This document shows positions 1-39,808 of a DNA stretch of 39,808 nt, piece after piece. The translations under genes and the position numbers were made by a program. The DNA is from a bacterium (lineage in GTDB: Bacteria; Patescibacteriota; Saccharimonadia; Saccharimonadales; Saccharimonadaceae). Position 1 is the first letter of the stretch; every line of letters begins with the position of its first letter. The notes beneath the pieces are model-generated. The model did not search any database. It was not told where the DNA came from and saw only the letters and a program-made list of their open reading frames with translations. The stretch is from positions 1 to 39,808 of the forward strand of contig JAUIGB010000009.1 in assembly GCA_030429975.1 (NCBI GenBank), written 5' to 3'.

Positions 1-1
1 A

Positions 2-217
2 TTGGGTAGTGAAGACGAAGAAGAAGCAAGCGAGCTAAACACTCCAATTGAAGAGTTGAACCTAACTGCTCGTACTGCGAACGCACTAGTAAATAATGAT
101 ATCCGTACAGTACACGATCTAGTTACGCTGAGCGAACAAGATCTACGTGAACTAAAAGGTTTTGGAAGCAAAGCACTTGATGAAGTTCGCGAAAAACTAG
201 CGGAGTTGGAGCTTTAG
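2..217 (+). CDS. rpoA: RNA polymerase alpha subunit, C-terminal domain (5' truncated by window edge)
   Basis: PIEELNLTARTANALVNNDIRTVHDLVTLSEQDLRELKGFGSKALDEVREKL is a typical alpha-CTD; followed by rplQ. Confidence 0.95.
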   Translation: MGSEDEEEASELNTPIEELNLTARTANALVNNDIRTVHDLVTLSEQDLRELKGFGSKALDEVREKLAELEL

Positions 218-220
218 AAA

Positions 221-688
221 ATGCATCGCCACGGATACCAGGGCCGCAAGCTAGGCCGAGAACGAGATCAACGCAAAGCCCTCATCAAGGGACTTGCTAC
301 TAGTCTGGTTGAACACGGCGAGATCGAGACTACTCACGCCAAGGCCAAAGAACTACGACCATACATTGAAAAGCTAATAACAAAAGCTAAAAAGGGCGAC
401 CTTGCCAATAGGCGTCACGTCATAGCTGGACTTTCTACGCAAGATGCGGCATTTCGTCTAGTAGACGTCATTGCGCCACAACTAGAAGGCCGTAACAGTG
501 GCTATACCCGCATTACACGGACTGATTTCCGCGTAGGCGACAACACGCAGATGGCTACTATCGGTTTCGTAGACGAGATCAAAGACGTAGAAAAACCGAC
601 AGTAAAGAAACCTGCTGCCAAAAAGCCAGAAGCAAAGAAAGCCCCAGCAAAAAAGACTGCTAAAGAGACGGCAGGAGCAAAAGCATGA
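221..688 (+). CDS. rplQ: 50S ribosomal protein L17 with K/A/P-rich C-terminal tail
   Basis: MHRHGYQGRKLGRERDQRKALIKGLATSLVEHGEIETT; synteny with rpoA. Confidence 0.96.
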   Translation: MHRHGYQGRKLGRERDQRKALIKGLATSLVEHGEIETTHAKAKELRPYIEKLITKAKKGDLANRRHVIAGLSTQDAAFRLVDVIAPQLEGRNSGYTRITRTDFRVGDNTQMATIGFVDEIKDVEKPTVKKPAAKKPEAKKAPAKKTAKETAGAKA

Positions 689-1134
689 AGAAACTAGCAC
701 AACCAAAGACATTCGTACAAAAACCAGCCGACGTATCACGCCGATGGGTCTTGATTGACGCGTCTAGCGCGCCACTAGGACGAGTAGCGAATGATATTGC
801 TAAATACCTGATTGGTAAATACAAGCCAACATACACTCCACACGTTGACGGCGGTGACTACGTAGTAGTCGTAAACGCTGAAAAGGTGGTAGTAACCGGC
901 AACAAAGAGACTGGCAAGGTATACTATCGACACACCGGGTTCCCCGGCGGTATCAAGGATGCTACGCTAGCCGAAGTTCGCGAAAAATTCCCAGAACGTA
1001 TAATTGAGAGCGCCGTCAAAGGTATGCTGCCAAAAAACAAGCTATCTGATGATCGAATGAAGCGACTAAAGGTATTCGTTGGAGCGGAGCACAACCACGC
1101 GGCACAATCTCCCGAGAAAGTTGAGGTGAAATAA
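685..1134 (+). CDS. rplM: 50S ribosomal protein L13
   Basis: RRWVLIDASSAPLGRVANDIAKYLIGKYKPTYTPHVDGGDYVVVVNAEKVVVTG. Confidence 0.97.
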   Translation: MKKLAQPKTFVQKPADVSRRWVLIDASSAPLGRVANDIAKYLIGKYKPTYTPHVDGGDYVVVVNAEKVVVTGNKETGKVYYRHTGFPGGIKDATLAEVREKFPERIIESAVKGMLPKNKLSDDRMKRLKVFVGAEHNHAAQSPEKVEVK

Positions 1135-1135
1135 C

Positions 1136-1540
1136 ATGACTACAGCAACAAAAAAATATTTCTATGGTCTAGGTCGACGCAAGAGCGCTACCGCTCGTGC
1201 GCGTCTATATGCTGGAAAAGGCACTATTACCATCAATGAAAAGCCCGCAGAGGAATATCTGGACGGTAACAAGACTATGCTGGCAGAGCTAACAGACCCA
1301 CTAGCACTTGTAGGCAAACAAAAAGACTACGACATTACTATACTTGTATCTGGTGGCGGTACCTCAGGTCAAGTAGATGCGATGAAGCTAGCTATTAGCA
1401 AGGCGATTACTGTAGATAATGCAGACCTGCGAAGTACACTGAAAAAGGCTGAATTCCTACGACGCGATCCCCGCGAAAAGGAACGAAAAAAATACGGCCT
1501 GCGTTCAGCGCGTAAACGCGAACAATACTCAAAGCGTTAA
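1136..1540 (+). CDS. rpsI: 30S ribosomal protein S9
   Basis: YGLGRRKSATARARLYAGKGTITIN ... C-terminal KKYGLRSARKREQYSKR. Confidence 0.97.
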   Translation: MTTATKKYFYGLGRRKSATARARLYAGKGTITINEKPAEEYLDGNKTMLAELTDPLALVGKQKDYDITILVSGGGTSGQVDAMKLAISKAITVDNADLRSTLKKAEFLRRDPREKERKKYGLRSARKREQYSKR

Positions 1541-1546
1541 TCAACT

Positions 1547-1568
1547 ACAGCCCTACGGGGCTGTTTTT
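1547..1568 (+). terminator. Intrinsic terminator after rpsI
   Basis: ACAGCCC-TACG-GGGCTGT followed by TTTT. Confidence 0.85.
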
Positions 1569-1584
1569 GTATGTCTCTGTAAAA

Positions 1585-1630
1585 ATCCATATGGAAATCC
1601 ATATGGAAAACCATGTGATAATCCATATGA
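1585..1630. repeat. 12-bp period tandem array of CCATATGG-type palindromes (4 units)
   Basis: CCATATGG at 1587 and 1599, CCATGTGA at 1611, CCATATGA at 1623: exact 12-nt spacing. Confidence 0.85.
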
Positions 1631-1671
1631 TTTTTTGATTTAACGAACTATGTTACAGTGGAAAACACACT

Positions 1672-2274
1672 ATGGAGCACGACGAATACCGCGAACGGGA
1701 GAATACTGATTATTCCATCAAGGAAATTGACGGGTTACTTCGCGATCTAGACGCGGACGAGATTGAAGCCTGGGCTACAGAGTTAAAAAACTCTGCCAGT
1801 GACAAGTATGAACGACTAGACAACAGCTTCCGCGCGATTTTTGATAGGTTGAATCTATATAATACTAACGAACTGATGTCATTTGACATACCTATTAACG
1901 ACCCGGACATCGGGGATCCAGAAGAATTGATGCGTATCCAGCGAACCTCTGACAGTATGTACTACTCATCGTATGTAATGCGGGAGGATGGACGAACATC
2001 AACACCCGAGGGGCTTAATCGTCTGGGCGGCACGTATACGTATTATTTCGGTCCAAACAATGAGAGTAAGGTCGAGATACGCTTATCTAGGCAATCAGAG
2101 CTGGATAATGTCCAGAACGGTGGTGACGTAGTGTCGCCAAAGGAAAAGGATGAGAACGGCATTCTGATAAAGGCGTTGTCACTGAATATACTGCCAACTA
2201 TGGAGGTCACTGAAGCACGACTGGCTCAGCTGTGGCAATCAATTCATCGAATTGAAACTGAATCACCGTACTAA
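1672..2274 (+). CDS. Hypothetical protein (200 aa)
   Basis: Long intact ORF between ribosomal operon and next gene; no family recognised. Confidence 0.7.
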   Translation: MEHDEYRERENTDYSIKEIDGLLRDLDADEIEAWATELKNSASDKYERLDNSFRAIFDRLNLYNTNELMSFDIPINDPDIGDPEELMRIQRTSDSMYYSSYVMREDGRTSTPEGLNRLGGTYTYYFGPNNESKVEIRLSRQSELDNVQNGGDVVSPKEKDENGILIKALSLNILPTMEVTEARLAQLWQSIHRIETESPY

Positions 2275-2332
2275 CTATATACATTAGCGATTTCGTGATA
2301 TATTAGCATTATAAACGGTGGGTTGAGAATAT

Positions 2333-2986
2333 ATGGATCTGGGCTCAATAGATAAGCGTACTAGGCACATTTATGATGCACGTCGTATTAGCTCGGAACT
2401 GTATGAGATGACCCCCGATGAAGTCAAGCAGTCGTACGAAGCAAAAAAAGAATTAGTCGCCTCCCATTGGGAGGCGTGCTTAAAATCATACGTCATGCTC
2501 TTTATGATGTTAAACCGCGGCAATCGTTGGCCAGAGGACAAATTTGAAATATGCGTAGCAGAAGAAAAAGCCGATAACATTACATACAGAACTAATGTCA
2601 AAGTAGAGAGAGATCGTAAAGCTGGCGTATATTCGGCGAGACCTTTTATAGATTGTGGCCATGGGATAATAGATTACGCTCCTGAATCCGAGTATTTTGG
2701 TAGCGAATTTACTCATAAATATGGAACTCAAAACGCGAGATCCGCTAAATTCGAAGCCACGTACGACGGAGGCGTAAAGTCAGAGATTACTATGACACAC
2801 ATAGAGGGTAGAAAAGTAAAAGAAATGAATATAGAGAACATGGCAATAATGATGTCCGCGATTGATTTGACGATAGGCCCACACCTTGATAACGTCGAGG
2901 ATACGGTTTCGATGCTCACGAACGCAGTGTTGGACGATAGGCTGAATCCAGAACTTGCAAAACGAGCTCGGTTGCCAGAACACTAG
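2333..2986 (+). CDS. Hypothetical protein (217 aa)
   Basis: Long intact ORF; no family recognised. Confidence 0.7.
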   Translation: MDLGSIDKRTRHIYDARRISSELYEMTPDEVKQSYEAKKELVASHWEACLKSYVMLFMMLNRGNRWPEDKFEICVAEEKADNITYRTNVKVERDRKAGVYSARPFIDCGHGIIDYAPESEYFGSEFTHKYGTQNARSAKFEATYDGGVKSEITMTHIEGRKVKEMNIENMAIMMSAIDLTIGPHLDNVEDTVSMLTNAVLDDRLNPELAKRARLPEH

Positions 2987-2994
2987 TCGCGTGA

Positions 2995-3000
2995 TATATT
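2995..3000 (+). promoter_or_regulatory. -10 box (TATATT) for leader peptide transcript
   Basis: TATATT 7 nt upstream of ATG 3008, so transcript would be leaderless. Confidence 0.5.
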
Positions 3001-3007
3001 AAAGCCA

Positions 3008-3082
3008 ATGAGTCAAGTTGCAGCATCACGAGCATATTGGTTTACCGACAGTAATTCTGGCGGTTTGCTCCGTGTTTTGTAA
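3008..3082 (+). CDS. Putative 24-aa attenuator leader peptide MSQVAASRAYWFTDSNSGGLLRVL
   Basis: ATG...TAA immediately after -10 box; Tyr-Trp-Phe codons precede an antiterminator arm; terminator follows. Confidence 0.7.
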   Translation: MSQVAASRAYWFTDSNSGGLLRVL

Positions 3083-3127
3083 CGAAACCTAGAAAGCATC
3101 GAACAGACCGCCAGGAGGCGGTTTTTT
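3057..3127 (+). promoter_or_regulatory. Transcription attenuator: antiterminator 3057-3070/3101-3114 versus terminator 3107-3127
   Basis: CTGGCGGTTTGCTC pairs with GAACAGACCGCCAG (13/14 incl. one wobble), mutually exclusive with ACCGCC-AGGA-GGCGGTTTTTT. Confidence 0.75.
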
Positions 3128-3151
3128 GATTAAATACAAGGAGATAACAAA

Positions 3152-3391
3152 ATGGAACAACTATCAGAGACTATAGATACGACACAAGAAACGTCAGTAC
3201 CCGACGGAATGATACGAATAGACGCACTATACGCAGCTGCCTTCGTAGGAGCGTCGGTCAGTGCGGAACCTTCCGAAAAACCTAAAGGCCCCAGCAAGAG
3301 CGATCTAGAAGCACTTGCAATGGCGCAGAGGAATATAGGAAAATATACAGGCAAACTAACCGCAAACAGCGCGCCTATATCGGAGCTGTGA
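3152..3391 (+). CDS. Small hypothetical protein (79 aa)
   Basis: ORF preceded by AAGGAG Shine-Dalgarno (tacAAGGAGataacaaaATG), downstream of attenuator. Confidence 0.6.
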   Translation: MEQLSETIDTTQETSVPDGMIRIDALYAAAFVGASVSAEPSEKPKGPSKSDLEALAMAQRNIGKYTGKLTANSAPISEL

Positions 3392-3399
3392 GGATATCA

Positions 3400-4110
3400 A
3401 TGAGCAAAATATTACTACTGGGCTCACATCACGGAGATGAACTACTGGGTGACAAGTTGATTCGCTATATTAAAGCTCATCATCCAGAACTGATAAAGCA
3501 TGTAGAGTTTAAAATCGCGAACCTCAAAGCGCACAGCAAAAACGTTCGGTATATAGAATCCGATGTGAATCAAAGCTACAACGGTAAAAAGGATATTTAC
3601 GAGGAACGTCGTGCCGGTAAAATACTTGAATACATTAAAGAATCTAGCTTTGACCTAGTGCTTGATTTGCATACAACCAGTTGCGATCAACCGCCAAGTC
3701 TCATAATGGCGTCTATTAACCCCGACAACAAGAGATTTATTGATGCATCTACAATACGTCACCTGGTCATTATGGAACCGAAAACGGTGTCAACCGCCCT
3801 TAACGGCGTTTGTCCAAACTCTGTCGCGGTTGAAATCAACAGACATATTGCAGACGTTACGCTAGAGAACTTATGCGGCGACATTCAAAGATACATAGAC
3901 GGCAAAAAAGCATACGTCGACAAGTATATATATGAAGTAGACTTATTAAAAAACGACGAGGTAACTGTCAGCCAGTTCGAGAAACTGCGTAATTTTGAGT
4001 ATTCAGACCCTGGATTTTACCCGATACTTGTCGGTGAGAGCTCTTATCAAAAACAAGGTTATGATTATCTAGGCTTCAAGGCTACAGAACGCAAAAAGTA
4101 TAAGGTATAA
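3400..4110 (+). CDS. Succinylglutamate desuccinylase/aspartoacylase-like zinc carboxypeptidase (M14-like)
   Basis: GSHHGDELLG, DVNQSYNG and LDLHTT motifs of AstE/AspA family; start reassigned from 3388 to internal ATG 3400. Confidence 0.7.
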   Translation: MSKILLLGSHHGDELLGDKLIRYIKAHHPELIKHVEFKIANLKAHSKNVRYIESDVNQSYNGKKDIYEERRAGKILEYIKESSFDLVLDLHTTSCDQPPSLIMASINPDNKRFIDASTIRHLVIMEPKTVSTALNGVCPNSVAVEINRHIADVTLENLCGDIQRYIDGKKAYVDKYIYEVDLLKNDEVTVSQFEKLRNFEYSDPGFYPILVGESSYQKQGYDYLGFKATERKKYKV

Positions 4111-4111
4111 T
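4106..4111 (+). promoter_or_regulatory. -10 box TATAAT overlapping upstream stop codon, 7 nt before trpS ATG
   Basis: gTATAATagagtaaATG. Confidence 0.5.
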
Positions 4112-4118
4112 AGAGTAA

Positions 4119-5156
4119 ATGAGCAAACCTGTAATACTGACAGGCCTCCGTGCCAATAACGACCTACATATAGGCAACTACTTTGGTGCTATGCTACCTA
4201 TTATCGATACCGCGAAACAGCGCGCTGGCGAATACCAAGTCAACATGTTTATTCCTGATCTGCATAGCTTTACTACCGAGATCGACCATAGCCAACTACA
4301 GGGTCATGTTATGAATAACGCCAGACTGTATGTAGCATCTGGCCTGCCTCTGGATAATCATGATATATTGCTATATCGCCAATCTTACGTGCCGGCACAT
4401 AGCGAGCTGACATGGATACTAGATTGCTTCACGGCCATGGGCGAAATGAGTCGAATGACCCAATTCAAGGACAAATCATCAAAGCTAGGTGACAGAATAG
4501 GCGTGGGGCTATTTAATTACCCAGTACTGATGGCATGCGACATCCTACTATACGGTGCACAATACGTGCCGGTTGGTGACGACCAAACACAACATTTGGA
4601 ATTCACGCGTGATATCGCTGGTCGCATGAATAGCAAGTTTGACGATCTGTTCACAGTACCACATGAAGTTGCTAAACAGCACGAATTCTTTGGCAAAGGA
4701 CAGGGTCTGCGTATTATGGACTTGGCCGATCCTGGCAAAAAAATGTCCAAATCTGCCGACAGCGACAAGGGCGTAATATTTCTGACTGACAATCCGGAAG
4801 TCGCGCACAAAAAGATAATGTCCGCCACTACTGACGATTTAGCGAGCGTAAATTATAACCCGATCGAACAACCGGGTATCAGTAACTTGATACAAATACT
4901 GGCACTATTACGCGGTCATCCAATTGATGACGTCGAGCAAGCATACAAGGGAATGGATAAATACGGTGACTTTAAACGAATAGTTGCAGACGAAATGAAG
5001 CAGTTCTTGGGCGATTTCCAATCCAAACTATCTGGCGTCAGTGATGATGCTATCCACGGTGCATTCAAGCGTTCCGAAGAAGTTGCAAATGAGCAAGCTA
5101 ATCAAACACTACTGAGGGTGCAGAGGGCAGTAGGACTACGACCGAAGGAGTCCTAG
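4119..5156 (+). CDS. trpS: Tryptophanyl-tRNA synthetase
   Basis: TGLRANNDLHIGNYFGAMLP (HIGN), KKMSKSADSDKG (KMSKS). Confidence 0.96.
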   Translation: MSKPVILTGLRANNDLHIGNYFGAMLPIIDTAKQRAGEYQVNMFIPDLHSFTTEIDHSQLQGHVMNNARLYVASGLPLDNHDILLYRQSYVPAHSELTWILDCFTAMGEMSRMTQFKDKSSKLGDRIGVGLFNYPVLMACDILLYGAQYVPVGDDQTQHLEFTRDIAGRMNSKFDDLFTVPHEVAKQHEFFGKGQGLRIMDLADPGKKMSKSADSDKGVIFLTDNPEVAHKKIMSATTDDLASVNYNPIEQPGISNLIQILALLRGHPIDDVEQAYKGMDKYGDFKRIVADEMKQFLGDFQSKLSGVSDDAIHGAFKRSEEVANEQANQTLLRVQRAVGLRPKES

Positions 5157-5981
5157 ATGAGATTGGACGCATACCTGGCGGAATACTGGCCCGAGACGTC
5201 TCGCGCGACATGGCAAAAGAGGGTAAAAGCCGGATATGTTTTAGTGAATGGCGAGGTAGAAAAGAGTGTCAAAAAGGTTCTGGCCGAAGATGACGAGGTC
5301 ACGATTAAGCTTCCTGAAGCGAAAACTCACAGTGACGAAAGTCTACCCGTCATATACCAAGACGATAACGTGATTGTTATTAATAAGCCTGTAGGTGTTT
5401 TGTCGCATAGCAAAGGTGCGATGAATGACGAATTCACCGTAGCTGATTTCTTTCGTAGGTTTACAAGCTGGGGCCTAGACAGTAATCGTCCGGGTATAGT
5501 ACATCGCCTAGACCGAGATACTAGTGGAGTTATGATAGGTGCTTTGAACGAAGATGCCGCAAAGCTCTTACAAAAACAATTCAGTGATCGCAAAGTAAAA
5601 AAGCAATACGTCGCGGTCATAGACGGTAGGCCAGATAACGAGGAAGCGATGATAGACATGCCAATAGGACGCAATCCAAAAAAGCCTAGCCAGTTTCGTG
5701 TAGACGCGAACGGCAAAAAAGCCCAGACTTTGTACAAAATCATGGCACCCGGCAACAAATATAATTTGGTTAGTCTAGAACCCCTAACCGGGCGTACGCA
5801 TCAACTGCGCGTGCATATGGCGCACATAGGCACGCCAATTCATGGCGACAGGGTGTATGGCAAAGAGGCGGATAGACTATACCTCCATGCCGCCGCTCTA
5901 GAGATAACTATTCCAGGTGGCATACGAAAACTATTCACCGCCGCCGTTCCGCCAGAATTCGCGGCCATGGAGAAAAAATGA
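5157..5981 (+). CDS. RluA-family 23S rRNA pseudouridine synthase with S4 domain
   Basis: N-terminal S4-like region; GIVHRLDRDTSGVMI catalytic motif; LTGRTHQLRVHM. Confidence 0.93.
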   Translation: MRLDAYLAEYWPETSRATWQKRVKAGYVLVNGEVEKSVKKVLAEDDEVTIKLPEAKTHSDESLPVIYQDDNVIVINKPVGVLSHSKGAMNDEFTVADFFRRFTSWGLDSNRPGIVHRLDRDTSGVMIGALNEDAAKLLQKQFSDRKVKKQYVAVIDGRPDNEEAMIDMPIGRNPKKPSQFRVDANGKKAQTLYKIMAPGNKYNLVSLEPLTGRTHQLRVHMAHIGTPIHGDRVYGKEADRLYLHAAALEITIPGGIRKLFTAAVPPEFAAMEKK

Positions 5982-6829
5982 TTCTAGATGATTTAGTGCT
6001 CCACCCGAAAACAAGAAAGCAGGTAAAGAGCACGTTGTCGTCTATGCCGCACTCGCTGATCATAGAAGGTCAGTCGGGGGTCGGTGTCGCCACTCTGGCT
6101 CGTGCAATAGCCCACGAGCTTGGCTCGCCTAATCTCATTTTATTGCCGAAGCGAAAGGAGAAAAACGAATACATAATTGACGAAAAGAATGGCAACATCG
6201 TAATAGAAGACATTCGTGAACTATACTTGCGGACTAGGTCAAAACAGCCTAAAAAACATGTATATATACTAGACACGGGCGAGAAATCACTTACTCTGGG
6301 CGCGCAAAATGCATTTTTGAAGCTCTTAGAGGAGCCACGAGACAACGTTCATTTTATTATAGCAACGCATCACCTAGAGATGCTGTTACCAACCATACAA
6401 TCAAGATGTCAACAAATCACCGCGCATAACATCTCTGACGACCAGACTAAGGAATTCATAAATGGGCTAGACGTAGATGACGAAACCAAGATTAAAAGAC
6501 TGGCTTTCGTCGGTCGTGGCAAACCGGCCCTAATAGACAGACTCGCGCATGACAAACAATCATATGACCAACGAGTTAATATAATGACAGACGCAAAGTC
6601 TATGCTAGGCTCTAGCAACTATGACAAAATTTGCATAGCAAACCGTTATAACAGTAATCGAGCAGACAGCCTGACACTGGTTGACGATATAATATACCAA
6701 TTAACCACTGTGCTGAGGAGTAATCCAAGTTCAGAGATCGCGCGAAGTATTAATAATTTTTCTGACGTGCATGACAGTATCAGGGCGGGCGGAAACATAC
6801 GCCTGCAGATAACATCTGGAATACTATAG
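5978..6829 (+). CDS. holB: DNA polymerase III delta' -like clamp-loader ATPase
   Basis: GQSGVGVATLARAIA, GAQNAFLKLLEEPRDNVHFIIATHHLEMLLPTIQSRCQQI. Confidence 0.85.
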   Translation: MILDDLVLHPKTRKQVKSTLSSMPHSLIIEGQSGVGVATLARAIAHELGSPNLILLPKRKEKNEYIIDEKNGNIVIEDIRELYLRTRSKQPKKHVYILDTGEKSLTLGAQNAFLKLLEEPRDNVHFIIATHHLEMLLPTIQSRCQQITAHNISDDQTKEFINGLDVDDETKIKRLAFVGRGKPALIDRLAHDKQSYDQRVNIMTDAKSMLGSSNYDKICIANRYNSNRADSLTLVDDIIYQLTTVLRSNPSSEIARSINNFSDVHDSIRAGGNIRLQITSGIL

Positions 6830-6839
6830 TAGTAACTGA

Positions 6840-6845
6840 TATAAT
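6840..6845 (+). promoter_or_regulatory. -10 box TATAAT, 8 nt before ATG 6854
   Basis: gaTATAATtagctcacATG. Confidence 0.5.
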
Positions 6846-6853
6846 TAGCTCAC

Positions 6854-7504
6854 ATGTTAGGACTAGCAATAGTTACATTACTAGGAGGATGGGCCGTATT
6901 TTACCGCCGATCCCTTGAGGAAACAAGCGAGGATTTGCCGTCAAAGCTAGCGGGTAAATTAGATCAACTGTGGACGATAGCCCAGGATTCGTTAAAAGAC
7001 AAAAAGTACCTAAGGGCAGAAAAAGCATTACTAACCATTCTTCGTGTTGACGAGCGAAACGCGACGGCATATAACCGCCTAGGTATACTATATGCGAAAC
7101 AACAGGCGTACAAGGATGCTATTGAGTGTTTCGAGATTGCACAGTCATTAGAGCCAAACGCGTCCAGCCTGCACAATGTAGGACTCATATATTACGAGAC
7201 TGGTGACTATACAAAGGCGGCATTAGCATTTGAACAAGCACTACATATAGAAGGTGATGTGTCCGCGCGTCATATAGCATACGCCAAAACCCAGGAAAAG
7301 CTGGGGCATGAAAAAAAGATGATAGAAGCTCTAGAAAAAGCGGTAGAGATTGATCCTATTCCGCAAACACTCAGGCTTCTAGCAGGTGCATATGAGCAAA
7401 CGGGCAGAGACAAGCTGGCACAAAAACTACGTGCTCGAGCCGAAAAGATGATAATTCCAACTGGCAAAACAAAACAAGTTACACAACCAAGAAAAGTTAT
7501 TTAA
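6854..7504 (+). CDS. TPR-repeat membrane-anchored protein
   Basis: N-terminal TM (MLGLAIVTLLGGWAVFY) plus NATAYNRLGILYAKQQAYKDAIECFEIAQSLEPN TPR repeats. Confidence 0.85.
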   Translation: MLGLAIVTLLGGWAVFYRRSLEETSEDLPSKLAGKLDQLWTIAQDSLKDKKYLRAEKALLTILRVDERNATAYNRLGILYAKQQAYKDAIECFEIAQSLEPNASSLHNVGLIYYETGDYTKAALAFEQALHIEGDVSARHIAYAKTQEKLGHEKKMIEALEKAVEIDPIPQTLRLLAGAYEQTGRDKLAQKLRARAEKMIIPTGKTKQVTQPRKVI

Positions 7505-7505
7505 A

Positions 7506-8138
7506 CTATTTGTAATTAATTTCCGTTACCAAAAACACGCGAGGAATTGGCCTGTCGGTGTCGTTGACCGCGGGAGCATGGATACGCGTCTCTAGGTTGT
7601 ATACGTGGCCCGCCGTGCCTCGCATGATTTCAAAGACACCGTCATTTATACCCTGTCTAATCGCCAACGGGTCATAAACAGTGTATGCATCCTGATATTC
7701 TGTCATTGGTATTAAATATGGCGTTGGGTCGAAGTCTACATCACTGATTGATTCTGACTTTGTAATCATTTGGGTAGGCAAGTCCGAGTATGAAATAAGG
7801 GCCAGGCTACCAATCAGTTTTTCGGCATGCCAACCCGCATCAATCTGTATTTCACCCGGCTCGACGACAGATGTCCTCGCGAAGTATTCTATGCTATTAA
7901 TCGGACGTCTGCGCGCGTTATCTAAAGCATATTTTAGTACATTTGTACGATAGTCGCCTAGCGCGTCTAGGAGCGCTTCGTTGTCGTCCGTGGATCGCTT
8001 ATGGCGGCCACAGGTCTCGAATGCCTGCACTGTAGATGTTCTATCGGAAAATCTATCGATTAAACGACTGTATAGCTCCGGCTCTTCTGTCCATAACGAA
8101 CTTGGTTCGGAAAAGATAATTTCACCACTGTAGGGCAT
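7506..8138 (-). CDS. Hypothetical, 2OG-Fe(II) oxygenase-like paralogue (P1)
   Basis: DAGWHAEK...ALISYSDLPTQM...RIHAPAVNDTDRPIPRVFL; TATAAA 9 nt before ATG 8138 favours this start over 8159. Confidence 0.6.
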   Translation of the reverse strand: MPYSGEIIFSEPSSLWTEEPELYSRLIDRFSDRTSTVQAFETCGRHKRSTDDNEALLDALGDYRTNVLKYALDNARRRPINSIEYFARTSVVEPGEIQIDAGWHAEKLIGSLALISYSDLPTQMITKSESISDVDFDPTPYLIPMTEYQDAYTVYDPLAIRQGINDGVFEIMRGTAGHVYNLETRIHAPAVNDTDRPIPRVFLVTEINYK

Positions 8139-8235
8139 TATAGCGTATTTATAACACAAAACACATCATTACTCAAGCATTTCCACTTGAATATTGGTCG
8201 CCTCTGTTGTACACTAATTTAGTACTTTACAATTT

Positions 8236-8312
8236 GCCACTTTAGCTCAGTTGGTTAGAGCAACTGTTTTGTAAACAGTAGGTCCTCGGTTCGAGTCCGA
8301 GAAGTGGCTCCA
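8236..8312 (+). tRNA. tRNA-Thr (UGU), CCA encoded
   Basis: Cloverleaf GCCACTT/AAGTGGC; anticodon stem-loop ACTGTTTTGTAAACAGT; T-arm GGTTCGAGTCC. Confidence 0.93.
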
Positions 8313-8359
8313 CGGCAAGGTAGTGAACGGTCGCTATCTTGCGTATGGAAACAATAAGC

Positions 8360-8445
8360 GCAGGGGTAGTGAAGCGGTCAAACACGACAGACTGTAAATC
8401 TGTTGGCTTATGCCTTCGCAGGTTCGAATCCTGCCCCCTGTACCA
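8360..8445 (+). tRNA. tRNA-Tyr (GUA), long variable arm, CCA encoded
   Basis: GCAGGGG/CCCCTGT acceptor; CAGACTGTAAATCTG anticodon arm; GGTTCGAATCC T-arm. Confidence 0.93.
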
Positions 8446-8501
8446 AGCTAATGGCCACACGTATAGCGACTATTTGCTTGGCAAAGACGAAAGCGAACAC
8501 C

Positions 8502-9227
8502 ATGCCAACACATGAGCTAACTCCCATTAGATACCCCCATAATCTAAAGAACAGAGTTAATCATGTTCGACAACTACCAAATACACCGGTTGTCGCAGGA
8601 CCGATGGAAAGAACGGAATTTATTAATACTTTGTTCGGGGATATAAAGGCAGACAGGCTATACGTATCAAGAGTCAGTAGGCCACCAAGCGGGTTGGGCC
8701 CTGATTTTGATGTATACGAAGAACATTTGGATGCTGATTTCCCTTTCGTGGCATCATACAACTCCTGGGGTAGAGCGACCCTTTTTGCCACACTCTTGGC
8801 AGAAGACCTCCGACAAAGTTCAGACACGAGATCGACTGATAACGAGTCTTTGGGGCGTGAGTATCGAAAAGATTTTTCTAGAATTGCTATGATTGATGCC
8901 AGGTCTGACACGGAATATCCACTGAATACATCAGATCTAACGGAAGGGATGGCTGCCATCATTCCTCAAGTGGAGGGCGAGCTGTCAGTAGTGCACGAAA
9001 TAAAGCCCCTATTGTGGCAAGCCCTGGCAAATCAGGTATTTAGCAGTGGCGAGGTATTGAAGTTATTGGTGCCAAAGAAAGAGTCAAAGAGTATAGATAC
9101 AATAACGGATGATGGGTTCGAGACATATGCTGAGTACCTAGCGCGAGAAGCACACGTTGAGAAAATCAACAAAGCCCAAGATGTAACCAACATCACGACG
9201 GCTCAAAGATCCAAGAATCGTAGATAA
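8502..9227 (+). CDS. Hypothetical, divergent 2OG oxygenase-like paralogue (P2, lacks distal His motif)
   Basis: EEHLDADFPFVASYNSWGRATLFATLL resembles P3 EWHLDADAP; ORF 8403 start overlaps tRNA, so internal ATG chosen. Confidence 0.5.
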   Translation: MPTHELTPIRYPHNLKNRVNHVRQLPNTPVVAGPMERTEFINTLFGDIKADRLYVSRVSRPPSGLGPDFDVYEEHLDADFPFVASYNSWGRATLFATLLAEDLRQSSDTRSTDNESLGREYRKDFSRIAMIDARSDTEYPLNTSDLTEGMAAIIPQVEGELSVVHEIKPLLWQALANQVFSSGEVLKLLVPKKESKSIDTITDDGFETYAEYLAREAHVEKINKAQDVTNITTAQRSKNRR

Positions 9228-9232
9228 CTACT

Positions 9233-9901
9233 ATGGCACTCGATCGACCATACAGCTTTGAAAAACCCAGCATTCGGTTTCGAACGACGGACAACATATT
9301 CGACGAGATTAAAGACTATGTATCCGACAGAAGGATAAGTCACAAAACAGATGATTCAATTTTATACACAGGGGAACTAAGCAACAGAAATGTTCCCTCT
9401 GTATACAGAATAGTCGCTGAAATGGCGTTAGATAGAGCACGGGAGTTCGGCTACAATCCGATAGCAAAGATTCGATATACGTTTGATACAAATCCCGTGC
9501 AACCGAATAGCTTTCAGCGACTAGCGGAATGGCACCTGGACGCCGATGCGCCTGATCGTAGAGCAGAATATAACCTGGAGGACGTATTAACCTCTAGCGA
9601 CGTCGAGCCGACCTTGGTTGCCGTTGCACCAAGCTCTAACATAACAAACGACGAGGAACTTATCTCATACGTACGTAAAAGACCCTACTTGCCCCAAGAC
9701 TACTATGATAATCCAGCGCACGTAGTCAGCGAAGGTATTGCCAAGGGTTTGATACAGATTCATCAACCAGCCCCATGTGATGCGATATCAATTAAAAATC
9801 ACTTCCACGCGTCGCCGGTAAACAACACCAATGAACGATACAACAGAACATTTTGGCGCATGATATTAATGAGCAGAAACGAAATAGTAGAAGAGTCATG
9901 A
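9233..9901 (+). CDS. Hypothetical, 2OG-Fe(II) oxygenase-like paralogue (P3)
   Basis: EWHLDADAP...LVAVAPSSN...FHASPVNNTNERYNRTFWRMIL. Confidence 0.65.
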   Translation: MALDRPYSFEKPSIRFRTTDNIFDEIKDYVSDRRISHKTDDSILYTGELSNRNVPSVYRIVAEMALDRAREFGYNPIAKIRYTFDTNPVQPNSFQRLAEWHLDADAPDRRAEYNLEDVLTSSDVEPTLVAVAPSSNITNDEELISYVRKRPYLPQDYYDNPAHVVSEGIAKGLIQIHQPAPCDAISIKNHFHASPVNNTNERYNRTFWRMILMSRNEIVEES

Positions 9902-10518
9902 CAAAAGAAGCAATTCGCGAGCCGATTCTTACAAAGCCAGATTATTTTACAAAAATAGACCCCAATATTTTTCGTGAGATTGAGGATGTATTTTCAGAGA
10001 CAACATATCCCTCGGCAGGGTTTACCTTGTATGAAGGTACAATTAATATGGACAGGCCTGTCCATAAAAAATTAGCAAGCATAGTCGCTTCACTCACTAA
10101 TGAATTTAATACCTATTTCGCTGATAGTGGAATTACGACGATTTCATATAGTTTTGACGCAAAACCCATTAAGCCGGGAAGATCTCAGCGTGGAACTAGG
10201 TGGCATTATGACAAGGATTCCACCAGCCAATCGTTAGCGGTGGTCGCATCTAGCAACTTGCCCACTGAATTCCTGGTAGCTAAAGATCAATCCGAACATG
10301 GTATTAAATCCGGTTTAAGGTATGTATGTAGAATGGATGAAAAATCTAATGGATTCCAAAATATTCCCATAGAGGCTGGATTGGCACGAGGTGCTCTGTG
10401 CCTATATCATCCTGCACCACTAGACGCAGTCATAATGACAGATAATGTACACCGTTCACCAACAAACGAAACCGACAAAGAACAGCCTCGAATATGGTTG
10501 CGCGCGGCATTTGAATAA
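9898..10518 (+). CDS. Hypothetical, 2OG-Fe(II) oxygenase-like paralogue (P4)
   Basis: RWHYDKDSTSQSLAVVASSNLPTEF...VHRSPTNETDKEQPRIWLRAAF; ATGA overlap with P3. Confidence 0.65.
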   Translation: MTKEAIREPILTKPDYFTKIDPNIFREIEDVFSETTYPSAGFTLYEGTINMDRPVHKKLASIVASLTNEFNTYFADSGITTISYSFDAKPIKPGRSQRGTRWHYDKDSTSQSLAVVASSNLPTEFLVAKDQSEHGIKSGLRYVCRMDEKSNGFQNIPIEAGLARGALCLYHPAPLDAVIMTDNVHRSPTNETDKEQPRIWLRAAFE

Positions 10519-10552
10519 CAGGGGTTGTTTTGCTATAATCACTTAGTTACAT

Positions 10553-10628
10553 GCCGCGGTAGCTCAGTTGGTAGAGCGCATCCATGGTAAGGATGAGGTC
10601 CCGGGTTCAACCCCCGGCCGTGGCTCCA
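10553..10628 (+). tRNA. tRNA-Thr (GGU), CCA encoded
   Basis: GCCGCGG/CCGTGGC acceptor; CATCCATGGTAAGGATG anticodon arm. Confidence 0.93.
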
Positions 10629-10659
10629 AATTTATTCCGGTAGGCTCGAGAGGAAATAT

Positions 10660-11691
10660 ATGACAAAAGAGATGACAGAACTGCAATTGATGGGTGAGCT
10701 GGAACCAAAAATGGGCGAGCTATTGAACCGCCATGAGCGAGCATCCAAATTTTGGGTGCCTGATTTTTATGTTCCTTGGAGTAGGGGTCGAGATCATCGG
10801 TATCCTTGGGCAAGAAGCGACGAAGATAAAGAAGAATATAATGCGATGGCCGTAGATTGGGAAGAGGGTCAAGAAACATTCAAATTTAGCAAGGGCGTGC
10901 GTTCCGCCTTGTTTATTGCCGCCATGACAGAGGACAACCTGCCTTCATATCACCGGGAGATTGCTAATCTCTTTGGTTATGACGGTGCATGGAGAAACTG
11001 GGTAAACCGCTGGACTGCCGAGGAAGACAGGCATGGACGCGCAATCCATAACCTCCTAGCGGTATCTAGGACGTTTAATCCAATAGAAATCGAGGAAAGT
11101 CGTATGGCACAGGTGCAGCACGGTTTCGTGAACGATTTACCAAACCCGCATAATGACGGTCAGCTACAGAGTCTGTCGCCAATTGAGGGCGGAGTTTACG
11201 TAGCCATGCAAGAACTAGCAACAGTGAAGGCGCATGGTAACACGGGAGATCATACTCTGCTCGAAGGGGATAGGATAGCTCAAGAGTTGTTTTCACGCGT
11301 CGAGAAAGACGAAGTACTACACTGGGTCGTGTACAGAGACCTTATCAAGGAATCCTTCAAGATGGCACCAAACCACACCATGAAAGCGACAGCTAGGGTA
11401 ATAGAAGGTTTTCAAATGCCAGGTGCAGAATCTATTCCCAACTTTATTAAACATGCCGTTCGAATCGCTATTGCAGGTATATACGACCTAAAGATTCAAA
11501 ACGAAGAAGTGTTCGTACCAAATCTAGAAAAGCACTGGGACGTGTGGAATGTACCAAACCTTGACGCCGAAGGGGAGCAAGCACGCGAAAGAATTGCACT
11601 GGCTCTGTCTAAACATCGTAAAGGTGCGGAAGATTTTGATTCCCTTGTCGTGCAGCCTGCGCGCGAAAAACTCGCCGAAAAAGGCCTGTAA
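10660..11691 (+). CDS. Acyl-ACP (stearoyl-ACP type) desaturase, ferritin-like di-iron
   Basis: TAEEDRHGRAIHN (EExxH) and EKDEVLHWVVYRDL (DExxH) di-iron motifs; similar to actinobacterial DesA-type desaturases. Confidence 0.88.
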   Translation: MTKEMTELQLMGELEPKMGELLNRHERASKFWVPDFYVPWSRGRDHRYPWARSDEDKEEYNAMAVDWEEGQETFKFSKGVRSALFIAAMTEDNLPSYHREIANLFGYDGAWRNWVNRWTAEEDRHGRAIHNLLAVSRTFNPIEIEESRMAQVQHGFVNDLPNPHNDGQLQSLSPIEGGVYVAMQELATVKAHGNTGDHTLLEGDRIAQELFSRVEKDEVLHWVVYRDLIKESFKMAPNHTMKATARVIEGFQMPGAESIPNFIKHAVRIAIAGIYDLKIQNEEVFVPNLEKHWDVWNVPNLDAEGEQARERIALALSKHRKGAEDFDSLVVQPAREKLAEKGL

Positions 11692-11751
11692 AACAAAGAG
11701 CCTGCAAACACTTGTCAAATAGATGATTTATTGATATAATTTACCACTGAT

Positions 11752-11958
11752 ATGGCAAAAAAGAATTCCAAGCGAAAACTAGTAGGTATGGTGTGCGACA
11801 ATTGTAATTGCCGTAATTATTACACGACCAAAAATACTATGCACCAGCAAGAGCGACTTGCTCAATCTAAATACTGCAAGATGTGCCGCCAGCACACGGA
11901 TCACAAAGAGACAAAAAAGAACCTGGGCCGTAATGAAGTCAAGGCTCGAAAGTCTTAA
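11752..11958 (+). CDS. rpmG: 50S ribosomal protein L33 (zinc-binding type)
   Basis: VCDNCNCRNYYTTKNTMHQQERLAQSKYCKMCRQHTDHKETK. Confidence 0.85.
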   Translation: MAKKNSKRKLVGMVCDNCNCRNYYTTKNTMHQQERLAQSKYCKMCRQHTDHKETKKNLGRNEVKARKS

Positions 11959-12626
11959 TCAGCTTTCCTATCTATTTCTTTAGCAAACCAAATACCATAA
12001 TGCAGCAACCTATCCATGAGTTGCTGATTTGGTTTTAGTGACTCCGTAGTGACAATTATATAGTCGTTGTCCATCTCTACCGCAAAGGGATATAAATGCT
12101 CCCCCATGGCATGAACCATCTGCTCGTCAAATAATTTAACTACAAAGTCTGATCGACTGGGTTCTGCTAATATTACAAAGTTGCCATGAAACGATGATGA
12201 TTTTTCTGCATTACCCTCGAGTATAAGGTGGTGGAGACCCGGGTGCGAATCTAAAAGTTTCGCATAATATGTTTTTGACTGCTGTTTAGTCCCCAGAAAC
12301 ATATACGGAACTTTAGTGGATTTTAGGTCTATCTGTAATACATACCAATGCTTTTTGACAGGAGCATAGTCGTGATGACTGGCCGTACTTACGCGATCAA
12401 AGAGCACGATATCATACCCGGCATGCCTTCCTATGCAATAATTACCGTCGATTCGATCATCAAAACCGGTTGAGCCCAGCACTATAGGTGTTTCTGAAGC
12501 CTCGGAATTTATATACTTAAAATAAACAAGTCGATGCAACCTCGCGAAATCAATAGCTGACGCTTTCCATGATATGTTTTTTGCCGGCGCAAAGAGCCAA
12601 CTTTTGTATTTATTCAACATTTTCAT
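11955..12626 (-). CDS. Hypothetical protein, last gene of alpha-glucan operon
   Basis: Intact 223-aa ORF, overlaps the 3' end of the GH15 gene. Confidence 0.65.
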   Translation of the reverse strand: MKMLNKYKSWLFAPAKNISWKASAIDFARLHRLVYFKYINSEASETPIVLGSTGFDDRIDGNYCIGRHAGYDIVLFDRVSTASHHDYAPVKKHWYVLQIDLKSTKVPYMFLGTKQQSKTYYAKLLDSHPGLHHLILEGNAEKSSSFHGNFVILAEPSRSDFVVKLFDEQMVHAMGEHLYPFAVEMDNDYIIVTTESLKPNQQLMDRLLHYGIWFAKEIDRKAD

Positions 12627-14580
12627 CGCTAGATTTTCCCATGGTATCTAGTAATGTCGATACATATTCAGCATGACTCCATCCTAGTGGGGCTGGTGCT
12701 ATCATTGAATGGTCGTCGGGATTTATTTGTTCAGATAAGACTCCCGTTCTCATACTCGCATTCTTTACCCATTCCAGGATTGAAAAACCAGTTTTATCGT
12801 CACCGATTTCTAAACAATACTGAGCCATCCATAGGGTGGGTATAAACCACCAGTTACCCTGTGTATTTGGGTTCGCGCGTCGATAGTTGTCGTTTTCATA
12901 CCTTGGGAATGCCTCGACATCATACCCGCCAAAAACCTCTCTCATGGAATGTATCGAGTTTTTTAATTCCTCTGAGTCTATATCAAACAGACCGAAGATG
13001 TGCGCCCCAAATACACTACTAGTATCAATCGTTGAATCATACTCAATATTGCCGTCGATAACGTTCAATCCTTTGTAAAATGATTTTCGATCGTGATTAT
13101 ATAAATGTTTCTGGGCGGCGTGCCTTATATCATCCGCAACTGCGCGCCATGCAACCGCACTCTCTTGATCTGCTTTTTGCTCCGCTAGTTCCGCTGCCGC
13201 CTTCATACCGGCATATGTACAAGCGACTGTATAAGTACTAATCAGGAAGTGCTCTTCCCATAAATCATAGCTTGGCTTGGGTAAGCCGGTCGTTTCATCA
13301 ATCCACTCTGCTATCCAATTAGCCATAGGTTTGACCATGCTATCGTAGAAATCATTCAATAGGTGTATGTCACCGGTGGTTTTATATGCTTCGTTTAGCA
13401 AGAATATGGTTATTGCCGTTTCATCCTCTTGCACTGGAGGTGCGTTATATCCACTCCTATGCGTGTATGAGTGCCAACTTGCCCCCAGTCCTCCATCGGC
13501 TCTGTATTTATGCATTAAGTAGCCACTGGGGTGCAGTACTCGGCGACAGAACTCTAAATATCGACGGACTTCATCGGTATATCCCATTCGTAGCATTGGC
13601 CACAGCACGAATGCCGCGTCTCTGGGCCAGCAATAGGCATACGCGTCACGACCATAATTCAACATCGAGCTATCCGTACTCGCAATAACGGCGCCTCTTT
13701 TATCTATATGGGATTTCAGTATCATTACACTACGTAAAAACGTATCATGGTATCTGGGATCAATTTTTTCGGCCGATTTTATTGCTGGTTGCAACCATTT
13801 ATGCCACCACTCAACGGTTCCGTGTATTCGTTTATGAACTCCGTCATCACGAATGGTTTTGTCCACGTATAGCGCCTCTCTTATCGACGAACCGGCGGTT
13901 ATCCAGTAGTGGACTCTTTCGGAGCTATGAGCTCCTACATTCATCTTAAACCTTAATACTGAATCTACTCGTCCATGCTCCACGTCACCACCGTCCAACT
14001 CTCCATCCTCGGCGTCTCGATACACGCTTTCGTGACCCTCGATACCAAACAGACCAATACTGTGCTGATCAAACGGCTGATCACCATACATGCCAGACAC
14101 GATAAACGCGCGCCTGCCACGATAATGGACTATCGCGTTACTGTCGGGCAGATACTGCGCCGTGTCCGTCTTGCTACGTGAATCATCTATTACGAAAGCT
14201 TGATGTGTGAATAGTCGTATCTCTCGATCATGATCAGCCGTGTTCACTACATGGATGTTACGAATAAAAGCACTGACATGCGAGTCCACGACGCTATCAA
14301 TCTCTAGTAGAATGTTCATGGATGCGTTTTTTGCTATCGTATGACCAACCAACGCGCGGATAGGGTAGCGAAAAGTAAACTCCCATTCACCTTCGTTATC
14401 GAGCCAGCTGATCTTTCCGTCACACCAGACTCCGATGCGATGTCGAGTATGATCACCCTCCGCATGGTTAGTTAATCCAACGTAGGGATAATAAAAATCA
14501 TGCACAAGTCCAAAATTATTCAGACCGACGTGCATCTCTCCGTTAGATAGAACAATAGGTCTAAGCACGCGTAATCCCAC
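12610..14580 (-). CDS. GH15 glucoamylase/trehalase-type glycoside hydrolase
   Basis: MGLRVLRPIVLSNGEMHVGLNNFGLVHDFYYPYVG; DAYAYCWPRDAAF; YDLWEEH; NPNTQGNWWFIPTLWMAQY. Confidence 0.92.
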   Translation of the reverse strand: MGLRVLRPIVLSNGEMHVGLNNFGLVHDFYYPYVGLTNHAEGDHTRHRIGVWCDGKISWLDNEGEWEFTFRYPIRALVGHTIAKNASMNILLEIDSVVDSHVSAFIRNIHVVNTADHDREIRLFTHQAFVIDDSRSKTDTAQYLPDSNAIVHYRGRRAFIVSGMYGDQPFDQHSIGLFGIEGHESVYRDAEDGELDGGDVEHGRVDSVLRFKMNVGAHSSERVHYWITAGSSIREALYVDKTIRDDGVHKRIHGTVEWWHKWLQPAIKSAEKIDPRYHDTFLRSVMILKSHIDKRGAVIASTDSSMLNYGRDAYAYCWPRDAAFVLWPMLRMGYTDEVRRYLEFCRRVLHPSGYLMHKYRADGGLGASWHSYTHRSGYNAPPVQEDETAITIFLLNEAYKTTGDIHLLNDFYDSMVKPMANWIAEWIDETTGLPKPSYDLWEEHFLISTYTVACTYAGMKAAAELAEQKADQESAVAWRAVADDIRHAAQKHLYNHDRKSFYKGLNVIDGNIEYDSTIDTSSVFGAHIFGLFDIDSEELKNSIHSMREVFGGYDVEAFPRYENDNYRRANPNTQGNWWFIPTLWMAQYCLEIGDDKTGFSILEWVKNASMRTGVLSEQINPDDHSMIAPAPLGWSHAEYVSTLLDTMGKSSDENVE

Positions 14581-14602
14581 CCGTAATCATTAGTTAGTCT
14601 CC

Positions 14603-15859
14603 CTATACCCCATAGGCTTCTTCTCTTGCTATATTCTCATGACCGTACACTCCGCCCAGACGATGATGTTGCATAACCCTCAGGCGAACATCACGAATAG
14701 CGTTCATGTAGTACAAAAAAGCGTTATATGGTGAGTCATAAGGACTAAAGTAGGCATGGATATCTCCGTCATTCATCCATTTGGTACACATATAATACAG
14801 ATGGTCGGATGTTTGTAAATATCGCCAATCTCTGATCAATTCTGTATCGTTGCTTCGCATAACGTCTTTTTCCAGTGCATAGAGGTGTCGTGCTGCTTCC
14901 TGTTGCATACTGTTCCCCAACCACGCCGTTAGGTCGCGCTCCGTATCGGCCCAGGTGACTGTATCTGGCATGCTAATTTCGCCTGCGGAATCGAGGTTTT
15001 CAGCAGCTTCTGAAACGGTATAGAAAGCATTTCCATGACCGATCCAATCGCCAACGAACTGTTCGAAAAAGCTAAATATGCCCTTGTCCTCCCACTGATG
15101 TTCGCCAAACGTTTCGAAGTCCATGAATAGATTCGCTATTTGGCCATCGCCGATAGAGGCACGGACCCATTCAATATATTTATCGCTAGTTAGCGGGAAT
15201 TCAGACCAATTCGTATCACCAAAGCGAAACGCCATATCGTCGCTAAGTTTATAATTTTTCAGTAGTAGCTTGATGTTCTCGGTATTGGCTGGACGATATA
15301 GGTAGTTAGGACTCTGCCATCCCAATACTTTATCCCATCCTTCGGCTAGTATGACCTTGTACCCGGCATCATCAGCCCACTTCGCAACCTCGTCATTATA
15401 GGCTAGTTCGGTGTTACGAAAGGCCCTTGGCGTTACCCCAAACAATTCTTTGACCTTGTTGCGTTGCATATCTACCTGAGCCTCGAATTCGCTACGGCTG
15501 AAAAAGAACGCCAAGCTATGATGATAAGTTTCAGCTACGAATTCAACCCGACCCGTGTCAAACAGCTCCTTAAAGCCATCTATTAAATCAGGAGCCCACC
15601 GCTCGGCCTGATCGATAAAGTCACCGCTAATACTCAACGAAACGCGAAAATCTTCGTGTTTATCAAGTAACGTCCGCAATAGTGAAATCATTGGCCTGTA
15701 AGATTTATCCGCGACCTTCAGTAGTATTTTTTCATCATTAACGTCAGTATCGTCAAATACATCAAAATAGTTATGGGATTCACCTATATCAAATATAGAA
15801 TACGGTCGTACGCGGTATGGTTGATGAACGTGTAGATATACTGCGACGCCCTTTTTCAT
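14603..15859 (-). CDS. GH57 alpha-amylase-like glycoside hydrolase
   Basis: YLHVHQPYR, FRNTELAYND, LFMDFETFGEHQW motifs; start at internal ATG overlapping upstream stop (ATGA). Confidence 0.92.
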   Translation of the reverse strand: MKKGVAVYLHVHQPYRVRPYSIFDIGESHNYFDVFDDTDVNDEKILLKVADKSYRPMISLLRTLLDKHEDFRVSLSISGDFIDQAERWAPDLIDGFKELFDTGRVEFVAETYHHSLAFFFSRSEFEAQVDMQRNKVKELFGVTPRAFRNTELAYNDEVAKWADDAGYKVILAEGWDKVLGWQSPNYLYRPANTENIKLLLKNYKLSDDMAFRFGDTNWSEFPLTSDKYIEWVRASIGDGQIANLFMDFETFGEHQWEDKGIFSFFEQFVGDWIGHGNAFYTVSEAAENLDSAGEISMPDTVTWADTERDLTAWLGNSMQQEAARHLYALEKDVMRSNDTELIRDWRYLQTSDHLYYMCTKWMNDGDIHAYFSPYDSPYNAFLYYMNAIRDVRLRVMQHHRLGGVYGHENIAREEAYGV

Positions 15860-17070
15860 ACCAACGCCACCTTTCTCGTTCGGCGATATATACCCATGCA
15901 ATTTTTTGCTATGTCATCCCAGGACAGACGAGCGTATTCATTGCGCACGTTATTGCGTAGTTCGGTAGCCAAGGCAGGGGAGAGGGCTATACCCAACATC
16001 TGATCAGCCAGTGTGTCCGTATCCCAGAAATCATACTTTAGACTGCTGTTGAGTACTTCGCCGACGCCAGATTGTTTACTGAGGATCAGGGCGGCTCCAT
16101 GATGAGCTGCCTCTAGAGCGGTCAAACCGAAAGGCTCGCTCACAGAGCTCATTACAAAAATATCTGATATGGAATAGACATCTCGCCACTGTTTGCCGCG
16201 TACGAATCCAGTGAAATAAACTTTGTCCGATATACCGTATTCAGCCGAGAGCTGTATAAGCTCGTCCCTCAGCTCGCCATCACCGGCGAACAAAAACACG
16301 AAGCGATCGTATTTCTCGCACGCCCTAGCGGCAGCTTTCATGAAATGCGTTAGTCCTTTTTGAATAGTGAACCTGGTCAGAACTGATACTACGGTATACC
16401 CCTCGTACTTTAGGGCCTCTAGATATCTGTAGCTCCTAGTGTCATATTCATATGGCCCAAAATCATCCATATTCACTGCATTGTGAACCACCTCTACTAA
16501 TTCTTCTGGAATACCGTATTCTCTTACAATGATGTTTTTTGTCAGCTGGCTAACGGCGATGATTCTATCTGCCATCAATAATGCATTTTGTTCAATTTCA
16601 TGAACGATAGGGTTGCCGTAGTGCTCGCCTGAACGATCGAACTCCGTAGCATGTACATGAACTACTAGTGGGGCCCCCGTCAGCTCCTTTGCTCGCACGC
16701 CCGCTTCCATCGTCAACCAGTCGTGCGCATGTATAACGTCCGGTCGCAGTTCTGGAGCGATATCCTCGATGAAATCGACATATCGGCGCTGTATTCCTCG
16801 CAAAGAATTGGGATTCGTGGCATTTTCTAGATATCGTTCAAAAACCCAGTTGCTATCATAACTACCCATGTGCGCTTTTAGATCGGGTTTTAGCTCGGTT
16901 GCGTGATGTATCTTCATAAAATCAACGCCCGGATGATCTGCTCGATAGGGCAAAACAAAATCAATTGAAGCACCTGCAATAGACAGTGCTTTGGACATAT
17001 GATAACAAGCAACGCCTAGGCCTCCGCTGTTGTGCGGCGGAAGTTCCCAGCCCAACATCAATATTTTCAT
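15856..17070 (-). CDS. GT4-family glycosyltransferase (glycogen synthase-like)
   Basis: MKILMLGWELPPHNSGGLGVACYHMSKAL; HAHDWLTMEAGV; MSSVSEPFGLTALEAA; GGAGGGGG SD. Confidence 0.9.
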   Translation of the reverse strand: MKILMLGWELPPHNSGGLGVACYHMSKALSIAGASIDFVLPYRADHPGVDFMKIHHATELKPDLKAHMGSYDSNWVFERYLENATNPNSLRGIQRRYVDFIEDIAPELRPDVIHAHDWLTMEAGVRAKELTGAPLVVHVHATEFDRSGEHYGNPIVHEIEQNALLMADRIIAVSQLTKNIIVREYGIPEELVEVVHNAVNMDDFGPYEYDTRSYRYLEALKYEGYTVVSVLTRFTIQKGLTHFMKAAARACEKYDRFVFLFAGDGELRDELIQLSAEYGISDKVYFTGFVRGKQWRDVYSISDIFVMSSVSEPFGLTALEAAHHGAALILSKQSGVGEVLNSSLKYDFWDTDTLADQMLGIALSPALATELRNNVRNEYARLSWDDIAKNCMGIYRRTRKVALV

Positions 17071-17203
17071 TTACCCCCTCCGGTCTACCCCTGATAAACC
17101 GAGTGCTCCTTATTTGTTTAAGAATCTGCTTACGATTATAGCTAAACTACTAGTGTTTGTACAACAGTTTTTATGCTTGTTTTAGGCACATTTTAAACAA
17201 TGC

Positions 17204-17209
17204 TATACT
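17204..17209 (+). promoter_or_regulatory. -10 box TATACT, 6 nt before ATG 17216
   Basis: gcTATACTagatatATG. Confidence 0.5.
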
Positions 17210-17215
17210 AGATAT

Positions 17216-17716
17216 ATGAAAAAATCAGTAATAATCACAATTTCAGCTGTAGCAATAGTCGTAATCGGAGCGGTACTGTATGTAGTATTATCACCAAATT
17301 CCGACTTAATGCCAACGGCAAACACCGGCCCATCACCATCAGCAAGCCCATCCGTTTCAACTGATCCAGAAACAGACGATATCGACGATACTCCCGTAGA
17401 TGTAGTGAAAGGTACGTACACGGACTATTCCGCGAATAAAGTAGCAAACGCCGAAGGAACAAAGGTACTGTTCTTTCATGCGCCTTGGTGTCCACAATGT
17501 CGCGCGTTAGAGCAAAGTATTCAGCAGGGTACCGTCCCTGACGGCGTGACAATATTCAAGGTGGATTATGACACCAACCAAGCACTTCGACAAAAGTACG
17601 GCATTACTATCCAGACGTCACTCGTCACAATTGATGATAACGGGGATTTGATCAAAAAGTATGTTGCTTACGAAGATCCCACTCTGGCTAGCGTCAAGGC
17701 TAATCTACTAAACTAG
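17216..17716 (+). CDS. Secreted/membrane-anchored thioredoxin-like protein
   Basis: N-terminal TM; VLFFHAPWCPQCRALEQSI CxxC. Confidence 0.88.
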   Translation: MKKSVIITISAVAIVVIGAVLYVVLSPNSDLMPTANTGPSPSASPSVSTDPETDDIDDTPVDVVKGTYTDYSANKVANAEGTKVLFFHAPWCPQCRALEQSIQQGTVPDGVTIFKVDYDTNQALRQKYGITIQTSLVTIDDNGDLIKKYVAYEDPTLASVKANLLN

Positions 17717-17718
17717 AT

Positions 17719-18447
17719 ATGACGTTACTTATACTTTCATTCTTGGCGGGCGTTCTCACAGTTACGGCTCCGTGCGTATTGATATTCTTGCCTGTTATTC
17801 TAGGTGGCTCTATGGTAGACGGCGATGCTAAAAGACGTAAGCTTCGGCCACTTATAGTAACTGGCAGTTTGGTCGTTTCGGTAGTTGTGTTCACGCTGTT
17901 ATTGCGAGTATCGACAGCATTCCTAGGAATAGATGACATGTTTTGGCAGATTCTTGCCGGCGGAATCATCATACTACTAGGTCTGCATTATCTGGGTGTG
18001 CCATTATGGGAGAAGTTCACGGGACTCATCAGGCTGCCAGTATTCGCTAATCGCGAACTAGCCTCGGCAAACAAGCAACAGGGTACAGGCGGGGCGATAC
18101 TTACTGGCGCCGCTCTGGGTCCGGTTTTCGCTAGTTGTAGCCCGACTTTTGCTTTTATCATCGCAGTTGCTATACCTGCGGATTTCACGCTAGGGTTAAT
18201 CTATCTGATCACATATGCCCTGGGTATGGCTGTCACGCTTTTGGCAATCGCATATCTAGGTCAGGCGGTTTTGGGTAAACTGAGAGTCCTCAACAACACC
18301 AAGGGCTGGTTAGCACGCACGATCGGTATTCTGTTTATCGTAGTTGGCTTGGCAATCATCACAGGCCTGGACAAAACTTTCCAGACGTTTGTACTAGAAC
18401 AAGGTTGGTACGATCCAATTACACAAATTGAAAACGATCTTATGTAA
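17719..18447 (+). CDS. ccdA: CcdA/DsbD-like thiol-disulfide transmembrane protein
   Basis: FLAGVLTVTAPCVLIFLPVILGGS; GAALGPVFASCSPTFAFIIAVA; polytopic. Confidence 0.88.
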   Translation: MTLLILSFLAGVLTVTAPCVLIFLPVILGGSMVDGDAKRRKLRPLIVTGSLVVSVVVFTLLLRVSTAFLGIDDMFWQILAGGIIILLGLHYLGVPLWEKFTGLIRLPVFANRELASANKQQGTGGAILTGAALGPVFASCSPTFAFIIAVAIPADFTLGLIYLITYALGMAVTLLAIAYLGQAVLGKLRVLNNTKGWLARTIGILFIVVGLAIITGLDKTFQTFVLEQGWYDPITQIENDLM

Positions 18448-19120
18448 GTTCCTGGCCTATAGCTAACAGCTTGCGCCTCGCCATAGCCGACGAAACGGTA
18501 CGCAGTTGGTGTATCAAATCAAACTCTGGATAGTCTGCCTTTAGCGCGCGTGTTCTGGCTGCGCTCAATTGCGCTAAGTGCTCTTCATCCTTTATACCAA
18601 AACGACGGAAGAACTCTTCCTTGTTCGCCTCGGGCAGTATTGTATGGATTATTGCAGGTAATAATTTGTCCACTACTCGCACGAAACGAGCTTCTGGTAT
18701 TTTTTGCTCCTCGTATTCGTCTAATACCTTGCGCGTATGTTCTGGAAGCTTCTGGCGTAGCTGTGGCAGGGCATCGTGTTCTGTCTGACGTTTTTCTTCT
18801 AGTTCGCTCTTGGTCAAGTTATATGTGGGGACATCACCCGTGATTGTTTCTATCAGATCATGAACAAGCGAGTACTTTGCAACTAGGCCCGAATCAAGCT
18901 TTGGATAAAATATCTCTGCTAACTCCATAGCGGTTAGCCCCAAATGAAAGCTGTGTTCGGCGTCGTTTTCCATTCGTTCGGGAGTTAAATAGACTGCGCG
19001 GTCTATTAGGGCCATTTCGACGGCACGCTGACCAAGCTGCAAAATAGCTTCGTGGGCTATTTTGACCTTTTCCTTGGTACGCTCCTCCGGACTAGCCATA
19101 GTGTCACTAGTATTGCACAT
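18440..19120 (-). CDS. HD-domain phosphohydrolase (YfbR-like)
   Basis: NDAEHSFHLGLTAMELA ... YSLVHDLIETITGDVPTYN. Confidence 0.82.
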   Translation of the reverse strand: MCNTSDTMASPEERTKEKVKIAHEAILQLGQRAVEMALIDRAVYLTPERMENDAEHSFHLGLTAMELAEIFYPKLDSGLVAKYSLVHDLIETITGDVPTYNLTKSELEEKRQTEHDALPQLRQKLPEHTRKVLDEYEEQKIPEARFVRVVDKLLPAIIHTILPEANKEEFFRRFGIKDEEHLAQLSAARTRALKADYPEFDLIHQLRTVSSAMARRKLLAIGQELT

Positions 19121-19219
19121 CGCGTCTCACATTGCATTCATAAGCGTAATGTGTTATAATGAAAGGATAGGGTATCTACACAAATATGCTACAATAACAG
19201 ATGTAAAAATTAACAATCT

Positions 19220-19294
19220 AGGGGCATAGTACAACGGCTAGTATAAAGGTCTCCAAAACCTTAGATCTAGGTTCGATTCCTAGTGCCCCTGCCA
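19220..19294 (+). tRNA. tRNA-Trp (CCA anticodon), 3' CCA encoded
   Basis: AGGGGCA/TGCCCCT acceptor; GGTCTCCAAAACC anticodon arm; GGTTCGATTCC T-arm. Confidence 0.93.
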
Positions 19295-19340
19295 GACATA
19301 AGCATTATGCAAAATACCATTTAGGTGGTATTTTTGTTTT

Positions 19341-19637
19341 ATGACAGAAATCGAGAAAAGCCAACACTGGGATGACCTGAAAGACAGTACTGGTTTTATA
19401 GAAGAAGGCTTTCCTTTTGACGAGGGTTTTCCAAAAGATACTAGCCCCAACAATAACAAGGACTATACCCTTGTGTTTCGTGACGGAACACGACTGACAG
19501 GCTCGCCTGATTATTCAAGTCAGTATAGTACTGAAGGTATGGCATGGCGCATACATCAGCCATCTGAGTTCTCCACGCTTGGTCGCCAAGTGATAGCTGC
19601 TTGGTGCGAAAATCCTACGCAAAATCACGAAGCATAG
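19341..19637 (+). CDS. Small hypothetical protein (98 aa)
   Basis: Intact ORF right after a tRNA-Trp terminator-like hairpin (AATACCatttaGGTGGTATTTTTG). Confidence 0.55.
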   Translation: MTEIEKSQHWDDLKDSTGFIEEGFPFDEGFPKDTSPNNNKDYTLVFRDGTRLTGSPDYSSQYSTEGMAWRIHQPSEFSTLGRQVIAAWCENPTQNHEA

Positions 19638-19665
19638 TTCTAAAAGCGAAGATAACGCTCTGCCA
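19636..19665 (+). repeat. 30-nt 3'-UTR element, copy 1
   Basis: agttctaaaagcgaagataacgctctgcca. Confidence 0.85.
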
Positions 19666-19708
19666 AGCATAAGAACAATGAAAAGTCTCCCGTATGGGGT
19701 CTTTTTGT

Positions 19709-19714
19709 TATGAT
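19709..19714 (+). promoter_or_regulatory. -10 box TATGAT, 6 nt before ATG 19721
   Basis: gtTATGATtaaacaATG. Confidence 0.45.
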
Positions 19715-19720
19715 TAAACA

Positions 19721-20503
19721 ATGAGAAATCTTGTTATCGCCGTGAGTCCCGATTCATCGTTGAATCTCTTAAAAACTTACGCAGATATTATAATTCTAGA
19801 TGATGAGTCTGTCCCGGATAACCTAGCAAGTTACGAGACGGTTTATATTAGAAGTCACTTTAGCCAGCCATCCACTTTGCCACAAAATTTTCATAGTGAA
19901 ATTCAAGGTATCGTACAGCACGCAAAACATACAAACCCTGATGTAAAGTTTGTAGATGGTCTAGATAGTGTTGGTGCAATAGTAGACTTCGAAGACAAAT
20001 GGCGACAATATGAAATATTTAGTGAATACATGCCTCGGACAGAGCTGCTCAACCAGGAGACGGACGTTTATAGCTTCAGGCAGCCCTTATTTAAGAAAAA
20101 GCTGTCATCACGTGGTAGCGGAATAACATGGAATATAGAAGAAACTTCCAGGTCGACAAATGACTGGATTGTGCAGGAATCGTTAAACATACAAGAGGAG
20201 CTACGTGTATACGTAATCTGCGGCGAGGTATATCCTATTGGTACTATTCGGCGAAATATGACGTCTGATGTTCCGTCTGAGGCAATCGACTCGCGCAATC
20301 TAACCCAAGGGGAAATGGATTTTTCATCGAGTGTTATGAGCAAGGTGCCGAATATGGACTTTGTCGGACTCGATATAGCACTCACGTTAGATAGTGGCCT
20401 TATGTTAATGGAAGTAAACAGGTCACCCGGTTTTGCAAAATTCAACAGGCTTACAGACATCAATCTGGCTAGTGTGCTCTACGAAAGCTTACGGCGTACA
20501 TAA
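19721..20503 (+). CDS. ATP-grasp ligase-like protein (RimK-like)
   Basis: FKKKLSSRGSGITWNI; VQESLNIQEELRVYVICGEVYPIGTIRR; FVGLDIALTLDSGLMLMEVNRSPGFAKFN. Confidence 0.75.
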   Translation: MRNLVIAVSPDSSLNLLKTYADIIILDDESVPDNLASYETVYIRSHFSQPSTLPQNFHSEIQGIVQHAKHTNPDVKFVDGLDSVGAIVDFEDKWRQYEIFSEYMPRTELLNQETDVYSFRQPLFKKKLSSRGSGITWNIEETSRSTNDWIVQESLNIQEELRVYVICGEVYPIGTIRRNMTSDVPSEAIDSRNLTQGEMDFSSSVMSKVPNMDFVGLDIALTLDSGLMLMEVNRSPGFAKFNRLTDINLASVLYESLRRT

Positions 20504-20506
20504 TTC

Positions 20507-20536
20507 AGTTCTAAAAGCGAAGATAACACTCTGCCA
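20507..20536 (+). repeat. 30-nt 3'-UTR element, copy 2 (29/30 identical to copy 1)
   Basis: agttctaaaagcgaagataacactctgcca. Confidence 0.85.
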
Positions 20537-20597
20537 GAGGATCATAAAACAAAATAGGCTTTTTTGAAAAGTCTATTTATTTGCTACAATGACGAAT

Positions 20598-20804
20598 ATG
20601 ACTAATCAGGAACATAATTCACTTCCGTTAGATAAATTCACCCTTGATTTCTCGGAAGATGACTCGCTAGAAATTAACAAGGATATACCTACCGTTGCAG
20701 TTGATGACTCTGATGTTTATGTAGGACGCGCCCCAATCGCTGGAAATCCAGCTACGATGGGTCGTATTATTCACGAAGAGCTGGAGCGACGAAAGCAAGA
20801 TTAG
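20598..20804 (+). CDS. Small acidic hypothetical protein (68 aa)
   Basis: TACAAT -10 box 20585-20590 then 7 nt to ATG 20598; ORF-track start 20589 lies inside the -10 box. Confidence 0.55.
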   Translation: MTNQEHNSLPLDKFTLDFSEDDSLEINKDIPTVAVDDSDVYVGRAPIAGNPATMGRIIHEELERRKQD

Positions 20805-20832
20805 TTCCAACTTCATACAAAATGCCCTGCCA
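20803..20832 (+). repeat. 30-nt 3'-UTR element, divergent copy 3
   Basis: agttccaacttcatacaaaatgccctgcca, same length and same ends as copies 1 and 2. Confidence 0.55.
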
Positions 20833-20875
20833 AGCAGAACACTTCACGCGTGGGGTGTTTTTGTTTGTAAAATGC

Positions 20876-20911
20876 AAAGAGCCTGACCGATTAGCGGAGC
20901 AGGGCTCTTTA
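20876..20911. terminator. Bidirectional terminator hairpin
   Basis: AAAGAGCCTG...CAGGGCTCTTT between convergent genes. Confidence 0.7.
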
Positions 20912-20936
20912 CCCTAAACGAATCAGGCTCGGACAC

Positions 20937-21158
20937 TTAGGGGTTTCGTATGGCAACGTTTTCCAGCCAGTTATAAAACCGGGTCACAGCCTCTGCCTCA
21001 CCCTCTAAATAGATAGTAACGTGAGTGCGCATTAGGCCCTTGAAGCCTTTGTACTCCATCATGACTCCTGCGCTAGACGCAGTTGACAGCGCGCTCGAGA
21101 TGAATGAATTGAACCACCATCTAGGCATCGACATCTTGCAACTCGCAGTTGCGTGCAT
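20937..21158 (-). CDS. Small protein with acylphosphatase-like C-terminal pattern (weak)
   Basis: GGAGG SD then ATG 21158; RTHVTIYLEGEAEAVTRFYNWLENV. Confidence 0.4.
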   Translation of the reverse strand: MHATASCKMSMPRWWFNSFISSALSTASSAGVMMEYKGFKGLMRTHVTIYLEGEAEAVTRFYNWLENVAIRNP

Positions 21159-21292
21159 TTTTCCTCCAATGTCAGGACGGATGTGTCTACGCATACTATA
21201 ATATAACTTGTCAATTCGTGCAATTCTACTGCTGACTTCATACAAAATATCCTACAAAAAAATTGCCAATTATGCGCTAGTCATTCTTTGTA

Positions 21293-22159
21293 TTAAATAT
21301 GGGCCGTAATCAACACTATCGTCACGACAAACCCCGTAAACATATTTAACCATATGAAGCGTCGCCAGGCACGGTTTGCGAGGCCTGATTTTTTATCCGT
21401 AATGCCCAGATATGGCGCGATATTTACAGCGTAAATTAATCCGACTATACCAACAATCGCCGGCCCCAGACCTTGCGTGGCCAATAATATGCTTGATGCG
21501 ATGTAGAGTAGAAATGCACCGCGCACGGTCAAGCGTGCTCCTAGCGCAGTAGCGACAGACGACAGCTTACCCTCGCGATCTGGTATGATGTCTTGCACCG
21601 CTCCAAACGCATGACTAGCCAGCCCCCACATAAAGAACGCGACGATAAACGGGATGTAAGTCACTAAAAATCCCGTGAGTACCATGGCGTATAGCATCGG
21701 GCCTACGAAGTGAATGCTACTAGTGACAGAATCGAGCAGGGGAATTTCTTTGAACCTGAGCCCGGCAATAGAGTAGGCAATAACAAAGAACATTACGACT
21801 AGTAGCGTAATATTGGCTACGAATGAACCAACGGACAAAAGATACGTAACGAAGGGAATAGTTGTCAGCAGGGCCGACCATATGATTAGTGGATGTAAAG
21901 ACTTTTGCTCTTTGGCACCTTCCAGTCCACCCTTGCGCGGGTTACGTATGTCAGATTCATAATCGAATACATCGTTGATTCCATACATCAACATATTATA
22001 TGGAATCAAGAAAAAGATAGTTGCCAGCAAGAAAGTAGGACCCAGAGTACCGCCAGTAACCAAAAAGGCCGCGGCAAACGGATATGCGGTGTTTGGCCAT
22101 GATATGGGCCGAGAAATAAGCAGTAGTTTTTGTACTTTATTAAACATGGGAACCTCCAA
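21293..22159 (-). CDS. crtEb: UbiA-family prenyltransferase, lycopene elongase-like (CrtEb/LbtA type)
   Basis: YGINDVFDYESDIRNPRKGGLEG and DIIPDREGKLSSVATALGAR; directly after crtYc/crtYd. Confidence 0.85.
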   Translation of the reverse strand: MEVPMFNKVQKLLLISRPISWPNTAYPFAAAFLVTGGTLGPTFLLATIFFLIPYNMLMYGINDVFDYESDIRNPRKGGLEGAKEQKSLHPLIIWSALLTTIPFVTYLLSVGSFVANITLLVVMFFVIAYSIAGLRFKEIPLLDSVTSSIHFVGPMLYAMVLTGFLVTYIPFIVAFFMWGLASHAFGAVQDIIPDREGKLSSVATALGARLTVRGAFLLYIASSILLATQGLGPAIVGIVGLIYAVNIAPYLGITDKKSGLANRAWRRFIWLNMFTGFVVTIVLITAHI

Positions 22160-22430
22160 ACTTATGCCAAAGCGCGGGTATCAAGATTACTGCGACTAGC
22201 GCATAGAAAAAGTCTTCGACCGGAGCCAACAAAACGTAATATCCTAGAATTTTTTCGCTCGCATAACTAAACATATCCATCCAAATTAACAGGTTGTCGA
22301 ATACTAAAGTTAATAAGACAATCACGGATAGAGTAAATACCCAGGCACGAGATGGTTTACAGGGCCATCGTGCAAGCAGTATCCAGATGGCGAGCAACAC
22401 CATGACGTTTAATACTATGTACGTGGCCAT
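22140..22430 (-). CDS. Heterodimeric carotenoid cyclase subunit (CrtYd/CrtYf-like)
   Basis: FDNLLIWMDMFSYASEKILGYYVLLAPVEDFFYALVAVILIPALW; start moved to internal ATG 22430. Confidence 0.83.
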   Translation of the reverse strand: MATYIVLNVMVLLAIWILLARWPCKPSRAWVFTLSVIVLLTLVFDNLLIWMDMFSYASEKILGYYVLLAPVEDFFYALVAVILIPALWHKFGGSHV

Positions 22431-22729
22431 ATTCGTTCCCCTACACGGTAGATAACTAGCGTGCAATAACATAGAAGTATCAGAAAGAAAATTTCTTCGA
22501 CTGGGAATTCTGGAGCCAACGTAAACGGTAGCATGAACTGACTGTTCCCATGTATAAAAATTCCTTGTTTGATAGCTATTAGGTCCCACACGACAAATAC
22601 CAGGACGCCTACGGTAATAGTTAGTAAAGTTCTGGTACGATCATGCCAAAACGCCAACCGATAACGCCAGTCCAATGTTGCCATGCCCGCTATCGACAAC
22701 AACAAGCCCGCCAGATAGAACCACTGCAT
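22415..22729 (-). CDS. Heterodimeric carotenoid cyclase subunit (CrtYc/CrtYe-like)
   Basis: VWDLIAIKQGIFIHGNSQFMLPFTLAPEFPVEEIFFLILLCYCTLVIYR. Confidence 0.83.
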   Translation of the reverse strand: MQWFYLAGLLLSIAGMATLDWRYRLAFWHDRTRTLLTITVGVLVFVVWDLIAIKQGIFIHGNSQFMLPFTLAPEFPVEEIFFLILLCYCTLVIYRVGERIWPRT

Positions 22730-24261
22730 TACTTGTCGCTCCCTATAATCCTACGGATTTTCGACACAGGTCCACCCCTTTTCTCTCCGGCCAAGCGTTT
22801 GTATACAAGTTCAGCTCCAATGAGACACATCGGCAAGCCTATGCCCGGAGTCGTAGATCCGCCTACGTAGTAAAGGTTCTTTACTTTTTTACTTTTGTTT
22901 GGAGTTCTAAAAAAGGCTGACTGCCTAAGGATATGTGATGGCCCCAAAGCCGTACCCTGCCAGGCGTTATAGCTATCAATGAAATCATTCGGTCCGAATA
23001 ATCGCTTAACACCTAGTCGTTTGCGTAAATCAGGAATTCCCATGTGTTTTTCTATTTGTTCCAGATATCTATCGGCAACTTTCTCTATATCTCCAGAATC
23101 TATAGCTACTCCTGCCGGAAGCGGAACGAGAACAAACACGTTTTCGTCTCCGCTGGGCGCCACCGAATCGTCCGTTGCGCTTGGTTTGCATACATACACA
23201 GATGCTGGGTGGGGTATTTTTTTGCCCTTAAATATGTCGTCAAAATTCTTTTGCCAGTCATCAACAAAAAATAAATTGTGGTGCTCAAGCTGGGGGAGCT
23301 TTCCTTTTACACCTAGATACATCAATAACGCACTTGGTCCTGCCTCTCGTTTATTCCAGTATGATGACGGGTAGGAGCGGTGGTTTTTATCTAACATTTT
23401 TGTTTCCGTATAGTGCAAATCCGCGTTCGATATCACGATATCGCCCCTCACGGACTTTCCGTTTTGTAGCACTATCCCTGATACCGTACCGTTATCGGAA
23501 ACATCTATACGCTCTACCGGGTTATTGTATTGATACGAGACACCTAATTCCTTGCCTGCGGATACAATTTTTTCTATAACTGTATATATACCGCCCTGCG
23601 GATAGTACACGCCCTCTCGAAAATCAAGCGCACTCATCAAACTATAAAGAGCCGGCGCAGAGTAGGGCGAAGACCCCAAAAAGACCATCGGATATTCGAG
23701 AATCTGTCTAAGGCGCCGATCCGAAACATAACGTCTAACGTATTTATCTATCGGCATAAGTGCTAGCCGGGTCATAACTCGACCGCGCCCAATTATGTCG
23801 AGCTTCGTAAAATCGCGTATAGAACTAAAATTCGTATACAAAAAATATTTCATGGCTAAACGATAGATATCGTCGCCCTTGCTGACATAATCCAGCAACT
23901 TAACACCACTGCCTGGCTCGATTGCATCAAACGTTTGTGCATCGACCACGCTGTCACCGGTTACGGTGACCGGTTCCTCGGTTTCGAAGAATACTTTATA
24001 TGCAGGATTCAGCTTGGTAAGCTTTATCTCTTTATTAATATCCTTGCCTAATAGTGAAAAGTAATGAGAGAAGACCTCTGGCATCAGATACCATGACGGC
24101 CCGGTATCAAACCTAAAGCCTTTAGCTTCGTATATACCGGCTCGTCCGCCGGGCATACTGTTTTTTTCATAAACTTCAACATTATACCCAGCTTTAGCTA
24201 GTAGATTCGCGGTTGCGAGACCGCCAATACCAGCTCCGATAATAACGACCTTTTTGCTCAC
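22729..24261 (-). CDS. crtI: Phytoene desaturase
   Basis: KKVVIIGAGIGGLATANLLAKAGYNVEVYEKNSMPGGRAG; YYVGGSTTPGIGLPMCLIGAELVYKRL. Confidence 0.96.
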   Translation of the reverse strand: MSKKVVIIGAGIGGLATANLLAKAGYNVEVYEKNSMPGGRAGIYEAKGFRFDTGPSWYLMPEVFSHYFSLLGKDINKEIKLTKLNPAYKVFFETEEPVTVTGDSVVDAQTFDAIEPGSGVKLLDYVSKGDDIYRLAMKYFLYTNFSSIRDFTKLDIIGRGRVMTRLALMPIDKYVRRYVSDRRLRQILEYPMVFLGSSPYSAPALYSLMSALDFREGVYYPQGGIYTVIEKIVSAGKELGVSYQYNNPVERIDVSDNGTVSGIVLQNGKSVRGDIVISNADLHYTETKMLDKNHRSYPSSYWNKREAGPSALLMYLGVKGKLPQLEHHNLFFVDDWQKNFDDIFKGKKIPHPASVYVCKPSATDDSVAPSGDENVFVLVPLPAGVAIDSGDIEKVADRYLEQIEKHMGIPDLRKRLGVKRLFGPNDFIDSYNAWQGTALGPSHILRQSAFFRTPNKSKKVKNLYYVGGSTTPGIGLPMCLIGAELVYKRLAGEKRGGPVSKIRRIIGSDK

Positions 24262-25088
24262 CTTCGAAGCTTCTCCCGTATGACCACTTTTATAAGTATT
24301 ACGATTTTTTTGTAGTCAGAGACCCTCACTCGACTTTTCTTAATATTATCTGTTCGTGTGCGCTTGAGCTTTTTTAGTAATTCATTGTAATATTCATAAC
24401 TCAACACAGTTGCCGCTCGCGCCGTACGCGGAAGCTGACGGAGCGACGAATATGCCATGGAGAAGTCTTTCTCTATATCATCGATAATGGCTTTCTTTGC
24501 ACTTTCATCAAAGTCGTCAAATGTTACACCAGGAAAATAAAGCCTCCCAAGTTCCTTGTAGTCAGATGACATGTCTCGCAAAAAATTAACTTTCTGGTAC
24601 GCCGCTCCGAGAGCAGATGCGCCATTTTTGAGTCTGTCGTATTTGGCCATGTCACCTTCGCAAAAAACCCGTAGACACATCAAGCCTACCACTTCCGCCG
24701 AACCATAAATGTATTTTTTGTAATTCCGCTCGTCATAGTTTTGTGGGTTCAGATCCATTCGCATACTTGCGAAAAAGGGAGCAATCAATGGCTGATCAAT
24801 TTTATACTCACGAGCAGTCAAAGCAAACGCATGAACAATAGGGTTGGTACTATAGCCAGATTTCATTGCATCATACGTACTTGCTTCTAAGTCATCCAAT
24901 AACTTGCCGGAATCTGGTCCCTTGTAGGTGTCTACAATCTCGTCAGCAATACGCACTAGTCCATATATTGCGTAAATATGTGGCTTGACTTTACTACCGA
25001 ATAATCTACTACTCAGGCCAAAGGATGTTGAATAGCTAAGAGCGAGCGAACGACTATTGTCATACGAAACGCTGTTGTATAGATCCAT
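24258..25088 (-). CDS. crtB: Phytoene synthase
   Basis: YGLVRIADEIVD; ALGAAYQKVNFLRDMSSDYKELGRLYFP. Confidence 0.95.
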   Translation of the reverse strand: MDLYNSVSYDNSRSLALSYSTSFGLSSRLFGSKVKPHIYAIYGLVRIADEIVDTYKGPDSGKLLDDLEASTYDAMKSGYSTNPIVHAFALTAREYKIDQPLIAPFFASMRMDLNPQNYDERNYKKYIYGSAEVVGLMCLRVFCEGDMAKYDRLKNGASALGAAYQKVNFLRDMSSDYKELGRLYFPGVTFDDFDESAKKAIIDDIEKDFSMAYSSLRQLPRTARAATVLSYEYYNELLKKLKRTRTDNIKKSRVRVSDYKKIVILIKVVIREKLRR

Positions 25089-26155
25089 TATTTTGTCCGA
25101 TCCGTCACTTTTTTAATCAGAGCTTCAAAAGTATCTTGGTCTTCTCGATTAAACTCCAGAGCCCTCAGCGACTGGCGGGCCGTCACTACGTATTCGTTTA
25201 TCTCTGTCTCTGTCGCTAACCTCGCACCCGTGGATATCAACAATTGCTTTATTTCGTCAATTTCGGATGGTAATGCGTCTTTTTTACCAAAGAGGGCATC
25301 GAAACGAGACTTTTGCTCGTCGTTCATTGCCTGTACGGCTTTTTCTATCATGAATGTCCTTTTGCCCTCTGTAATGTCGCTGGTGGTGGATTTGCCAGTA
25401 GTAACTTCTTCGCCAAATACCCCTAGGAGGTCATCAACTAACTGAAATGCTATGCCTAGTGCTATGGCAAACTCGCGCAAATGGGCAATCTGCCTATCTG
25501 ATGCATCGGCTATCACGGCTCCTGTCAGAAGAGGTGTTATGAATGAATAACCTGCCGTCTTGTATCTAGCTATATTTAGTGCGCTACCATCACGATAGGG
25601 CAAAAAGCTCGATTCAGTATCGAGGAGCTCTCCTCCTGCTACTTCAAAAATCCCACGAGAAAGTAATTGTTGAGCAGATGTTTTCTCGCTATCACTCAAC
25701 TCACTAGAGGCTATCAAGCTATGCGCCCCCGAAAGAATTAAATCACCGCCCAATATAGCCGCACTGTGCGCGAAATGAACTTTGTCGTCATCAGAATCGA
25801 TGTGTTTTGCATATTCTTTTAGATAACTACCTGCTATATTGTCGGTTCCGTATCGTATGTAATCTCTATCTATAATGTCATCGTGGATTAGGAGGCTAAA
25901 ATGAAGCAACTCCTGCGCAACAGCTATAGGAATAAGCTTATCAATGTCCTTACCTCCGAATGCTCTATATGCATACAGTGTCATATGCGGGCGAAGACGC
26001 TTTCCACCAGAGTTGATTAAATCTCTAAGTATTTCCCATAGACGCTGATACGACGGGCCTATCTGCTTCGCTTGCGTTACCGATTGTTCAAAATATTCCT
26101 TGATCGCACGGTTGAGCAAGACAGTCAAATCAGATTGCGTTAAGTGTTGAGGCAT
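25088..26155 (-). CDS. crtE: Geranylgeranyl diphosphate synthase (polyprenyl synthetase)
   Basis: GGKRLRPHMTLYAY; LIHDDIIDRDYIRYG; AFQLVDDLLGVFG. Confidence 0.94.
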   Translation of the reverse strand: MPQHLTQSDLTVLLNRAIKEYFEQSVTQAKQIGPSYQRLWEILRDLINSGGKRLRPHMTLYAYRAFGGKDIDKLIPIAVAQELLHFSLLIHDDIIDRDYIRYGTDNIAGSYLKEYAKHIDSDDDKVHFAHSAAILGGDLILSGAHSLIASSELSDSEKTSAQQLLSRGIFEVAGGELLDTESSFLPYRDGSALNIARYKTAGYSFITPLLTGAVIADASDRQIAHLREFAIALGIAFQLVDDLLGVFGEEVTTGKSTTSDITEGKRTFMIEKAVQAMNDEQKSRFDALFGKKDALPSEIDEIKQLLISTGARLATETEINEYVVTARQSLRALEFNREDQDTFEALIKKVTDRTK

Positions 26156-26162
26156 TAGGACT

Positions 26163-26168
26163 ATTATA
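26163..26168 (-). promoter_or_regulatory. -10 box TATAAT of crt operon, 7 nt before crtE ATG
   Basis: minus strand TATAATagtcctaATG. Confidence 0.6.
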
Positions 26169-26232
26169 CATTAGGCTTGGAGCCGGAGAATAACGATAGT
26201 AACACTGACGCAGTGCCAATATATCGCGTTAC

Positions 26233-26733
26233 TTAATCCTCATACTTTGGCTCGGCCAAAAACTTATTCACCCAGACAGCCATTACGCCCAAATCATACT
26301 GAGTAGACATACTCGCGTATTCCTTCTCGACTCGGTCACGTTCTAACACAAACTCGTGATTAGTATAGGTGCGCCTGCGGCGTTCCTGCGCGTAAATCTT
26401 TCTACGTGATCCGATTATGATACGCCTGCTTTCACTGCCATTCTGCATCAAATTAAATCCCAATGCGCATTTACCAATACGGTCCTCGAACGTAACTATT
26501 CTGTGTCCAGTAAATCCGTTTAATGAATGGATGTCCTTCTCGTAATCGGGCACCAGTACTGGCGTTCCCAGCTCGCGACGTAGCTTGTTCCATAACTGAT
26601 CATAATCGTACAGAGTCGAGGCTTTAATTGACAGTGTGTCTTCTTCTGGCTCTTCCGGCTCTTGTGGCCTGTTTCCAGCCAAACCATCCATGTAGCTCCG
26701 AATTTCATCAGCTATGCTGGTCTCGTTTTCCAT
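26233..26733 (-). CDS. Hypothetical protein (166 aa)
   Basis: Intact ORF; no family recognised. Confidence 0.65.
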   Translation of the reverse strand: MENETSIADEIRSYMDGLAGNRPQEPEEPEEDTLSIKASTLYDYDQLWNKLRRELGTPVLVPDYEKDIHSLNGFTGHRIVTFEDRIGKCALGFNLMQNGSESRRIIIGSRRKIYAQERRRRTYTNHEFVLERDRVEKEYASMSTQYDLGVMAVWVNKFLAEPKYED

Positions 26734-26780
26734 TTCATCAGTATTGCATGATTGCTATTTACGTGCAATAATATGTTTTC

Positions 26781-28709
26781 TTACAGATCATTGAATACTT
26801 CGTCCGTACCTGGTTCTGGAATTTCAAAACGGCCTTTGGCGTCTTTGTCTTTATTGTCCGTGCGATTATCTACAGGTTCGTGGTCACTATTATCAGTATT
26901 ATTTGAGTCATCGGGCGTTTTTTGATGATTGTCATCGCCAGACTTTGGTGCTTCATGTTCCTTTGGCTTGTTATTATTGACAGCCTCTATAGGTTTCGTG
27001 GAATGCTTTCCTACTACTGGAGTAGGGGCGGGCGGGGCAGAAGCTGGCTTTGGTTGCTCTGCACTCTTTGGCGCGTCACCGCCAAATGAAGTAATCTGGA
27101 GCGGAACCACGAAGCTGAATTTTGAACCGTGATCCAAACGACTCTCTACATCGATTTTGGTATTCAATTTTTGCGCGAGTTTCGATACCACGTACAATCC
27201 AAGTCCGGTACCACTAGATTCGCGAGTTCTGTAGTCCTCACTCCTGTAGAATTTTTGGAAAATATGGTCTAGGTCATATTGGCTCATGCCAATACCTGTG
27301 TCCTTCACATAAAAACGTATTTTTTCTTCACCCTCCATCATGGCGCCCATGGTAACGGTACCGGTTTTGGTATATTTGATTGAATTCGTTATAAAGTTTT
27401 GTAGAATTTCCTCTAAGTACAGTCTGCTGGTTTCTATCTTTGGCAAGCTAGACTCGGTATCAAGGTTCAGCTGCAGTTGTTTTGCCTCTGCCTCCGAAGT
27501 ATACCTATTATAGAGGTCATGCACCAAGGCATCAACGTCAATCGCTTCGACTATATCGCCAACTCCACGCTCCGCACGAGAAAGAGTAGATAAATCGTTG
27601 ATCATTTTTGCTAGATAAATTATCTGCTTGTGCGCGTCTTCTGCCGCTTCTCGCAGCTTGCCACGCTCAGCCTTTCTTTCGTCTAGTAGCAGTAGATTAC
27701 TCAAACTACCTTCAGCAATAGCCACGGGCGTGCGAAGCTCATGACTAGTCACACTAATAAACTCATCTTTTTCTTGTTCTAGTGATTTTTGCTTGGTTAT
27801 GTCACGCAAGATCAATACGACACCGTACTCTTCTGAATCATCAAATGTTCCACGTATTCTGGACATCTGTAGGCTAACTAATCTGGTTTTTTCGCCTCGC
27901 TTACTCGACAAATCGTCTCGAAATAGCGTAGCTTTGGTATCATTTATCAGTTGCCTCACGTACACCGGCTTATCTGACGTATCAACTAGTGCTAGCATAT
28001 TATCGATTTCTCGACCTATGAGGGACTGGTTCGTATCAAAAAAGGACTGTGCGGCTGCATTTTGAGTCGTAACCCTTCCGTACCTATTTAGCGTAACCAC
28101 GGCATCACTAATACTATTAATGAGCGTATTGAGCCTGGTTACTTGGAATCTCTCTGATCGCTGGGCGTCCATTAGCTGATCATTCTTTTTCTGGGCACCC
28201 ATAATTACGGTTACAAACATGTACGATGCGAATACGGTGATAATAACTACCAGTGTGGATAGAAACGAATATCCGACCAGGCCGCCACTTTCCGAGCTAA
28301 CGAATTCCGGAAATAATATGATATAGGCCGTAGAAAATCCAGCTAGACATAGACTACTAAGCCAAAAACCTATCCACCTGTAATACATAGACGCAAGCAA
28401 TATTAGAATTGCCCACGATACCGTAAAGGGACTATAGACCTGGCTAAAGTTAACCATTAATATGCCCATAGATATATGTAGCCAGACCAGTGCGGCTAAC
28501 GTAAAGCCTTCTTTGTGCGCCGCCAGTACCATTAACAATGGCACGATTACCAAATTCGATATATACGAGAAGATAATAACCCACGCGTAATCTTGAAATG
28601 TAACCGTCCCTAAAGCTATCTGAATAGCTAAAACAACGGAAATTAGAATTCCAACGCCAATAACACCATAGGCGATAGGCTTTGACAACATGCCCGAATC
28701 GTCAACCAT
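26781..28709 (-). CDS. Membrane sensor histidine kinase (polytopic N-term, PAS, HisKA/HATPase_c, disordered tail)
   Basis: FISVTSHELRTPVAIAEGSLSNLL; NFITNSIKYT; DTGIGMSQYDLDHIFQKFYR; SSGTGLGLYVV; TATACT 6 nt before ATG 28709. Confidence 0.92.
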   Translation of the reverse strand: MVDDSGMLSKPIAYGVIGVGILISVVLAIQIALGTVTFQDYAWVIIFSYISNLVIVPLLMVLAAHKEGFTLAALVWLHISMGILMVNFSQVYSPFTVSWAILILLASMYYRWIGFWLSSLCLAGFSTAYIILFPEFVSSESGGLVGYSFLSTLVVIITVFASYMFVTVIMGAQKKNDQLMDAQRSERFQVTRLNTLINSISDAVVTLNRYGRVTTQNAAAQSFFDTNQSLIGREIDNMLALVDTSDKPVYVRQLINDTKATLFRDDLSSKRGEKTRLVSLQMSRIRGTFDDSEEYGVVLILRDITKQKSLEQEKDEFISVTSHELRTPVAIAEGSLSNLLLLDERKAERGKLREAAEDAHKQIIYLAKMINDLSTLSRAERGVGDIVEAIDVDALVHDLYNRYTSEAEAKQLQLNLDTESSLPKIETSRLYLEEILQNFITNSIKYTKTGTVTMGAMMEGEEKIRFYVKDTGIGMSQYDLDHIFQKFYRSEDYRTRESSGTGLGLYVVSKLAQKLNTKIDVESRLDHGSKFSFVVPLQITSFGGDAPKSAEQPKPASAPPAPTPVVGKHSTKPIEAVNNNKPKEHEAPKSGDDNHQKTPDDSNNTDNSDHEPVDNRTDNKDKDAKGRFEIPEPGTDEVFNDL

Positions 28710-28772
28710 ATGTATAGTATACAAACTGTTTAAGCTTTATGCGATACCTGTGCGACACTTTTTATAATTTGA

Positions 28773-28778
28773 TATAAT
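28773..28778 (+). promoter_or_regulatory. -10 box TATAAT, 9 nt before ATG 28788
   Basis: gaTATAATacacggtaaATG. Confidence 0.5.
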
Positions 28779-28787
28779 ACACGGTAA

Positions 28788-29339
28788 ATGAAGCCGCTGA
28801 AATTGAACAGACCATATATGATTTTGCTGGTAGGGATTCCTGGGTCAGGTAAAACTTTCTTTGGTAAAAAGTTTGCCAGTACTTTTGACGCTTCTTTCGT
28901 AGAGAGTCAGTTTTATAAAAATTTAGCGCGCGACGAAGCTTCTGGCGCCAAAATAGTCAATGACGTGATTTCTAAGATCATCTCATCAAAGCTACCAATC
29001 GTTATAGAAGGCTTTGGCCATACAAAAAAAGAAAGAAAAGAATTGATGAAGTTCGCTGAAAAGAACAATCACAAACCTCTATTTGTTTGGGTTCAGACCG
29101 ATCCAGTCGCGGCGGCTGACAGGGTAGCCAAAAGAACCACCAACGAGGAATTTCAGAAAATGGCAAACAAATTCCAACCTCTGGGCAGAGAAGAGCCTCA
29201 TGTCGTTATAAGTGGTAAACATACATACCAAACGCAGGTACGGGCTGTATTACGAAAAATAGCCGACGATCGGCCACCGCTACCGGCGATTACGTTAGAA
29301 AAAAATGGCAGAAAACCTATTTACGGCGACCGGTTGTAG
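28788..29339 (+). CDS. P-loop kinase/ATPase (AAA_33/zeta-like nucleotide kinase fold)
   Basis: LLVGIPGSGKTFFGKKFA Walker A; IVIEGFGHTKKERKELMKFAEKNNHKPLFVWVQTDP. Confidence 0.8.
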   Translation: MKPLKLNRPYMILLVGIPGSGKTFFGKKFASTFDASFVESQFYKNLARDEASGAKIVNDVISKIISSKLPIVIEGFGHTKKERKELMKFAEKNNHKPLFVWVQTDPVAAADRVAKRTTNEEFQKMANKFQPLGREEPHVVISGKHTYQTQVRAVLRKIADDRPPLPAITLEKNGRKPIYGDRL

Positions 29340-29346
29340 GTAATAT

Positions 29347-30036
29347 ATGCCAGTCATTCACGATGATGAATTCGGTGAGATAACAGTTCGCCGAAGCATG
29401 CGAGCGTCATCCGTCAGATTATCCGTCGGTCCGGATGGAAAGTTTCGTGCGTCGATGCCTACGTACGCACCAATATTCGTACTAAAAAGGCTGATTAGGA
29501 CTTCTAGGCCACAGCTTCGAAAAATGATATCCCACAACATGCCAGCCTATAAACTAGAGAACGGCCTACAAATAGGAAAAAGCCACAAACTAATAATCAC
29601 GAGTGGACAGAGCACGTCGGTAAAACGTAGCGGTCAACAAATACTGGTCACATTGGCCGATGGCGACATGCTGGCACATCCAGAAATAGAAAGAGAGGTA
29701 AGGCATGTCATAACCAAGGCATTGCGCATAGAGGCAAAAAACTACCTACCCAGGAGGCTCTCTTATCTGGCGGAAAAGATAGGATGTGAATACAAGAAAG
29801 CTCGATTTTCACATGCCGGTAGTAGGTGGGGTAGCTGTAGTAGTACCGGCACGATTAGCCTCAATATAGCACTGATGAAGCTACCACATGAACTTATAGA
29901 TTACGTGATCATACACGAACTTTGCCACACAAAGCAGATGAATCACTCCCCTAAATTCTGGGCATTAGTCGAAAACGCGGACCCGGAATACAAATCTCAT
30001 CGCAAAGAACTAAAAACACATTCACCAATGATTTAA
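29347..30036 (+). CDS. YgjP-like/SprT-like metal-dependent hydrolase (DUF45)
   Basis: SRWGSCSSTGTISLNIALMKLPHELIDYVIIHELCHTKQMNHSPKFWALVE. Confidence 0.92.
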   Translation: MPVIHDDEFGEITVRRSMRASSVRLSVGPDGKFRASMPTYAPIFVLKRLIRTSRPQLRKMISHNMPAYKLENGLQIGKSHKLIITSGQSTSVKRSGQQILVTLADGDMLAHPEIEREVRHVITKALRIEAKNYLPRRLSYLAEKIGCEYKKARFSHAGSRWGSCSSTGTISLNIALMKLPHELIDYVIIHELCHTKQMNHSPKFWALVENADPEYKSHRKELKTHSPMI

Positions 30037-31125
30037 TCAAGTGATTTTGCCTGTATTACGAACGGGTCGACCTTTCCACTTGATAACACCGAAGTTATAC
30101 TGCCATGTACTGATTATTAATAATCCAATTTCTTGGGCTATAGTGACCGGCAACAGCAAGGCGCCGACTAGTCTGTACCTAACCCAAACATTTGATAGGT
30201 AGTAATACGAAATCAAAAACTGCGCTATGATCGCACCTAGCATCCATGGATACCAAAACACCAACACGTACGGCGATAGTACCGTTACTAGCAATAATAT
30301 TAACCAGCAGACCTGTACCGGATTTTTACTAGACTGCGGATAAAGCAGGCGAATACTTGTTTCGACTTGTGATGACCAACGTTTTTCATAGCTCAGCCCT
30401 AACCACTTATTGCTCATAACAAGCCTGTACTGATTGGAGATAGCTAGCTTTCGGGCAACGTATGTTTCCATCTGCACCGACAACGGCAGTCTGTCGCTTG
30501 TCTCTATCTCGTTTAAAATTGTTTTTCTGTCTATCAGCCAAGCATTCGCGGCTGCCCTGGGCTTATGGGGGCTAAACCGCATTAACGTCCAAAAATGACG
30601 CATGGTAGTGAAAAGCGTACTAGTCGTCCAGTGGTCGTTACGAATCGGCACCACCGAAACCATCTTTGACTTATGCCGTATATAATATTGCACCAACCGC
30701 ATAATAGTATGGCGTTCTATTAGCGTGTCCACATCCAAAAAGAAAACTATTTCACCACTGGCGTGATCCGCTAGTACCGCCTGTGCGTGATTTTTACCCA
30801 ACCAACCATCTGGCAACTTTTTACCTTCGACAAAACGCACGCCAGCATGTGCGAACGACTTTATTAATATAGAAGTATCATCACGCGAGCCATCATCCAT
30901 CACGATAATCTCGAGCTTTGGATAATCACTCGCTACGACACGCTCTAGACACTGGGTCATGGCATGAGTTTCGTCGCGCGCGGTGATGCACACGGTTACG
31001 GTGGGATGGTCGTGCGATTCACGTTCGACGACGCCAATACGTAGCATTTTGAGCACACTGTACAGCTTGATCAGGACGTATAGATCGATGATACCGACGA
31101 TTGCAAGTATAATGATATCAACCAT
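30037..31125 (-). CDS. GT2-family membrane glycosyltransferase (CrtQ/HpnB-like)
   Basis: VTVCITARDETHAMTQCLERVVASDYPKLEIIVMDDGSRDDT; KLPDGWLGKNHAQA; VIKWKGRPV; start reassigned to ATG 31125 because 31392 overlaps secE. Confidence 0.8.
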   Translation of the reverse strand: MVDIIILAIVGIIDLYVLIKLYSVLKMLRIGVVERESHDHPTVTVCITARDETHAMTQCLERVVASDYPKLEIIVMDDGSRDDTSILIKSFAHAGVRFVEGKKLPDGWLGKNHAQAVLADHASGEIVFFLDVDTLIERHTIMRLVQYYIRHKSKMVSVVPIRNDHWTTSTLFTTMRHFWTLMRFSPHKPRAAANAWLIDRKTILNEIETSDRLPLSVQMETYVARKLAISNQYRLVMSNKWLGLSYEKRWSSQVETSIRLLYPQSSKNPVQVCWLILLLVTVLSPYVLVFWYPWMLGAIIAQFLISYYYLSNVWVRYRLVGALLLPVTIAQEIGLLIISTWQYNFGVIKWKGRPVRNTGKIT

Positions 31126-31228
31126 TACCTTTATATTAACATGGATATTGACAATACCACCGTAATCATCTATACTTGACTTGACGTCTGCAGAGCAGAC
31201 TTTTTTAATTTGTGAGGAGTTTTGACTA

Positions 31229-31624
31229 GTGGCCAAGAAAAGATCCAAAAAGCAATCAGCCGATAGCGACAGCAACGTTGTTCGCATCAAAGCTGGTGCG
31301 CCTACACCCAAAAAACGCGAAGAGGCCAAAGAGGCTGTCGTAACAAAAACAGTTGCAAAAAAACCCGAAAAGCCAAAAACGAAAGCAGTCAAAGCGCCCG
31401 TAGTTAAAAAACCAAAGGTAAAGACCGGTGGCGGTCCACTACGCGCATTTGGTGGCTACTTCAAAGGTGCATGGTTCGAGTTACGTCAGGTACGCTGGCC
31501 AAATCGCCGCGCCACTTGGAGCATGACCCTAGCCGTATTGTTATATAGTGCGTTTTTCGTAGTAATAATTCTACTTCTAGACGCCGCATTTAAATATATG
31601 TTTGATCTGATTTTAGGAAAATAA
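31229..31624 (+). CDS. secE: Preprotein translocase SecE with long K/P-rich N-terminal extension (GTG start)
   Basis: WFELRQVRWPNRRATWSMTLAVLLYSAFFVVIILLLDAAF; followed by nusG. Confidence 0.9.
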   Translation: MAKKRSKKQSADSDSNVVRIKAGAPTPKKREEAKEAVVTKTVAKKPEKPKTKAVKAPVVKKPKVKTGGGPLRAFGGYFKGAWFELRQVRWPNRRATWSMTLAVLLYSAFFVVIILLLDAAFKYMFDLILGK

Positions 31625-31634
31625 GAGGAGAAAT

Positions 31635-32180
31635 ATGGTAAAGAATCGATACGACAGCACTCGCCAATGGTATGCAATCCATACTTACAGCGGTTATGAA
31701 GAAAAGGTAGCGGACAGCATTCGTCAGCGTATTAACGCGGTAGACATGGCCGACAAAATCTTTGATGTAATGGTGCCAAAAGAAAAGCAAATTCAAATCA
31801 AAAACGGTAAACGCAAAGTTGTCGAAGCAAAAATATTCCAAGGTTACGTTTTGGTAGAGATGAAGCTATCCGAAGAAACCTGGTTTATTGTCCGCAACAC
31901 CCCTGGTGTGACCGGATTTGTTGGTAGCGGGTCCGATCCTACTCCTGTATCCGATAGCGAAATTACCAAAATCAAGAAGCGTATGGGCGTCGAAGATCCA
32001 AAGCATCACATCGACTACGCCGAAGGTGAAGTGGTTAATATAATCGACGGCCCGTTCAAAGGCTTCGATGGTTCTATCAGCGAAATCGACACACAAAAGG
32101 GCAAGATTAAAGTCATGGTCAGTATGTTCGGTCGCGACACGCCCGTCGAATTGGACGCATTACAAGTTAATAAGGTCTAA
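31635..32180 (+). CDS. nusG: Transcription termination/antitermination protein NusG
   Basis: RQWYAIHTYSGYEEKVADSIRQRI; NIIDGPFKGFDGSISEIDTQKGKIKVMVSMFGRDTPVELDALQV (KOW). Confidence 0.97.
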   Translation: MVKNRYDSTRQWYAIHTYSGYEEKVADSIRQRINAVDMADKIFDVMVPKEKQIQIKNGKRKVVEAKIFQGYVLVEMKLSEETWFIVRNTPGVTGFVGSGSDPTPVSDSEITKIKKRMGVEDPKHHIDYAEGEVVNIIDGPFKGFDGSISEIDTQKGKIKVMVSMFGRDTPVELDALQVNKV

Positions 32181-32193
32181 GCAAAACACACTA

Positions 32194-32223
32194 AAGAAGT
32201 CCGGAATACCGGACTTCTTTTTT
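32194..32223 (+). terminator. Strong intrinsic terminator after nusG
   Basis: AAGAAGTCCGG-AATA-CCGGACTTCTT-TTTT, 8 nt before next ATG. Confidence 0.9.
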
Positions 32224-32231
32224 GGAGGAGT

Positions 32232-32630
32232 ATGAATAAATCCCCTAGATACGAAGTACACGCAATAATTCCTAGCAAACATGATCCCGATACTCATGTT
32301 TTTCATTACTTTGGTGAATATCCTCAACACCAAGAAGATTTCAGAACAGGGCTGACACAAGAACATATCCTAGAAAAAATGGTTCAAAACATATTGGGAC
32401 GTCGCATATCCTACGACAAACAAATTAGTCGTAAAAAATTCATGGGGCAATTCGGTATGATTTACGAATCACACCTACAAACAGATGCAATTTCGATGCA
32501 AGATGATTTGCCCGACGAATACGGATGGTATCAGGTCAACAACGAAAAAGGCCCTTTTGGCATGGAACAAAGCGGAAGATGGGTAATACTACCCCGTAAA
32601 CTACGTAAACAAAGAGATGAACAAAACTAA
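32232..32630 (+). CDS. Hypothetical protein (132 aa)
   Basis: GGAGGAG SD; intact ORF inserted between nusG and rplK. Confidence 0.65.
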   Translation: MNKSPRYEVHAIIPSKHDPDTHVFHYFGEYPQHQEDFRTGLTQEHILEKMVQNILGRRISYDKQISRKKFMGQFGMIYESHLQTDAISMQDDLPDEYGWYQVNNEKGPFGMEQSGRWVILPRKLRKQRDEQN

Positions 32631-32650
32631 CATTATCTGTAATATTATGG

Positions 32651-32656
32651 TATAAT
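32651..32656 (+). promoter_or_regulatory. -10 box TATAAT for micro-operon
   Basis: ggTATAATaggcaagctctcgg; predicted TSS at the 5' hairpin. Confidence 0.55.
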
Positions 32657-32659
32657 AGG

Positions 32660-32686
32660 CAAGCTCTCGGTCGAGAGTTGCTTTTT
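32660..32686 (+). promoter_or_regulatory. 5' hairpin with T-tract immediately upstream of micro-operon ATG
   Basis: GCAAgCTCTCGGTCGAGAGTTGCTTTTT. Confidence 0.6.
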
Positions 32687-32691
32687 AAATT

Positions 32692-32820
32692 ATGGAGATG
32701 ATCGGGATAGGGCTGTTCGCTCTGGTGATCGGTATGGCTATCCATGCCGTAGCCACGATTATAGCCCCACGCTGGCACGAACGCTTTGATAAACTACTAC
32801 AGCCGGGAGACAAGAGATGA
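32692..32820 (+). CDS. 42-aa single-TM peptide (micro-operon ORF1)
   Basis: MEMIGIGLFALVIGMAIHAVATIIAPRWHERFDKLLQPGDKR. Confidence 0.55.
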   Translation: MEMIGIGLFALVIGMAIHAVATIIAPRWHERFDKLLQPGDKR

Positions 32821-32924
32821 ATCGCTCGCAGGAATTAAACACCGCGATTGCCATTGGCATCATTGGCGTAGCCGTGTTGGTACTATTCCTTGGCATCGAC
32901 CAGTTGATGGAAGAGACCTCGTGA
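32817..32924 (+). CDS. 35-aa single-TM peptide (micro-operon ORF2)
   Basis: MNRSQELNTAIAIGIIGVAVLVLFLGIDQLMEETS; ATGA overlap with ORF1. Confidence 0.55.
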   Translation: MNRSQELNTAIAIGIIGVAVLVLFLGIDQLMEETS

Positions 32925-33064
32925 AGGTACTCCCATGGTTAGGGGCTTGCACGGCAGCCGGTCTAGTCGGCTTCGTCTATGGCAAGCTCCACGACAAAGA
33001 ACACTATTGGCGACGTTACGGCGATGCCGTTAACTACACGCCACCGATCAAACCGCAAAGGTGA
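32921..33064 (+). CDS. 47-aa small membrane protein (micro-operon ORF3, GTG start)
   Basis: (V)KVLPWLGACTAAGLVGFVYGKLHDKEHYWRRYGDAVNYTPPIKPQR; GTGA overlap with ORF2. Confidence 0.55.
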   Translation: MKVLPWLGACTAAGLVGFVYGKLHDKEHYWRRYGDAVNYTPPIKPQR

Positions 33065-33068
33065 CAAA

Positions 33069-33167
33069 ATGAAAGCCGTCGTCATATACGCAATCGCCGC
33101 CTTCCTAGGAGTCAAACTGCTCGCACGATATGAGCACAAAGTTGACCAGATGGAACCTCGTCGGTGA
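33069..33167 (+). CDS. 32-aa single-TM peptide (micro-operon ORF4)
   Basis: MKAVVIYAIAAFLGVKLLARYEHKVDQMEPRR, 4 nt after ORF3 stop. Confidence 0.5.
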   Translation: MKAVVIYAIAAFLGVKLLARYEHKVDQMEPRR

Positions 33168-33182
33168 GGAAAATAAACTAGC

Positions 33183-33210
33183 GGTTGCACTCACGACCGA
33201 GAGCGCAACC
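33183..33210 (+). terminator. Hairpin downstream of micro-operon (no clear T-tract)
   Basis: GGTTGC...GCAACC; contains GACCGAGAGC, inverted copy of the upstream GCTCTCGGTC. Confidence 0.45.
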
Positions 33211-33224
33211 CTGAAATTATATGA

Positions 33225-33230
33225 TACAAT
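33225..33230 (+). promoter_or_regulatory. -10 box TACAAT, 6 nt before ATG 33237
   Basis: gaTACAATtcctccATG. Confidence 0.45.
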
Positions 33231-33236
33231 TCCTCC

Positions 33237-33608
33237 ATGGCATTTCATGGATATACAGAGGACGATTATTTCGTAAAACGTGGTCGTCAACAGATGAACG
33301 AAGACATCTCTCATATTGATGACGACGCTACGGCACCGGAACTCGCACGCGTACAGGAACGGTTTTATGTCGGTCATATTGGCGTAAAATTATCCGTAGA
33401 GAAAGATAATGTGGAGATTGTTAAAAATCAATCACTCGCACAGGTAGAGGCGGCTACAGAACTTAATGATCAGCGAGACGTCCGACAATACGGCGCAGTC
33501 GCCAAGATGGCAGATTATTATCTATCTATCATGAGCCTGGACGGGCGCATACCCATCATCCCCAGAAAACAACTGAATATATATAAAGAACTCCTTGAAG
33601 AGTCTTGA
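33237..33608 (+). CDS. Hypothetical protein (123 aa)
   Basis: Intact ORF with upstream -10 box. Confidence 0.6.
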   Translation: MAFHGYTEDDYFVKRGRQQMNEDISHIDDDATAPELARVQERFYVGHIGVKLSVEKDNVEIVKNQSLAQVEAATELNDQRDVRQYGAVAKMADYYLSIMSLDGRIPIIPRKQLNIYKELLEES

Positions 33609-33646
33609 TTATAACGCTTACATCTGTTAAAATAACTCCGTTACGC

Positions 33647-33674
33647 ACTAAATATGCTTCAATAAATATTTAGT
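33647..33674 (+). promoter_or_regulatory. rplK 5'-UTR hairpin
   Basis: ACTAAATAT-N10-ATATTTAGT perfect 9-bp stem. Confidence 0.6.
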
Positions 33675-33694
33675 ACAAGAAAGAGAATAATTAT

Positions 33695-34120
33695 ATGGCC
33701 AAAAAAGTAATTGGTAATCTAAAACTACGTATCCCAGCTGGTCGTGCGACCGCAGGGCCTCCTGTTGGCTCGACACTAGGTCAATGGGGTCTGAACATGA
33801 TGGATTTCATCAATCCATTCAACGACGCTACGAAGGGCGATATGGGCAAAGACGTTATCGTACATATTCGCGTATTCGAAGATCGTACTTTTGACTGGAA
33901 AAGCTTGGGCCAACCAGTTGATGACGCCATTCGTGCTGCAATCGGCATCAAAAAGGGAAGCGGTAAACCACACGCTGAAAAAGTTGGCAAGATCACTCGC
34001 GCGCAACTAGCCGAAATCGCAGAGGCAAAGAAAGATCACTTGAATGCAATCGATGAGGAAGGTCGCATTAAAGTGATTGCCGGTACAGCCCGGAGCATGG
34101 GCGTCGAAGTAGTCGATTAA
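33695..34120 (+). CDS. rplK: 50S ribosomal protein L11
   Basis: GNLKLRIPAGRATAGPPVGSTLGQWGLNMMDFINPFNDAT; GSGKPHAEKVGKITRAQLAEIAE. Confidence 0.96.
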   Translation: MAKKVIGNLKLRIPAGRATAGPPVGSTLGQWGLNMMDFINPFNDATKGDMGKDVIVHIRVFEDRTFDWKSLGQPVDDAIRAAIGIKKGSGKPHAEKVGKITRAQLAEIAEAKKDHLNAIDEEGRIKVIAGTARSMGVEVVD

Positions 34121-34145
34121 TTGATAGTCTGACACAAATATTATA

Positions 34146-34183
34146 AAATACTCCTTACACTTACGTGATAAGGAGTATTTTTT
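34146..34183 (+). terminator. Terminator-like hairpin whose 3' arm contains the SD of the next gene
   Basis: AAATACTCCTTA...TAAGGAGTATTT + TTT then ATG 34184. Confidence 0.8.
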
Positions 34184-34687
34184 ATGGAGCATACTACACC
34201 AACTCCCGACAATCGACCTAATGTAGATGATTTGCATTTCGACATAATGGCCGAGCTTTTCGGAGAACAAATAGCCCTAGACGAATGTGATGAGTTCGAG
34301 CAAATGTCAAAAGGCCTGAGTGTGCAACATGACATAAATGAGCGCCTAGAAAATCACGTAATATCTATCAATATCGAAACATCTAGCGTCGGAATACAGG
34401 TGGCGGAAAATGATGATATTGACATGTTTTGTAAAGAAGACGGATCCACGTTTAACGTGTATGGGGATGTGGTCCACGTAGGGCTGGGTTATCTCAATGG
34501 CGTAAACGCATATATGGTTGTAGTTGCATCTATGCTAGAAACGGCAGAGAGCGAAACGAAACTTTGCCACGCTTATGTACACCTAAAAAGTATCGAGAAC
34601 TACCAGTACCGAGAAAATATACCCAAAGTAGAGATGACGATTGATGAGCAGGAACCGGCTACCGATTTGAACGAAAAAGAAAATTGA
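34184..34687 (+). CDS. Hypothetical protein (167 aa)
   Basis: Intact ORF with AAGGAG SD inside hairpin. Confidence 0.65.
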   Translation: MEHTTPTPDNRPNVDDLHFDIMAELFGEQIALDECDEFEQMSKGLSVQHDINERLENHVISINIETSSVGIQVAENDDIDMFCKEDGSTFNVYGDVVHVGLGYLNGVNAYMVVVASMLETAESETKLCHAYVHLKSIENYQYRENIPKVEMTIDEQEPATDLNEKEN

Positions 34688-34718
34688 TATAAAATACCAG
34701 ACCATACAAGGAGCACAC

Positions 34719-35327
34719 ATGAGCAGCCCAGAGAATAAAGGCAATGAATACTTCGAGCAGTGGACCGATTACGGTTTGCGTCAACTATACCAGTACATGG
34801 GTAGCGAGCAACCTAGTTTGGAAAACGACAGAATAAAAGATCCGTTAGCATTGGCAAAGATGCACCAAACAACACTAGACGAAATACCCCTAGACCCAAA
34901 TGTCAAAAACGACATGGCTAAATACAGCGAAGAAACCCTTAACGAGGTAGCGCGCAAAAAATACAAGACGCACCACCTAGTGATATTCACCAAGAGGCTG
35001 ATAGTCCTGACGCAGCTAGATTTCGAGGAATGGGAAGTGCAGGATCACTCGACCGACAGTAACGGGCAAGGTATTATGATTCAAGGTTTGTTCGGTAGAT
35101 TCGCATACGAACCCGCCGCTGATCACCAGTATCTAGAGCAAGATTCACTGACTATACGGATGGACAATCCTGATTTTCTATACACGACGTCAAAGATAAT
35201 ACGCGACAAAATATCTCCGTCCAACAAGAACTTAATATACCTAGAAGAGGGTAGTCAGCTGACCATTCCAGTGGCATCCGTTGAAGGCCAGGCCTACGAC
35301 GCCGAAAGTCTATTCGGCACTAATTAA
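34719..35327 (+). CDS. Hypothetical protein (202 aa)
   Basis: AAGGAG SD; intact ORF. Confidence 0.65.
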   Translation: MSSPENKGNEYFEQWTDYGLRQLYQYMGSEQPSLENDRIKDPLALAKMHQTTLDEIPLDPNVKNDMAKYSEETLNEVARKKYKTHHLVIFTKRLIVLTQLDFEEWEVQDHSTDSNGQGIMIQGLFGRFAYEPAADHQYLEQDSLTIRMDNPDFLYTTSKIIRDKISPSNKNLIYLEEGSQLTIPVASVEGQAYDAESLFGTN

Positions 35328-36985
35328 AACTTGTCACGAATATGTGAAAAGCTGTAATCCCAATCAGCGTTTGCTTTCTTTTGAGGATTAAAGATGCCTT
35401 GTGGGTCGAATATGTCCTTGGTTTCACGGAATAGTTTTACCATTTCTTTGCCATACATAGCTTCTAGCCATGGCCCACGCACCAATCCGTCGTTGTGCTC
35501 TCCAGACAGGCTTCCGCCATACTTTAGAACTAGTTCGTTAACTTCTTTCATGGCTGGTAGTATCTTTGCGCGGTCTTTTGGATTTTCCAGTTTCATTAGC
35601 GGTATGATATGGAAGTTTCCATCCCCCATGTGACCTGCAATCGTTGCGAATAGTTTATACTTTTTGATAATCTTTCGAATACGCGGCATAAACTCGGGCA
35701 GATGCTCGGGATTGACTACGAAATCATCGATAAACGGCGCGGTGTGCTTGTCATGAACCTTGCTACGTAAAAGCTGGAAACTATATCGACGCATTACCCA
35801 ATATTTCTCACTAGAGCCTTCGGTTGGTGTTTCCTCTAAACCATTTATCTCGTAACGTGCCTTTACCTTGCCCAGGTCTTTGTGTAGCGCACGAATTTTT
35901 TCACGAACCTCCTCTTCGGAGTCACCGGTGAACTCCGCTAGCATAACTAGCTTTGGGAAGCCTTTCAATAATTGAATACCATCTGGTATCAATCCAAATA
36001 TCAAGCGCAAGAACCTTGCAGGGCCTAACAGCTTTAGAAAGCTAGGCATGAACCGAATACTCAGCCACAAAGTCTGATCATCAAAACCTTCAAAAGTAGC
36101 GGGCTTATGTTTTAGGACCTTTTCAATCAATTCGCCAAGTTCGTCGATATCGCGCATGAACATTACTAGTAGTCCTGAATGTTTGGGACGTGGCACTAAT
36201 TGATAGGTGGCCTCCGTCACGAATCCTAACGTACCCTGAGCCCCTATGATTGCCTGCGTCAGATCAAACACGCCGGTTTCTCGATTCCATACATTCCACA
36301 AGTTGTATCCAGTAGAATTTTTACTGACTTTCGGTTTGGCTTTTTTGATCTGGTCGTAATGTTTATCAACTAGTTCAAACAAGTCGCGATAGACTTTACC
36401 CTCGAAATCATCCTGATCCATCTTGTCGTTTAGCTGTTTACGATTGAGTGGCTTTACCACGCGCTCGACGCCGTCCGCGAATACGAACTTTAGTTTTGGA
36501 ATGTATTTTTCGGTTTTTCCGAATTCCAGAGAGCGCTCGCCACCGGAGTTGTTATTAACTATACCTCCTACACTACATAGATCGCGACTGGCGGGGTAGG
36601 GAGCAAAGAGCCAGTCGTCACCAGTATGCTTGTCGAAATCACGAAACAACAAACCTGGTTGCGCAACGGCTTTATCTTTGTCTTGACTGATAAATTTGTT
36701 CAAGTACTTTTTAAAATCAACGATGATTGACGTGTTTATAGCGGCACCGGACATATCTGTTCCAGCGCTTCTAGCTGTTAACGAGAGTTCAGGTTCATGT
36801 TTTTTGCGCTCGCTGACTATTTTTACCGCGGCCTCCACGTCTTTGGCTGTTTTTGGCGCTATGACCAGTGTTGGGCGCAATTCAAACATACTAGCATCAT
36901 GCGAAAATATGTCGAGAGTCTCTGGCGAATCATCGATGCTACCAGTAAATTTATGTTGTTTTAGAGCCTGTTTAATTTCGTCCAT
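35324..36985 (-). CDS. FAD-binding oxidase (glycolate oxidase GlcD / D-lactate dehydrogenase family)
   Basis: RPTLVIAPKTAKDVEAAVKI; SLTARSAGTDMSGAAIN; AHMGDGNFHIIPLM; GGSLSGEHNDGLVRGPWL. Confidence 0.92.
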   Translation of the reverse strand: MDEIKQALKQHKFTGSIDDSPETLDIFSHDASMFELRPTLVIAPKTAKDVEAAVKIVSERKKHEPELSLTARSAGTDMSGAAINTSIIVDFKKYLNKFISQDKDKAVAQPGLLFRDFDKHTGDDWLFAPYPASRDLCSVGGIVNNNSGGERSLEFGKTEKYIPKLKFVFADGVERVVKPLNRKQLNDKMDQDDFEGKVYRDLFELVDKHYDQIKKAKPKVSKNSTGYNLWNVWNRETGVFDLTQAIIGAQGTLGFVTEATYQLVPRPKHSGLLVMFMRDIDELGELIEKVLKHKPATFEGFDDQTLWLSIRFMPSFLKLLGPARFLRLIFGLIPDGIQLLKGFPKLVMLAEFTGDSEEEVREKIRALHKDLGKVKARYEINGLEETPTEGSSEKYWVMRRYSFQLLRSKVHDKHTAPFIDDFVVNPEHLPEFMPRIRKIIKKYKLFATIAGHMGDGNFHIIPLMKLENPKDRAKILPAMKEVNELVLKYGGSLSGEHNDGLVRGPWLEAMYGKEMVKLFRETKDIFDPQGIFNPQKKANADWDYSFSHIRDKF

Positions 36986-37115
36986 TACCGCTCACTTTTT
37001 TGTATTTATTACTATTGAACTTATGGTAACAATTCTATCACATATACGCAATCTAATGCCGGTCATAGAATCCGTTTGCAACTTGCATATGCTTGGTGTA
37101 TAATTTTACCCAAGT

Positions 37116-37610
37116 ATGTGGGCAAACTCAAAAAAGCAAGGTTTTACGATAGTCGAGCTCCTCATAGTCGTGGTGGTGATAGGTGTGCTTGCCGCGATTG
37201 TGATAGTTGCATATAACGGGATTACCGCTAGTGCAAACGACTCGAAGCGGGTTTCGGATTTACGTAGCCTAGCAAAAGTGATCGAAATATATAAAGTCGA
37301 AAATGGAGGCTATCCTAGGTGTGGCGCGACTGGCCCAAACACGACACCATCCTTATCGTCAGGAACAGCGCAAGCCTGTCTAGCCGACGAACTAGTGCCG
37401 GACTATATTGGCGCGATCCCCGTAGATCCAACGAATTCTGGATCATATGTATACCGATACGCAGCGGGCTATAGGCAAACCGGTACTACATCATTTACTG
37501 GTACGCCTGCAAGTGATAATTATATTCTAGGCGTTAGATTAGATGGAACTACGTCACCAACGTACTCGGGTTGGGGCTTCAGTGATTTGACCTATCTCAC
37601 GGGTTCATAA
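37116..37610 (+). CDS. Type IV pilin / pseudopilin
   Basis: KKQGFTIVELLIVVVVIGVLAAIVIVAYNG prepilin peptidase/N-methylation motif; Cys pair; TATAAT 11 nt upstream of ATG. Confidence 0.93.
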   Translation: MWANSKKQGFTIVELLIVVVVIGVLAAIVIVAYNGITASANDSKRVSDLRSLAKVIEIYKVENGGYPRCGATGPNTTPSLSSGTAQACLADELVPDYIGAIPVDPTNSGSYVYRYAAGYRQTGTTSFTGTPASDNYILGVRLDGTTSPTYSGWGFSDLTYLTGS

Positions 37611-37624
37611 TCAACCTATATTTG

Positions 37625-37650
37625 AAACAAAAAACACCCTATAGGGTGCG
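37625..37650 (-). terminator. Minus-strand terminator T1 of GC-rich array
   Basis: minus: CACCCTATAGGGTGTTTTTTG. Confidence 0.8.
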
Positions 37651-37708
37651 TCACTTGGTCCGAACGGACCCGACCACCACATGTGTAGCCGGATCCGTCC
37701 TCGCCGGA

Positions 37709-37876
37709 TTAGTAGGGGAGTTCCATTTGGCCGTTCTGTACGCCGTTGACGCCATCGCGGGCAAGCGAAACCGAGTCACGAACCGTGAAGACGGGCTGAA
37801 CTGCGAACAGAACCAGCTGTCCTCCGCGGAGGTCCGCTAACGCTGGCTGACCATTCAAAAAGCCGTAGCCCTTCAT
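37709..37876 (-). CDS. 55-aa hypothetical protein, translationally coupled
   Basis: MKGYGFLNGQPALADLRGGQLVLFAVQPVFTVRDSVSLARDGVNGVQNGQMELPY; ATGA overlap with upstream gene; below the ORF-track size cutoff. Confidence 0.5.
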   Translation of the reverse strand: MKGYGFLNGQPALADLRGGQLVLFAVQPVFTVRDSVSLARDGVNGVQNGQMELPY

Positions 37877-38115
37877 CGTCCATCCCGGTGCGGGAAGTCG
37901 ATTCGACGGTCACGTTCGAAGCGATGAGCGGTCCCGGTCTCGCCCATGGCGAAACGTCGGCGCTCTATCCGGCGCAGGTCACGCTTGGCGGCCAAACGAC
38001 CCAGCCAACGGTTGAGCCGAAAGGCTGCGCCGCTCATCTGGTTGAAATCCAGGTTCATTATCCCTCGTTTCCAGTGTAAAATCCGGCGCGGCGCCGGACG
38101 GGTTGGATATTCCAT
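37873..38115 (-). CDS. 80-aa Arg-rich hypothetical protein
   Basis: Preceded by TTGATA-17-TATAAT promoter (minus strand). Confidence 0.5.
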   Translation of the reverse strand: MEYPTRPAPRRILHWKRGIMNLDFNQMSGAAFRLNRWLGRLAAKRDLRRIERRRFAMGETGTAHRFERDRRIDFPHRDGR

Positions 38116-38137
38116 TTCGTCAGGCGACGATACTATT

Positions 38138-38166
38138 ATTATAACATAAGTTCGTTAGAATATCAA
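38138..38166 (-). promoter_or_regulatory. Sigma70-like promoter for 38115 gene
   Basis: minus TTGATA (38161-38166), 17-nt spacer, TATAAT (38138-38143). Confidence 0.7.
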
Positions 38167-38184
38167 TACCTCTGTGAAGTATCA

Positions 38185-38250
38185 AAAAACACCCATGTGA
38201 GTGCAATAGGGTTGGCGCCCCGAGTGCGCTTTACGCACACCCGGGGCGTC
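38185..38250 (-). terminator. Tandem GC-rich hairpin plus terminator T2
   Basis: minus: GACGCCCCGGGTGTGCGTAAAGCGCACTCGGGGCG then CACTCACATGGGTGTTTTTT. Confidence 0.75.
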
Positions 38251-38263
38251 TACAAGTAGCGAA

Positions 38264-38455
38264 CTACCAGTCGCAGCCGGTCGAGGTTTCGAACTCGAAC
38301 TTGGCATCCAAAAGATCCTCGTCCGTGAACGGCCTAACGGCTAATTCTTCCACTACCTTGTTGTTGTGGATCGCGACAGGATTGGTTGGTCTGCGACTTG
38401 AGTCAGACACGAGGCTCCTAGTCCAGCTTTTGTTTGATGTGACCCACGACATCAC
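38264..38455 (-). CDS. 63-aa hypothetical protein, coupled to upstream gene
   Basis: ATGA overlap with 38452..39048 stop. Confidence 0.5.
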   Translation of the reverse strand: MMSWVTSNKSWTRSLVSDSSRRPTNPVAIHNNKVVEELAVRPFTDEDLLDAKFEFETSTGCDW

Positions 38456-39048
38456 CTTCCTTGATCTTCGCTGTCATAGTACTGCTCGTCTTCTTCGCCC
38501 GAACCCCGCAGGAGATCCCTCCACTTGTCGACACCGGGTGTCGACGATGTGGGTTCGGCAACTTCACGCGTACCGACAGCCATGCCTGTTATTCCACCGT
38601 AAACGACCTCGCGTTTCACGGGAGTCGTCGGTTGATCGAAGTTCGACTCCGGCACGATACCCTCCAGGGCATAGTAGTCGGTGTCGTCCGAACGCTCCGG
38701 CTTGGGCGCGACCGCCATCTTGGGCCGTGGACGAACATCCTCGACGGCCGTTTTTGGGTCGCGCAAGAGAGGGGCGACACGATGATGCTGATCGCTCCAT
38801 TCAGATAGCAGACTGGGTAGAGCTGCGTCCATTGCTTCGTCCACCTGATCACGATTCAGTTTGAGGCGAACGTGCAGGATTGCATCCAGCACCTTGTCCG
38901 AACCAAGCTGCTGATTCAGGCGACCGATGCGCCTGAGTAGCAGACCGTAGTTTGCTAGGTCCTCGTCGGTCAAACCATCCCGAATCTGCTCTTCGACAGC
39001 GTCGAGTTGGGCCTCGATGATCGTGAGCGCCGTGCGCATTCTGTCCAC
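38452..39048 (-). CDS. 198-aa hypothetical protein, GC-rich
   Basis: Coherent charged/helical sequence; TTGAAA-17-CATAAT promoter upstream. Confidence 0.6.
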   Translation of the reverse strand: MDRMRTALTIIEAQLDAVEEQIRDGLTDEDLANYGLLLRRIGRLNQQLGSDKVLDAILHVRLKLNRDQVDEAMDAALPSLLSEWSDQHHRVAPLLRDPKTAVEDVRPRPKMAVAPKPERSDDTDYYALEGIVPESNFDQPTTPVKREVVYGGITGMAVGTREVAEPTSSTPGVDKWRDLLRGSGEEDEQYYDSEDQGR

Positions 39049-39073
39049 TGCATGGATCCAATCTATTGTAGTT

Positions 39074-39115
39074 CCACTCGTTTTATAGGATCGGTATACG
39101 CCGTTCCTCGAGTGG
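39074..39115 (-). promoter_or_regulatory. 5'-UTR long inverted repeat upstream of 39048 gene
   Basis: CCACTCG ... CGAGTGG. Confidence 0.45.
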
Positions 39116-39151
39116 TTTTACCTCTCGTATCAACGGGCGATACTTAATGCT

Positions 39152-39180
39152 ATTATGGCATATTTGTTAATATTTTTCAA
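39152..39180 (-). promoter_or_regulatory. Sigma70-like promoter for 39048 gene
   Basis: minus TTGAAA-17-CATAAT. Confidence 0.65.
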
Positions 39181-39189
39181 CCAATCAAA

Positions 39190-39290
39190 ATGCCGCCACA
39201 AATGGCGGCAGATTGACAAACAAGTGCAAATCAGAGCTCACGCCCCGCCGAGCGAATAGTCAGCTCGGCGAGGCGGCTCCACACCCCATG
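39190..39290 (-). terminator. Two GC-rich hairpins in 3' region of 39663 gene
   Basis: minus: CGCCTCGCCGAGCTGACTATTCGCTCGGCGGGGCG and TGCCGCCATTTGTGGCGGCATTTT. Confidence 0.6.
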
Positions 39291-39300
39291 GAGGGGTAGA

Positions 39301-39663
39301 TCAGTTGTCCCGACCACCGACAGAACGCAAGTATGGTTCATGCGACGTCGCGATGACCGTTGGACTCTTTTCGTGACGACGAGTATATGGTTCGTCGTCC
39401 GGAATCTCGGGGTTGGTCACCACGTAAACGTGGGTTTCGGCCGACTCCAGACCATTATCGGGACCCATGCCCGTCGATTCACGAAATTCCAGCTCGCTTC
39501 TGGCACTGCTTGCCAGCTGACTCAAATTGCGAATTGTCGCGAAGAACAGGCTCCGCGTATCGGGGTCGGCGTCGGCAATGGATAGTCTATCCAGCCGTTT
39601 CGCGATCTCGGCTAGCTGCTCGGCGTCTTGCTGAACAGTCGGGGTTCTCGCATCATGACACAT
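39301..39663 (-). CDS. 120-aa hypothetical protein, GC-rich
   Basis: GAGAGGGTGacc ATG SD favours start 39663 over 39705; perfect promoter upstream. Confidence 0.6.
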   Translation of the reverse strand: MCHDARTPTVQQDAEQLAEIAKRLDRLSIADADPDTRSLFFATIRNLSQLASSARSELEFRESTGMGPDNGLESAETHVYVVTNPEIPDDEPYTRRHEKSPTVIATSHEPYLRSVGGRDN

Positions 39664-39754
39664 GGTCACCCTCTCGGTTTTTTGCTCTTGCTTGTCAACG
39701 ATCATTGTTGATCAAAACAGCAACAAGCTTTATAGATCATCAATTATTATCTAG

Positions 39755-39783
39755 ATATTATCATAAAAATCATAATTTGTCAA
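39755..39783 (-). promoter_or_regulatory. Consensus sigma70 promoter
   Basis: minus TTGACA-17-TAATAT. Confidence 0.75.
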
Positions 39784-39786
39784 TAT

Positions 39787-39808
39787 ATTAAAAAACACCC
39801 TCACGGGG
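39787..39808 (-). terminator. Minus-strand terminator T3 (partial at window edge)
   Basis: minus: CCCCGTGAGGGTGTTTTTT, like T1 and T2. Confidence 0.6.

Follow-up and report, generated by a model that had tools for sequence, protein, structure and literature searches.

The window (the whole 39,808-nt stretch of DNA analysed here) comes from a 1.02-Mb genome that is 99% complete, and the relatives of its tryptophanyl-tRNA synthetase (TrpS) are Candidatus Saccharibacteria records. The upstream gene occupies positions 2333–2986. A promoter, a short open reading frame (ORF) and a set of alternative RNA helices precede three genes, the last of which is trpS; the window also carries a tRNA-Trp gene, at 19220. 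The features of the locus, with the roles predicted for them, are as follows.

2972–3000, forward strand: promoter, with a –35 element TTGCCA (2972–2977), a 17-nt spacer and an extended –10 element TG-A-TATATT (2992–3000); 10/12 matches
3008–3082, forward strand: leader ORF of 24 codons, MSQVAASRAYWFTDSNSGGLLRVL, predicted to be leaderless, with transcription predicted to start at or beside its ATG
3038–3040, forward strand: putative regulatory Trp codon UGG, 19 nt upstream of the antiterminator arm
3044–3051, forward strand: region 1, ACCGACAG, forming the 1:2 hairpin with 3057–3064
3057–3078, forward strand: region 2, the antiterminator 5′ arm, lying over Gly-Gly-Leu-Leu-Arg-Val-Leu codons
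3093–3114, forward strand: region 3, the antiterminator 3′ arm, of which 3105–3112 doubles as the terminator 5′ arm (from folding and covariation)
3105–3127, forward strand: intrinsic terminator (3:4), pairing 3105–3112 with 3117–3124 around the loop AGGA (3113–3116), with a U-run to 3127
3152–3391, forward strand: small ORF of 79 aa with the Shine–Dalgarno (SD) sequence AAGGAG, the first gene after the putative attenuator
3400–4110, forward strand: AstE/AspA-type (aspartoacylase-like) hydrolase gene of the attenuator–trpS unit (PF24827, E 1.6e-13)
4119–5156, forward strand: trpS, tryptophanyl-tRNA synthetase, the predicted main target (TIGR00233, 280 bits against a cut-off of 177)

Much of this arrangement had been described in a first-pass annotation, and all the elements it named are present in the sequence, among them the –10 box TATATT (2995–3000), the 7 nt separating it from the ATG at 3008, and the 24-codon ORF. 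The proposed downstream order of a small ORF, an aspartoacylase-like gene and trpS also holds, with family matches (PF24827 and TIGR00233) for the latter two. The small ORF has no Pfam match, and a partly similar small ORF occurs in one relative. In other relatives the first ORF after the leader is often small as well (50–110 aa); a single common family for these ORFs was rejected, as they fall into several unrelated families. Several other genomes likewise have an AspA-like gene separating the leader from trpS, and a contig scan with the AspA-like protein as query returned nothing. We also note that AspA/AstE-like hydrolases (3400–4110 in the window), GNAT-like proteins, M20 deacylases and Asp/Glu racemase-like proteins recur between leader and trpS in the window and its relatives, where they may possibly serve in salvage of modified Trp or peptides. 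The TrpS open frames of G001, G008, G009, G046, G057 and G059 are approximately 390–430 aa long, with an extra stretch near residue 121–125 relative to the window TrpS. Searches of the window's genome for the TrpB-like family and for DAHP synthase family I gave no match, under conditions where control families were detected. Trp synthesis is therefore probably absent from this organism, which would need an external supply.

The promoter at 2972–3000 is among the three best sigma-70-like sites in 8 kb (10/12 matches) and is the only one of the three with a TG in front of the –10 box. Its position relative to the ORF is a recurring property: a TANNNT box lies 6–7 nt upstream of the leader ATG in 42 of 79 leaders, where chance would give approximately 3 per position; only 4 of the 79 have an SD-like motif. 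Transcripts that start at the ATG are thus predicted, and the leader ORF would be leaderless, with ribosomes loading directly on the RNA 5′ end.

Three helices can be formed by the RNA that follows the Trp codon. The first part of region 2, CTGGCGGT (3057–3064), pairs with region 1 in a local 1:2 hairpin of –8.1 kcal/mol, an element lying just after the Trp codon that was absent from the first-pass annotation. The antiterminator joins 3057–3078 to 3093–3114 over 22 positions, 20 of them paired (–30 kcal/mol), and the terminator 3:4 has 8 bp (–12.5 kcal/mol). The complementarity originally noticed, 13/14 positions between 3057–3070 and 3101–3114, is correct (12 Watson–Crick pairs, one U–G and one C–A mismatch), and the antiterminator proposed from it is a real pairing whose extent had been drawn too short. 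The claim that antiterminator and terminator exclude one another is likewise sustained, since they share an arm and both 2:3 and 3:4 pair and covary. Folding of the 120-nt leader gives z = –3.3 relative to shuffled sequences. Because of this value, and because conservation and covariation extend over the whole unit in an alignment of 75 leaders, the leader cannot reasonably be ascribed to chance.

At equilibrium, the antiterminator of the window RNA is more stable than hairpins 1:2 and 3:4 together, and an untranslated leader would consequently be expected to read through. When the nucleotides under a ribosome are masked during folding, the terminator probability is 0.00 with the ribosome at the Trp codon, 0.96 with the ribosome at the stop codon and 0.03 for the free RNA. 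This crude masking model yields a clean switch in 47 of 77 leaders; among those that do not switch cleanly, the terminator is predicted to win despite a stalled ribosome.

The leader is not confined to this genome. In the neighbouring species G001 it is 86% identical over 96 nt and again lies upstream of AspA–trpS; the DNA immediately flanking it cannot be aligned, and alignment returns only in AspA and trpS. A covariance model built on six leaders (R1) was searched against 394 genomes of the family and found the leader in 44 at E ≤ 0.1, the weakest matches being marginal. A second model (R2), searched against 393 genomes of the order at E ≤ 0.01, found it in 103 genomes and 78 of 156 genera. 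Both counts, 44/394 and 103/393, are lower bounds, as the initial scan scores few candidates per genome. Lack of conservation of the leader ORF had been named beforehand as the result that would count against the attenuator, and the 103 order genomes answer that point. Minus-strand matches overlapping plus-strand ones were left out as echoes of the palindromic stems, and weak matches in G144, G306 and G156 (E > 0.005) were taken as noise. The covariance models detected no leader in many of the relatives searched, including the 99%-complete G009 of the same genus, a class-level search returned no genome with a match outside the order, and no exact leader copy was found in viral contigs. Tandem pairs of Trp leaders before one trpS operon were observed at four loci: L177 (G042), L178 (G049), L155 (G051) and L266.

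Independent of any leader model, 80 loci were picked by TrpS similarity alone. All clear matches among them (E < 1e-5) lie upstream of trpS and in the same orientation, and the complete genome CP025011.1 is one of those with a clear leader upstream of trpS. The gene trpS follows nearly all of the clear family leaders, either immediately or with one to a few genes in between, and nearly all of the sampled order loci on contigs of sufficient length, G498 being one exception. Other downstream genes also belong to the metabolism of the amino acid that would be sensed. Two leaders with two Trp codons, NNWWQNG (WW) and TWRWAV (WRW), lie directly before TrpB-like genes (G115, G021). DAHP synthases follow the leader clearly in G061, G566, G524, G423 and G049a, and below the Pfam cut-off in G521 and G540. 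A chorismate mutase is found in G008 and a prephenate dehydratase in G223.

Covariation supports all three helices in the alignments. For the 2:3 helix of 37 leaders, which is 93% paired, 49 double-change cells were counted, compared with 18.9 ± 3.2 after shuffling and 4–7 when the arms were slid. As the alignment had been fitted to 2:3, the count was repeated on a sequence-only alignment, with the same outcome (49 against 19 ± 3). Helices 1:2 and 3:4, to neither of which the alignment was fitted, together gave 39 against 15.4 ± 2.7. In the larger set of 75 leaders, the count for 2:3 is 87, where shuffling gives 29.4 ± 4.2 and sliding no more than 26; for the unfitted 1:2 plus 3:4 it is 49, where shuffling gives 13.2 ± 2.8 and sliding no more than 18. 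Pairing reaches 87% for the 1:2 helix, 89.8% of cells for 2:3 and 94% for 3:4 across the 75 leaders. The shuffle tests are inflated by relatedness; the slid controls preserve relatedness and remain far below the observed counts. Compensatory changes had been proposed as the check on the 3057–3070/3101–3114 pairing, and they are present, with all of the helices covarying.

The ends of the three regions carry a particularly informative base triple, which reads CAG/CTG/CAG in 12 of 37 leaders and CAC/GTG/CAC in 9 of 37. Such a joint swap should be seen only if region 2 pairs with region 1 as well as with region 3, and thus points to two structures competing for region 2. Placed on the TrpS tree, the single outermost pair gives few swaps that are independent on supported branches, too few for a formal test.

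Two features of the leader ORF bear on what is sensed: (i) a short Trp-containing ORF is present in 77 of 79 leaders and (ii) its Trp codon lies 18–19 nt upstream of the antiterminator arm in 60 of the 79. Circularity was avoided by building a third covariance model without the Trp region of the ORF. This blind model found 21 new leaders outside the training set, and in each of the 21 a short ORF starts with ATG and has a Trp codon in frame, 17–26 nt before the arm. One Trp codon is present in 68 leaders and two in 9; the two or more adjacent regulatory codons that are typical of trp-type attenuators, without defining them, are therefore not the pattern here.

Leaders without Trp were read in G223, G015a and G015b, the last from an overlap at a contig end. 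In the otherwise intact leader of G223 (L112, 5175–5272, reverse strand), which precedes a dehydrogenase-like gene, a prephenate dehydratase and trpS, the Trp codon is replaced by TCG (Ser); this could be a mutation, an assembly error or a change of signal. Two copies in G015 (L097, 11–87 and 1248–1348) apparently carry IVVII and FYIF in place of Trp codons and precede two paralogous genes of approximately 350 aa of unknown family, possibly reflecting a switch of the sensed amino acid. A search for Phe leaders ahead of genes for prephenate dehydratase gave a single one, in G061 (L103, G061:C1:370000-375200), a genome that has a Trp leader too. There, MHYIVSNFFAFTNPS, a leader of Phe type with a terminator after it (G061:C1 374804–374881, reverse strand), lies directly upstream of a chorismate mutase/prephenate dehydratase gene and a hisC-like aminotransferase gene, and looks like a pheL-type attenuator found in one genome only.

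Could the signal be aromatic amino acids generally, or Tyr or Phe, rather than Trp? Tyr-Trp-Phe is common in the leaders, some of the operons contain DAHP synthase, chorismate mutase or prephenate dehydratase, and the G223 leader has Tyr and Phe without Trp before a prephenate dehydratase. Against this, Trp is kept where its flanks vary (NWWQ, TWRW, SWQ, NWR, TWH, AWRT), trpS is the constant target and both leaders before trpB-like genes have a second Trp codon, which together leave a general aromatic, Tyr or Phe signal most unlikely.

A second alternative is an arrest peptide that, like TnaC, would stop the ribosome when free Trp or some other ligand is present, with GGLxRVL acting as protein. 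A similar peptide is encoded across the genus (AYWFTxSxSGGLxRVL), the Trp codon is usually single, and a WF..D motif is found in TnaC as well. The distal part of the ORF argues otherwise. Of the 79 leaders, 45 translate the conserved block (C/G)TGGCGGTTTGTTC as GGLFRVF, 25 as LAVCSVRS and 4 as WRFVKCM, with the arm unlocated in the other 5, so that approximately 40% of leaders read the GGLLRVL block in an alternative frame. It is thus the RNA, rather than the C-terminus of the peptide, that is conserved, and the nucleotides encoding GGLxRVL pair and covary with region 3. The stop codon, in whichever frame, lies mostly 18–33 nt past the first nucleotide of the arm, a position at which a ribosome ending translation would mask region 2. 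Sequence-specific arrest, the fallback of the first-pass annotation, finds no support in a peptide whose C-terminus varies, and we consider it highly improbable. An ordinary terminator of the upstream gene 2333–2986, joined by chance to an ORF and a complementary segment, has in its favour that this gene ends only 120 nt before the terminator. It is refuted to the point of being negligible because the leader is conserved and covarying as a unit, its promoter box keeps a constant spacing to the ATG, and its 86% match in G001 stops where the surrounding DNA ceases to align.

The leader is conserved, its three helices covary, the Trp codon is fixed in position and the leader codons match the downstream genes. 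For these reasons we read it, with high confidence, as a ribosome-mediated transcription attenuator that would sense charged tRNA-Trp and control the trpS operon; Trp-responsive attenuation upstream of the trpS cluster, as first suggested, thereby gains support from leader conservation and helix covariation. If UGG occupied the A site, the ribosome would reach to approximately position 3051, just over region 1. When Trp-tRNA is low, the ribosome would stall as the UGG at 3038 enters the A site, covering region 1 (3044–3051); region 2 would then be free to pair with region 3, and the antiterminator would let transcription continue through the small ORF and the AspA-like gene to trpS. When Trp-tRNA is plentiful, the ribosome would proceed to the stop codon at 3080 and cover most of region 2, leaving region 3 to pair with region 4 and transcription to end near 3127.

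By the structural criteria examined, the leader belongs to the ribosome-mediated attenuators: a short ORF bearing a codon for the presumed signal, Trp, precedes the terminator (77/79, and 21/21 with the blind model), and a 1:2 hairpin (87% paired) would lie under the ribosome. It shares with the Escherichia coli trpL, pheL and hisL type a short ORF with a regulatory codon, hairpins 1:2, 2:3 and 3:4 with a U-run, and the predicted control of genes that serve the amino acid sensed. It differs in having usually one Trp codon, fewer than the classical leaders, a predicted leaderless ORF, trpS rather than a biosynthetic operon as predicted target, a very long antiterminator covering the 3′ end of the ORF, and no match to an Rfam sequence family; strict and permissive Rfam scans gave nothing at gathering threshold, and no leader or T-box family at E ≤ 10. 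Untranslated E. coli trp RNA terminates by default, whereas readthrough is predicted at equilibrium for the window leader. T-box leaders of Firmicutes synthetase genes follow a common logic, in that low tRNA charging raises the cognate synthetase, but here the tRNA would be read by a translated codon.

A comparative study of Actinobacteria predicted attenuators upstream of Streptomyces trpS2 and leuS, including trpS2 of S. avermitilis (PMC1262725). These are also classical attenuators before aminoacyl-tRNA synthetase genes, trpS among them, but they belong to another phylum and were predicted in few genomes, and the trp operon attenuators of that study have double or triple UGG (PMC1262725). 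The Sinorhizobium meliloti trpL is leaderless: its RNA starts with the ATG of the leader, and both this RNA and the peptide act in trans (PMC7298713). It has in common with the present leaders Trp codons and an attenuator before a Trp gene, and an ATG start is predicted for the latter; it has consecutive Trp codons and controls trpE(G) (PMC7298713). The combination of usually one Trp codon, a predicted leaderless ORF, trpS as the apparent target and conservation across an order is unusual. Our literature search, with most subscription journals outside its coverage, found no amino-acid-responsive attenuator reported for Saccharibacteria, Patescibacteria or the candidate phyla radiation, and no report of how Saccharibacteria or the candidate phyla radiation adjust to host-derived nutrients.

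We give an even chance to a broader proposal: that this is an ancient, order-wide RNA sensor of Trp supply, an ancestral leaderless single-Trp attenuator kept after Trp synthesis was lost, through which a host-dependent epibiont tunes trpS and salvage-like genes to the Trp of its host. Under that proposal, translation-coupled attenuation would be described here for the first time in Patescibacteria. The leader itself is a specific regulatory element of wide conservation, for which both signal and target can be predicted. Its frame-independent conservation provides a clean case for separating RNA from peptide constraint in leader ORFs, and the element is a natural point of departure for tunable expression in organisms that have no such tool. 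For the biology of these ultrasmall cells, the leader would imply that transcription and translation are tightly coupled on leaderless leaders.

Follow-up and report, generated by a model that had tools for sequence, protein, structure and literature searches.

Organization of the Carotenoid Operon

Six co-oriented genes were found on the minus strand at positions 21293–26168 of the window (the whole stretch of 39,808 nucleotides that was analyzed), in the order crtE, crtB, crtI, two small carotenoid cyclase subunits and a UbiA-type lycopene elongase. The genes overlap and form one operon. A single TATAAT located 7 nt before crtE had been proposed from the sequence alone, and this -10-like box was confirmed by direct reading (26168–26163, minus strand), its distance to the crtE ATG being that of a leaderless-type promoter. 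Most of the genus and family relatives also have a -10-like box 6–10 nt 5′ of the crtE start, with TATAAT/TATAGT at 7–10 nt from the ATG.

The first gene, crtE (25088–26155), encodes a 355-aa polyprenyl synthetase resembling geranylgeranyl diphosphate synthase, with DDIID as the first Asp-rich motif (Pfam PF00348, 9.7e-49). Its scores for the NCBIfam GFPPS/GGPP_syn models lie under the curated cut-offs, and no NCBIfam equivalog cut-off is reached by either CrtE or CrtB. The crtB gene (24258–25088) codes for a phytoene synthase of 276 aa with the DxxxD motifs DEIVD and DMSSD (PF00494, SQS_PSY, 2.8e-40), and crtI (22729–24261) for a phytoene desaturase of 510 aa with an N-terminal FAD-binding region (TIGR02734, crtI_fam, 541 bits; cut-off 238). 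Judged by their families and overlaps, these three genes constitute the upstream set of a cyclic C50 operon. They are followed by cycA (22415–22729), a cyclase subunit of the CrtYc/CrtYe type with 104 aa and a PVEE motif (TIGR03462, 55.5 bits; cut-off 39.4), and cycB (22140–22430), a subunit of the CrtYd/CrtYf type with 96 aa and a PVED motif (TIGR03462, 44.2 bits, and PF18916, 27.7 bits, each above its cut-off). The presence of the lycopene-cyclase domain TIGR03462 above cut-off in both small subunits is as expected of a heterodimeric cyclase. The open reading frame of cycB is listed up to position 22589; the start conserved among its relatives is the ATG at 22430 (MATYxxLN). The last gene (21293–22147) encodes a lycopene elongase-like UbiA prenyltransferase of the CrtEb/CrtE2 type with the motifs NDVFDYESD and QDIIPDR (PRK13105, 393 bits; cut-off 217). 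Its start was placed at the ATG at 22147, which is preceded by GGAGG, the formal start of the frame being a TTG at 22159. The signatures PVEEIFF and PVEDFFY and the elongase motif NDVFDYESD, all named in the sequence-only reading, are present exactly, and the catalytic motifs of the operon are intact. The catalytic Asn, Asp, Arg and Lys residues of UbiA were invariant in 70 homologues.

Authenticity and Distribution of the Operon

The source genome is patescibacterial (1.02 Mb in 38 contigs, 98.9% complete, 0.04% contamination); it is very small and probably that of a parasite. Saccharibacteria have actinobacteria as known hosts (PMC9296517), and the gene order of the window operon is also that of Micrococcales operons. 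Both points would fit a recent horizontal import from an actinobacterial host or a contig chimeric with actinobacterial DNA. Against this, the GC content of the operon (44.4%) matches that of the genome and is close to that of the window (45.1%), with similar GC3, and the flanks of the operon are collinear with those of genus-mates on both sides. Four of the nine congeners sampled have these six genes in identical order, the elongase occurs in 5 of the 10 genomes of the genus, and homologues lie on long contigs, including a genome of 0.91 Mb assembled as one contig. The flanks, the congeners and the long-contig homologues together rule out a chimera, and a recent import or chimera is highly improbable. 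The claim that a complete actinobacterial-type C50 operon resides in a CPR-like genome was upheld as to the six families, their motifs and their order, and the operon genuinely belongs to Saccharibacteria.

Other family members share the gene order, and the gene set recurs in 20 other Saccharimonadia loci, several of which end at contig ends; this recurrence excludes a chance assembly of the genes. The distribution is patchy (5 of 23 sampled family genomes), and the close relative G279 retains only a crtE::UbiA fusion, a deletion scar. Such a pattern could be expected if the operon were ancestral baggage under loss with no present function. This is very unlikely, as none of the six frames is interrupted in the window or in four congeners, whose protein identities are 44–72% with saturated synonymous change, and the promoter box is conserved.

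Assignment of the Product

The window elongase belongs to NCBIfam family PRK13105, as do the enzymes of Glutamicibacter, Arthrobacter, Herbiconiux and Rhodoluna, and thus to the family of C50 producers; its identity to the Micrococcales enzymes is 45–55%. The product of Arthrobacter (Glutamicibacter) arilaitensis is mainly decaprenoxanthin (PMC6262435), and E. coli given crtYe-crtYf-crtEb along with lycopene-making genes formed cyclic C50 carotenoids (PMC6393565). It is likely, with a probability of roughly three in four, that the product of the operon within the Saccharibacteria cell is a cyclic C50 carotenoid akin to decaprenoxanthin or sarcinaxanthin, made from scavenged precursors and for a role in the membrane. 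The predicted product is decaprenoxanthin-like, with rings that may be of the epsilon, gamma or beta type.

As described in the literature (PMC5401885, PMC6393565), the Corynebacterium glutamicum decaprenoxanthin operon, crtE-cg0722-crtB-crtI-crtYe-crtYf-crtEb, has the enzyme set of the window operon, with the six enzyme genes in corresponding order, and its cyclase genes also overlap. However, no cg0722-like gene lies between crtE and crtB in the window, and no divergent crtR-like regulator was seen adjacent to the operon. The Micrococcus luteus sarcinaxanthin cluster, crtE-crtB-crtI-crtE2-crtYg-crtYh, has the same kinds of enzymes, including a heterodimeric gamma-cyclase and an elongase (PMC6393565), but its elongase gene lies 5′ of the cyclase genes, whereas that of the window lies 3′. 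The C50-type crt operons of Micrococcales (Microbacteriaceae, Micrococcaceae, Cellulomonas and others; for example, Herbiconiux L083 and Glutamicibacter L099) have the same order, motifs and elongase family, and occur in much larger genomes of another phylum. The Saccharimonadia operons differ from them in having the GC content of their own genomes and the leaderless-type promoter box.

The cyclase might instead act on lycopene itself and the UbiA enzyme on another substrate, giving a C40 carotene (β- or ε-carotene) with UbiA serving quinone or other prenylation. This cyclase family also includes CrtYc/CrtYd pairs whose products are C40 (PMC2889829), and the sequences compared do not assign the ring type. 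This alternative is nevertheless unlikely, since in almost every locus the UbiA gene comes immediately after the cyclase genes and overlaps them, its product groups in PRK13105 with the elongases of C50-type operons, and no quinone gene recurs by the operon in the flanks examined. Likewise, no conserved accessory gene (glycosyltransferase, idi or regulator) was found to recur in the Saccharimonadia flanks.

It is also conceivable that the pathway ends at an acyclic C50 carotenoid of the flavuxanthin or bacterioruberin type, the small subunits being inactive. Other CPR bacteria have crtE, crtB, crtI and a UbiA elongase but no cyclase genes, and the bacterioruberin genes lyeJ, crtD and cruF have been described from Patescibacteria of Lake Baikal, with a Saccharibacteria genome among them (PMC9948471). 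The latter share C50 potential and a lycopene elongase with the window, but their product is acyclic, and the genes are different, are reported as scattered and not in one operon, and come with no mention of a heterodimeric cyclase (PMC9948471). The elongases of the remote, cyclase-less CPR bacteria belong to another NCBIfam model, PRK12875, for which the window elongase scores 114 bits, below the cut-off of 205. Both cyclase subunits of the window are intact, and their PxEE and PxED motifs are conserved in the Saccharimonadia set, PxEE also in Micrococcales. The dN/dS ratio was 0.09–0.18 in the few pairs that were not saturated, dS being saturated in most. An acyclic end product is hence quite unlikely, and a cyclic C50 carotenoid remains the preferred assignment. 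Cyclic C50 carotenoids are rare and had so far been linked to Actinobacteria. No prior report of a cyclic C50 operon in Patescibacteria was found in the literature, where C50 (bacterioruberin) genes were known before.

Proposed Pathway and Precursor Supply

In the proposed pathway, CrtE would use IPP to extend an allylic diphosphate to GGPP, CrtB would join two GGPP to phytoene, and CrtI would desaturate phytoene to lycopene. The UbiA enzyme would then add one C5 unit (DMAPP) to each end of lycopene, giving a flavuxanthin-like C50 chain whose end rings would be closed by the two-subunit cyclase. The pigment is probably located in the membrane, where it may protect against oxidants or tune fluidity. 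Of the earlier proposal that this lineage makes its own membrane C50 carotenoid, the gene set stood and a pigment of its own is probable, while the membrane location and the product are predictions.

A search for IPP/DMAPP synthesis and idi, suggested along with the sequence-only reading, brought out a point which that reading had not anticipated. The MEP marker GcpE, the mevalonate marker HMG-CoA reductase and the type-2 IPP isomerase were not found in 10 genus genomes, whereas GcpE or HMGR was detected in 14 of 14 control genomes. The type-1 IPP isomerase had no match in the source genome and none above cut-off in the genus. A soil Saccharibacteria genome has likewise been reported to lack IPP synthesis (PMC6031116). 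The window operon thus differs from that of C. glutamicum in its setting, a Saccharibacteria genome with no detected IPP/DMAPP synthesis. IPP and DMAPP, or else FPP, are therefore probably obtained by scavenging, the most plausible source being the host that the cells attach to; the search covered marker genes, in a source genome of 38 contigs and 98.9% completeness, and other routes to IPP or its isomerization are possible.

CPR bacteria are regarded as stripped of costly biosynthesis. An intact six-gene pigment pathway with no isoprene source found would imply that prenyl diphosphates, or isoprene from some other source, are taken up and that the pigment is of enough benefit to be retained. 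It also predicts a testable visible trait, a yellow C50 carotenoid detectable by LC-MS, in epibionts whose known features come mostly from sequence.

A carotenoid supply for rhodopsin was rejected for the genus, as PF01036 was absent from its 10 genomes, in agreement with the earlier view that a retinal role is not supported. None was above cut-off in 10 further operon-bearing Saccharimonadia either, while four actinobacteria, taken as positive control, scored above it.

Evolutionary Origin

In the CrtI, CrtB, UbiA and concatenated trees, computed without the Corynebacterium and Micrococcus sequences whose enzymes are characterized, the Micrococcales genes formed one clade that excluded the window operon. 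Transfer from an actinobacterial host, as put forward earlier, was thus not borne out, which also counts against a recent import or chimera. The Saccharimonadia genes were sister to the Micrococcales clade or paraphyletic around it and not nested inside, with one sequence (L090) on the Micrococcales side of the UbiA tree without firm support. When the deep member G076 was counted, all four trees showed the Micrococcales clade enclosed by Saccharimonadia, and the concatenated data rejected a single Saccharimonadia clade with G076 included (AU p = 0.0019). This topology indicates one ancient exchange between Saccharimonadia and Micrococcales, in either direction, and does not support a recent import from a host. 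The operon provides a clear example of genes exchanged long ago between Saccharibacteria and the phylum that includes their known hosts. The enclosing topology with G076 would also fit a spread of the cyclic C50 operon from Saccharimonadia to Micrococcales, where it is now common, and so from an epibiont lineage to the phylum that its hosts belong to; this is a tentative and rather doubtful extension.

Genomic Context

The position of the operon differs between genomes. In the window, the variable stretch that holds it is bordered on the left by a tRNA-Trp gene (19220–19294, plus strand; ARAGORN) and on the right by a sensor histidine kinase gene (26781–28724, minus strand; Pfam HisKA/HATPase_c), both lying outside the pathway. 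In G001, G004 and G005, no more than about 220 bp separate the tRNA-Trp gene from the kinase gene. Integration of the operon at tRNA-Trp is only suggested; no duplicate of the tRNA-Trp 3′ end (attachment site) was found at the opposite end of the insert in the window. Carriage on plasmids was rejected, the only plasmid-borne matches being one Arthrobacter megaplasmid and haloarchaeal plasmids. In G001, a copy of the tRNA-Trp 3′ end with three mismatches follows the tRNA at a distance of about 170 bp. The histidine kinase occurs both in congeners that have the operon and in congeners that lack it, and lies apart from it in G001, G005 and G008.

Organization of the carotenoid operon

Pfam and NCBIfam assignments confirmed the identities proposed from the sequence alone for all six operon genes, which are read on the minus strand as crtE (26155-25088), crtB (25088-24258), crtI (24261-22729), cyclase subunit A (22729-22415), cyclase subunit B (22430-22140) and the UbiA lycopene elongase (22147-21293), with overlaps of 1-16 nt between adjacent genes. 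CrtE and CrtB showed good Pfam family scores, yet remained below the curated NCBIfam equivalog cut-offs, which might be compatible with a divergent lineage. The sequence TATAAT is positioned 7 nt upstream of the crtE ATG. Most relatives likewise have such a box, 6-10 nt ahead of their crtE start codon. As this box recurs despite otherwise unrelated flanks, the operon seems to possess a promoter of its own, and its message is probably leaderless.

Genomic setting

The genome (G000; 1.02 Mb, 38 contigs) is 98.9% complete with 0.04% contamination. The elongase is present in five of the ten genus genomes, G000 counted, and the other four carry all six genes in identical order. Collinearity with congeners holds on both sides of the window operon, for the right-hand block (28788-34120) and for the left-hand one (e.g., 17216-18447), and in congeners G001 and G007 the two blocks join at a sensor histidine kinase (26781-28724, minus strand, in the window) and tRNA-Trp (19220-19294, plus strand). 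These two genes lie within ~220 bp of each other in G001, G004 and G005, are separated by 7.5 kb including the operon in the window, and enclose a different insert of ~6 kb in G007. The collinear flanks, together with the same six genes in four congeners, rule out a chimeric contig and establish that the operon is truly part of a patescibacterial genome.

The stretch between tRNA-Trp and the histidine kinase (window 19220-19294 to 26781; loci L052, L053, L055, L058) is an insertion hotspot in the genus, and G001 harbors a second, degenerate copy of the tRNA-Trp 3' end ~170 bp downstream of the tRNA. In genome G245, tRNA-Gln (L025:10648-10722) lies 59 bp past the operon end, a second operon copy adjoining a tRNA gene. 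A short-ORF family at window 37116-37610 has several tandem homologues in congener G009 (L051:1009-2676), adjoining a 2775-aa ORF (L051:3479-11806).

Distribution and mobility in the phylum

Among 380 genomes sampled evenly across the phylum, 23 gave an elongase match, and the operon was present in 5 of the 23 same-family genomes of that list, G000 included. Outside the genus, it was found in four more sampled family genomes, one copy being cut by the contig end. Rearranged operons occur in G076, from another family of the same order (single contig of 909,550 bases), and in G328, of the same class. Across 21 Saccharimonadia loci, only the six genes recur; the exceptions are the flanks shared by two closely related loci and sporadic sharing between two or three others. 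The operon is thus a self-contained unit at differing genomic places. G279, another of the same-family genomes, retains only a scar (L029:9528-9911), in which the first part of crtE is fused in frame to the UbiA end, and its flanks match operon-bearing G262 at high tblastx identity, indicating that operon loss by deletion occurs.

Relatives and phylogenetic analysis

In a search of named genomes, Saccharibacteria ranked first (≤71% identity), followed mostly by Micrococcales at 50-56%. Within the actinobacterial class, 38 of 395 genomes had close homologues (45-54% identity), with a gap down to ~34%. NCBIfam separated three elongase groups: PRK13105 in Saccharimonadia (G076 included) and Micrococcales, PRK12875 in remote CPR, and PRK13595 in one actinobacterial outgroup sequence. 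Remote CPR carry crtI, mostly with crtE and crtB, and UbiA, without the cyclase pair. Loci L032-L036 from remote CPR hold crtE, crtB, crtI and a UbiA elongase but no cyclase subunits; the elongases tested are of the PRK12875 type, and these loci probably serve acyclic C50 carotenoids.

In trees of UbiA (71 rows), CrtI (58), CrtB (56) and a five-gene concatenation (44), the window operon clustered with its own genus and Micrococcales formed one group (CrtI 98/99; CrtB 100/99, leaving out two loci with unrelated crtB; concatenation SH-aLRT 100). Saccharimonadia without G076 were sister to Micrococcales in CrtI and the concatenation, and paraphyletic around them in UbiA and CrtB; one Saccharimonadia row (L090) fell among Micrococcales in UbiA at 69/52, a support too weak to count. 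The concatenation rejected a single Saccharimonadia clade that includes G076 (AU p 0.0019). The sequence-only reading had offered transfer from an actinobacterial host as one of two options; the trees argue for one ancient Saccharimonadia-Micrococcales exchange and do not support that transfer in the form proposed. We claim no direction because the placement of G076 varies by gene (in CrtI and UbiA it falls outside both groups, in CrtB beside Micrococcales), some branches are long, and Corynebacterium and Micrococcus sequences are absent from the trees. The GC content of the operon (44.4%, against 45.1% for the window) agrees with long-standing presence. Contig SEAL01000015.1 (L061; genome 1.1 Mb), titled Chloroflexi bacterium PMG_070, has operon genes that group within Saccharimonadia, and its title is probably wrong.

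Precursor supply and predicted product

Family searches detected neither GcpE (MEP) nor HMG-CoA reductase (mevalonate) in any of the ten genus genomes, one of the two being detected in 14 of 14 control genomes. Type-2 IPP isomerase had no match in the genus genomes searched; type-1 isomerase had none in G000, and its matches in five congeners all fell below the cut-off. By these marker genes, G000 showed neither IPP/DMAPP synthesis nor idi, and we infer that its precursors would be scavenged. A soil Saccharibacteria genome without IPP synthesis has been described, with precursors likely scavenged (PMC6031116).

UbiA residues N62, D63, D66, D70, R75, K76, Q189, D190 and D194 were invariant in 70 homologues, and the cyclase subunits retain PxEE and PxED. 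The elongases of C. glutamicum and M. luteus convert lycopene to flavuxanthin by attaching two C5 units, and the cyclase closes the rings (PMC6393565). The Corynebacterium C50 enzyme gene order is identical to that of the window operon, and decaprenoxanthin of Arthrobacter (Glutamicibacter) arilaitensis is a characterized pigment of the Micrococcales (PMC6262435), this genus being represented in the comparison set by Glutamicibacter soli rather than by A. arilaitensis itself. The product is most likely decaprenoxanthin-like, with no ring type assigned. Rhodopsin gave no match in the genus genomes and none over the cut-off in ten further operon-bearing Saccharimonadia (four actinobacteria, the positive control of this second search, gave matches), extending beyond the window the absence of rhodopsin that the sequence-only reading had noted there; hence, an antioxidant or membrane role is more likely than light-harvesting.

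The cyclic C50 operon as such is of a known kind. Bacterioruberin genes in Lake Baikal Patescibacteria (PMC9948471) and Saccharibacteria rhodopsins without retinal synthesis (PMC9296517) were described previously, and no earlier account of a cyclic C50 operon from Saccharibacteria was found in the open-access papers searched. Its occurrence there, its separate clade and a precursor pathway that was not found are new. In G328 (L030:8097-10151), the UbiA elongase is fused to a family 2 glycosyltransferase, which suggests that another Saccharimonadia lineage makes a glycosylated C50 carotenoid.
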